A DNA stretch of 64,000 nucleotides, from assembly GCA_035544955.1 (NCBI GenBank), contig DASZZN010000034.1, positions 1 to 64,000 of the forward strand, in the 5' to 3' direction. Source of the stretch: Candidatus Dormiibacterota bacterium (GTDB lineage Bacteria; Chloroflexota; Dormibacteria; CF-121). Positions 1 to 64,000 of the stretch are shown here, one piece after another. The notes under the pieces were generated by a model. The model had not been told where the DNA came from, did not search any database, and was given only the letters and a program-made list of their open reading frames with translations. A program made the translations under genes and the position numbers. Numbering within the stretch: the first letter of the stretch is position 1; every line of letters starts with the position of its first letter.

Positions 1-25
1 TGCCAAGCGAGCGTTTGAGACGTTC

Positions 26-46
26 GGGGAGGGTGGGTGGGGGCTC
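26..46 (-). repeat. Possible truncated copy of the dispersed palindromic repeat
   Basis: The run GGGGAGGGTGGGTGGGGG resembles one palindrome arm plus the TAGGGTGGGG tail of the repeat found at 4-8 and 38-42 kb. Only half of the element is recognisable, so it could be chance in G-rich DNA. The rest of positions 1-119 holds no gene I can support. A short frame ending at 87-89 could be the tail of an upstream gene. Confidence 0.3.
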
Positions 47-119
47 GTGTCGATTTGGCTTCTTCTCGTTCGACGAGTCAGTAGGGTAAGCCGCAAACAG
101 CAAGGAGAAGGAGAATCAC

Positions 120-698
120 ATGGGAAGGATCGTTGTAACCGAGTTCGTCTCACTCGACGGTGTGATGGAGGATCCGGGCGGGAGCGAGCACACCAAACAC
201 GGTGGCTGGACCTTCAAGTTCGCCCGAAGCGATGAGGGCGACAGGTTCAAGATCGACGAGGTCAACAACGCCGAGGCGCAGTTGTTGGGCCGAGTGACCT
301 ATGAGGGCTTTGCTGAGGCCTGGCCGTCGAGGAGTGGCGACCCATTCTCGGCCAAATTCAACAGCATGCCCAAGTACGTCGTCTCCCAGACGCTCAAGAA
401 GGCCGACTGGAACAACTCGACGATCCTCAGCGGCAACGTCCTGGATGAGGTCAGAAAGCTCAAGCAGCGGCTGAAGGGAGACATCCTCGTCAGCGGCAGC
501 GCCAGGCTGGTGCAGACGCTGATCGCGAGTGATCTCGTCGACCAGCTGAACCTGATGGTTTTTCCCGTCATCCTCGGAAGCGGCAAGCGCCTCTTCGGCG
601 ATACGAAGGACATGAAGATGCTGAAGTTGGCCGAGTCGAAGACCGTTGGCGATGGCATCGCGATCCTCGTCTACAGGCGGGCCGTCGAGGCAGCGTAG
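120..698 (+). CDS. Dihydrofolate reductase/RibD C-terminal-like family protein
   Basis: A 192-residue cytoplasmic protein of the RibD_C/DHFR-like fold (COG0262 type), which typically binds NADPH. Family features seen are the N-terminal strand and SLDGVMEDPGG at about residues 11-21, the LLGRVTYEGFAEAWP turn at 55-69 and the DILVSGSARLVQ block near 120-131, which corresponds to the nucleotide-binding strand-loop-helix. The C-terminal part PVILGSGKRLF is also typical. The ATG is preceded by AAGGAGAAGGAG at good spacing. The substrate is unknown: stand-alone members are annotated only as deaminase/reductase-like and are rarely true DHFRs. The next gene starts 19 bases downstream and may be cotranscribed, but shows no functional link. 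Confidence 0.85.
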   Translation: MGRIVVTEFVSLDGVMEDPGGSEHTKHGGWTFKFARSDEGDRFKIDEVNNAEAQLLGRVTYEGFAEAWPSRSGDPFSAKFNSMPKYVVSQTLKKADWNNSTILSGNVLDEVRKLKQRLKGDILVSGSARLVQTLIASDLVDQLNLMVFPVILGSGKRLFGDTKDMKMLKLAESKTVGDGIAILVYRRAVEAA

Positions 699-717
699 GT
701 TTTTCTAGCATTGGGGA

Positions 718-2109
718 ATGGGGTGGCGGCCGCGGGCGTCGGCGGCGTGGGCGGCCGTCCTCGTTGGCATCGGATTCGTCGCGGCCGAGGCAATCCTCCT
801 GCGTGCCTCCCTTGGCGACGACGAGGGCTCTTACTGGCAGTCGCTTCGTGCCCTCGCGCGCGGTGAGCCGCTGTTCAGCTCGGTCTTTGCCTCGCAGCCG
901 CCCGGGTTTTACTACGCTTTTCTGCCGTTCTATCGGTTTGCGCACTCGCTGACGGGTCTGCGGGTCGGGGTCCTCCTCTTCGGACTGGTCGGATTAGCCG
1001 CGACGTATGTCGTCAGTCGGCTGCTGGCCGGTGACCTGGCTGGCCTGCTCGCCCTGGTGCTGGCGGCAACCAGCCCTGTTTACCTTCACCAGTCAGTGGT
1101 CTTGCAGGCCGATGGGCCGGCGGTTGCGCTGAGCACGGTTGCCATTGCGCTCGCTCTCGCCGCCGTCCGGGCCGATGGACGAGTGCGGGAACTGCTCGCC
1201 GCCGGTGCCGGGCTGACGCTGGCGCTGGCCGTGGGCATCAAATTGCTCGGCGCCGTCAGCCTCGTGCCGATCGCCCTGGTCCTGCTCGGCGCGACTCGCG
1301 GGCGCGGCCGGCTGGTCGCAGCGGCGATCGCTGGCGGGCTGCTCGGATCTTTCGTGATCCTGCTGCCAGCGCTGGCATCGCTGGGTGCCGCCGTCGACCA
1401 GTTGGTGTTGATGCATCTGCGTGCGGGAGCGGCGGAGAAGGGAGGCCTTGATGGCAATCTCGGATTCCTGCTAGTCCAGCGCGAACTGCCGTTAGAGGTG
1501 CTCGCCGCCCTTGGCGCCCTCGTCGCCCTGCTGCGCCGCGATCGCACGATCGTCATGCCCCTGGCGTGGGTCCTGGCTTCGGTGTTGGCCGTGCTCCTTT
1601 ACCAGCCGCTGTTTCCGCATCATCTGGTGATGTTGTCGCCGGCGCTGGCGATGACGGCGGCCGTCGGCCTTGGGAATCTTGGCGAGCTGGGACGGGGCGC
1701 CCTGGTTGCGGCTGCCGCCCTGGTGCTGGTCACCGCGGCCACCGGCGCCGCAGTTGCCGTAAGCGAGGCAAGGGTGGCCCTTCGCCCGGATCTTCACGAC
1801 GCTGAAATGGTGGCGGCGATCCGCGCGGCCAGCGGGCCGGGGGACTTCTGGATCAGCGACAACGCCTACGCGGTTGCGGCAGCCGACCGCGACATGCCGG
1901 GGTCGCTGGTCGACACCTCGGGCCAGCGGACTGAGGCCGTACTGCTCACGGTAGGTGACCTGGAGGCCGCCCGTGTGCGATACGACGTTCGGTGGGTGCT
2001 GGTCGACGGCCCCCGCCTCGACCGCGTGCCCGGGTTCCGCGGCTGGCTGGATGCTCACTTCCATGCCGTCGAGAGCCTGGGCGGCGGGGCGGTCGTCTAC
2101 CAGCACTGA
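718..2109 (+). CDS. GT39-like (PMT/ArnT superfamily) membrane glycosyltransferase
   Basis: A 463-residue polytopic protein with about ten hydrophobic segments. After the first segment the lumenal loop carries GDDEGSYWQS (about residues 33-42) and then SQPPGFYY. That acidic DE-x-Y pattern with a downstream QPPGFY is the usual signature of GT-C family 39 enzymes, which transfer sugar from a polyprenyl-phosphate donor on the outer membrane face. The C-terminal ~100 residues are soluble and end in LGGGAVVYQH. The acceptor is unknown. The start ATG has no clear Shine-Dalgarno sequence; a TAGCAT lies 7 bases upstream, so coupling to the previous gene or a very short leader are both possible. Confidence 0.75.
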   Translation: MGWRPRASAAWAAVLVGIGFVAAEAILLRASLGDDEGSYWQSLRALARGEPLFSSVFASQPPGFYYAFLPFYRFAHSLTGLRVGVLLFGLVGLAATYVVSRLLAGDLAGLLALVLAATSPVYLHQSVVLQADGPAVALSTVAIALALAAVRADGRVRELLAAGAGLTLALAVGIKLLGAVSLVPIALVLLGATRGRGRLVAAAIAGGLLGSFVILLPALASLGAAVDQLVLMHLRAGAAEKGGLDGNLGFLLVQRELPLEVLAALGALVALLRRDRTIVMPLAWVLASVLAVLLYQPLFPHHLVMLSPALAMTAAVGLGNLGELGRGALVAAAALVLVTAATGAAVAVSEARVALRPDLHDAEMVAAIRAASGPGDFWISDNAYAVAAADRDMPGSLVDTSGQRTEAVLLTVGDLEAARVRYDVRWVLVDGPRLDRVPGFRGWLDAHFHAVESLGGGAVVYQH

Positions 2110-2286
2110 GCCCCGCCCGGGCACCTGACGTCCGATGGTGGATGGCCCTACGTAATTTCAGGTAGGAACGGCCCATCATTCACTGGTCCGTCACTTTTTC
2201 TGCGCAGACCGGGTTCACCGCCTTGACCTCCTGGGAACGACTGGATGCCACACTAAGCCCAGTCTCTTTCACAGGAGGTGACACCA

Positions 2287-2466
2287 ATGTTTAGCACCAT
2301 CTACAACAAGATCCGCAATCTGCTCAACCGTGAGGAAGGGCAGGGTATGGTCGAGTACGCCCTTATCCTCGTCTTGATCGCTGTCGTGGTCATCGTAGTT
2401 CTGATCATCCTCGGCAACCAGGTCAAGAACGTCTTCTGCAACATCTCGGGCGGTCTGGGCCAGTAG
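2287..2466 (+). CDS. Flp/Fap-type pilin subunit
   Basis: A 59-residue type IVb (Flp) prepilin-like protein. A short basic N-terminus (KIRNLLNREEG) leads into GQGMVEYALILVLIAVVVIVV, the class motif in which a prepilin peptidase cuts after Gly and Glu+5 of the mature protein precedes a hydrophobic helix. A Cys near the C-terminus (VFCNIS) is unusual but seen in some family members. ATG 2287 is chosen over GTG 2278 because AGGAGGTG at 2273-2280 sits six bases before it. No tad/cpa assembly genes lie in this window, so the secretion machinery must be elsewhere. Confidence 0.9.
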   Translation: MFSTIYNKIRNLLNREEGQGMVEYALILVLIAVVVIVVLIILGNQVKNVFCNISGGLGQ

Positions 2467-2482
2467 GCTCACCGCAAACGAC

Positions 2483-2516
2483 AGAAAGGGTCCCAACGTG
2501 GGGCCCTTTCTCGTTT
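2483..2516. terminator. Hairpin terminator between convergent genes
   Basis: Arms AGAAAGGGTCCC and GGGGCCCTTTCT enclose a short AACGT loop and are followed by CGTTTT. This fits a Rho-independent terminator for the pilin gene. It is largely symmetrical, so it may also serve the converging transporter gene. Confidence 0.75.
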
Positions 2517-2530
2517 TACCGGAACTTTCT

Positions 2531-4018
2531 TTAGGCCGCGGTCTCTTCCGCGAGCCGGGCGGCGGTCTGCGGACTGCGGGTTCCGCGGAAGACGAGGACG
2601 GCCGTTACAAACCCCAGCAGCGCGATTCCCACGGCGACCAGGAATGCGGATCCGTAGCCAGCTGCTAGCGCGTGATTCAGCGCCGCATGCGTCGGAATGA
2701 CGCCGGCCAGCTGATTCTTCGTCGCCGTCGCGGCAATCGTCCCGAGGAGCGCGATGCCGATGGATCCACCGATCTGCTGCCCGACGTTGAGGAGCGCCGA
2801 GGCGAGGCCAGACTCTTCCGAAGTGGTCCCTGCGACCGCCATCAGCGTGAGCGGGACGAAGATGTTGCCCATCCCGACGGCGATCAGCAGCATGGGTCCG
2901 ACAAGACCGGTCAGGTAGCTCGTCTGGTCATTGATCTGCGAAAGCCAGAAGAGGCCGGTGGCGACCAGCAAGGGGCCGATCGTGATGAAGGGCCGCGGGC
3001 CGAACCGGCCGACCAGCCGAGCGACGATCTGCGCCGTGATGATGATGGCGGCGGTCAACGGGAGAAACGCCACGCCGGCGACCAGCGGGCTGAAGCCCAG
3101 GATGTTCTGCACGAACTGCGTCAGGAAGAAGAAGACGCCGAAGACGGCCACGCCGATGACGAGAGAGAGCATGTAGGCCCCATCGCGGTTGCGCTGCGCG
3201 AAAATGGTGAACGGCATCAGCGCGTGCCGGCTGCGCGACTCGATGGTCACGAACACGAGCAGGAGCAAAACCGCCAGCCCGAGCGCCATGAGCGTCACCA
3301 TGTCCGTCCAGCCATAGGTGGCGGCGTGCGACAAGCCGTAAACGAGACTCACCATTCCACCCGTCACGGTCAGCGCTCCGGGCAGGTCGAGCCGGCCGGG
3401 CCGGCGGTGCGAGGAGGCCAGCACGCGCGGGGCCACGATCGCGAGCACGATGCCGATCGGCACGTTCACGAATAGGACCCATCGCCAGGAGGCAAAGTTC
3501 GTAAGCACCCCTCCGAGAAGCAGCCCGAGTGCGCCTCCGGCACCGGCAACCGCCCCATACACGCCGAGCGCCCGGTTGCGGTCCGGGCCCTCGCTAAAGG
3601 TATCGGCAATCAGCGACAGTGCCGTCGGCGCGACGATTGCCGCACCAATTCCCTGCGCCGCCCGGGCAATGATCAGCCAGGTCGCGCTGGTGGCAAAGCC
3701 ACCGGCCAGCGAGCCGAGGGTGAAGACCACGATCCCGGCGGTGAACATCCGCCGCCGCCCGAAGAGGTCACCGGCCCGGCCGCCGAGGAGCAGCAAGCCC
3801 CCAAATGTGAGTGCGTAGGCGTTGATCACCCATTCCAGGCCAGTAGCGCTGAATTGCAATGCTTTCTGGATCGAAGGGAGGGCGATGTTCACGATGGTGG
3901 CGTCGAGGACGACCATCAACTGGGCCACCGCGATGACGGCGAGGGCGAGGCCGAGGTTGCGCGGCAGTGGATTGATCTTGTGATCGACGGTCGACGCGGT
4001 CGAAATCTCAGTGCTCAT
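2531..4018 (-). CDS. MFS efflux transporter, DHA2 (EmrB/QacA) family, 14 TMS
   Basis: A 495-residue drug:H+ antiporter-like permease. The protein shows LDATIVNIALPSIQ in TM1, motif A GRAGDLFGRRRMF, and motif C-like GAVAGAGGALGLLLGGVLT followed by WRWVLFVNVPIG, all diagnostic of the DHA2 branch. Length and hydrophobic pattern fit 14 transmembrane helices. It probably exports a hydrophobic or cationic toxic compound. No regulator lies adjacent. The ATG is at 4016-4018. The upstream 190 bases hold a copy of the dispersed repeat and a small CCTCAC/GTGAGG hairpin but no recognisable operator. Confidence 0.92.
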   Translation of the reverse strand: MSTEISTASTVDHKINPLPRNLGLALAVIAVAQLMVVLDATIVNIALPSIQKALQFSATGLEWVINAYALTFGGLLLLGGRAGDLFGRRRMFTAGIVVFTLGSLAGGFATSATWLIIARAAQGIGAAIVAPTALSLIADTFSEGPDRNRALGVYGAVAGAGGALGLLLGGVLTNFASWRWVLFVNVPIGIVLAIVAPRVLASSHRRPGRLDLPGALTVTGGMVSLVYGLSHAATYGWTDMVTLMALGLAVLLLLVFVTIESRSRHALMPFTIFAQRNRDGAYMLSLVIGVAVFGVFFFLTQFVQNILGFSPLVAGVAFLPLTAAIIITAQIVARLVGRFGPRPFITIGPLLVATGLFWLSQINDQTSYLTGLVGPMLLIAVGMGNIFVPLTLMAVAGTTSEESGLASALLNVGQQIGGSIGIALLGTIAATATKNQLAGVIPTHAALNHALAAGYGSAFLVAVGIALLGFVTAVLVFRGTRSPQTAARLAEETAA

Positions 4019-4090
4019 ACAACGAGAACCGTTGCCTGCGGACGATTATTCAGATACTGACCCCCTACTTTTGGGGGACTCCGGTTCAAT

Positions 4091-4116
4091 TCCCTCCCCC
4101 GCGGGTAGGGTGGGGG
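4091..4116 (-). repeat. Dispersed palindromic repeat, partly deleted, intergenic
   Basis: TCCCTCCCCCGC is followed by GGGTAGGGTGGGGG, which is the reverse-orientation element with most of its second palindrome arm missing. It lies between the divergent transporter and ATP-grasp genes. A separate CCCCC-TACTTTT-GGGGG hairpin lies just before it. Confidence 0.75.
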
Positions 4117-4206
4117 TCGTTAATCGGCATGGCTGCACAAGCTCGGCCGCGAAACTTGTGAGTTCTGCACGTTACCCCACCGCTCTCCAAGCCTCACAGT
4201 GAGGTC

Positions 4207-5592
4207 ATGGCCCAGGTCGCTACGCGTCCACAGCCCCCACCCTACCCTCCCCCGCAAGCGGGGGAGGGAAATGGAGCGATTGGTGTCAATCCCGCTATGG
4301 CACAGGAAGCGACGCGTCTGTTCGCCGAACGGGGCGTCACCTTTGGCGTGCCCGAAGACGATGGCGGAATCTTGCATCGACCGATCCCCATCGACCCTCT
4401 CCCGCGCCGCCTCGCTGCCGCCGAATGGCACGCCCTCGAACGCGCGCTGGTGCAACGTACGCTCGCCCTCGATGCCTTTATCCAGGACGTCTACGGGCAG
4501 CAGCGCATCCTGCGGGCCGGGCGGATCCCGGCGCACCTTGTCTACGGGTCGGCGTCCTACCTGCGCGGCGCCAGCAGTCCGGCGGCGCAGCGCCCCGGAC
4601 AGATTGCCGTCGCCGGCATCGACCTGGTCAAAGTCGATGGGCGCTGGCTGGTCCTCGAGGACAACGTGCGCGTGCCCTCCGGCATCAGCTATGCACTGGC
4701 CGCTCGCTGGGCGACGCGCAGGGTGCTGGGGCGGGCGATGCCGGCCTTCGGTGCCGCGCGGCTCGAGGATTACCCGCGACGACTGCGGGCGGTGCTTCGC
4801 GAGCGGGCGCCGTCGGATGGGGAGCTGGTCGTGCTCAGCCCGGGTCCACTCAACGCCGCCTATTACGAACACGAGGAGCTGGCGCGCCTGATGGAGGCTC
4901 CGCTCGTCACAGGAAAAGATCTTTTCGCCAGTCACCGCGGAGTCTGGCGGCTAAAGGGCGCGGAGCGTCATCCCGTGAGCGCCATCTACCACCGCTTCTC
5001 GCCGGATTACCTGGACCCCCTGGCGGGGTTCGGCGGGTCCGTGATTGGCGTCCCCTGCTTGATCGCTGCCTGGCGCAACGGCGAGCTAGGGCTCGCCAAT
5101 GCACCGACCTGCAGCATCGCCGATGACAAGTCGCTCTTCCCCTACGTTCCCGACATGGTCCGCTACTACCTTGGCGAGCCACCGCTGCTGGAGCAGCCGT
5201 ACACCCTGGATCTCACCGATCCTGCGCAGCGCCGGCACGCTCTCGCGCACTTCGAGGATTTCGTCTTCAAGCCGGTCGAGGGCAGTGGGGGGAAGGGGAT
5301 CGTCTTTGGCCCGATCGCGCCGGCCGAGGAACGGGCGGCCACCGCCGCCGCCGTTGAGGCGGAGCCGGCAAGTCTGATCGCGCAACCGGCGCTCGATCTG
5401 GAGCGCCTGCCCTGCCTCATGACCGACGGCACCATCGAATGGCGTCGCTGCGACCTGCGGCCGTTCGTCTTGCTGGGATCGTCGCCCTGGGTGGTCCCGG
5501 GCGGCCTTACGCGGGTCGCGCCGACCACCGAGGCCTGGCTCGTGAATTCCTCGGCGGGTGGTGGGGTCAAAGACACGTGGGTAGCGGCCTGA
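4207..5592 (+). CDS. Circularly permuted ATP-grasp protein (CP_ATPgrasp, DUF404/407-like)
   Basis: A 461-residue amidoligase-like enzyme of the circularly permuted ATP-grasp class, expected to form an amide bond using ATP; its substrate is undefined in the family. The N-terminal part (ATRLFAERGVTFGVP then PLPRRLAAAEWHALERAL) and VLEDNVRVPSG match the class. KPVEGSGGKGIVFGP near residue 353 is the ATP-binding Gly-rich loop, and the end VVPGGLTRVAP / VNSSAGGGVKDTWV is the conserved C-terminal signature. The first ~25 residues (PQPPPYPPPQAGEG) are encoded by the dispersed repeat. A later ATG at 4297 would remove that part, so the true start is uncertain. The alpha-E domain gene that usually follows is absent; three transglutaminase-like genes follow instead. 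Confidence 0.88.
   Translation: MAQVATRPQPPPYPPPQAGEGNGAIGVNPAMAQEATRLFAERGVTFGVPEDDGGILHRPIPIDPLPRRLAAAEWHALERALVQRTLALDAFIQDVYGQQRILRAGRIPAHLVYGSASYLRGASSPAAQRPGQIAVAGIDLVKVDGRWLVLEDNVRVPSGISYALAARWATRRVLGRAMPAFGAARLEDYPRRLRAVLRERAPSDGELVVLSPGPLNAAYYEHEELARLMEAPLVTGKDLFASHRGVWRLKGAERHPVSAIYHRFSPDYLDPLAGFGGSVIGVPCLIAAWRNGELGLANAPTCSIADDKSLFPYVPDMVRYYLGEPPLLEQPYTLDLTDPAQRRHALAHFEDFVFKPVEGSGGKGIVFGPIAPAEERAATAAAVEAEPASLIAQPALDLERLPCLMTDGTIEWRRCDLRPFVLLGSSPWVVPGGLTRVAPTTEAWLVNSSAGGGVKDTWVAA
4234..4268 (+). repeat. Dispersed palindromic repeat, full copy at the 5' end of the ATP-grasp gene
   Basis: This is the clearest copy: a left arm CCCCCACCCTA followed by the palindrome CCCTCCCCCGC-AA-GCGGGGGAGGG. 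It is read in frame as PPPYPPPQAGEG. It is flanked by similar ~22-base sequences starting at 4207 and 4297 (18 of 22 identical). Confidence 0.9.
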
Positions 5593-6470
5593 ACCTCTAT
5601 GCCATCGCGCACTCGAGCCGCCATCGGTATCCGGCGGTGGCGCAGCGCAGCCGCAACGAGGTGCGCTTGCAGCCGCGAAAAACACGATCGCAGCGCCTGG
5701 AGCACTTTCACCTCGAGGTGAGTCCCGACGCCGAGCTGAGCTCGTCGGTCGACTACTTTGGCAACGCCGTCTGGTTGGTCTCGGTCGAGGCGCCGCATCT
5801 GGAACTCGTCATCACCGCGCACAGCGAGGTGCGCGTGCTGGCGACAGAGGAGGTTCACCTCGACCGTCCCTGGGAGCGCGAACGACTGGCCCGCGACCCG
5901 GCCCTCGAGTTTGCCCTTTCCAGTCCGCGCGTGCCGTGGTTGCCCGCGGTCGCCGAACTGGCCCGCACGCTGGAAGTGCACGCGGGCGATGGCGAGGCCC
6001 TGTACCTCGCGACTCGCCGCCTGCCCGAGCACCTCGCGTACCTGAAGGGCTCCACCAGCGTCATGACCAGCGTGGCCGACGTGCTCGAACGACGGGTCGG
6101 CGTCTGCCAGGATTTCGCCCATGTCATGCTTGCGTTATGCCGGTACCTCGGGTGGCCTGCGCGCTACGTCAGTGGCTACTGGGTCCCGGACGAGGACCTG
6201 GGGACCCTGGAGAGTCACGCTTGGGTAGAGGTGGCCACACCGGAGGGCGAGTGGGTCGGGCTGGATCCAACTTATGCGACCACCGTTCGTGATCACCATG
6301 TCTCGGCCGCTGTTGGCCGCGACTACGACGACGCGGCCCCACTGCACGGCGTCTTCGTGGCGGCCGAGCCGGGGGAAACGCCTGAGGTCGAGGTCGTGAT
6401 CCGCCGGATAACGGCCCCCACCCTACCCTCCCCCGCAAGCGGTGGAGGGGAAAGTTGGGCCGAGCAGTGA
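5577..6470 (+). CDS. Transglutaminase-like protein 1 (bacterial transglutaminase N-terminal + catalytic core)
   Basis: A 297-residue protein. Residues 5-35 (LYAIAHSSRHRY then RSRNEVRLQPR) match the bacterial transglutaminase-like N-terminal beta domain, and residues 165-235 form the papain-like core. The triad is visible as Cys177 in GVCQDFAH, His214 in SHAWVEV and Asp230 in GLDPTY. Such proteins accompany CP-ATP-grasp amidoligases and are thought to hydrolyse or transfer amide bonds. GTG 5577 is chosen because the N-terminal strand begins right there; it overlaps the ATP-grasp stop by 16 bases, implying translational coupling. The last ~18 residues (APTLPSPASGGG...) are encoded by a copy of the dispersed repeat and are not part of the family. 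Confidence 0.88.
   Translation: MGSGLNLYAIAHSSRHRYPAVAQRSRNEVRLQPRKTRSQRLEHFHLEVSPDAELSSSVDYFGNAVWLVSVEAPHLELVITAHSEVRVLATEEVHLDRPWERERLARDPALEFALSSPRVPWLPAVAELARTLEVHAGDGEALYLATRRLPEHLAYLKGSTSVMTSVADVLERRVGVCQDFAHVMLALCRYLGWPARYVSGYWVPDEDLGTLESHAWVEVATPEGEWVGLDPTYATTVRDHHVSAAVGRDYDDAAPLHGVFVAAEPGETPEVEVVIRRITAPTLPSPASGGGESWAEQ
6415..6450 (+). repeat. Dispersed palindromic repeat at the 3' end of transglutaminase 1
   Basis: CCCCCACCCTA is followed by CCCTCCCCCGC-AA-GCGGTGGAGGGG. It is read in frame as APTLPSPASGGG, adding a C-terminal tail to the upstream protein. Its GGAGGGG end may act as Shine-Dalgarno sequence for the next gene. Confidence 0.9.
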
Positions 6471-7345
6471 CGCAGCCATTGACCAGGCGCGTACGCGTTG
6501 GATGCCAAATCCGTTTCGAGGTTGCCGTGCCCACCCCGGCGGTTCTTCAGATGCAGCCTCGTGCCGACGGCCCCCACCGGGTCCTGCGCCAGGCGTGGGA
6601 AAGCGAGCCTGACGTTCCCCTCCATCACTACCGCGATCTCTATGGCAACGTCTGCTACCGCACCACTATGCCGGCGGGCTCGTTCCGGATCGGCTATGAC
6701 GCCCTGGTCGAGGTGCCCGGTGGACCTGACGAGGTCGTGCCAGACGCCCCGCAGGTGCCGGTCGAGCAGCTGCCCGACGAGGTGCTGGTGTATACGCTGC
6801 CCAGCCGCTACTGCCTCTCGGACGTGCTGTCGAGCATCGCCTGGGAGCTGTTCGGATCGATCCCGCCGGGCTGGGGCCGTGTCCAGGCGATCTGTGACTG
6901 GGTCCATGATCACGTCCGTTTCCAGTTAGGGACCAGCAACCCGCTCACCACGGCACTCGACGTATACGAGCGGCGGGTGGGTGTGTGCCGCGACCTCGCG
7001 CACCTGGCCGTCACGTTCTGCCGCGCGCTGAACATCCCGGCGCGCTACGTTTTCGGCTATCTTCCTGACATCGACGTGCCGCCACCATACGCAAAGATGG
7101 ACTTCGCCGCCTGGTTCGAGGCGTATGTGGACGGGCACTGGCGCACCTTCGACCCGCGCAACAACACCCCGCGCATCGGCCGCATCGTGATCGGGCGAGG
7201 ACGCGACGCGCTTGACGTGGCGATGGTAACCACCTATGGTCTGGTGGACTTGAGGAAATTCGTGGTTTGGGCAGATGAGCTCCAACCCCCCAGTCAACCG
7301 TCTCGCGTTCCCGCCGCGGTGGGGGAGAGGAAAGAGGTTCCCTAG
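6467..7345 (+). CDS. Transglutaminase-like protein 2, catalytic His replaced
   Basis: A 292-residue COG1305-type protein. The N-terminal QIRFEVAVPTPAVLQMQPR strand pair and the core with Cys174 (GVCRDLAH) and Asp229 (RTFDPRNN) are clear. RIGRIVIGRGRDALDVAMVTTYG is the usual C-terminal block of this subfamily. At the position of the catalytic His (HAW in paralogues 1 and 3) this protein has Ala214 in DFAAWFEAY, so normal protease or transferase chemistry is doubtful. GTG 6467 overlaps the previous stop as GTGA; a TTG at 6455 lies closer to GGAGGGG and is an alternative. The C-terminal tail SRVPAAVGERKEVP is probably repeat-derived. Confidence 0.85.
   Translation: MTQPLTRRVRVGCQIRFEVAVPTPAVLQMQPRADGPHRVLRQAWESEPDVPLHHYRDLYGNVCYRTTMPAGSFRIGYDALVEVPGGPDEVVPDAPQVPVEQLPDEVLVYTLPSRYCLSDVLSSIAWELFGSIPPGWGRVQAICDWVHDHVRFQLGTSNPLTTALDVYERRVGVCRDLAHLAVTFCRALNIPARYVFGYLPDIDVPPPYAKMDFAAWFEAYVDGHWRTFDPRNNTPRIGRIVIGRGRDALDVAMVTTYGLVDLRKFVVWADELQPPSQPSRVPAAVGERKEVP
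7285..7332 (+). repeat. Degenerate relative of the dispersed repeat
   Basis: CCCCCCAGTCAACCG, then TTCCCGCCGCGGTGGG and GGGAGAGG, keep the C-rich left side and G-rich right side of the element around a GC-rich centre. It is diverged from the consensus but sits at the 3' end of a gene, just as the preceding copy does. Confidence 0.4.
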
Positions 7346-7347
7346 AA

Positions 7348-8358
7348 GTGCAGGAACGGCTGCCCCGCATCGATGCATCGATCGTGGCCCTCGATTCGTC
7401 GCAGATCAAGTCGCTCGGCCTCCTCAATCACACGGAGATCGATTGGGGTCGGGTGCAGCGCTCGGTGTACCTGATTCACCAGAACTTCCACTACGAGTAC
7501 CCCGGGCCGATCGCGGACCTGAATCATCACCTCGTCGTCTTGCCGCCGAAGCGTCATGGCGACCAACGGCGGCTGCGCCACCAGCTAGACGTCTCGGTCT
7601 CTCCGATGACGGTTGCCAAGCGCCGGGATGTCTTCGGCAATGTGGTCCTCGACCTCCACGTCCCCTTCGTCGAAACCGCGATCGACTTCGAAGCTTGGAT
7701 CGTGGTCGAGCGCTTCGCCCTTGGGCCACTTCGCATGCCCGGGACGGCGCTGACCGATCGCCGCTATCTCGATCCATCGCCGCTGACACAACCCGACGAG
7801 GCGCTGCGCGCGGTCGCCACCAGCCTGCGCATGGCCGGTGAGGACGCACTGCCGCTGGCGCGCCGCATCAATCGCTGGGTCTACGAGACGATGAGCTACG
7901 CGGCGGGCGTCACCTCGGTGGAGACCACGGCGGCACAGGCGCTTGCCCTGAGCCAGGGCGTCTGCCAGGATTACGCGCACATCATGCTGGCGCTCTGCCG
8001 CCTCTGCGAGCTCCCGGCGCGCTACGTGTCCGGGCATTTGCTGGGTGAAGGCGGGACGCATGCCTGGGTTGATGTGCTGGTTCCGGCGGCACCCACCCTG
8101 CCCTCCCCCGGAGGGGGAGGGAAAAATGCCCCCGAAGCGGTCGCGGTGGCCTTCGATCCGACCCACGGGCGGGAGGTCGGCCTCAGTTATGTCACGGTTG
8201 CGGTTGGGAGAGATTATCGGGACGTGGCGCCAACGTCGGGCAGCTATAAGGCGTCGCACAAGGGCCAACTCTCCAGCCAGCGGCGTGTAGGTCTCACCGC
8301 AGTGCAATACGCGCGCGAGCGGCGAAGCGTTCCGCACGCGCACGTCGAAACCGCCTGA
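7348..8358 (+). CDS. Transglutaminase-like protein 3 with in-frame repeat insertion
   Basis: A 336-residue protein with the same bacterial transglutaminase N-terminal domain (HQNFHYEYPGP at 44-54, then RLRHQLDVSVSP) and a core with Cys206 (GVCQDYAH), His238 (GTHAWVDV) and Asp270 (AFDPTHG), so the triad is intact. Between His238 and Asp270 the chain carries AAPTLPSPGGGGKN, encoded by the dispersed repeat; paralogue 1 has only 15 residues between the same two catalytic residues against 31 here. GTG 7348 lies two bases after the previous stop with AGAGG upstream. This is the last gene of the operon starting at 4207. Confidence 0.87.
   Translation: MQERLPRIDASIVALDSSQIKSLGLLNHTEIDWGRVQRSVYLIHQNFHYEYPGPIADLNHHLVVLPPKRHGDQRRLRHQLDVSVSPMTVAKRRDVFGNVVLDLHVPFVETAIDFEAWIVVERFALGPLRMPGTALTDRRYLDPSPLTQPDEALRAVATSLRMAGEDALPLARRINRWVYETMSYAAGVTSVETTAAQALALSQGVCQDYAHIMLALCRLCELPARYVSGHLLGEGGTHAWVDVLVPAAPTLPSPGGGGKNAPEAVAVAFDPTHGREVGLSYVTVAVGRDYRDVAPTSGSYKASHKGQLSSQRRVGLTAVQYARERRSVPHAHVETA
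8091..8125 (+). repeat. Dispersed palindromic repeat inserted in frame inside a gene
   Basis: ACCCACCCTG is followed by CCCTCCCCCGG-AGGGGGAGGG and an A run. It is translated as APTLPSPGGGG within transglutaminase 3, in the loop between two catalytic residues. The palindrome centre is shortened compared with the copy at 4234. Confidence 0.92.
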
Positions 8359-8374
8359 GGCGACAACCCCGCTT

Positions 8375-9601
8375 TTAAGAACTCGTTTCAGAACGAGCGG
8401 CGACCAATCGCTGCGCGGCGGCCTGTGCGCCGTCGGTGCGCACGGCGCCGGCGATGAGTCGAGCACGGGCCGCCACGTCGGGCTGCAGGACGTGGCTGAG
8501 AGCCGCGGCCAGCGAGTCAGCGGTCGGTACGACGGGCGGGTGGGCGCTTCCGATTCCGAGCTGGGCGATTCGTTGTGCCCAATAGAACTGGTCGTAGTGC
8601 TGGGGGATGACGACCTGGGGTGCTCCGGCCCGCGCGGCCGCGGTCGTGGTGCCCGCGCCCCCGTGGTGCACGACGGCGGCGACCCGCTTGAAGAGCGCTT
8701 GCTGGTTGACCTCTCCGATGGACAGGCTATCGGGTTCTTTGTCCGGAAGTGCCAGGTCGGCCCACCCGCGGGACACGATCGCGCGGCGTCCGAGCGCCCG
8801 GGCCGCCCGGACCATGTTCTGGCTGAGGTCTTGCGGCGTGCGGATGCTGCCGAAGCCCAGATAGATGGGTGGTTCGCCCGCCTCGAGAAATGTCTCCAGC
8901 TCTGCCGACAGCGGACGCTGGTCCGGCAGGATCCAGGCGCCGGTCTGAATCACGTTCGGGTCCCCAGGCTCAGGCCAGGGCGCCAAGGTTGGGTCGGCGG
9001 CGATCCAGGGCGTACCGGTGAAGATGTAGTCCCGCACGTTAGCGACCGGGGGCAGGCCCGCGGATGCCCGATGCGCGTTGAGCGCCACGCCCCAGGAATC
9101 GTTCCAACGTTGTGCATCCTCAGCCCAGAGCTTGCTGTTGTCAGGCGTACCGTCCGGCGCTGAGTCTCCCCGCCATGCGGGCGGCGCGTGGTGCGACGAG
9201 GGCAAGGAGATCGGGCAATAACTCGCGTAGACGTAGGGGATTCCCCTCAGCTCGGCCGCCGAACGAAGGGCGATTTGCAATGCCCCACCTCCCACGAGGA
9301 TGTCGCACCCTTCGGCGGCCGCCGGTATGACCTCGAACTGGGTGGCGACCGTAGCGTCCGCAATCTGACGCATCTGTTCGGGCGAGGGTCTGGCGCGGAC
9401 AGCTGGTGGGCTGGATATCGCAAACGGTCGGACCTCGGGCCCGATGGGGACGAAGGGGATCCCGAGGGCCTCGATCCAGTCGCGGAAGTCGGGCGGCGCG
9501 CACAGGCGGACTTCCTGACCAAGCTCTCTCAGTTCCGACGCCAGTGCGACCAACGGCTGGACGTCGCCACGCGACCCGATTGTCGACAGCAGAACGCGCA
9601 T
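8375..9601 (-). CDS. UGT/GT1-like glycosyltransferase (MGT/GtfB type)
   Basis: A 408-residue soluble GT-B enzyme. The N-terminus RVLLSTIGSRGDVQPLVALA is the classic acceptor-domain start of sterol, macrolide and flavonoid UDP-sugar transferases. GFGSIRTP opens the C-terminal domain and VVHHGGAGTTTAAARAGAP is the nucleotide-sugar donor motif. The acceptor is probably a small hydrophobic molecule (lipid or polyketide-like), which is inference from the family. ATG 9601 gives the canonical N-terminus; an ATG at 9622 and one at 9706 are possible upstream starts without better ribosome-binding sites. The gene is divergent from the next one with only ~100 bases between them. Confidence 0.88.
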   Translation of the reverse strand: MRVLLSTIGSRGDVQPLVALASELRELGQEVRLCAPPDFRDWIEALGIPFVPIGPEVRPFAISSPPAVRARPSPEQMRQIADATVATQFEVIPAAAEGCDILVGGGALQIALRSAAELRGIPYVYASYCPISLPSSHHAPPAWRGDSAPDGTPDNSKLWAEDAQRWNDSWGVALNAHRASAGLPPVANVRDYIFTGTPWIAADPTLAPWPEPGDPNVIQTGAWILPDQRPLSAELETFLEAGEPPIYLGFGSIRTPQDLSQNMVRAARALGRRAIVSRGWADLALPDKEPDSLSIGEVNQQALFKRVAAVVHHGGAGTTTAAARAGAPQVVIPQHYDQFYWAQRIAQLGIGSAHPPVVPTADSLAAALSHVLQPDVAARARLIAGAVRTDGAQAAAQRLVAARSETSS

Positions 9602-9704
9602 CGAAACCGAATTGTGGGCCATCACCGGGGTCTTGCCGCAAGTCCCCGTCCCTGCTATATGTTGAAATGGAGGGAGATTTCCGGCTAGGCGACGTTGATC
9701 TGGC

Positions 9705-11342
9705 ATGGGCCTCCCGGCCTACGCTCCGGAATTCCAGGCGCCTGCCGAGCGCCTTCACTACTTTCATCCGTTCCGGATTGCCGTCGCGATCCTGGTCATC
9801 TTTGGGGCATATCTCGGCCTGATCATCTGGATAGGTGGAAACGCAGCCGGGGCCCAGGCGCGGCTCGCACTTCCGGTGGCACTGCTCGTGTTAGTCGTCG
9901 GACGGACCTTTCAGCCACGCACGCTCAGCGCCGACGCCACCGAAATTCGGTGGAAGAAGATGTTCCAGCCACCACAGAGAGTGCCACGCCACGACGTCGT
10001 CGCCATCCAATACCTGACGACGGCCCGCCCTGGTGCCCCTCGCTACTACTTCGTCAACCGAGACGGAAACGCCCTCCTGTGGGTGGACCGCTTCACGCCG
10101 GCACGAATGGGGTCGTTCGCCTCTTATCTCGGGATCCCGCTACGACCGGTGAGCGCTGCTCCGTCGAAGAATGGCAGCGCCGACGCCGCGATGAAGGCGA
10201 GCGCCATCGCCGGATCTCGTCGGGCGGGGATCGTCCTCATGGCCGGCTGCGCCGTCGCCGGCCTGGCGTTCACCCTTGGCTCAGTGTTCTTGGGAATTCA
10301 TGACCGGGCGGAGCTCGCCGCCTATGAGCGAGCCCCACTGTGTGAGCGGGCGTCGGCCGACCCGCTAACCTGCCGGTTCGACACGCCGGCGGTCGTGACG
10401 GGCTTTTCGGCCAGAGGGCATATCGACATCCGCCTTCCCACGGACGTACCGACGGTCAACCGTTCGCGAACCTGGATCAGGCTGGCGAATGGCGCTGCGC
10501 CGGACCGCGCGTTTGCGGTGGGAGACACGGTCCAGATCGAGGTCTTCGACGGCTACCTCATGGCCATCAACGGCGCGCACACGGACGACTTCGCCATCCT
10601 CGAGTCCAACGCGAGCTGGCTCACGGTCGCCTTGGCCGGGTTGTTCCTGCTCTTGCCGCTGATTGCGATGGTCTTGTGCTGGAAGGGGCCCGACTCCTGG
10701 TTTGTAAGCCGGGCCCCGACGGCCCCGGCGTCAAAATCGCTCCTCGACGATCCGCCGGCAGTGCCTGACCTACCGGGGCCGAAGGAGAAGGCCGGCGCGA
10801 TCGAGCGGTTCGTGGTGCGCGATCCCGGCGATGGCACCGACGACGGGTGGCCAACCTTGATCGACGTGCCGGACTTCGACTATAGGCGCTACGCCGAGAG
10901 CGTCATGGCCGCCGGGATCCCCAGTGCCGGCGAGCGGCTCCTGGCTGAAGCCTCCATCCATTACGTCGGCGTTCTGGGCACCTCGTCGATTCTCCTGCTG
11001 ACCGACCGCCGTCTGGTGGTGCTCGGGCGAACCCGGCTAGAGATCCCGCGGGCGCGCATTTCGCTGCTTGCGTACTGGGGGGCATTGCGCGACGCGATCG
11101 CCGTCAACTATCAGACGATGAGCGGACCGCGCGGCGTTCTTCTCAGCGGGCCGCAGAGGGTGATGGTCGGAGGACCGAAGACCGACATGCATCGACTCTT
11201 TATGACGATGCAGACCGCGTTCGCCCACCCTGATCAAATCCGCGAGCCGGTCGTGATCGTCCGGCGCAGCGGGGCATGGGGCCGCTTGATGACGAGGCGC
11301 CGCCGCCTGACCCATCAACTCTGGCTAGCCTGGGTCGGTTAA
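9705..11342 (+). CDS. Unknown membrane protein with PH-like segments
   Basis: A 545-residue protein that I do not recognise by name. Hydrophobic helices lie near residues 24-45 and 52-66, 180-205 and 303-325. The segment after the first pair (ADATEIRWKKMF then VVAIQYL) and the C-terminal part (SILLLTDRRLVVLG then IPRARISLLAYW) both look like bacterial PH-like folds, in which a TDRRLVVL strand is common. The external loop after TM3 has a Cys pair (CERASADPLTC). It may be a membrane-bound sensor or scaffold; this is inference only. The ATG start has no clear ribosome-binding site. Confidence 0.6.
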   Translation: MGLPAYAPEFQAPAERLHYFHPFRIAVAILVIFGAYLGLIIWIGGNAAGAQARLALPVALLVLVVGRTFQPRTLSADATEIRWKKMFQPPQRVPRHDVVAIQYLTTARPGAPRYYFVNRDGNALLWVDRFTPARMGSFASYLGIPLRPVSAAPSKNGSADAAMKASAIAGSRRAGIVLMAGCAVAGLAFTLGSVFLGIHDRAELAAYERAPLCERASADPLTCRFDTPAVVTGFSARGHIDIRLPTDVPTVNRSRTWIRLANGAAPDRAFAVGDTVQIEVFDGYLMAINGAHTDDFAILESNASWLTVALAGLFLLLPLIAMVLCWKGPDSWFVSRAPTAPASKSLLDDPPAVPDLPGPKEKAGAIERFVVRDPGDGTDDGWPTLIDVPDFDYRRYAESVMAAGIPSAGERLLAEASIHYVGVLGTSSILLLTDRRLVVLGRTRLEIPRARISLLAYWGALRDAIAVNYQTMSGPRGVLLSGPQRVMVGGPKTDMHRLFMTMQTAFAHPDQIREPVVIVRRSGAWGRLMTRRRRLTHQLWLAWVG

Positions 11343-11346
11343 GGCC

Positions 11347-11595
11347 TTAGGCTGTCCTCTCGACCGCGACTGGCGTCTGCAGTCCCGACTCACTCGGCTC
11401 GAGAAGGCGTCGGATCACCGTGTTGAGTTCCTCGCACTTCTCGAGGATCAGATCGCAGGCTCGCGCGCGCTGCTCCGGCGATAAATCTTCGGATCTCAGC
11501 AACTGTGCGTAGCCGTTGATGACCGCGAGCGGTGTGCGCAGGTCATGACCCAGGCCCCTCAGCTCAGGGTTGCCAATCGCCAGGGCGTCCTCCAC
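11347..11595 (-). CDS. Stand-alone HisKA (histidine kinase dimerisation) domain protein
   Basis: An 82-residue protein that is essentially one H-box domain: GLGHDLRTPLAVINGYAQLL has phospho-acceptor His17 and the LRTPL core, and the second helix follows (ARACDLILEKCEELNTVIRRLLEP). No sensor, linker or ATPase domain is present in frame on either side. It may act as a dimerising phosphotransfer module, be an inhibitor of a full kinase, or be the remnant of a degraded kinase gene. The ATG at 11595 is followed by an acidic, natural-looking N-terminus. It converges on the preceding gene with a 4-base gap. Confidence 0.65.
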   Translation of the reverse strand: MEDALAIGNPELRGLGHDLRTPLAVINGYAQLLRSEDLSPEQRARACDLILEKCEELNTVIRRLLEPSESGLQTPVAVERTA

Positions 11596-11689
11596 GGCAT
11601 AAGCTTGGCCCCCCGGCGGAGATTGTCAAGGGAGCCTCGTCGACCACAAGTAGCCTTACAATCGCCCTGCCCCTAAAGCTGACAGCGTC

Positions 11690-12595
11690 CTAGCGCAAGC
11701 CGGCGGTGGCGGCCTCGAGGTCAGCTACGGCGGGAATCAGCTTTTCGCCAATGAGCTCGAGCCGCTTGGTCTCGTAGATCTTCGGCACATGCCCGATGAC
11801 GGTCTGGATGCCCATGCCGGCCAGCCACTTCAGGCCCCCGATTACCTTGCCGAGGTTTTCGCCGTTGTCGCCCAGGTCGAACTGGAAGAGGGAGGTCTTC
11901 TCGATGTCGTCGTAGTTGCGGCCGACGGCCTTGCAGTGCTCGCGCAGGATGTCGAGCTTGCGCGGGATTTCGGGAGTCGGAAAGAGGTTGCAGGCGTCGG
12001 CGTACTGCGCCACCAGGCGCAGCGTTTTCTTTTCCCCGCCGCCGCCGATGAGGATGGGTGGGTGAGGGCGGGTGAGGGACTGGGGAGAGTTCAGTAGCCG
12101 TTCCGGCTGGTAATGCGCCCCACGGAGGGGTTTTTCGCTTCCGCGCTTGCCTTCCCACATGGCGAGGCAAATCTGGAGTGTCTCTTCGAGCCGCTCGAAG
12201 CGCTCCTTTATCGGCGGAAAGGGGATGCCGAGGCCGTTGCTCTCGGCCTCATTCCAGGCGGCGCCAATGCCCAGCCAGGCGCGTCCGCCGGAGAGGACGT
12301 CGAGCGTGGTGACGGTTTTCGCCAGGATACCGGGGTAGCGATAGATGGCGCCCGTCACCATGGTGCCGAGCTTCACGCGCGAGGTTACACCAGCCATGTA
12401 GCTGAGCGCGCTGTAGCCTTCGAGCATCTCGTGGTGTTCGGGGCCGTTCATCCGGATCTGCCAGAAGTGGTCCATCACCCAGATGGAGTCGAAGCCGGCC
12501 TGGTCCGCGGTGCGGGCAATCTGGCCGAGCGTGCTCCCGAGTTTGGCCGGTCCGACGGGCCAGGTGAAGTCAGCGATATCGAGTCCGATCTTCAT
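11690..12595 (-). CDS. LLM-class F420/FMN-dependent oxidoreductase
   Basis: A 301-residue TIM-barrel flavin or F420 enzyme of the luciferase-like monooxygenase superfamily. Seen are MKIGLDIADFTWPVG, the DQAGFDSIWVMDHFW strand, SRVKLGTMVTGAIYRYPGILAKTVTTLDVLSGGRAWLG-type barrel core pieces (here near residues 70-115), and HPPILIGGGGEKKTLRLVA. The latter is the phosphate/cofactor-binding region of the F420 branch. The substrate is unknown. ATG 12595 is chosen over TTG 12607 because GAGGG lies six bases before it. It is divergent from the amidotransferase gene with a 32-base gap. Confidence 0.85.
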   Translation of the reverse strand: MKIGLDIADFTWPVGPAKLGSTLGQIARTADQAGFDSIWVMDHFWQIRMNGPEHHEMLEGYSALSYMAGVTSRVKLGTMVTGAIYRYPGILAKTVTTLDVLSGGRAWLGIGAAWNEAESNGLGIPFPPIKERFERLEETLQICLAMWEGKRGSEKPLRGAHYQPERLLNSPQSLTRPHPPILIGGGGEKKTLRLVAQYADACNLFPTPEIPRKLDILREHCKAVGRNYDDIEKTSLFQFDLGDNGENLGKVIGGLKWLAGMGIQTVIGHVPKIYETKRLELIGEKLIPAVADLEAATAGLR

Positions 12596-12627
12596 AGTCG
12601 CCCTCAAGGAGAATATCAGCGAACCCG

Positions 12628-13332
12628 ATGAAGCCGGTATTTGGAATTCGGAATGACCGCGATGACACCCTGGGGATCACGGCCGCGGTGCTCGCCGAGG
12701 CGGGCGTCCCACTCATCCGCCTTGACGCCTTCGAGGCCGAGGTCAGGTGGCCGGACCTCGAAGAAATCGGCGGCCTCATCGTGTTCGGCGGCGAGATGAA
12801 TGTCGACGAGATCGACCGTCATCCCTACTTGCTCACCCAACGAGCGCTGATGCGGCGGGCGGCGGACGCCGGGTTGCCGGTGCTGGGGATCTGCCTGGGC
12901 GCGCAGATGCTGGCACGGGCGTTCGACGCACCCGTCTACCGGGCGGCGGTGCACGAACTGGGCTTCAAACCCGTGCGGGTCACTGACCTGGGACAGCGCG
13001 ACGCCTTGCTGGGCGCGTTCCAGAGCGGCGATCGGGTCTTCCAGTGGCACGAAGATACGTTCGACTTGCCCGCCGGCGCCGACCTCCTGGTGGCCGGCGA
13101 TGACGTGCCGATCCAGGCCTTCCGCCTGGGCGGCAACGCCTGGGGCATGCAGTTTCATTTCGAGGTCGACGCCGATGGGGTGGAGGCGTGGTTGCGGGTC
13201 GCCGAGCCTACCCTGGGCAGGGTCTGGAAGCGGACGGCGGACGAGGTGCGCGACGAGCTGCGAATCTATCTAGGCGCGCAGCAGCAACGGTCACGAGTGC
13301 TGCTGGCCGCGTTCGCTGAGCTGATCAAGTAG
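12628..13332 (+). CDS. Class I glutamine amidotransferase (GMP synthase-like domain)
   Basis: A 234-residue stand-alone triad amidotransferase. Cys90 in GICLGAQMLAR is the nucleophile elbow, and His178/Glu180 in QFHFEV complete the triad; the IGGLIVFGGEMNVDE segment forms the oxyanion-side loop. These proteins hydrolyse glutamine to supply ammonia, or cleave gamma-glutamyl compounds. No synthetase partner is adjacent, although an amidohydrolase and, further on, a glutamine synthetase homologue occur in the window. A possible promoter (TTCATA, 17 bases, TATCAG) overlaps the divergent LLM start. I consider that weak. Confidence 0.88.
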   Translation: MKPVFGIRNDRDDTLGITAAVLAEAGVPLIRLDAFEAEVRWPDLEEIGGLIVFGGEMNVDEIDRHPYLLTQRALMRRAADAGLPVLGICLGAQMLARAFDAPVYRAAVHELGFKPVRVTDLGQRDALLGAFQSGDRVFQWHEDTFDLPAGADLLVAGDDVPIQAFRLGGNAWGMQFHFEVDADGVEAWLRVAEPTLGRVWKRTADEVRDELRIYLGAQQQRSRVLLAAFAELIK

Positions 13333-13335
13333 GCG

Positions 13336-13653
13336 TCAGGCCGCTTGGGCGATGGTGGCGTACAGCGTGGCACGCAGTGCGACGCGGCGGTGCACCTCGA
13401 CGACGAGCGCCGCCGGTGTCATCTCCGCCGGAACCCTCAGCACCTGGGCGTTCTGCGCCGGGTAGGCAAACACCGCCAACTCGCAGAGAGCGATGACATC
13501 CGGGTCCGGCATCAGGGAGTCGAGCGCCTCGACGAAGCTAATGGCCTGCGAGACCTCGTACCCGCCGGCTGCCAGCGCATCGCGATAGGGCTCCCCACTC
13601 TCGCGATCGTCCGCGATGAGGAGGATGCGCGCCACACCGTTGAGGGGATTCAT
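13336..13653 (-). CDS. Degenerate receiver-like (pseudo-REC) domain protein
   Basis: A 105-residue protein whose N-terminus RILLIADDRESGEPYRDAL copies the first strand, acidic pair and helix of a response-regulator receiver. GGYEVSQAISFVEALDSL continues the fold. The phospho-acceptor Asp expected at the end of strand 3 is missing (DVIALCELAVF), and the Thr/Lys switch residues are not evident. It is therefore likely phosphorylation-independent. No output domain follows. The amidohydrolase gene lies upstream on the same strand. Confidence 0.55.
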   Translation of the reverse strand: MNPLNGVARILLIADDRESGEPYRDALAAGGYEVSQAISFVEALDSLMPDPDVIALCELAVFAYPAQNAQVLRVPAEMTPAALVVEVHRRVALRATLYATIAQAA

Positions 13654-13664
13654 GTCATGACATG
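13651..13664. promoter_or_regulatory. Perfect 14-bp palindrome over a start codon
   Basis: CATGTCATGACATG is its own reverse complement and includes the ATG of the pseudo-receiver gene. It could be an operator for a dimeric regulator. There is no second copy nearby to support that. Confidence 0.35.
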
Positions 13665-13702
13665 ATGCGTTTCAATCCGATCCGCCGGTTAGGCCGTTTG
13701 GC

Positions 13703-14875
13703 CTACTGCCGGGGTCCGTTTGGCAGCGGGTAAAGGCGGCGGGCGTTGCCGGCCAATACCTGCCGGCCGGCGTCGACCGCGGCAGAGCGCGACATGACCC
13801 GCCGCTCGACGAGTTCACCGAGCGCGTCGGCGAGTGCCTCGCGATGCAGCGTCGCCGCAACGAGATAGACCTCGGGATATCGGGTCGCGTCACTGGCATA
13901 GAGCAGCTTGCTGGTGGGGCAGAGGCCGAGCGCTTCGCGCATCGCCCGCGCGCCGTCGAGGGCGGCGAAGGGGATGGTCAGCGACAGGTCCATGTACACG
14001 CCGGGGAAGACCGAGCAGAGGTAGGCGGCCTCGCGGTGATAGGGGTAGCAGTGGAGGAGAGCGATTCGCAGGCCGCGGTAACTGGGATCGATGAAGAGCG
14101 GCCGGAGACCGAGCGGCGAGGCTTCGGCCAGGTCCTCGTCCGGATCGCCGAAGCCGCAATGGACCTGCAAGGGCACGTCGAGTTCCTGACACTCCTTGGC
14201 CGCTTCGAAGACGAGCGCATGGCAGATGGCGTTGCCGGTGATGCGCAGCGGTTCGTCGCGTTCGGTGCGTGAACGCAGGCTGCTGAAGGCAACGCCGAGC
14301 GCGTCCGTATCGACCGGCTCGAGCTTGAGGCTGGCGCGGTAGGCGCAGATGGTCTTGACGCCGACGGCGCCGCGCGCGACGTCGGCTCGCAGCGCTGCGC
14401 GGATGTTCGCGAACCATTCCCGAGGTTCGCTCGCGGTTTTGACAAGATTTTCGGCGAGCGTCTCCAGGCGAATGATCTCGAGCTGTGGGATGCCGGTGGC
14501 CTGTTGCTGCTCGTCGACCGTGAAGGCATCACTGGAGGCGAAACCATGGTCGACTAGCATCACCTCGGTCGCCGTCCGGCCGAGCAACTGCCTGGCGTAC
14601 CTGGCCGGGTCGGCCGCGTTGCGATGGTCCAGGATGGCGCCTTCGCTCGGATCGCAGTGAAGCTCAACCGCGATGCGATGCAGCGCGCCCTGGTAGGCCG
14701 CGGTGTAGATCACATGCTGATCGGCGATCGCCGGATCGATCGCTTCGGTAAAGGCCGAGCGTAGCTCAGGCCCGGTCAGCTGGAAGGGCCATCGTCGGAG
14801 GGGGTGACAGTGATGGTCGACGGCCTGGACGTCCTCCCACAACTCGAGCAGCGGACGGACGTCGCGTACGGCCAT
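13703..14875 (-). CDS. Amidohydrolase-superfamily protein (FluG N-terminal/COG2159-like)
   Basis: A 390-residue TIM-barrel metal hydrolase. Metal ligands are visible: DHHCHPLRR at residues 20-28 (the HxH on strand 1), VPLQVHCGFGD (strand 5 His), IALLHCYPYHREAAY (strand 6 His) and LYASDATRYPE (strand 8 Asp). Length and motif order match the amidohydrolase half of FluG-type proteins, in which it is fused to a glutamine synthetase domain. Here a separate glutamine synthetase homologue lies 13 kb away at 27853. The reaction is not predictable; decarboxylation or amide hydrolysis are both known in the family. Confidence 0.82.
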   Translation of the reverse strand: MAVRDVRPLLELWEDVQAVDHHCHPLRRWPFQLTGPELRSAFTEAIDPAIADQHVIYTAAYQGALHRIAVELHCDPSEGAILDHRNAADPARYARQLLGRTATEVMLVDHGFASSDAFTVDEQQQATGIPQLEIIRLETLAENLVKTASEPREWFANIRAALRADVARGAVGVKTICAYRASLKLEPVDTDALGVAFSSLRSRTERDEPLRITGNAICHALVFEAAKECQELDVPLQVHCGFGDPDEDLAEASPLGLRPLFIDPSYRGLRIALLHCYPYHREAAYLCSVFPGVYMDLSLTIPFAALDGARAMREALGLCPTSKLLYASDATRYPEVYLVAATLHREALADALGELVERRVMSRSAAVDAGRQVLAGNARRLYPLPNGPRQ

Positions 14876-14902
14876 GGCGGTGGTACAAGTTAATCACCGG
14901 AG

Positions 14903-15412
14903 ATGGGTAGAGCAACGGCTGCCGCCGGCAGCGCCGTGTTCTTCGTGCTGGCACCTGGAGTCGTCGCCGGCCTCGTCCCCTGGTGGCTCACCGGCTGGCG
15001 TGTCGAGGACCCATTGCCCTACTGGGCGCCACTGCGATTGGTGGGTGCGCTGCTTCTTGTCACGGGCCTCGGCGTGCTGATTCACGCATTGGTGCAATTC
15101 GTGGTGGAAGGCGTCGGCACGCCCGCGCCGGTCTCGCCAACGGAGCGGCTGGTGGTTGGGGGACTCTACCGGTTTGTGCGCAATCCGATGTACCTGGCAG
15201 TCTTCGCCACGATCGCCGGCCAGGCGCTCCTTCTGGGGCAGCTTGTGTTGCTGCTGTACGGATGTGCCGTCGCGGCGGCATTTGTGGCGTTTGCTCGTGG
15301 CTACCAGGAGCCCGCGCTGCACCGCCGGCATGGCGCGAAGTACGACAGCTACCGGCGCGCCGTGCCAGGCTGGTGGCCCCGCTACCCGAGGGGCGACGCT
15401 CGGCGCCGTTAG
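14903..15412 (+). CDS. Isoprenylcysteine/phospholipid methyltransferase-like membrane protein
   Basis: A 169-residue protein with four or five hydrophobic helices. The C-terminal half has the ICMT/PEMT SAM-binding pattern: GGLYRFVRNPMYLAVF near residues 88-103, then QEPALHRRHGAKYDSYRRAVP and WWPR at the end. It probably methylates a small lipid-like or isoprenoid acceptor in the membrane. The ATG has CCGGAG immediately upstream. Its stop overlaps the stop of the convergent transporter gene. Confidence 0.78.
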   Translation: MGRATAAAGSAVFFVLAPGVVAGLVPWWLTGWRVEDPLPYWAPLRLVGALLLVTGLGVLIHALVQFVVEGVGTPAPVSPTERLVVGGLYRFVRNPMYLAVFATIAGQALLLGQLVLLLYGCAVAAAFVAFARGYQEPALHRRHGAKYDSYRRAVPGWWPRYPRGDARRR

Positions 15413-16884
15413 CGAACGCCTCGGATACGGCTGACCATCACCGTTCCGAGGATGAACCACAGCGCCGCGCTCCCGAAGATGAAGCGGAAGCCCAGGTCGT
15501 TGCCGCTCGCGACGCCCAATAGCTGGTGACCCGGCTCGTTCAAGAAGTGGAGAAACCCGGCCAGGATGGCCGGCGCGAGCACCTGCGGAAGCGTGAAGGA
15601 GACGTGCCAGAGCGCCATGTCTCGCCCCGCCGCTTCCTCGCGATTGGGAAGTACGTCACAGGCGAGCGCCCAGTCGACGGCGTAGTAGGCGCCGTAGCCG
15701 ATGCCGTAGAGGATGCCGAGGACATACAGCACGGTCAGGGAGCGGACCAGGCCGAAGAGCAGGATGGAAACGACGACGGCCTGAATAGCGCTGGAGATGT
15801 AGACGAACAGCTTGCGCCGCCCGGTCCGGTCCGACAGGACGCCGCCGATCATCGAGGGGATGATCGCCCCGGCAATCACCGCCAGCAGCCAGAAGGCACT
15901 GGCGGCGCCGGCATCCTTCGCGCGCACGACGTCCCGGAAGTACAGCTCCATGAACGGAAGGATCGAGAAGATGCCCAATGTCACTAAAGCGCGAGTCGCG
16001 AACGTCCAGAAGAAGTCGTTGGAACGGAACGCCTGGAAGAATGCCATCAGCGCCGGAAGCTGTCGCGCGGCCATCACGGTGACGATGCCGGCCGCCAGGA
16101 AGACGGCGACGACCGGCCATAGGAAGGAGCCAAGCTGAAGGAGAAGGATCGCGAACAACGCGATGAGGGCGACGAGGAAGGCCCCACCGCAGACGATGGC
16201 CGCTATGGACAAATCTCCCCTGCCCTGTCGGGGGGAGGGCCGGGGTGGGGGGATGATCCGAGGCTCCTTGACCGCGATCACGGTGATCAACAGCGTGATG
16301 GCGAGGATGACGGCGACGACGCCGTAGCCGGCGAGAAGGCCGGCGCGCGTATCACCGTAGAGCTTGAAGGTGAGGCCCACCAGCCCGACGCCAACGACGG
16401 TTCCCAGCTGGTTCATGGTGCCGAGCAAGCCCGAGGCGCGGCCTCGATCCTCCGCCCGGACGACGTCCGGGATGACGCCCGTGTAGGCAGCCCCGGCCGC
16501 ATTGTTGCTCAACTGCACGACGAGGTACGCGGCGATAAAGGTCAGTTGATTCGTCGAGAGCGCCAGCAAACCCAGACCGATGATGTTCAGAACAGTGCCG
16601 GCTACCATCCAGGGCCGCCGGCGTCCCCAGCGGGTCACGGTTCGGTCGCTCAGCCAGCCGACGAGGATGGGGGTGAGTAGGGCAAAGACCCCGCCCGCGG
16701 CCGTCACCCGGCCGATCAGAAGATCGGCGTTGGAGCCGGCGATGAGGGTGGCGCCGACCGGGATGAGCGAGATGTAGATCGGCTGCCAGTGGGCGCCGCC
16801 GCCGAACCAGAAGGCGTTGATCGCCGCCAGCCGGCCGAAGCTGAGTCGTGCTGTCGGCTCTCCCCGAAGCGACGTGACGGCCAT
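15409..16884 (-). CDS. MFS transporter, GPH/SLC45-like, with repeat-derived loop
   Basis: A 491-residue 12-TMS permease. GWLSDRTVTRWGRRRPWMVAG at residues 76-96 is the loop 2-3 signature of the glycoside-pentoside-hexuronide and SLC45 sugar symporter branch, and GGVLSDRTGRRKLFV near residue 365 is its second-half counterpart. A sugar or glycoside is the likely substrate; this is inference. The central cytoplasmic loop reads KEPRI-IPPPRPSPRQGRG-D at about residues 207-224; the proline-rich stretch is encoded by the dispersed repeat and lies exactly between the two six-helix halves, where an insertion would be tolerated. Confidence 0.85.
   Translation of the reverse strand: MAVTSLRGEPTARLSFGRLAAINAFWFGGGAHWQPIYISLIPVGATLIAGSNADLLIGRVTAAGGVFALLTPILVGWLSDRTVTRWGRRRPWMVAGTVLNIIGLGLLALSTNQLTFIAAYLVVQLSNNAAGAAYTGVIPDVVRAEDRGRASGLLGTMNQLGTVVGVGLVGLTFKLYGDTRAGLLAGYGVVAVILAITLLITVIAVKEPRIIPPPRPSPRQGRGDLSIAAIVCGGAFLVALIALFAILLLQLGSFLWPVVAVFLAAGIVTVMAARQLPALMAFFQAFRSNDFFWTFATRALVTLGIFSILPFMELYFRDVVRAKDAGAASAFWLLAVIAGAIIPSMIGGVLSDRTGRRKLFVYISSAIQAVVVSILLFGLVRSLTVLYVLGILYGIGYGAYYAVDWALACDVLPNREEAAGRDMALWHVSFTLPQVLAPAILAGFLHFLNEPGHQLLGVASGNDLGFRFIFGSAALWFILGTVMVSRIRGVR
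16214..16252 (-). repeat. Dispersed palindromic repeat inside the GPH-type transporter gene
   Basis: TCTCCCCTGCCCTGTCGGGG then GGAGGGCCGGGGTGGGGGG; on the gene strand it reads in the same direction as the copy in transglutaminase 3. It is translated as IPPPRPSPRQGRG in the interdomain loop. Confidence 0.85.
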
Positions 16885-16968
16885 TCTCTCCCCTTAACGC
16901 ATCCCGGGCGCGAATCGTATCACCCCAGGGGTAGACTCTCCTGACCACTGGAGGAAGGGAGGACGCAG

Positions 16969-18231
16969 ATGGCAAAGAACGATGCCTACACACGTCGAAC
17001 ATTTCTCAAGAAGTCCGCGGTAGCGGGTGCGGCAGTTCTCGGCGGAACCCTCTGGACGCCTTTGTCGGTGGCGGCGCGGGCGCAACGTCCCGACAAGAAG
17101 AAGTCACCGATCAAGCACTTGATCATCTCGTGTCAGGAGAACCGCTCCTTCGACCACTACTTCGGTTACTCCGGCCAGGTGCAGGCGAAGGGCTATGGCC
17201 CGCCGCCGGGGTACACGCAGCCGGATGCGGCGGGCGGACGACATGCCCCATTCGAGTTCACCGCGCTTTCGACCAACGATCCGCCCCACGGGTGGAATGG
17301 CGTCCACAAGCAGTACGACGGGGGCAAGATGGACGGCTTCTATACCACTGGGGGCAACGACGCGATCGGTTACTACACGCAGCGCGAGCTGCCCTTCTAC
17401 TACAGCTTGTTCCGCAACTCAGCGCTCTGCGCGAACTACTTCTGCTCGCTGCTCGGTCCAACCTGGCCGAACCGTTTCTACCTCATGTCTGGAACATCGG
17501 GCGGCATCACGACGAACGGCCTCTGGGGTTATGGAATCTTCGATTCGGGCGGCTGGCCGATCATCCTCGACCTGCTCGACGAGTTCGATGTCACCTGGAA
17601 GATCTACAGCATCGGCTCGGACGACGTTCCCTCCGGCGACAGCGACAACGTTGCCGTCTTCTGGAGTCGATGGGCGCACGATCCGCGAACGACGGCGACC
17701 AAGGCCGACTACCTCGCCGACTGCGAGAATGACGAACTGCCTGACGTCTCCTGGGTGATCCCGAGCTTCTCGATGGGCTTCGACGAGCATCCGCCAGCGG
17801 ATATCTCGGTCGGCATGGGGTTCCAGCAGGAGATCATCACCGCGCTACGCGAGTCGGATGCCTGGAAGCGGTCGGCGTTCTTGCTCACGTATGACGAGCA
17901 CGGCGGCTTCTTCGATCATGTGGCGCCGCCACAGGTGGATGCCTACGGATTGGGCATCCGGGTGCCGTTCTGGGTCATCTCGCCATTCGCCCGGCGGGGC
18001 CCGGTGCTGTCGCGCAAGCCCGCAGAGCACGCCTCGACGCTGAAGCTGATCGAGCGGCTGCATGGACTGCCAACCCTTGCTTCGCGGAACCATCAGTTCG
18101 ACGTAGCCACCCCCACGGGCGGGAACTACCAGTCGGGCGGCAAGCCAGCGCCTCCGCGCGACCGGCTCGACTCGATCAGCGATCTGCTCGACCTGTTCGA
18201 TTTCGAGAACAACAATGACCAGTCGCAGTAG
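16969..18231 (+). CDS. Tat-exported phospholipase C / acid phosphatase family phosphoesterase
   Basis: A 420-residue exported phosphoesterase. The Tat signal is clear: [19 protein letters not shown] at residues 8-26, with a cleavage region near [13 protein letters not shown] at 57-66 carries the catalytic Asn/metal-binding residues of the PLC/AcpA family. [18 protein letters not shown] near residue 305 gives the C-terminal metal ligands, and [16 protein letters not shown] follows, as in bacterial non-haemolytic PLCs. The likely role is release of phosphate or diacylglycerol from phospholipids outside the cell. It lacks the C-terminal beta domains of the large Pseudomonas enzymes. A strong GGAGGAAGGGAGG ribosome-binding site precedes the ATG. 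Confidence 0.9.
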
Positions 18232-18275
18232 GTAACGAAGCTCTAGGCTCCGCCGTCAGGACTACATAATGAGCC

Positions 18276-19391
18276 ATGCTCCTCGCCGCGCTTCACTGGG
18301 GGGAGATCGTCGTTGGGGTCGCCCTCGTCCTGATCGTCTTCTACGACCTCTTTCAGTCGGTCGTCTTGCCTCGCCCGGCGATCAACAAGCTGGCGACGGT
18401 GCGCTACCTGCTTCGCGGGGCCTGGCTCACCTGGCGATGGGTGGGCAATCGGATGTCGTCGATCCCCCGGCGCGAGCGGTGGTTGGCGACCTACGGCCCG
18501 ATCGGCGTCCTCCTCTCCTTCGCCGTGTGGGGGCTGGCGCTGGTGCTCGGATACGGGTTGATCATCGATGGACTGCGCGAGCAGCTGCGCCCGACACCAG
18601 ACTCGTTGGGCACGTCGCTGTACTTTTCGGCGACGACCCTCGTGCCGCTCAGCTACGGCGACATCATTCCCATCGGGGTACCGGCGCGCCTGGCGACCAT
18701 CTTCGAAAGCACGACCGGCATCATCTTCGCGGCGCTCGCCATCACGCTCCTCTTTTCGCTGTATCAGGCATTTCAGCGACGCGAGGAGTTAGTCGTGACG
18801 CTCGATGCACTCGCCGGCGCGCCGCCCTCCGGCGTCCAGATTCTGGAGACAGCGGCGGCACACAATATGCGCGACGAGCTGATCAAGACCTTTGACGATT
18901 GGAAACTGTGGGCGGCGGCGGTGCTGGAGAGCCACCTGGCCTACCCCTCGTTGGTCTTCTTTCGATCGAGTCACGATAACGAGGCATGGCTCAACTCGTT
19001 TGGGGCCGTGATGGATGCCGCGGTCCTCGTCATGAGCACCGTCGATGACAAATCCGAGGGGCCGGCCAAGCTGATGTATCGCGTCGGCAACCATTTGGTC
19101 GAAGACCTCTCCTGGTACTTCCGCCGCTGGGCGGTGCCGGCCGATACGCCCGTCATCGAGCGCTTCGAATTCGACGAAGCCTGGGAGCGCCTGAAGAAGG
19201 CGGGCTATCAGTGCAATTCCCCCGAGGAGGCCTGGACCAAGTTCGCCAAGTTTCGCTCCAACTACGCCGCGCCCATCAATGGCCTGGCCCGCGCGCTGGC
19301 GATCATTCCGGCGCAATGGATCGGTGATCGTTCCTACCTTCCGCACCGCGAGCGGGAGCAGCGCCGCTTTCGGCGGCGAAAGAAGCGATAA
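18276..19391 (+). CDS. Ion-channel (two-TM K+ channel-like) protein with atypical filter
   Basis: A 371-residue protein: hydrophobic helices near 10-30 and 78-97, then a pore loop and a helix at 133-158, as in Ion_trans_2 potassium channels. The pore sequence ATTLVPLSYGD (residues 119-129) aligns with the TxGYGD filter, but the first Gly is Ser and extra residues precede it. Selectivity may therefore differ from K+. The C-terminal ~210 residues are cytoplasmic, helical and without a recognisable RCK domain, ending in a basic tail (RERE...RRRKKR). The ATG 18276 start follows ACTACATAATGAGCC; no clear ribosome-binding site is seen. Confidence 0.7.
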   Translation: MLLAALHWGEIVVGVALVLIVFYDLFQSVVLPRPAINKLATVRYLLRGAWLTWRWVGNRMSSIPRRERWLATYGPIGVLLSFAVWGLALVLGYGLIIDGLREQLRPTPDSLGTSLYFSATTLVPLSYGDIIPIGVPARLATIFESTTGIIFAALAITLLFSLYQAFQRREELVVTLDALAGAPPSGVQILETAAAHNMRDELIKTFDDWKLWAAAVLESHLAYPSLVFFRSSHDNEAWLNSFGAVMDAAVLVMSTVDDKSEGPAKLMYRVGNHLVEDLSWYFRRWAVPADTPVIERFEFDEAWERLKKAGYQCNSPEEAWTKFAKFRSNYAAPINGLARALAIIPAQWIGDRSYLPHREREQRRFRRRKKR

Positions 19392-19410
19392 CCCGGTGGA
19401 GACCCGGCAA

Positions 19411-19806
19411 ATGGATGATCGCGTCCTGCTCCACCAGGTCCATCCGCTAAAGCTGGCCGCTGACATCTCGGCCTCGCTCATTTCCAACACCCTGCTGTGG
19501 CGGCATCGGCCGGTCGCCGGGATCGTGACGCGCCTCGCGCTACCGATCGCCGGGTCGGCGATCGTGCTCACGGCGGCGGACGTGGAACGGCTGCGAGGGA
19601 CTGCCGCCGGTCGCTACGTGCTGGCTAACATGTCGCCCGCTGCAGTTGCGGTTCGCCTCACCGGCGACGTGGTGATGGCACTGGGTTCGTGGTACCGGCG
19701 TCCGCGATGGATCGCGCTCGGGTTCCTGGTCGTGGCGGCCGGGTGGTCGGAGGGGCTGGTCCGCTACGCGGTTGGCCGCAGAAACGTCTCTTCGCTGGGG
19801 AGGTGA
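19411..19806 (+). CDS. Hypothetical small membrane-associated protein
   Basis: A 131-residue protein without a recognised family. The stretch around residues 38-52 (LPIAGSAIVLTA) is mildly hydrophobic and that near 105-122 (WIALGFLVVAAGW) is more so; the rest is basic. The frame stays open upstream, but ATG 19411 or GTG 19396 immediately after the channel gene is the sensible start, suggesting co-transcription with the channel. The last 43 bases overlap the convergent DUF4388-like gene. Confidence 0.5.
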   Translation: MDDRVLLHQVHPLKLAADISASLISNTLLWRHRPVAGIVTRLALPIAGSAIVLTAADVERLRGTAAGRYVLANMSPAAVAVRLTGDVVMALGSWYRRPRWIALGFLVVAAGWSEGLVRYAVGRRNVSSLGR

Positions 19807-20171
19807 GCGCTCGGATCGAACGCCGACGATACTTGGCCCCAGGCAAGGGCGGCCTGTAGGGCATCCTCGCCTTTGAAACTGCCGCTCTCCGCATAAAAGA
19901 GGTGGCCGAAGAGGAAATAGAGGGAGCAGCTTCGATCGCCGGAGGTCACCTCGAGCTTGCCGGTGGCCCGCCGTGTCACCAGAGCCTCGATCGTCGCGGC
20001 AAGCGGTGCGTGCCCAGCCGACGCTTGCCCTGACGGCGCGGCCCCAACCGGAGGTGCGGGTACTGGTTGCTTCAACTCATCCTCGAGTGAGCGGGGCCGT
20101 CGAACCCCAACAACCAGCGCCACCCCCACGGCGATCACAATGACGCCGAGCACGACGAGCCAGATGGGCAT
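19764..20171 (-). CDS. DUF4388/PATAN-like domain protein with N-terminal membrane anchor
   Basis: A 135-residue protein. Residues 1-24 (IWLVVLGVIVIAVGVALVVG) form one transmembrane helix, a proline/alanine-rich linker follows, and residues 62-128 match the DUF4388 pattern: ALVTRRATGKLEVTSGD, CSLYFLFGHLFYAESG and GEDALQAALAWG. In other bacteria this domain occurs in two-component and gliding/polarity systems as a protein-interaction module. The neighbouring two-component system (20202-22318) is on the same strand and may use it as a partner; that is inference. Its 3' end is antisense to the end of the upstream-convergent gene by 43 bases. Confidence 0.7.
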   Translation of the reverse strand: MPIWLVVLGVIVIAVGVALVVGVRRPRSLEDELKQPVPAPPVGAAPSGQASAGHAPLAATIEALVTRRATGKLEVTSGDRSCSLYFLFGHLFYAESGSFKGEDALQAALAWGQVSSAFDPSAHLPSEETFLRPTA

Positions 20172-20201
20172 CGAAGCATAAACGCGCAGCGGAGAGAGAA
20201 C

Positions 20202-21647
20202 CTAACCGGAGGTCGACGAGACTCCAGGGGAGGGTAGCGCGGCGGGGAAGAGTTTCGGGAGGAAGAGCCGGAAGGTGGCGCCGGAGCCGTTTTGATCCAG
20301 CAACTGCAGGCTGCCACCGTGCGATTCCGCGATCGCCCGGCTGAGGGCGAGACCCAGTCCGGCGCCGGCGGTATCGCGGGCGCGCGCGGTGTCCGCCCGG
20401 ACAAACCGTTCGAAGAGCACCGAGCGAGCGGCTGCCGGGACGCCGGGCCCCTCGTCGCGCACGTCGATGTTCCAGCCTCGCGGCGTGGGGGCGCCGATCA
20501 GTTGGACCGCGCTCCCTTCCGGCGTGTGACGCGTGGCGTTGTCGATCAGGTTGTCCATGACCCGCCGCAGCAGGTCGGGGTCCCCAAAGACGCTCCCGGA
20601 ATCGGGTGCGTCCACGTCGACCCGGACGTGCCGCGTTTCCGCAACCGGCCGCCAGCGCGCCGCCGTCTCGTGGAGAAAGTCGGCGACATCGAGATTCGTC
20701 TCCGCCGGCTGCAGCGCGCCGGCGTCGGCCCGGGCCAGCATCAGCAGCTGGTCGACCATCCGGGCCATGTGCTCGACCTCGGCCTCGAGCCCGCGCAGGA
20801 CCTGCTGGTACTCGGCCGGGGTGCGTGCCCGGGCAAGGGTTCCTTCCAGCTCACTGCGCATCAGCGCCAGCGAGGAGCGCAGCTCGTGCGACGCGTCCGC
20901 CGTGAAGCGCCGCAGGCTCTCGAAGCTCGCCTCGAGGCGCGCCAGCATCCCGTTGAAGGTCTCGACCAGCTCGCCGAGCTCATCCGGCGGAACGTCGACC
21001 TCAACGCGACGATTGAGGTCGTGCTGGCTCAGCGAGCGCGCGGTCGAGGCGATGCGTCGCACCGGCTCGAGAATGTTGCCCGCCAGACGGTGCGCCAGCA
21101 GCGTTCCCGCGAGCACGATCAGGGCCGACAGGACGCCGAGGAAGAGGATGGTTTGATTCAAGGCCGTCTGCAGCTCGCTGACCGAGCGGCTGACGATCAA
21201 CACCGCCGTCGCTCCCTGGCTCGTCTGCAGCGGGAGTGCGTAGACGAGGCGCGGCACTCCCCGGCTATCGCGCACGCTGAACGGTGGAGCCGGCGTCTTG
21301 TTCGTCCGCGCGGTAGCCGCGATTCCGGCGAGGGTCGCGTCGGAGAGGGCCTGTCCCGGCGTCTGGCTGATCGAGCCATCGGGGGCCACGATCGCCGCAT
21401 CGACCGCGATCCCCTGCTGGGTCTCCGTCGGCAGATCGCCCGCCCCGAAGCGCACCTGGCCGTTGACGTCGTCGATGCCGCTGGCAATGGTATTGGCATG
21501 GGAGACGAGAACGTCAGCCGCGGCACCGGTCTCCGCCCGCGAGAGCGCGAGGTAGAGGGCGACGTCGGCCACCACGATCGCGAGAGCGAGGACGGCGGCG
21601 AAGGCGAGCGTGAGCCGGACGCGCGTGCCGGCGAGCATCCGGCTCAT
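20202..21647 (-). CDS. Sensor histidine kinase (HAMP-HisKA-HATPase)
   Basis: A 481-residue membrane kinase: TM1 at about 11-34, an extracytoplasmic domain of ~130 residues, TM2 at ~166-187, HAMP to ~240, and an H-box with His254 in FTADASHELRSSLALM. The N box (NLIDNATRHTPEG), G1 (DVRDEGPGVP) and G2 (GAGLGLALSRAI) motifs are complete, so it should be active; LRSSL replaces the commoner LRTPL. The start overlaps the stop of the regulator gene by four bases. The signal is unknown. The divergent small secreted protein at 22458 is a candidate target or ligand. Confidence 0.93.
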   Translation of the reverse strand: MSRMLAGTRVRLTLAFAAVLALAIVVADVALYLALSRAETGAAADVLVSHANTIASGIDDVNGQVRFGAGDLPTETQQGIAVDAAIVAPDGSISQTPGQALSDATLAGIAATARTNKTPAPPFSVRDSRGVPRLVYALPLQTSQGATAVLIVSRSVSELQTALNQTILFLGVLSALIVLAGTLLAHRLAGNILEPVRRIASTARSLSQHDLNRRVEVDVPPDELGELVETFNGMLARLEASFESLRRFTADASHELRSSLALMRSELEGTLARARTPAEYQQVLRGLEAEVEHMARMVDQLLMLARADAGALQPAETNLDVADFLHETAARWRPVAETRHVRVDVDAPDSGSVFGDPDLLRRVMDNLIDNATRHTPEGSAVQLIGAPTPRGWNIDVRDEGPGVPAAARSVLFERFVRADTARARDTAGAGLGLALSRAIAESHGGSLQLLDQNGSGATFRLFLPKLFPAALPSPGVSSTSG

Positions 21648-22318
21648 CGACGCGGTTCTAAGCGGTACCCGGCTCCACGGACCGTGACAAAGGGATCGCC
21701 GGCGCCGGCCGTGATGAGCTTGCGCCGCAGCCGTCCCATGTAAACCTCGACCAGGTTGTGCCCGCCCTCGAAGTCGTAATCCCAGACGTGGTCGATGATC
21801 TGCGCCCTCGTCAGCAGGCGTCCCGGATGATGCATGAAGAAGTCGAGGATCGCGAATTCCTTGGCGGTCAGCTCGACGTACTTGTCCGAGACCTTGAGGG
21901 TGTGGGCTGCCGTGTCGAGCACGATATTGCCCGCCGTGAGCACGGAGGTGCGATCGGGGAGGTGCCGCCGGGCGAGCGCCCTGATGCGCGCGAGCAGCTC
22001 ACGCATGGCGAACGGTTTGACCATGTAGTCGTCGGCGCCGGCTTCCAACCCGCGCACCCGGTCGTCGACCGCATCGCGGGCCGTCAACATCAAGATCGGC
22101 GCGCTCACTTTCTGCTGACGGAGCTGGCGGCTGACCGAGAGTCCATCGGCGCCCGGCAGCATGACGTCCATGACCAGCACGTCGTAGGGCGTACTGAGCA
22201 CCGCCGCGATCCCGTCGTTGCCCTCGTGGACGATGTCGACGGCGAGCCCCGACTCGCCCAGAGCCCGCTGAATGCTGGCCGCCAGCTTGCGGTCGTCCTC
22301 GATCAGCAACACTCTCAT
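21644..22318 (-). CDS. OmpR/PhoB-family response regulator
   Basis: A 224-residue regulator. The receiver has the acidic pair IEDD at 6-9, phospho-acceptor Asp51 (VLVMDVMLPG), Thr in MLTARD and Lys in MVKPF. The C-terminal winged helix ends VRGAGYRLEPRR, typical of the OmpR class. It is first in a two-gene operon with its kinase. Direct repeats of CTAAAAG spaced 11 bases lie 24 bases upstream of the start and are likely its own binding sites. The divergent gene at 22458 shares this intergenic region. Confidence 0.93.
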   Translation of the reverse strand: MRVLLIEDDRKLAASIQRALGESGLAVDIVHEGNDGIAAVLSTPYDVLVMDVMLPGADGLSVSRQLRQQKVSAPILMLTARDAVDDRVRGLEAGADDYMVKPFAMRELLARIRALARRHLPDRTSVLTAGNIVLDTAAHTLKVSDKYVELTAKEFAILDFFMHHPGRLLTRAQIIDHVWDYDFEGGHNLVEVYMGRLRRKLITAGAGDPFVTVRGAGYRLEPRR

Positions 22319-22341
22319 GCCCTCCAGTATCCGTACGGCGC

Positions 22342-22380
22342 CTAAAAGATATCTAAAAGCCTGCGCTGCCCCCGTTTTAG
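22342..22380. promoter_or_regulatory. Direct repeats, candidate OmpR-type operator
   Basis: CTAAAAG occurs at 22342-22348 and 22353-22359 with an 11-base period, and an inverted near-copy (GTTTTAG) lies at 22374-22380. Tandem half-sites one helical turn apart are the normal target of OmpR/PhoB regulators. The position between the regulator gene and a divergent secreted-protein gene supports autoregulation plus target control. Confidence 0.55.
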
Positions 22381-22457
22381 GGTGGGTTCATTTGCCGTGG
22401 CCAGACTTGGGCGTCAGGTCCCCCTTGCACGGGCCAAACCTTAGGAGGTGTCCATTA

Positions 22458-22790
22458 TTGAAGACGCCGAAGACGATTGGGCTGCTGGCTGTGCCAGTGG
22501 TTCTCGCGGCGGCGATCGTTTCTGCGACCGGGGCCTTCGCGAAGGCGCCGGCGCACCAGTCAGCGGCGAGTCTGGTGACCGTGAAGTTCAGCGCGCTGGG
22601 TGCCGTTGACGCCGTAAAATCAACCGTGGCGGCAGCAAGCGTGGCCGCGGCGGCCCCGAGCCAAGCGACCACCGAACCGACCGAATCGGCAACCGAACCG
22701 GCCTCGACCGAGACGACCGACGCCGCCGGCGGTCACGCGGACAACGCGAACGACCCGAACGTCGACCATCAGTTCAACGGCGAGGAGTAG
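22458..22790 (+). CDS. Small secreted Ala/Thr/Glu-rich protein
   Basis: A 110-residue protein with a clear Sec signal (KTPKTIGLLAVPVVLAAA then ATGAFAKA, cleavage near residue 30). The mature part is low complexity (ATTEPTESATEPASTE) and ends acidic (DPNVDHQFNGEE). I recognise no family. TTG 22458 is chosen because AGGAGG at 22443-22448 stands nine bases before it and the signal peptide begins there. Its divergent position next to a two-component system, with candidate operator repeats between them, suggests regulation by that system. Confidence 0.65.
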   Translation: MKTPKTIGLLAVPVVLAAAIVSATGAFAKAPAHQSAASLVTVKFSALGAVDAVKSTVAAASVAAAAPSQATTEPTESATEPASTETTDAAGGHADNANDPNVDHQFNGEE

Positions 22791-22808
22791 CGCTCCCCAT
22801 ATACCAGG

Positions 22809-22839
22809 CCCGGAGGACGCCTACCCTCAGTCCTCCGGG
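22809..22839. terminator. Hairpin between convergent genes
   Basis: CCCGGAGGAC and GTCCTCCGGG form a perfect 10-bp stem with an 11-base loop, located between the secreted-protein gene and the dedA-like gene. It has no T tract, so termination efficiency is uncertain, but the position fits a bidirectional terminator. Confidence 0.6.
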
Positions 22840-22849
22840 TCTCCCCGCA

Positions 22850-23626
22850 TCAAGCCGGCTCTGGCTTTGCTGCTTGGCGTAGCAGGACAAGAAGGTAGAT
22901 GCCGAAGGCGAGGACGATGACCGCCGGCAGGATCACGTAGCCCTCCCGATGAAGCTGGAGCAGATGCCCGATCCGCCCGCCGAACACGGCGCCGAGCATC
23001 ATGAAGAATCCCGCCCAGACGGCCGTCGAGATGGCGACGCTCGCGATAAAGACCCCGTAGGGGACGCGAAAGATCCCGGCGGCGACCGTGAGCGGCACGC
23101 GAAGTCCGGGGATGTGCCGCCCGAAGACGAGCGTCCAGACTCCATAGCGACCAAACCACCGCTCGGCGCGGTCGATGCGCGCCGGCGTCAAGTGCAGCAC
23201 CCTCGCGAGCCGGTGCTCGACGATGGAGCGTCCCCAGCGCTGCGAGACCCAGTAGAGGTTGCTCGCGCCGAGCACGACGACGGCGATCAGCCCCAGCCAG
23301 GCCGCCAGCCAGGTCAGCAGGCCGTGACCAGCGTGATGGCCGATGTACATGACGAAGACGTCGCCGGGCATTGGCATTGGGACGCCGGACTCTTCGAGGT
23401 AGAGCAGCCCGAAGGCCGCCGCCATACCGAACTGTCGCAGGAGGTGCCCGACGAAGAACGCACCATCCCGGACGAGTTCGGGGAGGTCTCCCTCAAGGAT
23501 CGCGAAGACCAACAGAGCGACGACCGCGGCGCCGAGCACGCCAACCGTCCAGCGGCGACGCTGGGCAGCGATCGCGGCAACCGCGCGTCGAGGCACGGGT
23601 CTCGGACTCCACCGCATGTGGCTCAA
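22850..23626 (-). CDS. DedA/SNARE-associated family membrane protein
   Basis: A 258-residue polytopic protein. The DedA signature is present: LLYLEESGVPMPMPGDVFVM near residues 75-94, and the later amphipathic segment FGRHIPGLRVPLTVAAGIFRV. DedA proteins act as undecaprenyl-phosphate or phospholipid scramblases/flippases in several bacteria; a role in lipid-carrier recycling fits a genome rich in GT-C enzymes, but this is inference. The start may be TTG 23626, which has AAGGA nine bases upstream, or ATG 23617. Confidence 0.88.
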   Translation of the reverse strand: MSHMRWSPRPVPRRAVAAIAAQRRRWTVGVLGAAVVALLVFAILEGDLPELVRDGAFFVGHLLRQFGMAAAFGLLYLEESGVPMPMPGDVFVMYIGHHAGHGLLTWLAAWLGLIAVVVLGASNLYWVSQRWGRSIVEHRLARVLHLTPARIDRAERWFGRYGVWTLVFGRHIPGLRVPLTVAAGIFRVPYGVFIASVAISTAVWAGFFMMLGAVFGGRIGHLLQLHREGYVILPAVIVLAFGIYLLVLLRQAAKPEPA

Positions 23627-23747
23627 CTTTGCCGGTCCTTCCTGAACAGCCTCTAAACGGCGCCTTCCGGCCCTAACTTAGTCTTAGACAGGAGCCGGTG
23701 TCGATTTTCCGGGGTTGCCGTTTGTCGTAAGGGCAGGAGGTGAAAAC

Positions 23748-24098
23748 ATGAAATACGTATTTCTTTTCTGTGGAACGGCGGCCGACCAGGCCGCTTTTGA
23801 CGCGCTAACCCCGGACGAACTCAGGCAGCGGTATAGCCAGGTCGGGCGCTGGTTCGCGGAAAATCAGGCGCGGCTTGGCCATGGTAATCAGTTACAGGGT
23901 CCCGACACGGCAACGACGATTCGTTTCCAGGCCGACGGCAAGCCACTGGTGAAAGATGGTCTCTTCCTCGAGGGCAAGGAGATCGTCGGCGGATACGCCG
24001 AGGTCGAGGTTGCCAATCTTGACGAGGCACTGGCCATGGCCAAGAGTTGGCCAGGGCGTGGGACGCTAGAGATCAGGCCGGTTATCGAGCAGCGATAG
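23748..24098 (+). CDS. YCII-related (DGPF) domain protein
   Basis: A 116-residue small alpha-beta protein of the YCII/DGPF family. It starts MKYVFLFCG and has the typical QGPDTATTIR, DGLFLEGKEIVGGYAEVEV and LDEALAMAKSWPG segments; VKDGLFLEGKE corresponds to the DGPF loop. These proteins are regularly encoded next to ECF42 sigma factors, as here, where the sigma gene starts five bases downstream. The biochemical role is not established. ATG 23748 is chosen for the strong AGGAGG at 23735-23740. Confidence 0.9.
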   Translation: MKYVFLFCGTAADQAAFDALTPDELRQRYSQVGRWFAENQARLGHGNQLQGPDTATTIRFQADGKPLVKDGLFLEGKEIVGGYAEVEVANLDEALAMAKSWPGRGTLEIRPVIEQR

Positions 24099-24103
24099 CA
24101 AGA

Positions 24104-25309
24104 GTGAGGAGCGCCGCCGCACCGGCTGCGTCGGTTCTCGCCGAGGTCTTCCGCGAGGAAGCGGGCCGGATCACGGCTACACTCATCCGCCGTTTCGGCG
24201 ATTTTGACCTGGCGGAGGAGTGCGCCCAGGACGCGTTGGTCGCGGCCATGGAAAGCTGGCCGCGGCAGGGCATTCCGGCCCGACCCGGCGCGTGGCTCCT
24301 GACCGTCGCCTCGCGGCGCGCCCTCAACCGAATCGAGCGCGACAAACGGTACGACCGCAAGCTCGCTGAAGTGGCGCTCGAGCCTCGACGCGACGAAGAG
24401 GACGATCGGCTGCGGCTCATCCTGACTTGTTGCCATCCCGCGCTCTCCCGCGAGGCCCAGGTTGGCCTCACCCTGCGTGCGGTATGCGGTTTCAGCACGG
24501 CGGAAATCGCGCGAGCTTTCGTGGCCTCCGAAGAGACCGTGGCTCAGCGGCTGGTGCGAGCCAAGCGCAAGATCGCACTGGCGGGCATTCCGTATCGAGC
24601 CCCATCCGGAGCTGAGCTCGCCGAGCGCCTGGGCGAAGTGCTCGCCGTGCTCTACCTCTTCTTCAACGAGGGCCACCTCTCAACGCACGGCACCGCCCCG
24701 TTCCAGCGCGATCTCGCCGAGGATGCAACCTGGCTGGCCGCGCTCCTTTCGCGACTGCTGCCTGACGAACCCGAGGTCCTCGGGCTGCTCGCGCTGATGA
24801 AGCTTCATCTCGCGCGTGGCGACTCCCGATTCACGCAATCCGGCGAGTTGGTCCTTCTTGCTGACCAGGATCGCGCCCAATGGGACGCGACCCTGATTGC
24901 CGAGGCGATCACCCTGATCGAACGGGCTGCACGCCTCGGCCGGCCCGGGCCGTACCAGATCGAGGCGGCGATTACCGCGTGCCATGCGGAGGCGCCCAGT
25001 TTCGAGGCGACGGACTGGCTTCAAATCGTCGTGCTGTACGACATGCTGCTCGCGCTGGCGCCGTCTCCGGTTGTCCGGCTCAACCGTGCGATCGCGCTCT
25101 GGAAGGTCGAGGGTTCGGCGCCGGCGCTGCAAGAGCTGGAGGCGATCGCGCCGATGTTGGACGGCTATCACTTGTTCCATGCGGCACACGCCGAGTTGTT
25201 GAACGACCTCGGCCGTCGCGAACAGGCGCGAGCGGCGCAGCGACGCGCCCTGGACCTGACCGAGAACTTCTCGGAGCGCTCGCTCCTCGAGCAGCGGCTT
25301 TTCCGGTAG
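24104..25309 (+). CDS. ECF42-type RNA polymerase sigma factor with long C-terminal extension
   Basis: A 401-residue sigma factor (COG4941 type). Region 2 includes IRRFGDFDLAEECAQDALVAAMESW, and ARPGAWLLTVASRRALNRI follows (about residues 26-80). Region 4 is FSTAEIARAFVASEETVAQRLVRAKRKI near 130-160. The remaining ~230 residues form the conserved C-terminal extension (LYLFFNEGHLST, then LLALMKLHLARG and TPR-like helices ending in RREQARAAQRRALDLTEN), which in this group is needed for activity and replaces an anti-sigma factor. GTG 24104, just after the YCII stop, is preferred over TTG 24047. Confidence 0.88.
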   Translation: MRSAAAPAASVLAEVFREEAGRITATLIRRFGDFDLAEECAQDALVAAMESWPRQGIPARPGAWLLTVASRRALNRIERDKRYDRKLAEVALEPRRDEEDDRLRLILTCCHPALSREAQVGLTLRAVCGFSTAEIARAFVASEETVAQRLVRAKRKIALAGIPYRAPSGAELAERLGEVLAVLYLFFNEGHLSTHGTAPFQRDLAEDATWLAALLSRLLPDEPEVLGLLALMKLHLARGDSRFTQSGELVLLADQDRAQWDATLIAEAITLIERAARLGRPGPYQIEAAITACHAEAPSFEATDWLQIVVLYDMLLALAPSPVVRLNRAIALWKVEGSAPALQELEAIAPMLDGYHLFHAAHAELLNDLGRREQARAAQRRALDLTENFSERSLLEQRLFR

Positions 25310-25313
25310 GGTC

Positions 25314-25904
25314 GTGCCAGCGAAAAGCCTGGTCGAGCTGATGGCCCGTCGAAGCGGGCATTTCCGTTTCGAGTCCGGTCACCACGGCGATCGCTGGCTC
25401 GAGCCCGATCTATTGCTGCAGCGCCCGACGGCGCTTCGGCCTTTCGCCATCGCGCTCTCCCAACGGCTTCTGCGACACGATTTTAAGGTCGTCTGTGGCC
25501 CGCTGACCGGTGGCGCCTTCCTGGCGGAGATGGTGGCGGAGCAGTGTGACGCCGCGTTTGCCTTTGCCGAGCGCTTTGCGCCGCCGCCATCGAAGGCCTT
25601 GTACCAGGTGCGCTATCGGATCCCCAATGCGCTACGTGATGGTTTGCGAGGTGCGACGGTCGCGATCGTGAACGACGTGACCAATGCTGGATCGGCTGTG
25701 GGCGGAACCTACGAGGACCTGCTCGCCTGCGGCGCTCGGCCGGTGGCATTCGGGACGCTCATTGCCTTCGGCGCGTGGTCAACCCGCTTCGCGCACGATC
25801 ACGACCTCGCCCTGGAGGCGCTCGAGCGCTTGGGGAACAACCTGTGGACGCCCGAGGAATGTCCGCTGTGTGCCGCGCACGAACCGCTCGAGGATCCATC
25901 CTAG
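25314..25904 (+). CDS. Orotate phosphoribosyltransferase-like protein
   Basis: A 196-residue type I PRTase. The PRPP loop is VAIVNDVTNAGSAVGGTYED at 116-135; the normal DD pair is ND here. CGPLTGGAFLAEMVAE near 61-76 provides the pyrophosphate-binding loop, and the start SLVELMARRSGHFRFESG resembles PyrE. A C-terminal CPLC pair (ECPLCAAH) is not typical of PyrE and might bind metal. It may salvage a base other than orotate. GTG 25314 is four bases after the sigma-factor stop, so it belongs to the same transcript. Confidence 0.8.
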   Translation: MPAKSLVELMARRSGHFRFESGHHGDRWLEPDLLLQRPTALRPFAIALSQRLLRHDFKVVCGPLTGGAFLAEMVAEQCDAAFAFAERFAPPPSKALYQVRYRIPNALRDGLRGATVAIVNDVTNAGSAVGGTYEDLLACGARPVAFGTLIAFGAWSTRFAHDHDLALEALERLGNNLWTPEECPLCAAHEPLEDPS

Positions 25905-26035
25905 AGCCATGGCACGGAATCCGTCCCTCGCTGAGTGGGCTGCTGCACACGGCAGCAGAGTGCGTAAAGCGTTTGAGGCCGAATCCTTCCTGTAGCCTCG
26001 ATCGTCACACGTTGACGAGCGCAGGTGGTTCGCTC

Positions 26036-27421
26036 ATGCTCGATGCCATGGTTCCCGAGACTAAGTACGCCAAAAGCGGCGACGTTCACATCGCATACCA
26101 GGTGCTGGGTCAGGGACCGATCGATCTGATCTTCATTCCGGGCTGGGTCACCCATGTTGAGCTGGCCTGGGAGAATCCTCATCAGAGCCGGTTCCTCAAA
26201 CGCCTCGCCTCTTTCTCGCGCCTGATCTTGTTTGACAAGCGCGGTGTGGGCCTTTCCGACCGGGTTCCCTCGAATCAGCTACCGATTCTCGAAGAGCGGA
26301 TGGACGACGTTCGGGCGGTGATGGAGGCGGCGGGCTCCAGGCGTGCAGCCCTGTTCGGCGTCTCTGAGGGCGGCGCGATGAGCGCATTGTTCGCTGCCAC
26401 CTATCCGGAGCAGAGTGCGGCACTTATCCTCTACGGTTCGTTCGCGCGCACCGGCTCGTATCTGATGACCGATGAGGAGTTGGAGGCGCGACTCAGGGCT
26501 ATCGAGACCGCATGGCCGGACTCCATCGATCCGAGTCTTCCGGCGCCGAGCCTCTCGACCAACCCGGGCTACCGCGAATCCTGGCGCACCTTCATGCGAC
26601 ACGCCGCCAGCCCGGGAGCAGCGATCGCTCTTCTTCGCATGAACAGTCAGATCGACGTACGCGACGTGCTTCCCACGATCCGCGTCCCAACGCTCGTGCT
26701 CTACCGCCGTGACGCCCGCTTTGGTCATGGTGCCTCCGCCTGGCGAGAAGCCGGTGGCGACGTGATCACTCCAGCCAGCGAGGCGAACTTCATGGCGACT
26801 CAGATTCCAGGTGCCCAACTCGTTGAGCTTTCCGGCGTCGACCATCTGCCATGGGCAGGTGATACCGAAGCGCTCCTCGGTGAAATCGAGGAATTCGTCA
26901 CGGGAGTTCGGCGAGGACCTGATCCGGACCGGGTCCTCGCTACGATCCTTTTCACTGACATCGTCGGCTCCACGGCGACAGCTGCACGACTTGGCGACCG
27001 AGATTGGCGAAATCTTCTGGCCCGGCATAACGCCCTGATCCGGCGCCAGCTCGAGCGTTTCCGCGGACAGGAGGTCAGCACGACCGGTGATGGATTCTTT
27101 GCGTCGTTCGATGGCCCGGCAAGGGCGATTCGCTGCGCCCGGACGATTGCTGAGTCGGTGACCGCCCTCGGTTTAACGATCAGAGCCGGCGTTCATACAG
27201 GCGAGTGTGAGCTCGGCGAAGGAAAACTTGCCGGGATCGCCGTGCACATCGCGGCTCGCATCGCGGACCTCGCTGGACCGGGCGAGGTACTCGTCTCGAG
27301 CACCGTCAAGGATCTGGTCGTCGGCTCGCAGATCGACTTCGTTGATCGTGGCGTTCGGGCCCTCAAGGGGGTGCCGGGCGAATGGCGCCTCTATGCGGTT
27401 AGAAACGTCGCCGACGCGTAG
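26036..27421 (+). CDS. Alpha/beta-hydrolase fused to class III nucleotide cyclase
   Basis: A 461-residue fusion. Residues 10-285 form an alpha/beta hydrolase: the nucleophile elbow GVSEGG has Ser110, and His in LSGVDHLPWAGD completes the triad. Residues ~300-458 are a class III cyclase catalytic domain: ATILFTDIVGSTATAARLGD gives the metal-binding Asp, and STTGDGFFASFDGPARAIRC the second. Such fusions are common in actinobacteria and Chloroflexota and may be ligand-controlled cAMP synthases, the hydrolase fold acting as sensor or esterase. ATG 26036 has AGGTGG upstream. Confidence 0.88.
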   Translation: MLDAMVPETKYAKSGDVHIAYQVLGQGPIDLIFIPGWVTHVELAWENPHQSRFLKRLASFSRLILFDKRGVGLSDRVPSNQLPILEERMDDVRAVMEAAGSRRAALFGVSEGGAMSALFAATYPEQSAALILYGSFARTGSYLMTDEELEARLRAIETAWPDSIDPSLPAPSLSTNPGYRESWRTFMRHAASPGAAIALLRMNSQIDVRDVLPTIRVPTLVLYRRDARFGHGASAWREAGGDVITPASEANFMATQIPGAQLVELSGVDHLPWAGDTEALLGEIEEFVTGVRRGPDPDRVLATILFTDIVGSTATAARLGDRDWRNLLARHNALIRRQLERFRGQEVSTTGDGFFASFDGPARAIRCARTIAESVTALGLTIRAGVHTGECELGEGKLAGIAVHIAARIADLAGPGEVLVSSTVKDLVVGSQIDFVDRGVRALKGVPGEWRLYAVRNVADA

Positions 27422-27422
27422 C

Positions 27423-27842
27423 TTAGCGATCGAGGGGAACGTTCTGGAGGCGGACCTGTCCACGGGCGACAACCTTGCCGTCGTCGGCTCTCGTGATGAT
27501 GACCTGCCACAGCTGCTGCGTGGCACCCTGTTGGATCGGCTCGGCGACGACCTTGACGCGGCCGCTCTTGTGCGGGCGGAGAAAGTCCGTGACGTTGTTG
27601 ACGCCCACCGCGAACTGGCCGCGATCCAGAACCGCCGCCGATGCCCCGACGCTCGCCGCGCTCTCGATCGCGGTTGTGTACGCGCCGCCATGGACGACGC
27701 CCCACGGCGTGTGCTGGTCCGGACCGAGCTCGATCCACGCGACCACCCGGTCTGGACTGACCGACTCGAACGTCATCCCGAGCGCTTTGAGGAATGCGCT
27801 CGGCTCATCGAAGCGGGGGAGTTGCGGGGTCAGGCTTTTCAA
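27423..27842 (-). CDS. PaaI-type hotdog thioesterase
   Basis: A 139-residue hotdog-fold protein. HTPWGVVHGGAYTTAIESA near residues 47-65 is the PaaI/thioesterase signature, in which HGG starts the central helix and Glu replaces the usual catalytic Asp. It probably hydrolyses acyl- or phenylacyl-CoA. The start is uncertain: TTG 27842 follows the glutamine synthetase stop by ten bases and gives a normal-length protein, whereas the longer frame overlaps that gene with non-family sequence. The two genes form an operon. Confidence 0.78.
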   Translation of the reverse strand: MKSLTPQLPRFDEPSAFLKALGMTFESVSPDRVVAWIELGPDQHTPWGVVHGGAYTTAIESAASVGASAAVLDRGQFAVGVNNVTDFLRPHKSGRVKVVAEPIQQGATQQLWQVIITRADDGKVVARGQVRLQNVPLDR

Positions 27843-27852
27843 ATGAAGGACG

Positions 27853-29256
27853 TCAGTACTTATAGATGTGCTGACGGAACTCGAAGGCCTCGTCCTCCGC
27901 GGCAAAGGCCTCGATGTCGAGGTCTTTGACGGCCAGGTAGGAGGTGGCGAGGCGCTCACCCAGCGCGTCGGTGAGCGTGCTGTCGCGTTTCAGGTTCGCG
28001 ATCGATTCTTTGAGACTCGTGGGCAGGCGGTCGGCGCCGATCGCCTGGCGCTCGTGGTCGCTCAGGGTGTAGGGGTCGACGGTCGCGGGCGGCGAGAGGG
28101 TGAGCCGCCGCTCGATGCCATCGAGTCCGGCGGCGATCACACCGCCGAGCGAGATGTAGGGGTTGGCGCTGGAGTCGGACGCTTTCAGTTCGACGTTGGT
28201 GGACGCTTCCTCGTGGCCTTTGAACGGCGAGGCAACGCGCAGGGCGCCCTCCCGATTGTCGGGTCCCCAGGCGCGATAGGCCGAGGCCCACATCTGCGGT
28301 TGCAGGCGCCGATAGGAGTTGACCGAGGGGCAGGTCAGGGCCAGCAGCGCCGGCAGGTGGTCGAGCACGCCCGCCATGAACTGGCGTGCCAGGGTCGAGA
28401 TGTTGTACTGGGCGCTGCCGTCATAGAAGCGGTTGACGCTCTGGTCCTGGTTCCAGCCTGAGAAATGCAGGTGGCAGCCGTTGCCCGCCTGATCACCCCA
28501 GGGCTTGGGCGCGAAAGACGCATAGCGACCGTGCCGGAGAGCGACGCCTCGCACCGTCTCGCGATAGATGATGTGGCGGTCGGCCGCTCGCAGCGCCGGC
28601 GCATGACGGATCGAAAGCTCCTGCTGGCCCCAGCCGAGCTCGGCGTAGTACTGCTCGACTGTCAGGCCCTGGGACTCCAGCGCGGCGACGATCTCGTCGA
28701 TGACGGGTGCCGCGATGTTCATGCCGGTCGTCGTGAAACAGCCGCTGTCGTCGACGGGAGAGAAGTTGTCGCCGCCGTTTTTGATGGCCAGCGACCACTC
28801 GGGCTCGAAGGCCGCGATGAGCGAGAGGTCGTGGTCTTCGGCCGCGCGTTCGATCATCCGCTTGAGGAAGCCGCGCCCGTCGGCGGCGTAGGGCCGGCCG
28901 TCGAGCGTTTGCATGTCGACCAGGACGGTGCCGGTGTGCGGAGCATAGGGTGCAATGGCGAACGTGCTTGGATCAGGCACAAGACGGATCTCGCCAACCG
29001 GGCCCATCCCATCGACACTGGCCAAATGGTCGAGCATGGTGAAGGCCTGCATGGCGACCGTCAGGCCGATGCCGGTTTCGAGCCGCTCTTTCAGGTTGGT
29101 GATGCCGGCGCTCTTGCCACGGATGATGCCGTCGTTGTCGCAGTAGAGGAAGCGCACGAGGCGGAGGCCCGCTGCCTCCGCCTGTGCCACGACCTCTCGG
29201 CGCTTTGCCTCGATATCGGCAGCCGTTGCCGTGTCAGTCAGTGCGGTCGCCGCCAT
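27853..29256 (-). CDS. Glutamine synthetase-family ligase (GlnT/PuuA-like)
   Basis: A 467-residue GS-fold enzyme. The catalytic landmarks are present: GWGQQELSIRHAPALRAADR (GxxQxE block near 205-224), GNGCHLHFS near 255, NSYRRLQPQMWASAYRAWG (substrate and ATP Arg region) and VELKASDSSANPYISLGGV. The N-terminal beta-grasp part starts LRLVRFLYCDNDGIIRGKS. It lacks the adenylylation-site pattern of GlnA, and the divergence favours a gamma-glutamylamide or polyamine ligase; this is inference. ATG 29256 has AGGAGGGG four bases upstream. A sigma70-type promoter (TTGACA-17-TACATG) precedes it. Confidence 0.87.
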   Translation of the reverse strand: MAATALTDTATAADIEAKRREVVAQAEAAGLRLVRFLYCDNDGIIRGKSAGITNLKERLETGIGLTVAMQAFTMLDHLASVDGMGPVGEIRLVPDPSTFAIAPYAPHTGTVLVDMQTLDGRPYAADGRGFLKRMIERAAEDHDLSLIAAFEPEWSLAIKNGGDNFSPVDDSGCFTTTGMNIAAPVIDEIVAALESQGLTVEQYYAELGWGQQELSIRHAPALRAADRHIIYRETVRGVALRHGRYASFAPKPWGDQAGNGCHLHFSGWNQDQSVNRFYDGSAQYNISTLARQFMAGVLDHLPALLALTCPSVNSYRRLQPQMWASAYRAWGPDNREGALRVASPFKGHEEASTNVELKASDSSANPYISLGGVIAAGLDGIERRLTLSPPATVDPYTLSDHERQAIGADRLPTSLKESIANLKRDSTLTDALGERLATSYLAVKDLDIEAFAAEDEAFEFRQHIYKY

Positions 29257-29276
29257 ATCCCCTCCTTGGACGGCTT

Positions 29277-29315
29277 TGTGTGAACACATGTACCGTGCTG
29301 GACCACGCGTGTCAA
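29277..29315 (-). promoter_or_regulatory. Sigma70-type promoter and inverted repeat for the glutamine synthetase-like gene
   Basis: On the minus strand, TTGACA (29315-29310) and TACATG (29292-29287) are separated by 17 bases, about 30 bases upstream of the start codon. TGTGT-GA-ACACA at 29277-29288 overlaps the -10 element and could be an operator. Confidence 0.6.
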
Positions 29316-29351
29316 GGGTCTAGGAAGTTACACAAATCTGTGATGGTCGCG

Positions 29352-29381
29352 TTGACTTCGCCATAAGGCACGCGCTATGGT
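29352..29381 (+). promoter_or_regulatory. Sigma70-type promoter for the divergent membrane protein
   Basis: TTGACT at 29352-29357 and TATGGT at 29376-29381 are spaced by 18 bases. The start codon at 29394 lies only 13 bases past the -10 box, so the transcript would have a leader of about six bases. Confidence 0.5.
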
Positions 29382-29393
29382 GGCCCATCTTCG

Positions 29394-30434
29394 ATGGGTC
29401 CAGAAAAGCCCGCTCGCCCCTTCTTCATCCGCAATCTGGATGCTGGCCCGCTGCTCGAGACCTTCCTGGTCTCGGCGGTCGCGGCTGTCCTCGGGGTGCG
29501 CTTCTTACTGGGTGCGACCGGGTATCCGCGCCTTGGCGGCGGCGGGCTCCATATCGCGCACATGCTCTGGGGCGGGGCGCTGCTGGTGGCCGGCGTCCTG
29601 ATGTTGCTGGGCTACCTCGGCCACCGGATCCGGCGGGCGGCGGCGGTGCTTGCCGGCCTCGGATTCGGACTCTTCATCGACGAGCTGGGCAAATTCATCA
29701 CCAGCGACAACAACTACTTCTACCGGCCGGCGATCGCGCTCATCTACGTGGTCTTTGTGCTGCTCTTCCTCTGGTGGCGCTCGCTGGAACGGCACCGGGT
29801 CTGGGACGAGGAGACGTACCTCGCCAACGCCTTGATGCTGCTGCAGGACGCCGCGCTGCACGACCTCGATCCGGCGGAGAAGTACCACCTGATTCGCTGG
29901 TTGCGCCAGAGTGGCGCCGCGGGCACCACCCTGCTGGGCGATATCGAGCACGTCGTGGCCGCCCGCCGGCCCGATCTTCCTGCCCGGAGCGCGTTTGGCG
30001 TACGGCTGCGATGGATCCAAAAGCGCATCGAGAGCGGCCTGCGCTCGCGCTGGAGCGGACGCCTTGCCATTGCGGTGCTGTTGGTCAGGGTGTTGGGCGC
30101 CATCGTGGCCAGCCTCACGCTCGTCTATTCGCCCGCGACGACAGGGCCTGGAGAGAGTGTCGATCTGCCGCTGCTGGTGGCCTCTGCCGTGTCGGGTGGT
30201 CTCGCCCTGGTCGGATTGGTGTATTTGGTGCTGCGGTCTCCTGTTCACGCGCTGCGCTGGTTCAAGCGCTCGATTCTCGCGTCGATCTTCCTGACGGACC
30301 TCTTCACCTTCTATTACCAGCAGCTGGGCGCACTGGCCGACCTGGCGGTCGATCTCATCCTGCTGGCCGTGTTCGAGGCCCTCATCGAGGTCGAGCACCG
30401 GCGCGCGGAGCGGCGTGAAGCGACCCCGGGCTGA
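29394..30434 (+). CDS. Unknown polytopic membrane protein
   Basis: A 346-residue protein with about seven hydrophobic helices (near 21-39, 51-73, 80-96, 107-127, 222-244, 256-278 and 312-335). A distinctive block GLGFGLFIDELGKFITSDN lies between helices 3 and 4; it is followed by a soluble stretch of ~90 residues between helices 4 and 5. I have no family name for it. It is divergent from the glutamine synthetase-like gene and 17 bases ahead of a nitroreductase gene. Confidence 0.6.
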   Translation: MGPEKPARPFFIRNLDAGPLLETFLVSAVAAVLGVRFLLGATGYPRLGGGGLHIAHMLWGGALLVAGVLMLLGYLGHRIRRAAAVLAGLGFGLFIDELGKFITSDNNYFYRPAIALIYVVFVLLFLWWRSLERHRVWDEETYLANALMLLQDAALHDLDPAEKYHLIRWLRQSGAAGTTLLGDIEHVVAARRPDLPARSAFGVRLRWIQKRIESGLRSRWSGRLAIAVLLVRVLGAIVASLTLVYSPATTGPGESVDLPLLVASAVSGGLALVGLVYLVLRSPVHALRWFKRSILASIFLTDLFTFYYQQLGALADLAVDLILLAVFEALIEVEHRRAERREATPG

Positions 30435-30451
30435 GGCTTTAGACTGGGCCG

Positions 30452-30982
30452 GTGCCTGATACGAAGCTGATCAAGTCGCTGCGATCGGTGCGTCAGTTTT
30501 CGGACCGCGAGATCCCCGATGACGTTTTGCGCGACATCCTCGACACCGGCCGGTGGGCGGGATCGGCCAAGAACAGCCAACCGTGGGACCTGGTGGTCGT
30601 CACGAACCGCGACACGCTGACGGCGCTCTCCAAGTGCGGACGGTTCGCCGGGCACCTCGCCGGCGCGAAGCTGGCGCTCGCGCTCGTGATGCGTGGTGAC
30701 GATGTCTGGAGCGGGATGGATGAGGGACGGCTCATGCAGAACCTGATGCTCGCCGCCTGGGCGCACGGCGTTGGCTCCTGCATCGGATCGATCTACCCAG
30801 AGCATCAGCAACGCGCGCGCGAGTTGCTGGGCATCCCCGAGAACCGCTATCTGCGGACGGTGCTCTCGATCGGGTATCCGGCCAGCCCAGAAGCGTTGCG
30901 CCTGCCGCCCAACGCCGGTATCCCGCGTGGGCGCCGGCCGCTGGACGACCTTGTTAGCCGGGAGCGGCTCGGGACGCGCTGA
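30452..30982 (+). CDS. Nitroreductase-family FMN oxidoreductase
   Basis: A 176-residue short nitroreductase. LRSVRQFSDREIPDDVL at the N-terminus is the FMN-phosphate-binding RSxRxF motif, and GRWAGSAKNSQPWDLVVV is the second FMN block. DEGRLMQNLMLAAWAHGVGSC provides the dimer helix, and VLSIGYPA the C-terminal strand. It probably reduces a nitro, quinone or enoyl substrate using NAD(P)H. GTG 30452 is the only start that keeps the first helix. The 3' end overlaps the convergent methyltransferase gene by 29 bases. Confidence 0.88.
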   Translation: MPDTKLIKSLRSVRQFSDREIPDDVLRDILDTGRWAGSAKNSQPWDLVVVTNRDTLTALSKCGRFAGHLAGAKLALALVMRGDDVWSGMDEGRLMQNLMLAAWAHGVGSCIGSIYPEHQQRARELLGIPENRYLRTVLSIGYPASPEALRLPPNAGIPRGRRPLDDLVSRERLGTR

Positions 30983-32849
30983 CGCGCTCGTGGCGCAGCC
31001 AGCGAACGAGCTCGGCGACGACTTCGTAGCGGCCAAAGGAGGGCATCAGATAGACGCCCTGCACCAGGTGCCGGGTGTCGTTCAGCAGCTCGCGCGATTG
31101 CGTAAGCCCCTCGGCAATACCGTTTTCGCCGGCGGCACGCATGCGGTCGCGAAGTTGCTGCGGAACCACGATGCCCGGGACCTCGTTGTGCATGAATTCG
31201 GCGTGCCGCGATGACTGCAACGGAAGGACGCCGAGCAGGAATGGGATTGGCAGCGGCCCGGTCTTCTCGAAGAAGCGCTCCAGCGTCGCCAGGTCGTAGA
31301 GAGGCTGGGACATGGCCACGTCGGCACCGGCCTCGATCTTCTGGCGGAAGCGATCGATTTCGTGATCGAGGTCGTCCGCCGACGGGTTGACGGCGCACGC
31401 GATCGTGAAGTTAGCCGGCTTGCCGATCGATGTTCCGAGCCAGTCATAGCCCTCGTTGAGCCGCTGCAAGATCTTGATCAAGCCGATCGAATCGACATCC
31501 CAGACGCCCGTCGCCGACGGATAGTCGCCGATGCGCGGAGGGTCGCCGGTCAACGCGATGATGTTGCGGATGCCCAGGGCGTGCGCGCCGATCAGTTCCG
31601 CCTGCAGCGCCATCAGATTCTTGTCGCGTGAGGTGAAGTGGATCAGCGTGTCGATGCCGACTTCCTGCCTGATCATGATCGCCAGCGACAGGGCGCTCAT
31701 GCGGACGCGCGCCATCGGGCTGTCGCCGATGTTGATCGCGTCGGCACCGGCATCTTTGATGAGCTGAGCGCCGGCGATGCATTTTGACGGGTTGAGACCG
31801 CGCGGCGGATCGATCTCGACGCTCACCACGAAGCTGCCCTGGGTGAGACGCTGGGCGAACGTCGTGGGGGGCAGCTGCTCGGCCGGGTTGAGATCGATCG
31901 GAACCGAGGTCGAGCGAGTGGCCTGGCGAATTCGGGGCGCGCCGGCAACCGGTTGAAGCGCGGCGCGCATGGCGGCGATGTGCGCCGGGGTAGTGCCACA
32001 GCAGCCGCCGATGTAGGCCACGCCGAGATCCGCCGCCTGGCGCGCATAGGTCGCGAAGTATTCGGGGGTGGCGAAGTAGAAGAACCGTCCTTCAACACGC
32101 GCAGGGAGTCCCGCGTTGGGCTGGCCGGAGAGCGGCAGCCGGGTCTGCTGGCGCATTTCCTCGAGCACCAGCAATGCGACCTGGGGACCGACGCCGCAGT
32201 TGACGCCGATGACGTCGACGCCGGCGCGCTCGAGCGCCTGGACCACCTGGCTGGGTTCCTCCGCGCTCAGCGTGAGGCCGTCTTCGGCGAAGGTCATCTG
32301 GGCGACGATCGGCAGGTCCGCGGTCTTCTTTGCCGCCGTGACGGCGGCGAGCAGCTCGGGGAGATTGGTAAAGGTCTCCAGCACCAGGAGATCCGCGCCG
32401 CCCTCGAGCAGCGCGGCGATCTGTTCTTCGAAAGCGGCCGTCGCCTGGGCGATGGTGATCCGGCCGATCGGCTCGAGCTGCTGACCGATGGGCCCGATCG
32501 ACCCGGCGATAAAGACCGGCTCGCCGGAGATCTCGCGGGCCTCGCGCGCCAGCTTGACCGCCCGGAAGTTGATGTCCCGCACACGATTGTCGAGCCCGTG
32601 GCGGGCGAGCTTGATCCGGTTGGCTCCGAAGGTATTGGTCTCGATCAGCTCCGACCCAGCCGAAATGTACGCTCGGTGAATTTCCTCGACGATCTTGGGC
32701 TCGGTCAGGTTGAGCTCGTCGAAGGAACGCTCGAAGCTGACGCCCCGGGCGTGGAGCTGTGTGCCCATGGCGCCGTCGCCCAGGAGCGGACCTCGGCGAA
32801 GCCGCTCGACGAACGGATGGGTGCGGGGTTTCGGGCTGCCTGACGCCAC
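30954..32849 (-). CDS. Bifunctional homocysteine S-methyltransferase / methylenetetrahydrofolate reductase
   Basis: A ~631-residue fusion like Bacillus YitJ. The N-terminal domain (to ~300) begins GPLLGDGAMGTQLHARG and has the zinc cysteines in GVNCGVGP and GGCCGTTPAHIAAMR. The C-terminal domain (~330-630) is MetF-like: SVEIDPPRGLNP, the FAD-binding ALTGDPPRIGDYP and MSQPLYDLATLERFFE. It links one-carbon reduction with methionine synthesis without cobalamin. The start is uncertain: GTG 32849 gives a family-like N-terminus, while TTG 32879 is the longest option. Neither has a strong ribosome-binding site. I saw no riboswitch in the short upstream gap. Confidence 0.88.
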   Translation of the reverse strand: MASGSPKPRTHPFVERLRRGPLLGDGAMGTQLHARGVSFERSFDELNLTEPKIVEEIHRAYISAGSELIETNTFGANRIKLARHGLDNRVRDINFRAVKLAREAREISGEPVFIAGSIGPIGQQLEPIGRITIAQATAAFEEQIAALLEGGADLLVLETFTNLPELLAAVTAAKKTADLPIVAQMTFAEDGLTLSAEEPSQVVQALERAGVDVIGVNCGVGPQVALLVLEEMRQQTRLPLSGQPNAGLPARVEGRFFYFATPEYFATYARQAADLGVAYIGGCCGTTPAHIAAMRAALQPVAGAPRIRQATRSTSVPIDLNPAEQLPPTTFAQRLTQGSFVVSVEIDPPRGLNPSKCIAGAQLIKDAGADAINIGDSPMARVRMSALSLAIMIRQEVGIDTLIHFTSRDKNLMALQAELIGAHALGIRNIIALTGDPPRIGDYPSATGVWDVDSIGLIKILQRLNEGYDWLGTSIGKPANFTIACAVNPSADDLDHEIDRFRQKIEAGADVAMSQPLYDLATLERFFEKTGPLPIPFLLGVLPLQSSRHAEFMHNEVPGIVVPQQLRDRMRAAGENGIAEGLTQSRELLNDTRHLVQGVYLMPSFGRYEVVAELVRWLRHERVSASRAAPG

Positions 32850-32913
32850 GGACCGCAATAGTAAGGTAGAGGGCCGCAAGAGGGGTCGGCTACCGGGAGT
32901 TGCTCCCTTGCCG

Positions 32914-34422
32914 ATGGCAGATGCGACTTCGCCCGGTTCGCAGAACCACGTGGTGGTGATGGGCGCCGGGCCCGCCGGCCTGTCGGCGGCCTACGAGCTG
33001 ACGCGGCATGGGACCCCGGTCACGGTGGTGGAGAAGGACCCGCGGCAGGTGGGCGGCATCGCCCGCACGCTCGAGTTCATGGGCTGCCGGTTCGACGTCG
33101 GCCCGCACCGGTTCTTTTCGAAAAGCCCCGAGATCGAGGCACTCTGGACCGAGGTCCTTGGCGATCAGATCCGGCCGGTGTCCCGCCTGACGCGCATCAT
33201 GTACCGGGGAAAGTTCTTCGACTATCCGATCAAGGCTTCGAACGCCTTTCTCAACCTCGGCCCGTATGAGACCGCGCGCTGCCTGGTGAGCTACGCGCGG
33301 GCGCGGCTCCGTCCGGTGGTCGATCCGCAGTCCTTCGAGGACTGGGTGTCGAATCAGTTTGGCCGGCGGCTGTTCGAGATTTTCTTCAAGACCTACACCG
33401 AGAAGGTCTGGGGGATCCCGACCAGCCAGCTGTCCGCCGACTGGGCGGGGCAGCGGATCCGTGGCCTGAACCTGCTCGAAGTGATGCGCAATGCCCTCCT
33501 ACCCGCATCGTTGCGGGGTGGCGAGCACGCCATTGTGAAGACGCTCGTCGATTCATTCCGCTATCCGCGCTTGGGCGCCGGGCAGATGTGGGAGTCGGTG
33601 GCGGCGCGACTAAAGGCGAGCGGGCACCCGGTGCGGTTGGGCGAGGAGGTGATGGCTGTCCGTCACGCGGGTGGGCGAGTGTTGTCGGTGGTGGTGCGCG
33701 ATAGCGCGGGTGGGACGCTTGATGTGCTGGGAAGCGAGTTCATCAGCACCATGCCGATCCGCGACCTGATCGCGAAGTTGCAGCCGGCCGCGCCGTCGAT
33801 CGTGCGGGCGGCGGCCGACGCGCTCGGCTACCGCGACTTCATTACGGTCAACGTGGTCGTCGACCGCGCCGACGTCTTTCCCGACCAGTGGATTTACGTG
33901 CACGATCCGGGCGTCAAGGTCGGACGGATCGCGAATTTCAGGAATTTCAGCTCTGCGATGGTGGACGACAGTGGCCTGACGGGATTGGGAATGGAGTACT
34001 TCTGTTTCGAGCAGGACGGCATCTGGAGCTGGTCGGACGCGGAGTTATTGGACATGGGCCGGCGCGAGCTGGTCGCCTTGGGCATCTGCCGCGCGGACGA
34101 GGTGAAGGCGGGACTGGTCTACCGGCAGCCGAAGGCCTATCCCGTCTACGACGGCGCCTACCTCGGCAATGTCGCGGTCGTGCGCGAATGGCTGCAGCGG
34201 GCCTTGCCGAATCTGTGGCTCGTCGGCCGCAACGGGATGCATCACTACAACAATCAGGATCACTCGATGATGACGGGGATCCTGGTGGCGCGGAATATTG
34301 CCACGGGCGCGCACTACGATCCGTGGCTTGTCAACACCGACGCCGAGTACCAGGAAGAAGAGCGGGTGGGGGAGACGGGCACGCAAGCCGGCCGGCAGGT
34401 CCCGGAGCGGATCGCGAGCTAG
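32914..34422 (+). CDS. FAD-dependent oxidoreductase (protoporphyrinogen oxidase/amine oxidase fold)
   Basis: A 502-residue flavoprotein. HVVVMGAGPAGLSAAYELTR at residues 12-31 is the dinucleotide-binding fold, VVEKDPRQVGGIART the GG motif, and DVGPHRFFSKSPEIEALW a block typical of FAD proteins encoded in polysaccharide loci. GRNGMHHYNNQDHSMMTG near the end closes the FAD site. A role in sugar or lipid-carrier metabolism is inferred from the glycan genes downstream; UDP-galactopyranose mutase and PPOX are related alternatives. ATG 32914 is used; a TTG six bases earlier is possible. Confidence 0.8.
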   Translation: MADATSPGSQNHVVVMGAGPAGLSAAYELTRHGTPVTVVEKDPRQVGGIARTLEFMGCRFDVGPHRFFSKSPEIEALWTEVLGDQIRPVSRLTRIMYRGKFFDYPIKASNAFLNLGPYETARCLVSYARARLRPVVDPQSFEDWVSNQFGRRLFEIFFKTYTEKVWGIPTSQLSADWAGQRIRGLNLLEVMRNALLPASLRGGEHAIVKTLVDSFRYPRLGAGQMWESVAARLKASGHPVRLGEEVMAVRHAGGRVLSVVVRDSAGGTLDVLGSEFISTMPIRDLIAKLQPAAPSIVRAAADALGYRDFITVNVVVDRADVFPDQWIYVHDPGVKVGRIANFRNFSSAMVDDSGLTGLGMEYFCFEQDGIWSWSDAELLDMGRRELVALGICRADEVKAGLVYRQPKAYPVYDGAYLGNVAVVREWLQRALPNLWLVGRNGMHHYNNQDHSMMTGILVARNIATGAHYDPWLVNTDAEYQEEERVGETGTQAGRQVPERIAS

Positions 34423-34462
34423 CTGGCGGAGGTTGGCGGATATACTGGATCGCGCCTGGCGT

Positions 34463-34537
34463 TCCGGAGTAGCTCAACGGTAGAGCAGCGCGCTGTTAAC
34501 GCGACGGTTCCCGGTTCGAATCCGGGCTCCGGAGCCA
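34463..34537 (+). tRNA. tRNA-Asn (anticodon GTT)
   Basis: Acceptor stem TCCGGAG (34463-34469) pairs with CTCCGGA (34527-34533); a discriminator G and encoded CCA follow. The D stem GCTC/GAGC, the anticodon loop CTGTTAA (anticodon GTT) and the T arm CCCGG-TTCGAAT-CCGGG are all present. The outermost anticodon-stem pair is a G-A mismatch, which is slightly unusual. Confidence 0.95.
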
Positions 34538-34597
34538 ACTCGTTTCGATCCCCGGTGCCGATCAGCCAGAAGCGGTAGCCCACCGCGTTTTCACTCT

Positions 34598-36445
34598 GTG
34601 GCTTTACGGCTGGAGGAGACCGCAGCGCGCCGGCCGGCACAAGCCGTCGTGCGCTGGCCGCGACCATGGGTCGCCGCGGCCATCGGGCTCGCAGTCTACG
34701 TGGCGCTGGCCGTCGTGCTGTTCAGCAGCGCCTGGGTCTCACCACAGACCACCGCCGTCGGCCTGGGAACCGACCCGGTTTTTTCCATCTGGTTCTTGCG
34801 CTGGGTGCCCTTCGCGTTAGGCCATGGATGGAATCCCTTACTGACGACCTACCTGGACTATCCGGCCGGCGCCAACCTTTCTTGGAGCGGTCTCTTTCCG
34901 CTGCCGGCGCTCGTGCTGTCACCGGTCACCCTCTGGCTCGGTCCGGTGGTCGCCTATAACCTGCTCGCGACGCTGGGGCTGGCCTTCTCGGCGTGGGCGG
35001 GCTTCTTCGCGGCGCGGCGATTCGTCAGGTCGCCGTTCGCGGCTGCGCTCACCGGCCTGCTGTACGGATTCTCACCCGCGCTGATCGCGCAGTCCCTCGG
35101 GCACCCGCAGATTGCCGTTGCCTTCATCCCTCCGTTGATGCTGCTCGCTCTCGACGAGATCCTGGTGCGCCAGCGGTGGACCTGCCTCCGCAGCGGCGCG
35201 CTGCTAGGGTTGCTGGGTGCGGCCCAGCTGCTGACCGGCGAGGAGCTCCTCGCGGCCGAGGTCATCGTGGGGGCGGCTGGAACCGCCTTGCTGATGGCCG
35301 CCAAACGTAAGGAAATCGCCTCGCACCTCGGCTATGCCATGCGCGCGGCCGGGGTGGCGGCGATCGTTTTCCTGGTGCTGGTGGTCGGACCGCTGGCCTC
35401 GCAATTCTTCGGTCCTCAACGGGTGGTCGGCTCGCTGCAACCCGCCAACGTCTACGTCAGCGACCTCCTCAACTTCATCGCCCCGACCAGCGTGCAGCAG
35501 TTCGCGCCCGGCTTTGCCCTCCGGCTCAGTGACCAGTTCTCGGGGAGCCTCGCGGAGTGGGATGCCTACCTCGGTGTGCCTCTCCTGGTGCTGCTCGCCG
35601 TCGCGGCGATCCGGTCCCGCCCGCATTTGATGCTGCGCCTCTGCGCCTTGCTCGCGTTTCTCTTTGCGCTGCTCTCGCTGGGCATCACGCTGCACGTCGG
35701 CGGGCACGTCACACCGATCCCGGTCGTGCTCCTTGCCATCAGCTTCGTCGGGCTGCGGGGCTGGATCCCGCTGCGCGCCATCCTCTACACCTTCATCGGT
35801 CTCTGGGCCGGCCTCGCGATCGTCCCGGTGGTCAGCAATATCTTGCCCGGCCGGCTGATGCTGTTTGTCTTTCTCTTCGCAGGCATCCTGCTCGCCGGCT
35901 TTGTCGACCACGCCTTGCGCTGGCCCAACGGGCGCCACCGCGCGCTCGCCCTGGCCGCCGTCGGACTGGCGTTGCTTCCGCTCGTCCCGCGGACACCGTA
36001 TCCAGCCGCCGCGATGTCGACGCCGGCCTTCTTTACGGGCGCGCTCGGATCGCTCCTGCCGGACGGATCGGTCACGCTGGTGGCGCCCTATGTCCGCGGC
36101 GGCAACACCGAGGGCATGCTCTGGCAGGCGCAGTCGGGAATGGCCTTCAAGATGCCGGAGGGCTATGCCTTGATCCCGGGGCCGCGGGCGAACCCTCCCA
36201 ATAGCGTGCTCGGCAGCGAGATGGTCGCGATCGAGCACGGAGCCGCGCCGGACCTCAACCCCGACAGCTTGGATCGCATGCGGGCGGATCTGAACGCCTG
36301 GGCCGTCACGACTGTCGTCGTCGGGCCGATGCCGCACCGAGTGGCCGTGGTCGCGCTCTTTACCGAGTTGCTTGGCCGGCCGCCAGTGACGCGTGGTGGC
36401 GTCCAGCTTTGGACAGGCGTCACCGCGAGCAGCCGCCAGCAATAA
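34598..36445 (+). CDS. GT-C-like polytopic membrane protein, paralogue A
   Basis: A 615-residue protein with about eleven or twelve helices and a C-terminal soluble part. The first external loop carries GTDPVFSIWFLRWVPFALGH and then TTYLDYPAGANLSW; the acidic residue after TM1 plus this layout resembles GT-C glycosyltransferases and YfhO-like proteins. The GTG start is at 34598. It is clearly homologous to the protein at 38674 (shared LLTTxLDYPAG, LLYGFSP, LGHPQ and FFGPQ blocks), and the two enclose a sugar dehydrogenase and an aminotransferase. It contains no repeat-derived insert, which makes it a reference for paralogue B. Confidence 0.7.
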   Translation: MALRLEETAARRPAQAVVRWPRPWVAAAIGLAVYVALAVVLFSSAWVSPQTTAVGLGTDPVFSIWFLRWVPFALGHGWNPLLTTYLDYPAGANLSWSGLFPLPALVLSPVTLWLGPVVAYNLLATLGLAFSAWAGFFAARRFVRSPFAAALTGLLYGFSPALIAQSLGHPQIAVAFIPPLMLLALDEILVRQRWTCLRSGALLGLLGAAQLLTGEELLAAEVIVGAAGTALLMAAKRKEIASHLGYAMRAAGVAAIVFLVLVVGPLASQFFGPQRVVGSLQPANVYVSDLLNFIAPTSVQQFAPGFALRLSDQFSGSLAEWDAYLGVPLLVLLAVAAIRSRPHLMLRLCALLAFLFALLSLGITLHVGGHVTPIPVVLLAISFVGLRGWIPLRAILYTFIGLWAGLAIVPVVSNILPGRLMLFVFLFAGILLAGFVDHALRWPNGRHRALALAAVGLALLPLVPRTPYPAAAMSTPAFFTGALGSLLPDGSVTLVAPYVRGGNTEGMLWQAQSGMAFKMPEGYALIPGPRANPPNSVLGSEMVAIEHGAAPDLNPDSLDRMRADLNAWAVTTVVVGPMPHRVAVVALFTELLGRPPVTRGGVQLWTGVTASSRQQ

Positions 36446-36471
36446 ATCGCCGGGCAATTCGTCATCAATTC

Positions 36472-37506
36472 GTGGCCATCGGCATCGGCTTGGTCGGCTG
36501 CGGCCGTTGGGGCCTGAACTACCTTCGGGCGTTCTCCGAGCTGGACGGATGCCGCGTGGTGGCGGCGTGCGATGTCAGCCCCGACCGGTTGCGAGAGGCC
36601 GAGCGGCGTGCGCCCGGCGTGCGGACCAGCCGAGAGCTCCACGAGATGCTGGCGGCCCCGGATGTTGACGCCGTCGTGGTCGCCACCGACGCCACGCGCC
36701 ACTACGAGGTAGCGCGAGCCGTCCTGGAGGCGGGCAAGCACAGCCTCGTCGAAAAGCCGATGACCACCGACGTCGAGCACGCGCGTCAGTTGCGTGATCT
36801 GGCGGAGCAGAAGCACCTGGTGCTGATGGTCGGCCACGTCTTTCGCTACAAACCCGGCATCAACCACCTGCAGAAGGTGATCGGCTCCGGGACGCTCGGC
36901 CAGCTCGAGTACCTCACTTTCACCCGTACCAACCTGGGTCCGATCCGCTCCGACGTCAACGTCGTCTGGGATCTCATGACGCACGACGTCTCCATCCTGC
37001 TGCACTTGCTCAACCAGCGACCGTCCTGGGTGTCGGCCCAGGGTGCGTCGTTCCTCTCCTCGCGCTGCGAGGACGTGGCATTCGCAACGCTCGGCTTCGA
37101 TGGTGGCGTCATCGCCAACGTTCGCGCCAGCTGGCTGGACCCGCGCAAGGTGCGGGAGATCACGGTGGTCGGCAGCGGGAAGATGGCGTTCTTCAACGAC
37201 CTGGAAACCAACGAGCCGCTGCGCATCTTCGATAAGGGCGCCATGCGCGAGCCCAGCTACGAGACCTTCGGCGAGTTCAAGCTCGTCACCCACAGCGGCG
37301 AGGTGGTCAGTCCGGCGATTCCGGCCACCGAACCGCTCAAGAACCAGTGCCAACACTTTCTCCAGTCGGTAACGGCGCACCGTCAGGCCCTGAGCGATGG
37401 TAGTGATGGGCTGCGGGTCGTCGAGGTGCTCGTCGCCATCAACAAGTCGATTGCACAGCGCGGTGTACCGGTGATGCTGCGGCCCGCCCTTGCGAAAGCC
37501 GCATGA
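36472..37506 (+). CDS. Gfo/Idh/MocA-family sugar-nucleotide dehydrogenase
   Basis: A 344-residue NAD(P)-dependent oxidoreductase. GIGLVGCGRWGLNYLRAF at the N-terminus is the Rossmann motif, VEKPMTTDVEHARQL carries the catalytic EKP, and VGHVFRYKPGINHL plus DLMTHDVSILLHLL are typical of the WlbA-type branch. Paired with the overlapping DegT aminotransferase, it probably oxidises a UDP-sugar acid so that an amino group can be added (WlbA/WlbE-type logic; inference). GTG 36472 is preferred because the Rossmann strand begins there. Confidence 0.88.
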   Translation: MAIGIGLVGCGRWGLNYLRAFSELDGCRVVAACDVSPDRLREAERRAPGVRTSRELHEMLAAPDVDAVVVATDATRHYEVARAVLEAGKHSLVEKPMTTDVEHARQLRDLAEQKHLVLMVGHVFRYKPGINHLQKVIGSGTLGQLEYLTFTRTNLGPIRSDVNVVWDLMTHDVSILLHLLNQRPSWVSAQGASFLSSRCEDVAFATLGFDGGVIANVRASWLDPRKVREITVVGSGKMAFFNDLETNEPLRIFDKGAMREPSYETFGEFKLVTHSGEVVSPAIPATEPLKNQCQHFLQSVTAHRQALSDGSDGLRVVEVLVAINKSIAQRGVPVMLRPALAKAA

Positions 37507-38639
37507 ACCCGGCGGAGAGCAGCGCCGTCAAGTTCGTCGACCTGCACGCACAGATCCGCTCGCTGCAGCCGGCGCTCAGCGAAGCGATCGACGATGTCCT
37601 TCGGCGTGGCGACTTCATCCTCGGGGAGGCGGTGACGCTCTTCGAAAGCGAGTGGGCGCGCTACTGCGGCGTCAAGCACGCCATCGGCGTCGATTCGGGC
37701 CTCTCAGCGCTCGAGCTCGCGCTCCGAGCGGCCCGCGTCGGCGAGGGCGACGAGGTGATCACCCAGGCCAATACCTTCATCGCCACGGTGGGCGCGATCA
37801 TGGCGGTCGGCGCGCGGCCGGTGCTGGTCGACTGCGACCACGAAGGCCAGGTGGACGTTGCGGCCGTCAAGCGCGCGATCACGAAGCGGACGAAGGCGAT
37901 CCTGCCGGTCCACCTCTACGGCAAGATCGGCGAAATCGACTGGCTCCTCGAGCTCGCGGCAAAGTCCGGCGTGCGCGTCATCGAGGACGCGTGCCAGGCC
38001 CATGGTGCCCTCTACCGCGGTCATCGAGCCGGGAGCTTCGGCTGGGCCGCCGCCTTCAGTTTCTACCCCGCGAAAAACCTGGGCGCTTTTGGAGACGGCG
38101 GCATGCTCGTCACCAATGACGACGAGGTCGCGGCAACCGTTCGCACCCTGCGCAACTACGGCTCGAAGGCGAAATACGAGCACATCGCGCTGCCGCTCAA
38201 TCACCGGCTCGACACCATTCAGGCGGCCGTTTTGCGCGTCAAGTTGCCGCAACTCGATGGCTGGAACGCTCGCCGTGCATACCTGGCGGACGCCTACCGC
38301 GAGCACCTGGCCGGCGGATCGGTCGGCCTCCCGACTGCGACGCAGGAAGGGCGCCATGTCTACCACCTGTTCGTGGTGCAGGCCGCACAACGCGACGCCC
38401 TGCGGGCCTCGCTGACGGCGCAGGGGATCGAAACCGGGATTCATTACCCGATCCCCCTTCACGCCCAGCCTGTCCTTGGCGGCCTCGGCTACCAGCTGGG
38501 GGCATTCCCCAATGCCGAGCGACTCGCCGCCCATAGCCTGTCGCTCCCGATGTATCCCGAAATGCCGCTGTCGCATGTCGAGCGGGTCGCCGACGCGATC
38601 ACCGGGCGAAACACCCGGCGCGAGGCCGCCGCGGCGTGA
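37503..38639 (+). CDS. DegT/DnrJ/EryC1/StrS-family sugar aminotransferase
   Basis: A 378-residue PLP enzyme. The PLP lysine is Lys191 in FYPAKNLGAFGDGG; VIEDACQAHGA (Asp162) holds the pyridine ring, and FVDLHAQIRSLQPALSEAI and GDFILGEAVTLFE are the usual N-terminal blocks. It installs an amino group on a keto-sugar nucleotide, most likely the product of the dehydrogenase just upstream, whose stop it overlaps as ATGA. A repeat pair begins nine bases after its stop. Confidence 0.92.
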   Translation: MNPAESSAVKFVDLHAQIRSLQPALSEAIDDVLRRGDFILGEAVTLFESEWARYCGVKHAIGVDSGLSALELALRAARVGEGDEVITQANTFIATVGAIMAVGARPVLVDCDHEGQVDVAAVKRAITKRTKAILPVHLYGKIGEIDWLLELAAKSGVRVIEDACQAHGALYRGHRAGSFGWAAAFSFYPAKNLGAFGDGGMLVTNDDEVAATVRTLRNYGSKAKYEHIALPLNHRLDTIQAAVLRVKLPQLDGWNARRAYLADAYREHLAGGSVGLPTATQEGRHVYHLFVVQAAQRDALRASLTAQGIETGIHYPIPLHAQPVLGGLGYQLGAFPNAERLAAHSLSLPMYPEMPLSHVERVADAITGRNTRREAAAA

Positions 38640-38647
38640 CCGCTATC

Positions 38648-38734
38648 ACCCTCCCCTCACGGGGGAGGGGAGCGTGGGGGCCCTGAGCAAAATCTCCCTC
38701 CCCCGCTTGCAGGGGAGGGTAGGGTGGTGGGGGC
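38648..38734 (-). repeat. Two tandem copies of the dispersed palindromic repeat
   Basis: Copy a (38648-38681) reads ACCCTCCCCTCACGG then GGGAGGGGAGCGTGGGGGC. Copy b (38693-38734) reads TCTCCCTCCCCCGCTTGC then AGGGGAGGGTAGGGTGG and TGGGGGC. Both have the same orientation. Copy a supplies a GGGGAGGGG ribosome-binding site and GTG start, and copy b the first codons, of the GT-C paralogue B gene. Confidence 0.9.
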
Positions 38735-40515
38735 TTCTTCCGTCTGCGCTACTCTATCTCGGCCTGGCGGCCCTGCTCTTCAGCAGCGTGTGGCGGTCCC
38801 CGACCACGCTGCAAGCGGGAGCGGGCGGTGACCCGCAACTGGTGCTTTGGCTCCTGCGCTGGTTTCCCTTCGCGCTCCAGCATGGGCAGATGCCGCTGCT
38901 GACCACTCACCTCGACTATCCGGCGGGCGTCAACCTGATGTGGAACACGGCGTTCATGCCGCTGGCCGCCCTGGTGGCGCCGCTGACGCTCGGCCCGGGT
39001 GCCGTCCTGGCGTCCAACGTCTTGCTGGTCCTCTCCCTGGGCCTGAGCGCGTGGTGCGCGTTCCTCGCGATTCGCCGCTACACGAACTCCTGGTTGGCCG
39101 CCTTCCTGGGCGGTCTGCTTTACGGCTTTTCGCCATTCATGGTGGCGCAGGCGCTCGGCCATCCGCAGATGACGGCGGCCTTCACCCCGCCCTTGATGTT
39201 GATCGTGCTCGACGAGCTGATCGTGCGACAGCGCCGTCGCGCGATCTGGCTGGGATTGGCGCTGGGCGTGGTCGGAGCGGTCCAGCTGCTGATCGCCGAG
39301 GAAGTACTCGCCACCGAGGCGCTGGTCGCGACGCTGGGGGTGGCGTTGCTCGTGGGCATGTACCCCGGTCAGTTGCGGATCCGGGCGCCGTTCGTCCTGC
39401 GCGGCCTCGGCATTGCCGCCGTGGCGATCATTGTGCTCACCGGCTATCCGCTCGCGGTTCAGTTCTTCGGGCCGCAGCAGGTCCACGGCAGCATCTGGGG
39501 TCAGCGCCTGTTCGTCAGCGACCTCCTCGGCTTCATTGTGCCCACTCCTATGCAGGGTGTGCGGCCGCCCTTTGCCGACGCGATTACGCACCGGTTCTCG
39601 ACCGGCATCTATGAATGGGACGCCTACCTGGGTTTACCACTGATCGCCGTACTGGTGATTGTGGCCAGGCGCGCCAACGACAACCGATTGATCCAGTTCG
39701 CGACGCTGATGCTGATCTCCATCGCCGCGCTGTCGATGGGTCCTGTGATCCACGTGGCCGGCCTGAGCACGCCCGTCCCGGTGGCTCTGTTTGCCCTTCT
39801 CCTCCCCTTCGTCGCGGGTGCGCGGATCGCCCGCCGGTGGTTGATCTATCCGTTCATCGCGGCCTGGGCGGGCCTCACGCTATTGCCGGTCCTCAACCAG
39901 GCGCTCCCCGATCGGTTGATGCTGTACGCGTTCCTCTTCGCCGGCCTCCTGTTTGCCCTCTTCATTGACGCTCTCCCGTCGCGCATTTCCCCTCCCCCTA
40001 TGGGGGAGGGCAGGGTGCGGGTTCTTGCCAGCTTGGCCGCCGTGGCGCTCGTGATCGTGTCGCTGATTCCCCGGTTGCCTTACCCCGTCGCGCCGGTGAA
40101 GGTGCCGGCATTCTTTGCCAGTGCGGCGGCTGAACGCATTCCCGAGGGGAGTGTCGCATTGATCGCCCCCTATTCGCGGCAGTGGCGTGCCGAGGCCATG
40201 GTGTGGCAAGCGGCGAGTGGGATGCGCTTTCGGATGCCCGAAGGCGACGCGATCGTCCCGGGCCCCTCGCTGAGCCCACCGTCCAGCGCGCTCGGCTCGC
40301 TGCTCGTCAAGCTCGAGGGAGGCGCGGCGGCGGTGCCGCCGCCCGAGGCGATGCGGCCCACGTTGATGGCCGACCTGCGCCACTGGGATGTGCGCACGGT
40401 GATCGTCGGGCCGATGGATGGTCACGAGGCCGTTGCCGCGATGTTCACCTGGATGCTAGGGCGGCCGGCAGAAACGGTTGGCGGCGTCGACGTCTGGTGG
40501 GACGTCGGCAAGTAA
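38674..40515 (+). CDS. GT-C-like polytopic membrane protein, paralogue B, with repeat-derived segments
   Basis: A 613-residue paralogue of the protein at 34598, sharing length, topology and most blocks (GGDPQLVLWLLRWFPFALQHG, TTHLDYPAGVNLMW). The N-terminal ~20 residues (LSKISLPRLQGRVGWW) and an internal segment near residues 435-450 (PSRISPPPMGEGRVRV) come from copies of the dispersed repeat; paralogue A lacks both. The internal insert falls in a loop just before a late transmembrane helix (FIDAL... SLAAVAL against FVDHALRWPNGRHR... LAAVGL in A). GTG 38674 is chosen for the repeat-encoded GGAGGGG; TTG 38707 is an alternative. Confidence 0.72.
   Translation: MGALSKISLPRLQGRVGWWGLLPSALLYLGLAALLFSSVWRSPTTLQAGAGGDPQLVLWLLRWFPFALQHGQMPLLTTHLDYPAGVNLMWNTAFMPLAALVAPLTLGPGAVLASNVLLVLSLGLSAWCAFLAIRRYTNSWLAAFLGGLLYGFSPFMVAQALGHPQMTAAFTPPLMLIVLDELIVRQRRRAIWLGLALGVVGAVQLLIAEEVLATEALVATLGVALLVGMYPGQLRIRAPFVLRGLGIAAVAIIVLTGYPLAVQFFGPQQVHGSIWGQRLFVSDLLGFIVPTPMQGVRPPFADAITHRFSTGIYEWDAYLGLPLIAVLVIVARRANDNRLIQFATLMLISIAALSMGPVIHVAGLSTPVPVALFALLLPFVAGARIARRWLIYPFIAAWAGLTLLPVLNQALPDRLMLYAFLFAGLLFALFIDALPSRISPPPMGEGRVRVLASLAAVALVIVSLIPRLPYPVAPVKVPAFFASAAAERIPEGSVALIAPYSRQWRAEAMVWQAASGMRFRMPEGDAIVPGPSLSPPSSALGSLLVKLEGGAAAVPPPEAMRPTLMADLRHWDVRTVIVGPMDGHEAVAAMFTWMLGRPAETVGGVDVWWDVGK
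39987..40021 (-). repeat. Dispersed palindromic repeat inside GT-C paralogue B
   Basis: TTTCCCCTCCCCCTATGGGG then GAGGGCAGGGTGCGGG. It is read in frame as SPPPMGEGRVR. The paralogous gene at 34598 lacks it, so it is an insertion rather than ancestral coding sequence. Confidence 0.9.
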
Positions 40516-40548
40516 TTCCCTCCTCTGGGGGAGAGAAGGGTGGGGCTC
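40515..40548 (-). repeat. Dispersed palindromic repeat, intergenic
   Basis: TTCCCTCCTCTGGGGGAGAG then AAGGGTGGGGCTC fills the gap between two convergent genes. Its stem could also terminate transcription from both sides. Confidence 0.75.
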
Positions 40549-41304
40549 TTAGGAGGCTTTCTCCGGAGTAATGGGTGCCATGCGGTCGGGTGCGATCGGG
40601 TGCAGAAAATGCAGGCGACCCGCAGACCCCTCCGCGGCGAAGAGCCTGAGGATGTGCCAGGCCGCTCTGAGCGCAGCACGTGGTGACCCATTCTTTGCCC
40701 GGCCGTGTCGCCGGGGACGGTAGCCGATTTCGATCTCGACGATGCGGGGTCGGTCCGGACGTGACCGCACCAGGAACTCGGCGCAGAAGAAGACGCTGTC
40801 GAATGCGCTGCGATGGGAAAGCCACATTGACCGCCGCCAGACCTGCACCCAGTTGAAGTCGCTGATGCGTAGCCCGAACGCCAGCGAGACCCACGCGGTG
40901 TATACGCTCGACGCGAGCCGCCGGTACAGCGTGTAACCGGGACGATCGCCGCGTCGCGTGATGATCACGTCGTAGTCCGCCATGAAGGGCAAGAATTTCC
41001 GGATCTCCCCGGGCGGCACCTGGCCGTCGGATGGCAGGTACGTCACCCATGGCAGACGGGCGGCGTCGTAGCCGGTTCGCACCGCGGCGCCCAGTCCTAG
41101 GTTGCGCGGATGGGTGATGACGCGAAGCGGAATCGTTGCGGCGAGGGCCTCGATGATGGCCGGCGACCCGTCGCGGCTCGCGTCATCGACGACGATGATC
41201 TCGAAGCTCGAGAACCAGCGCGCCTGGGCGGCCAGCTCGCGGAGAAACGTCCCGACTGAGCCTTCCTCGTTGAAGCAGGGGACGATCACAGAGAGGCCCG
41301 ACAT
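40549..41304 (-). CDS. GT2-family glycosyltransferase (dolichyl-phosphate-mannose synthase-like)
   Basis: A 251-residue GT-A enzyme. LSVIVPCFNEEGSVGTFLREL at the N-terminus, IIVVDDASRDGSPAIIEAL (nucleotide-binding Asp pair) and TYLPSDGQVPPGEIRKFLP (DxD-like) match polyprenyl-phosphate hexose synthases. No C-terminal transmembrane pair is evident. It probably makes the polyprenyl-phosphate sugar used by the GT39/GT-C proteins encoded alongside; this is inference from context. The gene lies just downstream of a GT39-like gene on the same strand. Confidence 0.88.
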   Translation of the reverse strand: MSGLSVIVPCFNEEGSVGTFLRELAAQARWFSSFEIIVVDDASRDGSPAIIEALAATIPLRVITHPRNLGLGAAVRTGYDAARLPWVTYLPSDGQVPPGEIRKFLPFMADYDVIITRRGDRPGYTLYRRLASSVYTAWVSLAFGLRISDFNWVQVWRRSMWLSHRSAFDSVFFCAEFLVRSRPDRPRIVEIEIGYRPRRHGRAKNGSPRAALRAAWHILRLFAAEGSAGRLHFLHPIAPDRMAPITPEKAS

Positions 41305-41334
41305 CTTGATGTTTCAACGGCTCCCGGGCGATTT

Positions 41335-41352
41335 CCCGCCCTTTAGGGCGGG
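41335..41352. terminator. Inverted repeat over the end of the GT39-like gene
   Basis: CCCGCCCT-TT-AGGGCGGG is a strong 8-bp stem that contains the stop codon of the minus-strand gene. It may be a terminator or a remnant of the G/C-rich repeat family. It has no T tract. Confidence 0.4.
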
Positions 41353-42992
41353 GGCGGCGAGGCGAGCACGATCTTTCCCGGAGCAAGCGACGAATACGGC
41401 ACGCCGGGTCGCGGGTCCCCGGCTTGGGCAAAGTCGAGGTTGACCTGCGGATGGGCCGGGCCGAGGATCGCAAAGAAGTCCGCTCGTCCGGTTCGCGCAT
41501 AGCTGGGCAGCTCGACGTAGACGGCGTTGGCCTCGAAACCGGCCTGGACCTGGTCGGGGGACGCCGTCTGATAGGCGAGGTGCGCGGCCCGGTCGCGTGC
41601 GACCTGCCATGCCACGTAATCCTGTTGTCCCACCACGTACAGCGTGAGCCCGGCGGCGACGGCGGTCGTCGCCCAGGCCTTGGCGGCACGCTGACGACTG
41701 GCCCGAGCGGCGAGGACCGCAACAAGCGGAATCAGCGGCGCGATCACCGGAAAGTAGTAGCGGTCGTAAATGAACCACTGCACCGCCAGCAGCGGAAGGA
41801 ATTGCAGCGCACTGATGATCACGAGCAAGAGCGCATCGGGTGGATGCGCGCGCGGAGTCCACCCGCGCCGGCGGAGCACGAACAGCAGGACAAATGTGGT
41901 GACGGCCGCAATCTCGATCGCGCGAAACACGGGACTGGGAAAGATCGGCGGCTTGGATCCCGAGAGGATCGACGCGAACCCCAGCGGGCTGAAGACGTTT
42001 CCGGGAAAGGTCATTCCAAACTGGAGGAGATCGACCAGGCATCCGATGGCACCAACGATCCCGAGCGCGGCCGACATCAGCGACCAGCCGCTCTCCCGAC
42101 CGAGCACGCTATATCTCCCTCCCCCTCGTGCGGGGGAGGGGAAGGTTGTGGCCGCCGGCCGCAAGGCGAGCGCCACCAAAAAGGGAATCAGAGCCAATCC
42201 CAGCATGGCGGGCAGCGGAAAGATCGCGTGCCCGATGTTGTACTGCGACGGCCCGACCACGGAATACAGCGGCTGGTCGACCGCGAACCGGCCGGCGAGC
42301 ACCAGGGCGGCGGCCGGCAGGGTCCACATCGCCACCACCGCCAGGCTGTCGGACCGCGTCCACGTCGGCCGCTTCCAGAGGAGCAGCCCCAGCGTCAGCG
42401 CGGGAACCAGCGCCAGGCCAACCTGTCGTTGCAGCGGCGCCATGATCAGCAACGCCACGCACAGCCAGCGCCAGCGCCCGCCGATGATCCACGCCACACC
42501 GGTCACGGCGGCGGCCATCACGAGCCCGACGTAGAAGTTGTCGCTCATGAAGCTGGTGGCGTTCGTCATGAAGAGTGGCATGGCCAGCAGCGTCGCACCC
42601 GCGACCAGCGACCAGAACCGATCGGCGCCGAGCCGTCGCGCCAGCCAGAAGCTGCACCACGCGGTGAGGAAGACGAGCGGGACGACGCTCAGCCGGAGCA
42701 GCCGCTGGTCGGGATGCCCCAGGCTGAAGGCAGCGCCCCAGACCACCTGCACCAGCGCCAGCGCCGTGCTTTCCGGAAAGATGTGCAGCCCGTGCCCGGC
42801 GAGCAGTTGCCGCACCGACCACGAGTACATCCAGTCGTCGTTGAAGGCGAGCGGTGGGGAGAGATCGAACACGACGAGGGCCGCCAATGCCGCTACCGCC
42901 AGTGTCACGATGGCGGCACTCGGCAGATCGGCGGCGAGCCAAAAGCGCCCAGCCGCCCTGGCGGATGCCGGGCGCATCTCGGGCGCAACCAT
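41343..42992 (-). CDS. GT39-like membrane glycosyltransferase with in-frame repeat insertion
   Basis: A 549-residue polytopic protein. The first external loop contains FNDDWMYSWSVRQLLAGHG (acidic pair as in GT39/PMT enzymes), and a FMSDNFYVG motif follows. About eleven helices precede a C-terminal external domain. Between two central helices the chain reads RPAATTFPSPARGGGRYSVLG, where TTFPSPARGGG is encoded by the dispersed repeat. The start is ATG 42992, or TTG 43004 four codons earlier. It probably adds a sugar from a polyprenyl donor in the glycan pathway of this locus. Confidence 0.78.
   Translation of the reverse strand: MVAPEMRPASARAAGRFWLAADLPSAAIVTLAVAALAALVVFDLSPPLAFNDDWMYSWSVRQLLAGHGLHIFPESTALALVQVVWGAAFSLGHPDQRLLRLSVVPLVFLTAWCSFWLARRLGADRFWSLVAGATLLAMPLFMTNATSFMSDNFYVGLVMAAAVTGVAWIIGGRWRWLCVALLIMAPLQRQVGLALVPALTLGLLLWKRPTWTRSDSLAVVAMWTLPAAALVLAGRFAVDQPLYSVVGPSQYNIGHAIFPLPAMLGLALIPFLVALALRPAATTFPSPARGGGRYSVLGRESGWSLMSAALGIVGAIGCLVDLLQFGMTFPGNVFSPLGFASILSGSKPPIFPSPVFRAIEIAAVTTFVLLFVLRRRGWTPRAHPPDALLLVIISALQFLPLLAVQWFIYDRYYFPVIAPLIPLVAVLAARASRQRAAKAWATTAVAAGLTLYVVGQQDYVAWQVARDRAAHLAYQTASPDQVQAGFEANAVYVELPSYARTGRADFFAILGPAHPQVNLDFAQAGDPRPGVPYSSLAPGKIVLASPPPP
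42114..42152 (-). repeat. Dispersed palindromic repeat inside the GT39-like gene
   Basis: TCTCCCTCCCCCTCGTGCGG then GGGAGGGGAAGGTTGTGGC. On the coding strand it gives TTFPSPARGGG, close to the peptides encoded at 6415 and 8091. Confidence 0.88.
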
Positions 42993-43091
42993 CCTGAAGA
43001 GCAAGACCGCGACCGGCGGTATCTTGCGGGCGCAGACCTCGTTTAACGCCGGGTCGCCAGGGGAAGGACTTGGTTGGATGGCCCGTTTTTC

Positions 43092-43100
43092 TGCTATAAG
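43092..43100 (+). promoter_or_regulatory. Extended -10 promoter for the SPFH operon
   Basis: TGCTATAAG is an extended -10 element 46 bases before the start codon; no good -35 is seen at 17 bases, which is normal for this promoter type. A CGGAGGG ribosome-binding site follows at 43137-43143. Confidence 0.5.
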
Positions 43101-43146
43101 GCGGATTGGCGGCGCGAACCGCCTCGATCCAGCAACGGAGGGTTAG

Positions 43147-44244
43147 ATGGGTATCTTCAGCCAGGAGGTCCGGCGCGAGTTCATCGCCCGGCCGGATACG
43201 GCCAAGGGCCAGATTCTGTTCAAGTGGCCCGACACGAACATCCGCAAGTTGACGCAGCTGACGGTCGAACAGGACGAGCTGGCGGTCTTCTTCCGCGACG
43301 GCCGCGTCCAGGGCACGATCCAGCCGGGACGGGTCACCCTCGATTCATCGGAAATTCCCTTCCTCGGCATCCTCGTCGACGCCGCCAGCGGCGGGAACCT
43401 GTTTCGCACCGAGCTCTATTTCATCTCAACGCGCGAGTTCCCCAACCTGCCATTCGGCGGGGCGATCGACAACGTCGTCGATCCGCAGACCAACTTTGGC
43501 GTGGGCCTGCGCGTCTTCGGCGAGTACTCGCTCAAGGTCATCGAACCCCAGTCGCTAATCGTGAACCTCGTCGGAACACAGAACCTTTCCACCAACGACG
43601 AGATCACCGACTGGATGCGCGAGCAGCTGCTCAAGACCTTGCGCACCGATGTCGTATCCCATGTCGTGACCAATGGCTGGCCCCTGCTCGGCATCGCGGC
43701 CCATACGGACGAAATTGAGTCCGAGACGATCGCCCAGGTCCAGCGCAACATCAACAGCTACGGTCTCCAGATCGTCCGCCTCGGTAACTTCACGATCACG
43801 CTCAAGCCCGAGGACGAAGACAAGCTGAAGAACTTCCTCAAGGACGTCCAGTACACCAAGCTCGCGGGCGGCTTCCAGCAGTACGCCGCCGGCGCGGCGA
43901 TGATCGGGGCCGGCCAGGGTCTGGCGCAAGGGCCCGGTCAGGGCGGAGCCAACCCGGCATTCCTGGGCGTCGGACTGGGCGTCGGGGGGCTGGTCGCCGG
44001 CCAGTTGGGTCAGACAGTCGCCGCGGGCGGCCAGATCCAGGTCCGCTGCCCGAACTGTCATGCGCTGAACAGCGAGAACGCGAAGTTCTGCAACAGCTGC
44101 GGACAGGTCCTCTCACCGGCCCCGGCTCCGACCGGCGCCACGATGGCCTGCCCCAAGTGCGGTACGCAGAACGCGGCGAACGCCAAGTTCTGCACCAACT
44201 GTGGTCAATCACTCGCGGGCGGAGGCGCACCGGCACAAACGTGA
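43147..44244 (+). CDS. SPFH-domain protein with double zinc ribbon (YdjI-like)
   Basis: A 365-residue protein. The first ~235 residues are an SPFH/stomatin-like domain of the YdjI (virion-core-protein-like) branch: ILFKWPDTNIRKLTQLTVEQ, AVFFRDGRVQGTIQPGRVTL and ELYFISTREFPNLPFGG. A Gly/Ala-rich helix follows (~245-295), then two zinc ribbons: CPNCHALNSENAKFCNSCG and CPKCGTQNAANAKFCTNCG. Members associate with membranes and partner with PspA-type or Tim44-like proteins in other bacteria. It starts a three-gene operon with overlapping stops. Confidence 0.87.
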   Translation: MGIFSQEVRREFIARPDTAKGQILFKWPDTNIRKLTQLTVEQDELAVFFRDGRVQGTIQPGRVTLDSSEIPFLGILVDAASGGNLFRTELYFISTREFPNLPFGGAIDNVVDPQTNFGVGLRVFGEYSLKVIEPQSLIVNLVGTQNLSTNDEITDWMREQLLKTLRTDVVSHVVTNGWPLLGIAAHTDEIESETIAQVQRNINSYGLQIVRLGNFTITLKPEDEDKLKNFLKDVQYTKLAGGFQQYAAGAAMIGAGQGLAQGPGQGGANPAFLGVGLGVGGLVAGQLGQTVAAGGQIQVRCPNCHALNSENAKFCNSCGQVLSPAPAPTGATMACPKCGTQNAANAKFCTNCGQSLAGGGAPAQT

Positions 44245-45164
44245 GCTGGCGCCGGCGACTCGTCCTGGGCGCGCTGATGGCGATGGCGCTGGTGCTGATG
44301 AGCCCCTTGCTGGCTTTTGCCCGGGCCGGAGGTGGCGGCCACTTCAGTGGCGGCGGCGGCGGAGGTAGCTTCGGTGGTGGCGGGAGCTACGGCGGGGGCG
44401 GCGGCTTCGGCGGTGCCGGGTTCCTTTTGCCGTTCTTCCTCTTCGGGGGAGGCGGCGGTGGGTTCATCTTCTTTCTCATCATCCTGTTCGGCCTCTGGCA
44501 GGCCTATCGCCGGATGAGCGTCGGCAATCCCGTGCAAGCGTCCAACTGGGGCCCGGCCTATTCGCCCATGGCCCAGATGCGCTCGACCTTGAGCGATGAT
44601 CTGGCCGCGCTGCAGGCCAAAGACCCGAACTTCAACCAGCAGATGTTCCTCGATCGGGCGCAGGCGGCGTTCTTCGCGCTGCAGAAAGCCTGGATGGAGC
44701 GCAACCTGGAACCGGCCCGCGTCTATATGTCCGATGGCATCTATCACCGCTGGAAGAACCAGATCGATGCGATGATCGCGGCCCATAAGAAGAACATCCT
44801 CGACAACCTGGTGATCGGCGGGGTGCAGATCGTCAAGGCGCAATCCGATCCGAACTTCGACTCCATCACGGTCCGCATCGACGCCAGCGCCGCGGACTAC
44901 GAGGTGGAAGACGCCAATCCCAGCAAAGTCATCTTCGGCTCCCAAAAGGACCAACCCTTCACGGAGTACTGGACGTTTACGCGAAGCGGCGCGGCGCGAA
45001 CCAAGGCGGGGGAAGCGGCCGAGGTCACCCAGTGCCCCAACTGCGGCGCGCCGTTGTCGATCAACGAGTCGGGTGTCTGCAGCTACTGCAAGGCGACCGT
45101 GACCAGCGGGCAGTTCGGTTGGGTCCTCGACAACATCACGCAAGCATCGGAGTGGCAAGGATGA
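44241..45164 (+). CDS. Tim44-like domain membrane protein with C-terminal zinc ribbon
   Basis: A 307-residue protein. Residues 1-28 form a signal or anchor helix, followed by a Gly-rich stretch, a second hydrophobic segment (FIFFLIILFGLWQAY) and a Tim44-like domain: FLDRAQAAFFALQKAWMERN near 136-155 and DSITVRIDASAADYEVED near 210-227. The end has CPNCGAPLSINESGVCSYC, one zinc ribbon. The start GTG 44241 overlaps the SPFH stop (GTGA). A diverged minus-strand paralogue lies at 46520. The family is linked to membrane-protein handling, but its bacterial role is poorly defined. Confidence 0.78.
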   Translation: MSWRRRLVLGALMAMALVLMSPLLAFARAGGGGHFSGGGGGGSFGGGGSYGGGGGFGGAGFLLPFFLFGGGGGGFIFFLIILFGLWQAYRRMSVGNPVQASNWGPAYSPMAQMRSTLSDDLAALQAKDPNFNQQMFLDRAQAAFFALQKAWMERNLEPARVYMSDGIYHRWKNQIDAMIAAHKKNILDNLVIGGVQIVKAQSDPNFDSITVRIDASAADYEVEDANPSKVIFGSQKDQPFTEYWTFTRSGAARTKAGEAAEVTQCPNCGAPLSINESGVCSYCKATVTSGQFGWVLDNITQASEWQG

Positions 45165-45478
45165 AGGAACAAGACGGACCGCCCGCGGAGAGCACGCCGA
45201 CCCCGACCCCAGGCGACCGAACCGGCTGGTCGCAACCGCCCGCGCCCCAATCACCCGGCCCGCCCGGTGCCTTTGTCGACCGTCCGGCGGCGCCGCCTGG
45301 CGCCCCCCTCCCGCCGGGTGCCGGGTCGCCCGTCCAGCCCGGACCGCCCCTGTCGGTCCAGGCACCCATCAAGGACACGACGATCAACATGGGCGCGCTG
45401 CTGCTCGGCGTCGGCGCGGTGGTCCTGATCATCATCGTGGTCGTGATCATCCTGGTCGCCGTCTTCAGCCACCACTAA
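45161..45478 (+). CDS. Proline-rich tail-anchored membrane protein
   Basis: A 105-residue protein. The first ~70 residues are Pro/Gly-rich and low complexity; residues ~78-102 (GALLLGVGAVVLIIIVVVII) form one C-terminal helix, then a short FSHH tail. The start overlaps the previous stop (ATGA), so it belongs to the SPFH/Tim44 operon. No enzymatic motif is visible. It may recruit partner proteins to the membrane through its proline-rich arm; this is inference. Confidence 0.7.
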   Translation: MKEQDGPPAESTPTPTPGDRTGWSQPPAPQSPGPPGAFVDRPAAPPGAPLPPGAGSPVQPGPPLSVQAPIKDTTINMGALLLGVGAVVLIIIVVVIILVAVFSHH

Positions 45479-45480
45479 GT

Positions 45481-45517
45481 TTGTTTGGCGTAGACTACTA
45501 CACAATAATGTAGTAGT
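45481..45517 (+). promoter_or_regulatory. Promoter with overlapping inverted-repeat operator before radC
   Basis: TTGTTT (45481-45486) and AATAAT (45504-45509) are spaced by 17 bases. A perfect 9-bp inverted repeat ACTACTACA-N6-TGTAGTAGT (45494-45517) surrounds the -10 element and ends at the base before the ATG. The transcript should start at or next to the start codon. Confidence 0.6.
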
Positions 45518-46123
45518 ATGGCGGCGATGGCTGCGCCGGACGAGCCGGGCCTGCTGGCTGCCCTGGTCGGGCAGCGGGGCGATCTGTCAGGAGTGATAGC
45601 GCTGCTGGCGGAGGGCGGCATCGTCGAGCGGCAGCCGGGCGATCTGCGGGCGTCGGCTCGCCGGCACGGGTTCCGGCCCGCCCAGGTGCGGCGCCTCTTC
45701 ATGGTGCGGGAGCTCGCTCGGCGCTGGCACGTCCCAGCGGACAGCGCGGCCCCAGCGGTCACCTCGCCGCGCGAGGCGCTTCTGCAGTTCCAGGAGCTGC
45801 GGAGCAGCGTGAAGGAGTGCTTTTCGGTCCTCTATCTGAATACGCGCAACCAGCCGGTCGGCTGTGAAAAGGTCGCGGTCGGTGGCCTCAACGTCGCCGC
45901 CCTACAGCCGCGTGAAGTGTTTGGGCCGGCGCTGACCCTGGGCGCCGCCGCCGTGATCCTGGCCCACAATCACCCATCGGGGGACCCGACCCCGAGCCCG
46001 GAGGATCTTGCGGTCACCCGCCACCTCCAGGAGGCGGGCCGGCTACTCGGAGTGGAAGTCCTTGATCACCTGGTGGTCTGCGCCGAACGTTTCCGCAGCC
46101 TACGCGAGTCCGGTGCTATATAG
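45518..46123 (+). CDS. radC: RadC-family JAB/MPN-domain protein
   Basis: A 201-residue protein. The C-terminal ~120 residues are the RadC domain: VKECFSVLYLNTRNQPVGCE, ALQPREVFGPAL and the JAMM zinc motif AHNHPSGDPTPSPEDLAVT with His150, His152 and Asp163, then LGVEVLDHLVV. The N-terminal part is a shortened helix-hairpin-helix-like region. RadC is not a proven repair enzyme; relatives occur with mobile and stress genes. No Shine-Dalgarno sequence is present, in line with a leaderless transcript from the promoter at 45481. Confidence 0.9.
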   Translation: MAAMAAPDEPGLLAALVGQRGDLSGVIALLAEGGIVERQPGDLRASARRHGFRPAQVRRLFMVRELARRWHVPADSAAPAVTSPREALLQFQELRSSVKECFSVLYLNTRNQPVGCEKVAVGGLNVAALQPREVFGPALTLGAAAVILAHNHPSGDPTPSPEDLAVTRHLQEAGRLLGVEVLDHLVVCAERFRSLRESGAI

Positions 46124-46243
46124 ACGTTATAGCGGCGCTATCAGGGGCGGAGTTTCCGGGACAACTCGACAGCCCATAAGTGGCCCCGGCAGTGAGAGAA
46201 TAGTGGAGCTCGCCTGCCGGCGGGTACGGCCCAGACGGGGCAG
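46124..46243. other. Non-coding stretch after radC
   Basis: I see no gene here. With the hairpins and direct repeats listed next, it makes a ~400-base non-coding interval between two convergent genes. Confidence 0.6.
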
Positions 46244-46303
46244 GAAAACCGACCACTGAGCGATGGTCGGTTTTCTGTTTTCAGCCGCGAAAAGCGGCTG
46301 AAA
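46244..46303. terminator. Two strong hairpins (bidirectional terminators)
   Basis: GAAAACCGACCA (46244-46255) pairs perfectly with TGGTCGGTTTTC (46264-46275), which ends in a T-rich run. TTTCAGCCGC (46279-46288) pairs with GCGGCTGAAA (46294-46303) across a GAAAA loop. The A/T-flanked stems fit terminators for radC and for the converging minus-strand gene. Confidence 0.75.
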
Positions 46304-46411
46304 CCGAGCTCCCACCGCGCCCACCTCACCTACTGGTGTACGCGCGCATCTCCCTTGCGTTTTGGCCGCGTGTGTCCGCGCGTTTGTGGGAACGGCGGGA
46401 GCTCGGCCGTT

Positions 46412-46447
46412 GAATTTCGAAGCCCGCGACAAGGGCTTTCGAAATTC
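46412..46447. repeat. Long inverted repeat
   Basis: GAATTTCGAAGCCC (46412-46425) and GGGCTTTCGAAATTC (46433-46447) pair over 14 positions with one bulge and a 7-base loop. The function is unknown; a structured RNA or a recombination site are possibilities. Confidence 0.6.
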
Positions 46448-46462
46448 TCCCGGCGTACCAAT

Positions 46463-46514
46463 GAGCGCCGGGACGTCTGTGAACGGCGCGGAGCGCCGGA
46501 ACGTCTGCGAACGG
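46463..46514. repeat. Tandem 24-base direct repeat
   Basis: GAGCGCCGGGACGTCTGTGA-ACGG (46463-46486) recurs as GAGCGCCGGAACGTCTGCGA-ACGG (46491-46514), with two mismatches and a 28-base period. It ends six bases before the stop codon of the next minus-strand gene. Confidence 0.7.
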
Positions 46515-46519
46515 TGGGA

Positions 46520-47125
46520 CTAGACGCGATCGATTCGCGTTAACAACCAACCAAACTTGCCGCTGATCACCGCGGCATCGCAGAACGGACAGATGCTGGT
46601 GATGTCAACATTGACCGACGCGCCGCAGTTCGGACACGCCTGCGAGCTGATGGTCCCCGGCTTGCCCGTCTCCGCCAGCGACGGGCGCTGAAAAATCCAA
46701 TCTTCTGTCCAGTCCCATGGTTCGGTGTCACCGCGGATCACATTCCCGCCGGCGTCGATGTCGTAGTCGGCGGAGTTGGCGTTGATTCGGACGGTGACGG
46801 TGTCGAAGCCAGTGCCGCTGACCGCGCCGGCGACGACGGAACTGGTGAACGCCAGCTGGCTCAGCACGTTGCGCCATCCCCGTTCCCGGTAGGTGGCGAT
46901 CTGCGCCTTCTGCTCCTCCCAGATGAGCGAGGCCATGACGCCCTGGCTCAGCGCCGGCTTGAGCGCCGTCCACGCCTCGAGGACGGCGAAGAACAGCCGC
47001 TGCACCTGTGCGAGGAATACGTTCTCGTCGAAGGCCGGGTCGTGCGCGCAGATGGAGATGATGCCGCCGAGCTTGCCATCGACGCCGTCACTGTCGACAT
47101 TCGCCGCCCACGAGCCCGGCATCAC
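46520..47125 (-). CDS. Truncated Tim44-like/zinc-ribbon paralogue
   Basis: About 201 residues homologous to the second half of the Tim44-like protein at 44241: ENVFLAQVQRLFFAVLEAWT, DTVTVRINANSADYDIDAG, CPNCGASVNVDITSICPFC and FGWLLTRIDRV match its blocks in order. The Gly-rich segment and membrane helix are missing. Protein-like sequence continues in frame upstream to about 47290 (DRFKDLTGWLSEGEATA) but with no ATG, GTG or TTG there; GTG 47128 and ATG 47125 are the first usable starts. It may be a 5'-truncated copy or use an unusual start. It lies downstream of a lipoprotein gene. Confidence 0.6.
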   Translation of the reverse strand: MMPGSWAANVDSDGVDGKLGGIISICAHDPAFDENVFLAQVQRLFFAVLEAWTALKPALSQGVMASLIWEEQKAQIATYRERGWRNVLSQLAFTSSVVAGAVSGTGFDTVTVRINANSADYDIDAGGNVIRGDTEPWDWTEDWIFQRPSLAETGKPGTISSQACPNCGASVNVDITSICPFCDAAVISGKFGWLLTRIDRV

Positions 47126-47294
47126 CTGTCCGTACCACTGGCGGCTTGGACGATGGAAGGGGCCGCCCTCGGACGTGAGGTATCCCTGGCTGGCGGTCGC
47201 CTCGCCTTCGCTAAGCCAGCCGGTCAGGTCCTTGAAGCGATCAACCAGGCCGATACGTAGTGCGACGGCCCTAGCCGCTGCGTTCTTTCGGGCG

Positions 47295-48434
47295 TTAGCT
47301 CGTCCGGAAGATCTCCGTGATCTGGCCCGTCCCGTAGTCGCCGACCAGCAAGCCCCCGTCGGAGGCCTCGGTGATAGCCAGCGGATGCGAGAATCCGGTC
47401 GCGAAATCGGTGACCTGCCCGTGCTCGCTCGCACCGGACCCGGAGAACACCACCCGCATCACGCGACGGCCGATTGAGCCCCCCACGTTTGCGCCCCACT
47501 CGGTGACGAAGGCGTTCTCCTGGTAATCTGCGCCAAACTCGGCGCCATAGTAAAAGACGATGCCGTCGGCCGACGAGTGCGGCGCGAAGACCGCGACGGG
47601 CGGGGCGACTCCACCGCAGTTCCCGTGGAGACTCCCGTCCGGATAGGCTGGCCAGCAGCGCGGCCATCCCGCGTCTTCGCCATCGGACACGCGCAGTAGA
47701 TGATCAGCCGGCTGCGAGCCGAGGTTGTCCTGGCCATTGATGGTGACATAGGCCTCGCCGGTCGAAGGTCGAAGCGCAAGACCGTAGGGATTGCGGGCAC
47801 CGCGGACAACGACGCCGGCGTAGCTCCAGTCGCTGCGAAAACGCAGCACGCTGGCGCTTCTCGAGTCGCCCTCGTTGCAGACGTTGCAGGTCGACCCGAC
47901 CCCCAACAGAAAGTCACCGTTGGGCATGGGGAGAATCCAGTCGTTCTGATGCTGGGAAACCGGCAACCCGCTGACCACCGCGCCGCCACCGGAGAGCGCG
48001 CCGTTGCTGAGTTGATAGCGGCGGACGCTTGTACGCACTGACACGTAGAGATCATTGCCGCGCCAGGCCAGGCCCAGCGCCGTGGGCAGGCCGGAGACCA
48101 ACGTCTGCGGACCGGCACCCGGTGACGGCACCACGGCGAGTGAGCCGCCGGCGCTCAGCACATAGAGCCGCCCATCCGGGCCAAAGGCCATCGAGGTGGT
48201 CGCGCCGAGGCCGCGGGCATACACGTACGCCGAAAAACCGGGGGGCGCGCCGAATCCGCCCGCGGGCGCCAGATTGGGTGGCGGGGGCAGGGGTGTGGGC
48301 GTCGGAACTGGCGTCGGGCTCGGAGTCGGCGTCGGCGTATGGCGGGGCGACCCGGTCGGCGTCGCCTTGGCGGTCGGCTGGCCGCAGCCGACCAGGAGCA
48401 AGCCGATCAGCGCGGCCACCGTCGAGCGTTTCAC
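47295..48434 (-). CDS. Sorbosone/glucose dehydrogenase-like beta-propeller lipoprotein
   Basis: A 379-residue exported lipoprotein. The lipobox is LLLVGC, with Cys17 lipidated; a Thr-Pro-rich linker runs to ~50 (TPTPTPSPTPVPTPTP). The rest is a six-bladed propeller: SAYVYARGLGATTSMAFGPD, GLPTALGLAWRGNDLYV, NPYGLALRPSTGEAYVTING and FSHPLAITEASDGGLLVGDY. These blocks match PQQ-dependent sugar dehydrogenase relatives, but PQQ-site residues cannot be checked by eye. Extra cysteines (CNVC and CWPAYPDGSLHGNC) may form disulfides. It overlaps the MDR gene by four bases. Confidence 0.8.
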   Translation of the reverse strand: MKRSTVAALIGLLLVGCGQPTAKATPTGSPRHTPTPTPSPTPVPTPTPLPPPPNLAPAGGFGAPPGFSAYVYARGLGATTSMAFGPDGRLYVLSAGGSLAVVPSPGAGPQTLVSGLPTALGLAWRGNDLYVSVRTSVRRYQLSNGALSGGGAVVSGLPVSQHQNDWILPMPNGDFLLGVGSTCNVCNEGDSRSASVLRFRSDWSYAGVVVRGARNPYGLALRPSTGEAYVTINGQDNLGSQPADHLLRVSDGEDAGWPRCWPAYPDGSLHGNCGGVAPPVAVFAPHSSADGIVFYYGAEFGADYQENAFVTEWGANVGGSIGRRVMRVVFSGSGASEHGQVTDFATGFSHPLAITEASDGGLLVGDYGTGQITEIFRTS

Positions 48435-49468
48435 GAAAGCGGAGGGATTGTGAGGACGATCTTGCCGAAGTGTTCCCCGTGCTCCAGCAGCTCCTGCGCC
48501 TTCGCCGCCTGCTCGAGGGGGAGCGTCCGGTCGACGACAGGGCGCAGGGTTTTAGCCGCCAGCAACCGGTTCAACTGCTCCCAGTCGTGCGGGGTGCCCA
48601 TGGTCGAGCCGTAGATCGTGATTTGCTTGACGAAGATGCGGCGGATGTCCTCGTCCGGCTTGGGACCCGACGTGGCGCCGCAGGTGACGAGCCGGCCGCC
48701 TTTGGCCAGCGCCCGGATGCTCCCGGCCCAGGTGGCCGCGCCGACGTTTTCGATCACGACGTCGACCCCACGCTTCTGCGTGATGTCCCAGACCTCCTTC
48801 GAGAAGTCGGTCGCCTTGTGGTTGATCAGCACATCGGCGCCCATCGCCTTCGCCCGCTCGAGCTTTTCCTGGCTCCCCGAGGTCACGAAGACGCGCGCCC
48901 CGGCCTGCTTGGCGATCTGCAGCGCGGCCAGCGCCACCCCGCCGCCGATGCCGAGAATGAGCACCGACTCGCCCGGCTGCACGCGGGCCTTGGTGACCAC
49001 CATCCGCCACGCCGTCAAGAACACCAGCGGAAATGCGGCGGCTTCTTCGAAGCTCAGGCCTTCCGGGATGGGCCGGAGGTTGATTTCGGGCAGGACGACC
49101 GCCTGGGCGAAGGTGCCGTCCCGATGCTCGCCGAGAATCTCCCACTTGTCGCAGAGGCTGTGCTCGCCGCGAGCGCAGTAGTCGCAGGTGTGGTCGCTCA
49201 ACCCGGGGTCGAAGAAGACGCGGGTCCCGACCGGATACCGGCTCGTGCCGGGACCCGTCGCCGCCACCACTCCGGCGCCGTCCGCGCCGCCGATGTGGGG
49301 GAGGGGGACCTTGGGTACGCCGCCGCTGCGGGTGAAGATGTCCAAGTGGTTGAGGGCGGCCGCCCGCAGCGCGACCAGGACCTGACCGGGGCCCGGCTCA
49401 GGCTGGGGCGCGTCCTCGTAGCGCAACACCTCGGGGCCGCCGTGCTGATGGAAGCGAATCGCCTTCAC
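48431..49468 (-). CDS. Zinc-containing MDR alcohol dehydrogenase/quinone reductase
   Basis: A 345-residue medium-chain dehydrogenase. The N-terminal GroES-like domain has PHIGGADGAGVVAATGPG with the catalytic region, and CDYCARGEHSLCDKW supplies cysteines of the structural zinc site. The Rossmann domain shows VLILGIGGGVALAALQIAKQ, and the end LEHGEHFGKIVLTI is the MDR C-terminus. The substrate is unknown. It is first in a two-gene operon with the propeller lipoprotein (ATGA overlap), so both may act on one sugar or alcohol. Confidence 0.88.
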   Translation of the reverse strand: MKAIRFHQHGGPEVLRYEDAPQPEPGPGQVLVALRAAALNHLDIFTRSGGVPKVPLPHIGGADGAGVVAATGPGTSRYPVGTRVFFDPGLSDHTCDYCARGEHSLCDKWEILGEHRDGTFAQAVVLPEINLRPIPEGLSFEEAAAFPLVFLTAWRMVVTKARVQPGESVLILGIGGGVALAALQIAKQAGARVFVTSGSQEKLERAKAMGADVLINHKATDFSKEVWDITQKRGVDVVIENVGAATWAGSIRALAKGGRLVTCGATSGPKPDEDIRRIFVKQITIYGSTMGTPHDWEQLNRLLAAKTLRPVVDRTLPLEQAAKAQELLEHGEHFGKIVLTIPPLS

Positions 49469-49542
49469 GTCGCGTCATGCTACTCAACAACCGGGTGGTG
49501 GCGCCGTCCAGCGGCCGTCAGGCCGCCGCCCTTTCGGGCGTA

Positions 49543-49600
49543 CAGCACCGGCACCGGTGCTGCTCAGTCTCCGTGTGACGCTCGCGGGAACAACCCGCGA
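49543..49600. repeat. Two small inverted repeats in the divergent intergenic region
   Basis: CAGCACCGG-CA-CCGGTGCTG (49543-49562) and TCGCGGG-AACAA-CCCGCGA (49582-49600) lie between the MDR gene and the hybrid kinase. They could be operators or hairpins. The rest of 49469-49674 holds nothing I can name. Confidence 0.5.
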
Positions 49601-49674
49601 AAGAAGTTACGCAGCGTGACGTTGCAGTATCGAAACCCACAATCGCGAACGTGGTTGTGTCAAAAAATATGACC

Positions 49675-49680
49675 TATAAT
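49675..49680 (+). promoter_or_regulatory. Consensus -10 box for the hybrid kinase
   Basis: TATAAT is followed after nine bases by the GTG start at 49690, so transcription would begin at or next to the start codon. The -35 region is weak (TGGTTG at 17-base spacing). Confidence 0.6.
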
Positions 49681-49689
49681 GTCGCGCAC

Positions 49690-51309
49690 GTGACAGCCGA
49701 CCCCGAGATTCAATTGCTGAACCGGCTCGGTGGTCTCTTCTCCGCCTCGCTCTCACTGAACGACAACATCGAGGCGATGTTGCGAGCCACCTCCCAGATG
49801 GTCCAGTTCGATGCGGCAACCGTGTTCTTGCTCAACGAGGGCAGCCGGGAGCTGACTGCCACCGCCACCTACCCGCACCGCGACATGGTGCCCCACATCG
49901 CCCGCTTCGTCCTTGGCGATGGCATCCTGGGCTACGCCGTCGAGCAGCTCGAGACCCTCAATATTGCCGACGCCACCCTCGACCCGCGCTTCAAGATCCT
50001 CGATCAGAGCCGATCACCGCGCTCGCTCATGGTCCAGCCGCTGGCGACGACGCAGCGGGTGGTCGGCGCGATGACCATCTCGCGCCAGCGGGTCGACCCT
50101 TTCACCGAACTTGACGCCGCGATCCTCAAAGTCATCACCAACCAGGCCTCGATCGCGATCGAGAACGGACGCCTCTACGAGCAGCTCCAGAACCACCTCG
50201 GGGAGCTGGAAACCGCCAATGCCCAGATCGCCGAAGTCAGCCGGCTCAAGTCCGAGTTCCTCGCCAACATGTCCCACGAATTGCGGACGCCACTCAATGC
50301 CATCCTCGGATTCTCGGAGCTCCTTCGGGACGACCTCGCCGGCAAGATCACCGAGAAACAACGCCATGACTGTTTGGACAACATCTATAACAGCGGCAAG
50401 CACCTGCTCTCGCTCATCAACGATGTCCTCGACCTGACCAAGGTCGAGGCGGGCCGGATGGACCTGGTCTACGAAGAGTTCGGGGTCGACTCCGCCGTCC
50501 GCGAGGTGCTCAACGTCGTGCGCTCGCTGGCGATGAAGAAGGACATCGAGATCGGCTCCAGCGTCGAGCCGCAGGACGCCCTGTTGATTGCGGACAAGAA
50601 CAAGTTTAAGCAGGTCCTCTACAACCTCCTGTCGAATGCCATCAAGTTCACGCCGCCCTCCGGGAAGGTCGGCCTCCAGGCCTTAGTCCAGGGCACGGCG
50701 CTCCGGATCACGGTCAAGGACAGTGGCATCGGCATCCCCAAAGACGTCCAGCACAAGATCTTCGGCGCCTTCTACCAGGTGCAGAGCGCCAGCAACCGAG
50801 AGTACCCTGGCACCGGGCTCGGGCTAGCCCTGACCAAGAAGCTGGTCGAGCTCCACGGCGGCACGATCGACTTCGAGAGCGCCCCGGACCAGGGGACGGC
50901 CTTCACTGTCGAGTTCCCGCTCCGGCCCGGCCCCAGCAAGCGGAACCGGGTTTTGGTCGTGGAGGACAACCCCTCGAACCTGGACCTGGCCCGGATGGTC
51001 CTGGAGGGCAACGGCTTCACGGTGGACACCGCCTCGAACGGCCAGGAGGGCCTGGAGAAGGCCCGCCACCTCCGGCCCGACCTAATACTGATGGATATGC
51101 AGCTTCCCGGCGTTGATGGATTAGCGGTTACCCGCCAGCTCAAAGCTGACCCGGCCACACGGAGCATCAAAGTGGTCGCCCTGACAGCGAACGCGTTGAA
51201 GGGCAGCGAGGAGCAGGCGCTGGCCGCTGGGTGCAGTGGCTACATCGCGAAACCGATCGAACTCAAGAAATTCATGCTGCAAGTGACGAACTTTCTGGAG
51301 AAGGAGTAG
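49690..51309 (+). CDS. GAF-domain hybrid histidine kinase with C-terminal receiver
   Basis: A 539-residue soluble hybrid kinase. A GAF domain spans about 10-155 (SLNDNIEAMLRATSQMVQFD, IQ-type fold), followed by a short coiled coil (LYEQLQNHLGELETANAQI), the H-box MSHELRTPLNAILGFSELL, the HATPase with LLSNAIKFTPPSG and GTGLGLALTKKLVELHGG, and a receiver near 415-535 (VLVVEDNPSN, ILMDMQLPGVDGL, YIAKPIE). It has no transmembrane segment, so it senses a cytoplasmic ligand or redox state. GTG 49690 is chosen because the TATAAT box lies in the longer frame. The next gene encodes a DNA-binding regulator. Confidence 0.93.
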   Translation: MTADPEIQLLNRLGGLFSASLSLNDNIEAMLRATSQMVQFDAATVFLLNEGSRELTATATYPHRDMVPHIARFVLGDGILGYAVEQLETLNIADATLDPRFKILDQSRSPRSLMVQPLATTQRVVGAMTISRQRVDPFTELDAAILKVITNQASIAIENGRLYEQLQNHLGELETANAQIAEVSRLKSEFLANMSHELRTPLNAILGFSELLRDDLAGKITEKQRHDCLDNIYNSGKHLLSLINDVLDLTKVEAGRMDLVYEEFGVDSAVREVLNVVRSLAMKKDIEIGSSVEPQDALLIADKNKFKQVLYNLLSNAIKFTPPSGKVGLQALVQGTALRITVKDSGIGIPKDVQHKIFGAFYQVQSASNREYPGTGLGLALTKKLVELHGGTIDFESAPDQGTAFTVEFPLRPGPSKRNRVLVVEDNPSNLDLARMVLEGNGFTVDTASNGQEGLEKARHLRPDLILMDMQLPGVDGLAVTRQLKADPATRSIKVVALTANALKGSEEQALAAGCSGYIAKPIELKKFMLQVTNFLEKE

Positions 51310-51318
51310 GCGCGACCC

Positions 51319-52020
51319 ATGTCATTCCCGAAGACGATTCTGATGATCGAGGATGATGCCCCGACCCGGGAGGTCGTCCGGATGGCAATGCTGGGTCAAA
51401 ACCTCAACCTGATCGAAGCCGATACCGGCGAGAAGGGCATGGAGATGATCGAGAAGTCCGAGCCCGACCTGGTGATCCTCGACCTGAACCTCCCGGGGGT
51501 TTCCGGGATGGATGTCTGCCGCCAGCTACGGGCCGACGGCACCCAGGTCCCGGTCATCATGCTGACCGCGAAGAACGACACGATCGACGTCGTCGTAGGG
51601 CTCGAGGTGGGGGCCGACGACTACCTGACCAAGCCGTTTGAGGTACGGGAACTCTTAGCCCGGGTGGGCGCGCACCTGCGTCGGAGCGAGCAGGCGGTCT
51701 CGCAGGCACAGCCCAAGACGCGCTTCGAGTTCCCAGGCCTCATCATCGACATGAACAGCCGACAGGTGTGGCGCGAGGGCAAGGAAGTCGCCCTGACGCT
51801 CACCGAGTTCAACCTGCTGTCGTTACTGGCCTCGCAGGCGGGACAGGTGGTGAGCCGCGGCGAGCTGCTGCGCAAGGTGTGGGGCTACGAGGTCGAGATC
51901 GAGACGCGCACCGTCGACGCCCACGTCTACCGGTTGCGCAAGAAGATCGAGCGCGACTCCGAGAAGCCGCACTACATTCACTCCGTCCCGGGGATCGGCT
52001 ACCGCTTCGTCGCCGACTAA
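51319..52020 (+). CDS. OmpR/KdpE-type response regulator
   Basis: A 233-residue regulator. The receiver has IEDDA at 10-14, phospho-acceptor Asp55 in LVILDLNLPG, Thr in MLTAKN and Lys in YLTKPFEV; the winged-helix domain has ALTLTEFNLLSLLA and ends SVPGIGYRFVAD. It begins nine bases after the hybrid kinase gene and is the obvious phosphorelay target. No operator was recognised nearby. The following gene appears translationally linked. Confidence 0.94.
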   Translation: MSFPKTILMIEDDAPTREVVRMAMLGQNLNLIEADTGEKGMEMIEKSEPDLVILDLNLPGVSGMDVCRQLRADGTQVPVIMLTAKNDTIDVVVGLEVGADDYLTKPFEVRELLARVGAHLRRSEQAVSQAQPKTRFEFPGLIIDMNSRQVWREGKEVALTLTEFNLLSLLASQAGQVVSRGELLRKVWGYEVEIETRTVDAHVYRLRKKIERDSEKPHYIHSVPGIGYRFVAD

Positions 52021-52111
52021 CGAACCCATCTCCGCCACCCCTATCGAGCGGCTGATAGACGAGTATGGCCTCAACGGTCAGTGGAGCGAGCTTGGCGTCG
52101 TCCTCGACCGA

Positions 52112-53014
52112 ATGGACCGCCGCCGCCTGCCTGGCGGCGAGCAGGAGATGTGGTATCGGGCCCGTGGCATCGTCGAGTTCCGGACCAATCAGCGCGTCAG
52201 GGCCAGGGAGATCTTCGAGGAAGGGGTGCGGCAGTTCCCGACCTCAGGCTGGCTGAACTACGGGCTGGGCCAGGAGTATGAGGCGCAGGGACGCATCGAC
52301 GAGATGGCCGCCTGCTTCCGGCATGTCCGTCTGGAGCAGGTCGGGAGCCCCACGGTGCTGGCGATGGCTCGCTACCACTACTTGTGGAACCGTTTCGAGC
52401 TGGGCCAGCGGGTGATCCAGCCGATCTTCGACCACTACTACGAGCTGAAGATCGCGGACGACATGTTCCTCTACATGCGGGGGCTGCCGATGTTTGACGA
52501 GTCGTTCGGCTACCGGGCCACCTTCGCGCGGCTAGCCGGCAAGCTCGACCAGGCGCGGTACGAGCTCGCCCGGGCGGGAGCAGAGCTCAGCGACGCGGAC
52601 GTCGAGCGTCTTGGGCTGGATCTCGAAGCCACCAAGACCGGAAACTGGGAACCGGTGCTGGCCGATCTCGATTCGCTCCTCCCATCGCTCTCTGCCCGCT
52701 TGCCTAACGGACAGCTGAGGATGAAACAAGCGGTGTTGCGCGGTCGTTCCGCGATGACGCTGGAGGCCGCGCTGGCTGCGCTGGATGACGCTCAACTCAC
52801 ATCGAACGACCATCCCTGGTTGGAAGATGTCCGAACCCTTGCGCGGGCTGAACTGTTCCACCGTTTCGACAAGCCGGAGCGCGAGCAGGCGGCGTTATCG
52901 GAATTCTGGCCGCGCCAGGCGCTACTCTTCGAGCCAAACCACGCTTTTCACTTCGGCTTTCTCGACTACCAGGAAAAGTTGAAGCCGCGCTACCAATCAC
53001 ATCGCTATGCCTAG
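52112..53014 (+). CDS. TPR-like helical repeat protein
   Basis: A 300-residue protein built of helical pairs resembling TPRs: MWYRARGIVEFRTNQRVRA then REIFEEGVRQFPTSGWLNYG, and GQEYEAQGRIDEMAACFRHV. No enzymatic motif is visible. Natural-looking coding sequence extends upstream in frame (IERLIDEYGLNGQWSELGVV from about 52043) back to the response-regulator stop, without an ATG, GTG or TTG; the real start may therefore be non-canonical or reached from the previous gene. It probably mediates protein contacts in the same signalling operon; this is inference. Confidence 0.65.
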   Translation: MDRRRLPGGEQEMWYRARGIVEFRTNQRVRAREIFEEGVRQFPTSGWLNYGLGQEYEAQGRIDEMAACFRHVRLEQVGSPTVLAMARYHYLWNRFELGQRVIQPIFDHYYELKIADDMFLYMRGLPMFDESFGYRATFARLAGKLDQARYELARAGAELSDADVERLGLDLEATKTGNWEPVLADLDSLLPSLSARLPNGQLRMKQAVLRGRSAMTLEAALAALDDAQLTSNDHPWLEDVRTLARAELFHRFDKPEREQAALSEFWPRQALLFEPNHAFHFGFLDYQEKLKPRYQSHRYA

Positions 53015-53279
53015 GCGGAATGTGGTATCGGGCAAGCTTGTTGCCGACGTCGATCCAACACTCGAGGACTACATCGAAGCCGCCGCCCAGGCGGAGCACA
53101 TTCCTCTCGACGAGTACGCCGGCGCGCTGCTTCAAGTCGGCTGGGAAGCCGTCTTTGGATTCCGCCGCTCCGACCGGCTGAAGCGCGCGGCCTCGGCATC
53201 TCGTCAAGCCGAACTCCGGGCCAACTTCGTAAAGCTGCGGGCCAGCCTGACCCACAACGGCGCGAAAAACGGCGACTGA
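53007..53279 (+). CDS. Hypothetical small helical protein
   Basis: A 90-residue protein of unknown family, overlapping the previous gene by eight bases. The first half is acidic (DVDPTLEDYIEAAAQAEHIP) and the second basic (RRSDRLKRAASASRQAELRA), probably three helices. The overlap argues that it is translated. It is last in the kinase-regulator-TPR operon. Confidence 0.6.
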   Translation: MPRRNVVSGKLVADVDPTLEDYIEAAAQAEHIPLDEYAGALLQVGWEAVFGFRRSDRLKRAASASRQAELRANFVKLRASLTHNGAKNGD

Positions 53280-53294
53280 TCGATCCGTCGGGGG

Positions 53295-54671
53295 CTACGC
53301 CCCGATAGCGGCGATCTCCTCCCAGAGATGCAGCGCCGCCTTCCGGCCCAGGTAGAAGCTGTCCAGGTCGAGGCGCTCGTTGGGCGCGTGCGCAAAGCTA
53401 TCCGGTAAGACGAAGCCGATCAGCAGACACGGCGCCTCGAGCAGCCGGCCCATGACCTCGACCGCGCCAATCGAGCCGCCGGCGCGGATCAGGGCAGGAT
53501 CCTGACCGTAGACCGTACGCAAAGCCCGCTGCCCGGCGCCGATCAGGGGATGGTCGACGGGCGTGATCCACGGATCGCCGTGACCGCTGAGCTCGGTGAG
53601 GCTGACCCGTACGGTCTTTGGCTGAACCTCCTCGAGATAGCCCCGCAGCGCTTCGCTGATGGCCTTTGGATCCTGGTCAGGGACGAGGCGGCAGCTGAAC
53701 TTGGCGGCGGCCCAGGCCGGAATGATCGTCTTTGCGCCGGGCCCCTGATATCCGCCCCAGATCCCGTTAACATCGAGCGTTGGCCGCGCCCAGTTGCGCT
53801 CGGTCGGTGTGAAGCCCGCCTCGCCGTGCAGGGCCCGCAGGCCATAGGTCCGCTTGATCGCCGCCTCGTCAAAGGGCACGCGCGCGAACTGACGGCGCTC
53901 GTCGTCGCTCAGGGGCCGCACGCCGTCGTAGAACCCGGGCACCAGGACGTGGCCGGCCGCATCCTTGAGCCGGACCAGGATCTCGGCCAGGGCCTGAGCC
54001 GGGTTGGGTGCAATGCCGCCGAGGCTGCCGGAATGCAAATCGGTGTTGGCTGCCTCGACCCGGAGCTCGAAGTAAATCAATCCGCGCAGCGCGTAGGTGA
54101 TGGCGGGAAATCCCTTCGCCACCATGGCCGTGTCGCTGATGACGCAGTAGTCCGACTTGAGCCGGTCCCGGTTGGCTTGTACGAACTCCTCGAAGTGTGG
54201 GCTGCCGATCTCCTCTTCGCCTTCGGCGATCACTTTCAGATTGAGGGGCAGCTCGCCGGTCGTCCGTAGCCAGGCGTGAATCGCCTGCCAGTGCAGGGCG
54301 ATCTGTCCCTTGTCATCGGATGAGCCGCGCCCAAGGAGCACCCCATCTTCCTGATTCGGCTCGAAAGGTGGCGATTTCCAGAGGTCGAGGGGATCGACCG
54401 GCTGGACGTCATAGTGACCGTAGAGGAGCACGGTCGGCTTGCCGGGCGCCTTCAACCAGTCGGCATAGACGACCGGATGCCCGGCCGTCTCGATGACCTC
54501 GGCGTTCTCGAGTCCGACGCGCTGATACTGCTCGGCTAAGTGAGCGGCGGCGCGACGGACGTCAGCGGCGCGCTCCGGTTGGCTCGAGATGCTCGGGATC
54601 CTGAGAAAGTCTTCGAGTTCTCTGAGGCCTTGGTCGCGCGTGTCGTCAAGGAATTCTTCGGGCGCGGTCAT
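53295..54671 (-). CDS. M20-family metallopeptidase (dipeptidase/ArgE-like)
   Basis: A 458-residue di-zinc peptidase. [20 protein letters not shown] holds the first metal His and catalytic Asp, [18 protein letters not shown] the bridging Asp, and [17 protein letters not shown] the catalytic and metal Glu. The [20 protein letters not shown] segment is typical of the M20 dipeptidase branch (carnosinase-like). No signal peptide is present, so it is cytoplasmic. ATG 54671 is chosen because the longer frame reads into the neighbouring gene with no family sequence. It probably cleaves imported dipeptides. Confidence 0.9.
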
Positions 54672-54688
54672 TGCTGGCGGGGGCCTAG

Positions 54689-55618
54689 CTAGTAGATGAA
54701 GCCCAGCAGGTCGAGTCCGGCCGTGGACTTGATCGTGCGATAATCCAGCCGCCCCCATCCGCCGTAGTTCATCTCGGAAACGGTGAAGGAACCATCCGCG
54801 TTCACGGACTCGACGTACGCTACGTGTCCGACCGGCGAGGACCAACTGATGCCCTGCACCATGATGGCGCCCACCATCGGGACCTGGCCCTCGGCGAAGC
54901 CGAACTGCTGCGCGTTGTACCACCACTGCCAGGCGTTGCCAGACCACGGCACATAACGCTTGTGCGCGACCCACCAGGTGCAATAGCCGTAGGGGAACTT
55001 GCCGCCGGAGCCGTAGGTCGGGGTGTTGCTGTAGGTGATGGTGTAGTTCGTCACCTGCGGTCCGAAGCGGTTCCAGGTCACCGAGCGCACCGTCTTTTTG
55101 CCGATCCCCGGATCGGCCAGCGATGGTCCGACGCCGTCGGGCAGCATCACCATGGTGCCCGCCTTCAGGTGATCCGGATCCCGGATCAGGTTGAAATCGA
55201 TGATGTCCTGGACCTTGACGTGGTACTGGATGGCCAGGGCGCTCAGCTGGGTGTTCGCCTGGACCTTGACCAGGATCCCGTTGACAGGCGGCACCACGAG
55301 GCGCTCGCCCTGGACGACCGCGGTCACGTCGGTGACGTTGTTGGCCCAGCGCAGGGTGTCCAGCGTCAGTCCGTAGCGCCCCGCGACGCTCTGGACGGTG
55401 TCACCCGACTTGATGGTGTAGTAGGCGACATCGCGCCGCACCGGCGTGTCCACACTTGAAGTGCTCATCTTCATGATGAACCCACCCTGACTCAGGACCA
55501 CGTCGTCGACGTGCGTGGTCCGCAGTGAAACCGAAGGGGTGGGATTTGCGCCGTAGGCGGTGTCAGTGTGGAGTCGGTCGAAGGCTGTAAGTACCGGGAT
55601 CACGGCCGCCGCTAACAA
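54689..55618 (-). CDS. Secreted LysM-CHAP peptidoglycan hydrolase
   Basis: About 309 residues. A hydrophobic start is followed by two LysM domains (about 66-112 with YTIKSGDTVQSVAGRYGLT, and 115-161 with VQANTQLSALAIQYHVKVQD), then a CHAP domain with catalytic Cys213 in YGYCTWWVAHKR and His265 in VGHVAYVESV. It should cut peptidoglycan cross-bridges at the wall. TTG 55618 is the first ordinary start but gives a signal peptide without basic residues; a CTG at 55654, in frame and preceded by GGGGGAAG, would restore a normal one (AQSRFLTHTLVLLAAAV). Confidence 0.88.
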   Translation of the reverse strand: MLAAAVIPVLTAFDRLHTDTAYGANPTPSVSLRTTHVDDVVLSQGGFIMKMSTSSVDTPVRRDVAYYTIKSGDTVQSVAGRYGLTLDTLRWANNVTDVTAVVQGERLVVPPVNGILVKVQANTQLSALAIQYHVKVQDIIDFNLIRDPDHLKAGTMVMLPDGVGPSLADPGIGKKTVRSVTWNRFGPQVTNYTITYSNTPTYGSGGKFPYGYCTWWVAHKRYVPWSGNAWQWWYNAQQFGFAEGQVPMVGAIMVQGISWSSPVGHVAYVESVNADGSFTVSEMNYGGWGRLDYRTIKSTAGLDLLGFIY

Positions 55619-55692
55619 AACAAGCGTGTGCGTTAAAAACCGGCTCTGTGCCAGATCACTTCCCCCGTGATAGCCCGAGTTGGTTTTTCAGG

Positions 55693-55719
55693 ATGGTAGC
55701 ACAGGTTAGGCCGGCGCAA
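55693..55719 (-). promoter_or_regulatory. Candidate promoter for the LysM-CHAP gene
   Basis: On the minus strand, TTGCGC and TACCAT are separated by 16 bases, with predicted transcription start ~30 bases before the CTG at 55654. Confidence 0.4.
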
Positions 55720-55932
55720 GTGTTCGGGTGGGCTCCCAGGAAAGGTGGAAGCAGGGAAGTCGTGACAAAAATGTGAAAATGGGTCAGAGTAACGCTTGGC
55801 GCTCAGGAGGCGCACCGGCCGGGTTCGAATACGAAATGGGCAGGAAGGGGCCCACGGAGGCACCGTTTGGGGTTCGATAGGGCAGGAAGCACAAGCCCGC
55901 GCCTTAACAGTTGTAAATACTTCGGTAGGACT
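55720..55932. other. Intergenic region between divergent wall-hydrolase genes
   Basis: There is no gene here. The + strand contains GTGACAAAAATGTGAAAATG followed by a G/C-rich stretch with a tRNA-like GGGTTCGAAT, but no cloverleaf. A structured 5' leader controlling the M23 gene is possible; I could not match a known riboswitch. Confidence 0.4.
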
Positions 55933-57357
55933 GTGAACTCTCGACGCTCGGTGGTCGCCGGACCGAAGCGTGGGCGTAGAGTGGCGGTCCTACTGCTCAG
56001 TCTGGTTGGGCTGCTCGGCTTGCTGGTGGCACCGGCGGCGGTCCTGGCCGGCACGCCGGGGGCGTCACCCTCACCCTCACCCGGCCCGAGCCCGACGACC
56101 TCACCCGTCGCCAATCCGACCCAGCCGGGCCCCTCGCACTCACCCGCGCCCAGCCCGTCGCCGACCAACACGGGCCTTCTAAACCGGCAGCCCCAGGGCC
56201 AGCTGATCGCCGACCTCACGGCGTCCGAGGCCCATGCCCTGATGCTGGAGAAGTCCCTGAACCAGTCGGAGTTGAGCCTGATCGCGCTCGGCCAGCAGAT
56301 CGTCGACGCCGAGAAGCAGGTGGCCTCGCTCGATAGCCGAATCACCGCGGTCAGCGCGCTGCACGAGCAGGTCAGCACCCGGCTCCAGGCCGACCGCACG
56401 CAGCTCGCCACCATTATTCGGCGCCTCTACAAACACCAGGACAACTTCTTTGCCAGCCTCATCCGCTCCGGCGGCTTCGGCGGCTTGCTGGAGACCCTCG
56501 GCTACAGCGACGTCGTGCTGGATCGCGAGCGAAGCCTGATCCGGGCGGTACAGGCCGACGACGTCGCCCTGGCCCATGCGCAGGCGACGTTGGAGCGCAG
56601 CCGGCACGCCAAGAAGGACACCCTATCCCGGCTGGTGATCGTCCGCACCACCCTCGCCCAGGAGATCGCCAGCGAGCAGTCGCTCCAGACGCAACTGCAG
56701 GGAACGATCGACGAGGCGCTGGTGGCGCTCGATGCCATGCAGACCGACTCGCCGGATATGGCGGTGCGGCGGGCAAAGCTCGTCAAGATGAAGACCGACA
56801 GTGTGCTCAGCCAGATCGAGCAGGCAGTCTTCGCCCAGCAGGACTTCCAGCAGGCGGCCCAGCTGATCGCGGAAGACCCGGTGCTGGCCTCGACCGGGCG
56901 CCTGCTCTGGCCGATCCCGCACGCGACCATCACGCAAGGCTTTGGCCCGACGCCCTACGTGTTCGAGGCTTCCTATGCCGGATTCCCCCACTTTCATACG
57001 GGAATCGATCTGGCAGTGCCGCTGGGAACCCCGGTGTTCGCGGCGGCGGATGGCGTCGTCATGCTCGCCCGGCCCATGGCCGACAGCACCGGAACCCTCG
57101 TCGGATACGGGAACTACGTCATCATCCAGCACGATGCCGGCTTGAAAACGCTATACGGTCACTTGCTCACGATCGGGGTCAAGGAAGGTGACCTCGTCCA
57201 CCGAGGCCAGCTGGTGGGCCTGGTGGGCTCTACCGGCAACTCGACCGGGCCGCACACCCACTTCGAGGTTCGAATCGAGAACAGCCCCGTCGATCCCATG
57301 CAGCTGCTCCCGGACCTGGCTCCGCAGCCCGCGGCGCCCATTCCGGCCTCGCGCTAG
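55933..57357 (+). CDS. Secreted M23 metallopeptidase with coiled-coil domain (EnvC/NlpD-like)
   Basis: A 474-residue exported wall protein: a signal peptide (RVAVLLLSLVGLLGLLVAPA, cleaved near residue 40), a Pro/Ser-rich linker to ~80, a coiled coil from ~85 to ~300 (SEAHALMLEKSLNQ, LHEQVSTRLQADRTQLATII), then a LytM domain with zinc ligands in HFHTGIDLAVP (His and Asp near 355-359) and GPHTHFEVR (near 441). The catalytic residues look intact, so it may be a true endopeptidase rather than only an activator. GTG 55933 is preferred, with GGTAGGA just upstream. Confidence 0.9.
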   Translation: MNSRRSVVAGPKRGRRVAVLLLSLVGLLGLLVAPAAVLAGTPGASPSPSPGPSPTTSPVANPTQPGPSHSPAPSPSPTNTGLLNRQPQGQLIADLTASEAHALMLEKSLNQSELSLIALGQQIVDAEKQVASLDSRITAVSALHEQVSTRLQADRTQLATIIRRLYKHQDNFFASLIRSGGFGGLLETLGYSDVVLDRERSLIRAVQADDVALAHAQATLERSRHAKKDTLSRLVIVRTTLAQEIASEQSLQTQLQGTIDEALVALDAMQTDSPDMAVRRAKLVKMKTDSVLSQIEQAVFAQQDFQQAAQLIAEDPVLASTGRLLWPIPHATITQGFGPTPYVFEASYAGFPHFHTGIDLAVPLGTPVFAAADGVVMLARPMADSTGTLVGYGNYVIIQHDAGLKTLYGHLLTIGVKEGDLVHRGQLVGLVGSTGNSTGPHTHFEVRIENSPVDPMQLLPDLAPQPAAPIPASR

Positions 57358-57845
57358 TAACCCAGCGGCGGCGCCGGAGTAGCGGTCACGGCCGCCAGGT
57401 CGGACGTTGCCGCAAACCACTTTCCGCCGATTCCCTGCCCGTAAGCATCGGCCGCGTCCCCGTCCTTTATGTAGGTGTAAAGCGGGTGCCCGTTATAGAG
57501 AACCTGGTTGCCATTGGCCCCGTTGAGCACCGTCAGCTCGCCGGGGAGCGCCGGGTTGCTGCTGGGTGTGCCTGAGGTGGCGAGGAGCGGCGGCCAGTTG
57601 GACGTGCATCCGGCGGTGCAGGCAACCTTCGTCGCCGTGTCGGGGGTGAAGAAGTACAGGGTGAGCCCTTTGGCATTTTTCAGCACCGTTTGCGTCTTGT
57701 CCCCCACCTTGATCGAGGCGGTGTGGATCAGCGCGGCGCCGCCTGGCGATGGGGCGTTACTGCTGGGTGCGGTGCTGCCGCAGGCCGCCAGCCAGAGGGC
57801 GGCGACCGCCGGAATGATGCCCATTTGAATTCGGATCGACTTCAT
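57354..57845 (-). CDS. YxFxxD-motif lipoprotein (COG4315-like)
   Basis: A 163-residue lipoprotein. The lipobox is LWLAAC with Cys22. The repeated family motif is visible as LTLYFFTPDTATKVAC and then HPLYTYIKDGDAADAYGQG, separated by CTSNWPPLLA; CTAGC supplies a conserved cysteine pair. The function of the family is unknown; it is common in actinobacteria and Chloroflexota cell envelopes. Its stop overlaps the stop of the convergent M23 gene. Confidence 0.88.
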   Translation of the reverse strand: MKSIRIQMGIIPAVAALWLAACGSTAPSSNAPSPGGAALIHTASIKVGDKTQTVLKNAKGLTLYFFTPDTATKVACTAGCTSNWPPLLATSGTPSSNPALPGELTVLNGANGNQVLYNGHPLYTYIKDGDAADAYGQGIGGKWFAATSDLAAVTATPAPPLGY

Positions 57846-57909
57846 GGATGCCTCCTCTGCCGGAAGTATTGCGCCGTTGAGGGATACCGAGGGAGGTTAC
57901 GATCGGCCC

Positions 57910-57938
57910 TTGCGTGGCGACAAAACATCTTGTACGAT
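57910..57938 (+). promoter_or_regulatory. Promoter of the aromatic amino acid operon
   Basis: TTGCGT (57910-57915) and TACGAT (57933-57938) are spaced by exactly 17 bases. The leader ORF begins ten bases after the -10 box, so the mRNA should start at or within a few bases of its ATG. Confidence 0.65.
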
Positions 57939-57947
57939 GTGCCGCAC

Positions 57948-58028
57948 ATGTCAGGGCGGGTTCAGTTCGCGGGCTTCTACTTTTACGCCTACCTCGGGCC
58001 GGCACGGGACCGGCTCGGGATGGGCTAG
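57948..58028 (+). CDS. Phe/Tyr-rich leader peptide, candidate attenuator
   Basis: A 26-codon ORF ending TAG 58026-58028. Residues 7-15 read FAGFYFYAY, so six of nine codons specify Phe or Tyr. No Shine-Dalgarno sequence is present, but the promoter just upstream would make it leaderless. Hairpins at 57996-58041 overlap its 3' half. The aroH start lies 82 bases downstream. Composition, position and structure fit a ribosome-stalling sensor of Phe- and Tyr-charged tRNA; this function is inferred. Confidence 0.65.
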   Translation: MSGRVQFAGFYFYAYLGPARDRLGMG

Positions 58029-58041
58029 CGCCGCCCCTCCC
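57996..58041 (+). promoter_or_regulatory. Attenuator hairpins at the end of the leader ORF
   Basis: Hairpin A: GGGCCGG (57996-58002) with CCGGCTC (58010-58016), seven pairs with one G-U. Hairpin B: GGGATGGGC (58017-58025) with GCCCCTCCC (58033-58041), nine positions with one mismatch. A ribosome paused on the aromatic codons would cover the 5' arm of A. No T run follows B, so the mechanism may be translational or a GC-rich terminator. Confidence 0.5.
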
Positions 58042-58110
58042 GCCGCCCCCGTTCACCGGCCTCCTCCTAACACAAACAAGTAACTTGGCGCGCCCAGGAG
58101 GCAAACAAGG

Positions 58111-58479
58111 ATGGCGGTTCGAGGGATTCGCGGCGCGACGACCACTGAAGAAGACAGCGAGACGGCGATAGTCGACGCCACGACGGAGCTGCTGGCGCAG
58201 CTCGCCCGCGAGAACGCGCTCAGTCCGGGCGACATCGCCGCCGTCTGGTTCACCACGACGCCCGACCTGACGTCCGAGTTTCCCGCCGCCGCGGCCCGGG
58301 GATTCGGTTGGGGAGACGTGCCCTTGCTCTGTGGCCACGAAATGGCCGTGCCCTCCTCGAACCCGCGGAGCCTGCCACGGTGCATCCGCGTGCTGCTCCT
58401 CGTCAACACCGACTGGCCGTCATCGGCGATGCGCTTCGTCTACCTGCGCGGCGCGGAGAAGTTGAGGGTGACAGCATGA
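58111..58479 (+). CDS. aroH: Chorismate mutase, AroH class
   Basis: A 122-residue trimeric-type chorismate mutase converting chorismate to prephenate. VRGIRGATTTEEDSETAIVDAT at the N-terminus has Arg7 and the conserved GATT; WFTTTPDLTSEFPAAAARGFGWGDVPLLC and CIRVLLLVNTD (Arg92-like) complete the Bacillus AroH pattern, ending in VYLRGAEKLR. Length matches the family. AGGAGG lies eight bases before the ATG. It is the first structural gene of a seven-gene operon whose members all overlap. Confidence 0.93.
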   Translation: MAVRGIRGATTTEEDSETAIVDATTELLAQLARENALSPGDIAAVWFTTTPDLTSEFPAAAARGFGWGDVPLLCGHEMAVPSSNPRSLPRCIRVLLLVNTDWPSSAMRFVYLRGAEKLRVTA

Positions 58480-59498
58480 TCATCGTGATGCGGCACGACG
58501 CGACCCCGGCGCAGGTGGCGGCGGTCGTCTCGCAGGTCGAGGCGCATGGTTGCCGGACCCACCTGAGCGACGGTGAGGAGCGAACCGTCATCGGCGTCAT
58601 CGGCACGAATCCATTCGCCTTGCGGGAGCTCTTCATCGAGGCCCCCGGGGTAGCTGAGGTGGTACCCATCACGAAGCCATTCAAATTGTCGAACCGCGAG
58701 TTCCGATCGCGCGATACTCGCATCAGGGTCGGTGACCACGAGGTTGGTGGCGACCGCCCCTGGATCGTGGCCGGGCCGTGCTCGGTTGACGGCGAGGAGA
58801 TGTACCTCGAGACTTGCCGGAAAGTACGGGCGGCAGGGGCCCACGCGCTGCGTGGGGGTATCTTCAAGCCGCGCACCTCGCCCTACAGCTTCCAGGGGCT
58901 GCGCGGCGACGGGATCAAGATCCTGCGGGAGGCAAAACGCGAAACCGGCCTGCCGCTGGTGTGCGAGGTCCTGGAGGCGGCGGACATCGGGACGCTGGCC
59001 GACATCGTCGACGTGCTGCAAATCGGCGCGCGCAACATGCAGAACTTCCCGCTGCTATCCGAAGTCGGTCGTTTGCGCAAGCCGGTCCTGCTGAAGCGAG
59101 GCATGTCGGCGACGATCGAGGAATGGCTGCTTTCGGCCGAGTACATCCTGAGCCAGGGGAACTACGACGTGATCCTCTGCGAGCGCGGGATTCGGACCTT
59201 CGAGACCTACACGCGAAACACGCTGGACCTCAACGCCGTGCCGCTGATCAAGGAACTGAGTCACCTTCCGGTGATCGTTGACCCGAGCCACGGCACGGGC
59301 CGCCGCTCCCTGGTCACCCCGATGGCCCTGGCCGGGATCGCGGCGGGCGCGGACGGCCTGATCGTCGAGGTGCACGCGCAGCCGGAGGTCGCGCTCTCCG
59401 ACGGTGCGCAATCCTTGACCCCGCAGGCGTTCGCCCACCTCGTCCAACAGGTCGATGCGGTGGCCGCGGCGCTCAACCGGACCGTCGGAGTGGCGTGA
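58476..59498 (+). CDS. aroF: 3-deoxy-7-phosphoheptulonate (DAHP) synthase, type I beta
   Basis: A 340-residue enzyme of the first shikimate step. The catalytic barrel has [38 protein letters not shown], the metal-site Cys in [21 protein letters not shown] and [10 protein letters not shown]. The first ~75 residues form the ferredoxin-like extension found in Thermotoga-type enzymes, where it binds Tyr/Phe for feedback inhibition. Together with the leader upstream, this implies control by aromatic amino acids at two levels. It overlaps aroH as ATGA. Confidence 0.94.
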
Positions 59499-60310
59499 TG
59501 CGGGTCGGCATCGTCGGACTCGGGCTGATCGGTGGCTCACTCGGCCTGGCGCTACGCCGGCTGGGCGGGTCGATCGAGGTCCGCGGTGTCGCCCATCACG
59601 AGGATGGCGTGCTGGCGGCGCAGCAGCGTGGCGTAGTCGACCGCGCGTCGACCGACCTGCGCGACCTGGCCGACTGCGACATCGTGGTGGTCGCCACGCC
59701 CATCAACCAGATCCGGACGGTGCTCGAACGCCTGGCGGGCATCGTGCCACGAAGCGGCATCGTCACCGACGTGGCCAGTGTGAAGCGCCCGGTGCTCGAC
59801 TGGGCGCGCTGTCTGCCCGCTCCGGATCGATTCCTCGGCGGCCACCCCGTCGCGGGCAAGGAGCGAAGCGGCCTGGGTGAAAGCGATGCCACGCTCTTCC
59901 GCGGCGAGACATGGATCTTCACGCCGGATGACGGGCAAGACCTGACCCCGTTCGACGAGTGGTTCCGAATGGTCCGGGCCCTGGGAGCGCGGCCGCAAGT
60001 TCTCTCCGCCGAGGCGCACGACCGGCAGATGGCGTTTCTGAGCCACCTGGCCTTCACCATCAGCATCGCGTACGCCCAGACAGTGCGACCGGTTGCGGAT
60101 CCGGCGCTCGGCGGTCCCGGATTTCGAGGCATGGTGCGCCTGGCCGAGGGTGATCCCACCCTGTACGAGGACATCACGACCACGAACCGCGGTCCCCTGG
60201 TCGAGGCAATCGACCGCTTCTCCGAGGTGCTGCGCGACTACCGCGAGCGCATCAACCGTGGCGAGCGCGTGGGCGAGCTCTTCAGGCAGGGCGTGCATGC
60301 CGCTCGCTGA
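59498..60310 (+). CDS. tyrA: Prephenate dehydrogenase
   Basis: A 270-residue NAD-dependent enzyme giving 4-hydroxyphenylpyruvate. [17 protein letters not shown] is the Rossmann motif, [10 protein letters not shown] and [14 protein letters not shown] follow, and [20 protein letters not shown] holds the catalytic His. [16 protein letters not shown] carries the second conserved His. It lacks an ACT domain, so feedback must come from elsewhere. ATG 59498 shares its first base with the aroF stop; GTG 59495 is possible. Confidence 0.93.
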
Positions 60311-61601
60311 GGTGCAGTCCGCCCGCACCGTCTCACCGGCGATGCGCGTTGCCGGCGAACTGTCCGTCCCCGGGGATAAGTCGATTGCCCACCGTGGCCT
60401 GATGCTCGCCGCCCTGGCGCAGGGTGAAAGCTGGGTTCACGGTCTCCCCGAAGGTGAAGATGTCCTGGCGACCGTTGCCTGTCTCCGCGGCCTCGGTGCC
60501 GACCTCCAGCGCAGTGGTCGCACGGCGCGGATCCGTGGGGCGGGCCTGAGCTCGTTCGCGACGCCGCATGGCAACCTCGACTGTGCCAACTCCGGGACCA
60601 CGATGCGACTGCTGCTCGGCATCCTCGCCGGCAGCTCGATAACAGCGACCCTCGACGGCGACGCCTCGCTCCGCCGCCGCCCGATGGCTCGAGTGATCGA
60701 GCCGCTGAGGCGTATGGGGGCGAGGATCGAATCGCAAGAGGATCGAGCCCCGATCGGCGTGAGGGGAACATCGCTCCAGGGTCGGCGCTACGCGTTGCCC
60801 ATCCCGAGCGCCCAGGTGAAGAGCGCGCTGCTATTGGCCGGACTTTCCGCCAGCGGTCCGACGACCGTCGTCGAGCCCTCGCCCACGCGGGACCACACAG
60901 AACGGTTGCTGCGAGCGATGGGAACGGATGTCAACGCGACGGCGGACGGCGTCGTGATCCGGCCATCGCATCAGCCGCTACGGCCGATCGAGCTGGCCGT
61001 GCCTGGCGACTTTTCCTCCGCCGCGTTCTGGATGACGGCCGCGGCGTTGAGGCCTGGCTGGTCGGTGATCATCGGCGATGTCGGCCTCAACCCAACGCGG
61101 ACCGCGTTTCTCGAGCTGCTGCGGTCGATGGGTGCCGGCGTCAGGGTCGAGGCATCTTCCGACGACATCGAGCCCCGCGGCATGGTGACCGTGTCCGGCC
61201 AACGCCTGCGGTCCGTTGTCCTCGATGCTACCGATGTGGCGGCCGCCATCGACGAGATCCCTGCCCTGCTCGTGCTAGCGACGCAGGCAGGGGGGGTCAC
61301 CACCATCAGTGGCGCCGGAGAGCTCCGCGTCAAGGAGAGCGATCGGATTGCCACTATGGCCGAAGGCCTTCGCCGAATGGGCGCCATCGTGGAGGAGCGC
61401 GCGGACGGCGTCAGTATCCAGGGGCCGGCCGCGCTGCACGGCGCGACTGTCGATCCGCACGGGGACCACCGCGTCGCGATGGCGCTGGCGGTGGCGGGAC
61501 TCGTCGCCTCCGGTCCGACGACGATCGAGGGCGCCGACTGCGTCGCCGTCTCGTATCCCAACTTCTTTGCGCAACTGCAGGACCTGACCCATGAATCCTG
61601 A
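60297..61601 (+). CDS. aroA: 5-enolpyruvylshikimate-3-phosphate synthase
   Basis: A 434-residue EPSP synthase. GELSVPGDKSIAHRGLMLAA near residues 20-39 has the PEP-binding Lys/Ser; LDCANSGTTMRLLLGILAG is the class I NSGT motif, and RRRPMARVIEPLRRMGA and the C-terminal VKESDRIATMAEGLRRMGA and DPHGDHRVAMALAVAG complete it. The AN-SGTTMR loop has the usual Gly/Thr arrangement except for a Ser. The start overlaps tyrA by 14 bases. Confidence 0.95.
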   Translation: MPLAEVQSARTVSPAMRVAGELSVPGDKSIAHRGLMLAALAQGESWVHGLPEGEDVLATVACLRGLGADLQRSGRTARIRGAGLSSFATPHGNLDCANSGTTMRLLLGILAGSSITATLDGDASLRRRPMARVIEPLRRMGARIESQEDRAPIGVRGTSLQGRRYALPIPSAQVKSALLLAGLSASGPTTVVEPSPTRDHTERLLRAMGTDVNATADGVVIRPSHQPLRPIELAVPGDFSSAAFWMTAAALRPGWSVIIGDVGLNPTRTAFLELLRSMGAGVRVEASSDDIEPRGMVTVSGQRLRSVVLDATDVAAAIDEIPALLVLATQAGGVTTISGAGELRVKESDRIATMAEGLRRMGAIVEERADGVSIQGPAALHGATVDPHGDHRVAMALAVAGLVASGPTTIEGADCVAVSYPNFFAQLQDLTHES

Positions 61602-62349
61602 TGCCAGAGTGCTCCTGCTGGGTGATCCCGTCTCCCGCAGTCTCTCGCCCGGCATGCAAAACGCCGCCTTCGAAGCGCTCGGCATCGATTGCCGCTACCT
61701 GCTTCGTGAGGTGAACCGGGCTGGACTGGCCGGCGCGATGGCCGAGCTGCGCGGAGACGAGCGCATCCTCGGGGCCAACGTCACAATCCCGCACAAGGAA
61801 TCGGTCATCCCGTACCTCGATGACCTCGACGCGCAGGCCGATCGCATTGGCGCGGTGAACACCATCAGCCGGCAGGGCGCGAAACTGAAGGGCTGGAACT
61901 CCGATATCGAGGGCTTCCAGCGCGCTCTCGCCGAGATGGGTGGGAGTTACTCCCGTGTCGCGATCATCGGAGCCGGCGGAGCCGCGCGAGCCGTCGCCGC
62001 CGCGCTGCAGCCGGCTGCCGAAGTCTGGGTGGTCGCACGCAACGTCGAGCAGGCACGACGCCTGTGCCACGACCTCGAGATCGTCCGTGGCGGCCCGGTT
62101 AAGATGGACCAGCTGCAGGAGGCGGTCGCGAAGGCGCAGCTGGTCGTGAATGCCACGCCCGCCGAGCTTCCACCGGCGTCCTGGCTGCGAACCGATCAAG
62201 TCCTCTTCGACCTACGCAGCCGTCGATCGGCGGAGGGTCGGGCCATGCTCCTGCACCAGGGTGCGGCGTCGTTCGAGATATGGACCGGCAGAAAGGCGCC
62301 CATTGACGTGATGCGGGCCGCGCTCGATCGCGCATCGGTGCCGGCATGA
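61591..62349 (+). CDS. aroE: Shikimate dehydrogenase
   Basis: A 252-residue NADP-dependent enzyme. LLGDPVSRSLSPGMQNAAFE opens the substrate domain (SxS motif), ANVTIPHKESVIPYLDDLD has the catalytic Lys, GAVNTISRQGAKLKGWNSD the second block with the catalytic Asp, and VAIIGAGGAARAVAAAL the Rossmann loop. The C-terminal usual DLxY is changed to VLFDLRSRRSAEGRAML, a moderate divergence. It overlaps aroA by 11 bases. Confidence 0.92.
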   Translation: MNPDARVLLLGDPVSRSLSPGMQNAAFEALGIDCRYLLREVNRAGLAGAMAELRGDERILGANVTIPHKESVIPYLDDLDAQADRIGAVNTISRQGAKLKGWNSDIEGFQRALAEMGGSYSRVAIIGAGGAARAVAAALQPAAEVWVVARNVEQARRLCHDLEIVRGGPVKMDQLQEAVAKAQLVVNATPAELPPASWLRTDQVLFDLRSRRSAEGRAMLLHQGAASFEIWTGRKAPIDVMRAALDRASVPA

Positions 62350-63491
62350 CCCTCCGCCTGCTCACCGCCGGCGAATCGCATGGCGAGCGGCTGACCGTCA
62401 TCCTCGACGGCGTGCCCGCCGGCTTGACCGTGCGTGAGGAAGACCTGGGCCGCGACCTGACGCGCAGACAGGGTGGTCACGGCCGCGGCGGGCGGCAGTT
62501 GATCGAGCACGACGAGGCCCACATCGTCGCCGGCGTGCGCGGCGGTTTGACGCTCGGCTCGCCGATCACGCTCGAGATCGCGAACCGAGACTGGGAGAAC
62601 TGGCGGCAGGTCATGGCCGTCAATGCCGCAGAGGTCAAGCGCAAGCCGATCACTCGTGTGCGTCCGGGCCATGCCGACCTGGCCGGCATGCTCAAGTACG
62701 GGGCGAACGATGCACGCGATGTCTTGGAACGGGCTAGCGCGCGCGAGACGGCGGCTCGTGTGGCGGCGGGCGGCGTGACGAAACTACTGCTCCGGGAATT
62801 CGGCATGGAGGTGCGCAGTTACACCCGCTCCGTCGGCGCCATCGAGGCCACCGTACCGTCGCCGATCCCCTGGGAGGAGGTCGAATCCTCGGCGGTCCGC
62901 TCCCCCGACGGAGCTGCCGGCGAGGCGATGGTGCGCGCGATCGATGCGGCGCGCGAACGAGGCGACACGCTCGGCGGCGTCTTCACCGTCATCGCCGAAG
63001 GCGTCCCGCCCGGCCTGGGCAGCTACCGGCAGTGGGACACGAGGCTTGACGGCCTGCTCGCCCAGGCGATCGTCAGTATCCCGGCCTGCAAAGCCGTCGC
63101 CATCGGCGATGGCGTGGAGGGAGCAGGCCTGCCCGGCTCGCAGGTGCATGACGTGCCCGTCTACGACAACGGGCGCCTGGGCCACGAGACAAACCGCGCC
63201 GGCGGACTGACGGGTGGCGTCAGCAACGGCGAGCCGCTGGTCGTGCACGGCTACATGAAGCCGATCTCGACCTTGCTCAAGCCGCTGGCCACCGTCGACC
63301 TCAAGACGAAGGAACCGGCGCGGGCCCACTACGAGCGCAGCGACATCTGCGTCGTGCCGGCCGCCGGGGTGGTGGGGGAGGCGATGGTTGCCCTGGTCCT
63401 CGCCGGCGTTCTGCTCGAGAAGTTCGGCAGCGACTCGATGACCGAACTGCATCGGAACGTCGAGAGCTACTTGCAGGAGACGCGCCGTTGA
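62346..63491 (+). CDS. aroC: Chorismate synthase
   Basis: A 381-residue FMN-dependent enzyme producing chorismate. The three signatures are present: GESHGERLTVILDGVPAG near the start, RPGHADLAGMLKYGANDARD with RASARETAARVAAGGV, and the C-terminal TNRAGGLTGGVSNGEPL and PATVDLKTKE-like region. Length is normal. The start overlaps aroE as ATGA. Confidence 0.96.
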   Translation: MTLRLLTAGESHGERLTVILDGVPAGLTVREEDLGRDLTRRQGGHGRGGRQLIEHDEAHIVAGVRGGLTLGSPITLEIANRDWENWRQVMAVNAAEVKRKPITRVRPGHADLAGMLKYGANDARDVLERASARETAARVAAGGVTKLLLREFGMEVRSYTRSVGAIEATVPSPIPWEEVESSAVRSPDGAAGEAMVRAIDAARERGDTLGGVFTVIAEGVPPGLGSYRQWDTRLDGLLAQAIVSIPACKAVAIGDGVEGAGLPGSQVHDVPVYDNGRLGHETNRAGGLTGGVSNGEPLVVHGYMKPISTLLKPLATVDLKTKEPARAHYERSDICVVPAAGVVGEAMVALVLAGVLLEKFGSDSMTELHRNVESYLQETRR

Positions 63492-64000
63492 ACAACGTCG
63501 TGCTCGTCGGCTTCATGGGCAGCGGGAAGTCAACCGTGGGTCCGCATCTGGCGCTCCGACTCGAGCGGCCGTTCGTCGACCTCGATGATGTGATCGAGGC
63601 GGATGCGGGGCGATCGGTCGCCGAGATTTTTTCGAGTGAAGGCGAGGCCGGATTCCGGGAGCGCGAGTCGCGTTGCCTGCGGCGCGCCCTGGAGCGCGAC
63701 GGCTCGGTGGTCGCGGTCGGCGGCGGCGCGCCGATGCGCGACGAGAACTGGGCCCGCATCCGAAGTGGCAACACGGTCGTTGCCCTGCTGGCGGAGCCTG
63801 GTGAGCTAGCCCGCCGCCTGAATGGATCGAGCGATCGACCGCTGCTGCAGCACGGCGCCCCGTCCGCTATCGCCACCTTGCTGCCGAGCCGGCTTATCCG
63901 CTACCTCGAAGCGGACGTAGTCGTCAAGACCGATGGCATCGACCCGATTGCGGTTGCCGAGCAGGTCCGCGACCGGCTCTCCGGGGGAGGACCGCAGCGC
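63488..64000 (+). CDS. aroK: Shikimate kinase (cut by the window end)
   Basis: At least 171 codons, open at the right edge. LVGFMGSGKSTVGPHLA is the P-loop at residues 6-22, FVDLDDVIEADAGRSVAEIF carries the shikimate-binding Asp, GFRERESRCLRRAL the Arg, and VVAVGGGAPMRDENW the GGG loop; SSDRPLL is the lid region. TTG 63488 overlaps the aroC stop (TTGA). aroB or aroQ would be expected next, beyond the window. Confidence 0.93.
   Translation, partial: MNNVVLVGFMGSGKSTVGPHLALRLERPFVDLDDVIEADAGRSVAEIFSSEGEAGFRERESRCLRRALERDGSVVAVGGGAPMRDENWARIRSGNTVVALLAEPGELARRLNGSSDRPLLQHGAPSAIATLLPSRLIRYLEADVVVKTDGIDPIAVAEQVRDRLSGGGPQR

Follow-up and report, generated by a model that had tools for sequence, protein, structure and literature searches.

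In the window, the whole 64-kb stretch of DNA analysed here, a short leader ORF precedes an operon of the order aroH-aroF-tyrA-aroA-aroE-aroC (Table 1). The products of aroH, aroF, aroA and aroC score above the curated NCBIfam cut-offs, while tyrA and aroE are named by best matches below them; the aroH, aroF and tyrA genes originally predicted downstream of the leader are confirmed, tyrA with this qualification. The leader itself is an aromatic ORF of 26 codons, again as predicted, in which a Phe at codon 7 precedes the run F-Y-F-Y-A-Y, and its stop codon lies the predicted 82 bases from the aroH ATG. Windows of eight codons with at least five aromatic ones occur at three places in the 64 kb, all six frames considered. 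The promoter that the original prediction had placed before the leader, TTGCGT-17-TACGAT, is present in the sequence, its -10 hexamer ending nine bases before the leader ATG; a generic promoter scan of the window did not include it in its output. Upstream of the -35 hexamer lie a GGTTACG box and a divergent lipoprotein gene.

Table 1. Features of the aroH locus, numbered from the first base of the window.
Feature	Positions	Strand	Remarks
Lipoprotein gene, divergent	57357-57845	-	SCO0930-related, below curated cut-off
GGTTACG box	57894-57901		possible regulator site; retained in nearly all relatives, duplicated in one (L012)
-35 hexamer TTGCGT	57910-57915	+	TTGCCA or TTGTCA in relatives; TTG kept in 13/13
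-10 hexamer TACGAT	57933-57938	+	TA(C/G)(G/C)AT in 13/13
Leader ORF, MSGRVQFAGFYFYAYLGPARDRLGMG and stop	57948-58028	+	26 codons; ATG at 57948, TAG at 58026-58028; probably leaderless
Specifier codons F-Y-F-Y-A-Y	57975-57992	+	position -3 aromatic in 23/23 leaders
Hairpin 1:2, CTCGGGCCGG with CCGGCTCGGG	57993-58019	+	ten pairs possible in 13/13, invariant
Segment 1, GGGCCGGCACGGG	57996-58008	+	alternative partner of segment 3
Segment 2, GGGACCGGCTCGGG	58006-58019	+	near-repeat of segment 1
Hairpin H2, around leader stop codon	58016-58042	+	G-C, G-U or A-U at 58023/58035
GCGCC in H2 loop	58028-58032	+	begins with last base of stop (TAGCGCC)
Segment 3, CCCGT..CCGGCCT	58048-58062	+	
Anti-Shine-Dalgarno GCCTCCT	58059-58065	+	CTCCT with AGGAG possible in 13/13 aroH copies
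GGCGC adjoining Shine-Dalgarno	58087-58091	+	complements 58028-58032; in 15-16 of 16 sequences
Shine-Dalgarno AGGAGG of aroH	58096-58101	+	
aroH, chorismate mutase	58111-58479	+	TIGR01796
aroF, DAHP synthase	58476-59498	+	PRK08673
tyrA, prephenate dehydrogenase	59495-60310	+	
aroA, EPSP synthase	60285-61601	+	start approximate
aroE-like, shikimate dehydrogenase	61591-62349	+	below curated cut-offs
aroC, chorismate synthase	62346-63491	+	

AroH is encoded in 14 of the 15 genomes of the genus (72-94% identity, the window's own copy excluded), and 13 of the genomes have the aroH leader intact, the number to which the counts refer; in one relative (G002) a contig starts within the leader, the remainder of which was found on a second contig. 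The public records carry the name 'Chloroflexi bacterium' and come from soil metagenomes. All 13 keep the promoter, the position of the start codon, the YFYAY core, the RNA hairpins and the anti-Shine-Dalgarno segment in their intact leaders. The original prediction was to be judged chiefly by the conservation of the aromatic codons, and Y-F-Y-A-Y is found in frame with invariant amino acids in every intact aroH leader, while copies of the scaffold with Phe codons occur elsewhere. Unlike the leader, the promoter and the register, the spacer at 58066-58086 varies. In the fourteenth genome with AroH (G003), a deletion has removed the promoter, the leader's 5' half and most of the divergent lipoprotein gene, so that the beginning of that gene is now joined to the leader's 3' half (L002); this may reflect a natural loss of control or a fault in the assembly.

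A promoter of the form TTGNNN-17-TA(C/G)(G/C)AT with an ATG 8-10 bases later is present in all 13 genus genomes with the region intact, which makes it likely that the aroH leader is translated from a leaderless mRNA, as had been proposed. The proposal does not extend to the element as a whole, since the copies before pheS in the genus, described below, begin immediately behind the rplT stop codon.

The two hairpins predicted to follow the aromatic codons are both present, and with the segments downstream they can form mutually exclusive helices. Segment 1 is able to pair with segment 2 or with segment 3, which overlaps the anti-Shine-Dalgarno sequence, and segment 2 may likewise pair with segment 3. 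The RNA helices as a whole are supported by compensatory base changes. An A-U to U-A exchange at 58004/58052, between segments 1 and 3, combines a synonymous change of an Ala codon in the leader with a matching change in the untranslated spacer. In the aroH leaders alone 98.5% of cells are paired. None of 500 shuffles reaches the covariation score, a result whose weight is limited by the relatedness of the sequences; sliding the partners destroys the score. Across loci 92% of cells are paired and the score again exceeds all 500 shuffles, under the same limit of relatedness, with double-sided changes at six pairs in the whole structure, four of them in H2. The pairing of GCGCC in the H2 loop with GGCGC is invariant and thus beyond the reach of covariation. 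A long stem between the leader RNA and the aroH coding region, considered as a sequestering helix, showed no covariation and was rejected.

The aroH leader appears to be one member of a small family in which a single scaffold has been reused. When a covariance model built from the aroH leaders only (R1) was searched in 110 genomes of the class, its good further matches (E from 1e-7 to 1e-11) lay only before pheS-pheT (G006, G001, G005, G002, G011 and G010) and before DAHP synthase (G017 and G015, the proteins confirmed), all within the same family. Weak R1 matches in two genomes (G051 and G436) and a match of a pattern search in a third (G070) were in unrelated sequence and judged to be chance, the pattern search adding nothing else credible. 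A second model (R2), built from all R1-found elements and the aroH leaders, added a pheS leader in G013 and found nothing outside three genera of one family among 400 genomes of the phylum. The collection comprises 23 leaders: 13 before aroH, eight before pheS and two before DAHP synthase. Seven of the pheS copies (L110, L112, L114-L117 and L152) belong to genomes of the genus, carry Phe codons, lie between rplT and pheS and start one base after the rplT stop (TAACATG). The two DAHP synthase copies (L111 and L113), also with Phe codons, precede stand-alone genes in two sister genera and have a consensus promoter, TTGACA-17-TACGAT, 10 bases before the ATG.

What unites the family is its register. 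Counting back from the CCG of a conserved CCGGCnCG, the third codon is the final aromatic one in each of the 23 leaders; in the window it is the Tyr codon at 57990-57992. By sequence comparison the identity of this codon matches the target gene: the 13 aroH leaders, which precede the tyrA operon, have Tyr, and the eight pheS and two DAHP synthase leaders have Phe. With the exception of the pheS copy of G013, every leader has its stop codon at GCGCC or within a few bases of it, and GGCGC (in one case TGCGC) precedes the Shine-Dalgarno sequence across the collection. Some pheS copies depart from the full design. In some of them the anti-Shine-Dalgarno sequence beside segment 3 is weak or missing altogether, and the eighth (L174, from G015 of genus g2) is shortened, with the leader MSGMVWLSFFLGPARGRPSA and stop, a promoter-like sequence of its own, GCGCC and GGCGC about 12 bases apart and segment 3 missing. 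In the window's own genome, among others, the pheS region has no leader and retains a remnant, TAGCGC or GGCGCGCCTGGAGG. Remnants of the TAGCGC kind after the rplT stop at three pheS loci without a leader (L146, in the window's own genome, L149 and L158) suggest that the element has been lost there, perhaps repeatedly.

Sequence comparison establishes the leader, its codons, their register, the RNA helices and the association with genes of Phe and Tyr. On this footing the region is quite probably an amino-acid-responsive leader-peptide attenuator belonging to a small reusable family; the pausing of the ribosome, the read-out on translation, the direction of the switch and leaderless transcription are inferred. 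The attenuation by a Phe/Tyr leader peptide predicted from the sequence is, in this sense, supported by the conservation of the codons and their reuse at pheS and DAHP synthase. No intrinsic terminator with a U run is found on the forward strand between the leader and aroH, so control would most likely act on the translation of aroH rather than on transcription; neither this lack of a terminator nor the existence of a family figured in the original prediction. Translation of the leader would probably begin at the extreme 5' end of the transcript, and when charged Tyr-tRNA (and Phe-tRNA) is scarce the ribosome would pause on Y-F-Y-A-Y. Halted on the last Tyr, it would occlude segment 1 while the RNA further along could fold freely, with the anti-Shine-Dalgarno sequence engaged elsewhere and the aroH Shine-Dalgarno exposed. 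A ribosome usually covers about 15-16 bases past the first base of its P site; when the last Tyr codon occupies the A site, the edge of the footprint would fall at 58002-58003, just over GGGCCGG of segment 1. With amino acids plentiful, the ribosome would instead reach the stop codon and cover H2 and GCGCC, whereupon the C-rich anti-Shine-Dalgarno sequence would be free to pair with AGGAGG and translation of aroH would fall.

Equilibrium folding energies leave the direction of this switch unsettled. With ViennaRNA folds ending nine bases into aroH, a pause at the last Tyr gave a higher predicted exposure of the Shine-Dalgarno than a ribosome at the stop codon in 13/13 aroH leaders; the same sign was obtained in only 1/13 or 0/13 when the fold stopped at the aroH ATG or ran about 30 bases past it. 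The first result was accordingly set aside as proof of direction, since the sign depends on how much of aroH is included, and the GCGCC-GGCGC pseudoknot lies outside the scope of the program.

A fuller scheme can be drawn in which one ribosome-read scaffold is reused with only its control codons changed, and a ribosome at the stop codon opens the pairing of GCGCC with GGCGC to switch translation of the next gene. This would make the element a codon-programmed translational counterpart of the T-box within one Chloroflexota family, and is to be regarded as possible rather than probable.

The absence of intrinsic terminators at the aroH leader would also suit a Rho-dependent attenuation of transcription, in which 58029-58068, a C-rich and G-poor stretch, would serve as a rut site whose accessibility depends on the position of the ribosome; Rho sites have been proposed for mycobacterial cys leaders (PMC1262725). 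We consider this unlikely. This stretch belongs to helices that are conserved and covary, and a ribosome on the aromatic codons, which lie 5' of it, would leave it uncovered, the wrong sign for induction by starvation. The complementarity between the Shine-Dalgarno and anti-Shine-Dalgarno sequences would also be left unexplained.

The end of the leader bears on a different proposal, that the ribosome is arrested in response to a ligand by the conserved tail GPAR(D/G)R, as in TnaC. P-A-R is invariant in 23/23 leaders, but it is simply the translation of CCGGCnCG. Codon changes in the tail are mostly non-synonymous, at codon positions 1 and 2 (D/G/V, L/H, G/E, M/L/S, G/S/N), and in G010 and G013 the tail of the pheS leader is shifted in frame after PAR with the helix-forming DNA largely retained. 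Both observations argue that the constraint is on the RNA and not on the peptide, making nascent-peptide arrest very improbable. In another reading the RNA binds a protein or a tRNA, or acts as a riboswitch, with the ORF incidental, and the RNA is indeed more strongly kept than the variable N-terminal codons of the aroH leader. There is nonetheless little to recommend this reading: the ORF is open in every copy, one clade of aroH leaders differing by a six-base deletion that is in frame, an aromatic codon fitting the gene stands at the fixed position -3 in 23/23 leaders, and the Rfam covariance models, T-box included, gave no match to a regulatory family. That the leader serves as an antenna for reinitiation, or encodes a small protein with a function of its own, without amino-acid sensing, is scarcely credible: reinitiation at leader genes is able to increase translation (PMC4833913) and TAACATG before pheS suggests coupling to rplT, but reinitiation across the 82 bases to aroH would be a long step, the choice of codons follows the pathway and the N-terminal half is poorly conserved.

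An attenuator acting through translation at aroH would thus share two of the classical hallmarks, a leader enriched in the relevant codons and mutually exclusive helices, and lack the third, a terminator with a U run. Leader-peptide attenuation is known mainly in Proteobacteria and Actinobacteria, usually with a separate solution for each operon. The pheL and trpL attenuators likewise combine a leader rich in the regulated amino acid with overlapping alternative helices; there, however, the outcome is a terminator hairpin with a U run, whereas here it would be the pairing of the Shine-Dalgarno with the anti-Shine-Dalgarno sequence, from a leader that is probably leaderless. In E. coli, pheM is a Phe-rich leader peptide lying between rplT and pheS, the same position as the pheS copies described here, but it works through an intrinsic terminator, which is absent here, and the RNA scaffold here is common to the aroH and DAHP synthase leaders. 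The logic by which the position of a ribosome on a short ORF decides the pairing of a downstream Shine-Dalgarno is that of erm-type translation attenuation, although erm responds to antibiotics and the present element would respond to the supply of aminoacyl-tRNA.

The original prediction took a leaderless Phe/Tyr-sensing leader before aroH-aroF-tyrA in this type of bacterium to be probably new; leaderless leader peptides as such are already known as trpL, leuL and ilvL in Streptomyces (PMC8079986) and as Cys uORFs in mycobacteria (PMC4633059). As here, these ORFs lie at or near the 5' end of the mRNA, some without a terminator; they concern other amino acids in other phyla, and the available parts of both sources describe no common scaffold. 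Leaders without terminators have also been noted in Actinobacteria (PMC1262725), and the ilvB uORF of Corynebacterium is a transcription attenuator (PMC10272879). A search of the literature on Chloroflexi with leader peptides or attenuation returned no description of such an element. The kind is known, therefore, while the scaffold, its reuse and its lineage appear to be new.

One scaffold, placed before aroH-tyrA, pheST and DAHP synthase in uncultivated soil Chloroflexota, carries codons that match each target, at a fixed distance from the first helix. Its recurrence in relatives with changed codons points to a reusable sensor of Phe and Tyr shortage; if the mechanism is as proposed, specificity should be reprogrammable by codon swaps, and the register directly predicts the required site of ribosome pausing.

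No aroH leader was found in other genera of the family or in other families, and no match to its peptide motif outside the genus among the 400 phylum genomes; in a scan of GTDB contigs the motif matched contigs of the genus only. Leaders before trpE, which in the genus lies closely behind another gene, and before pheA were looked for there, and none was convincing. Outside the genus aroH has its own promoter or, in several genomes, follows trpA. In several genera and families (L018, L024, L026-L028, L030 and L060) it stands directly after a trpA-like gene, which suggests that the separation of the aromatic operon from trp took place no later than the origin of the leader.
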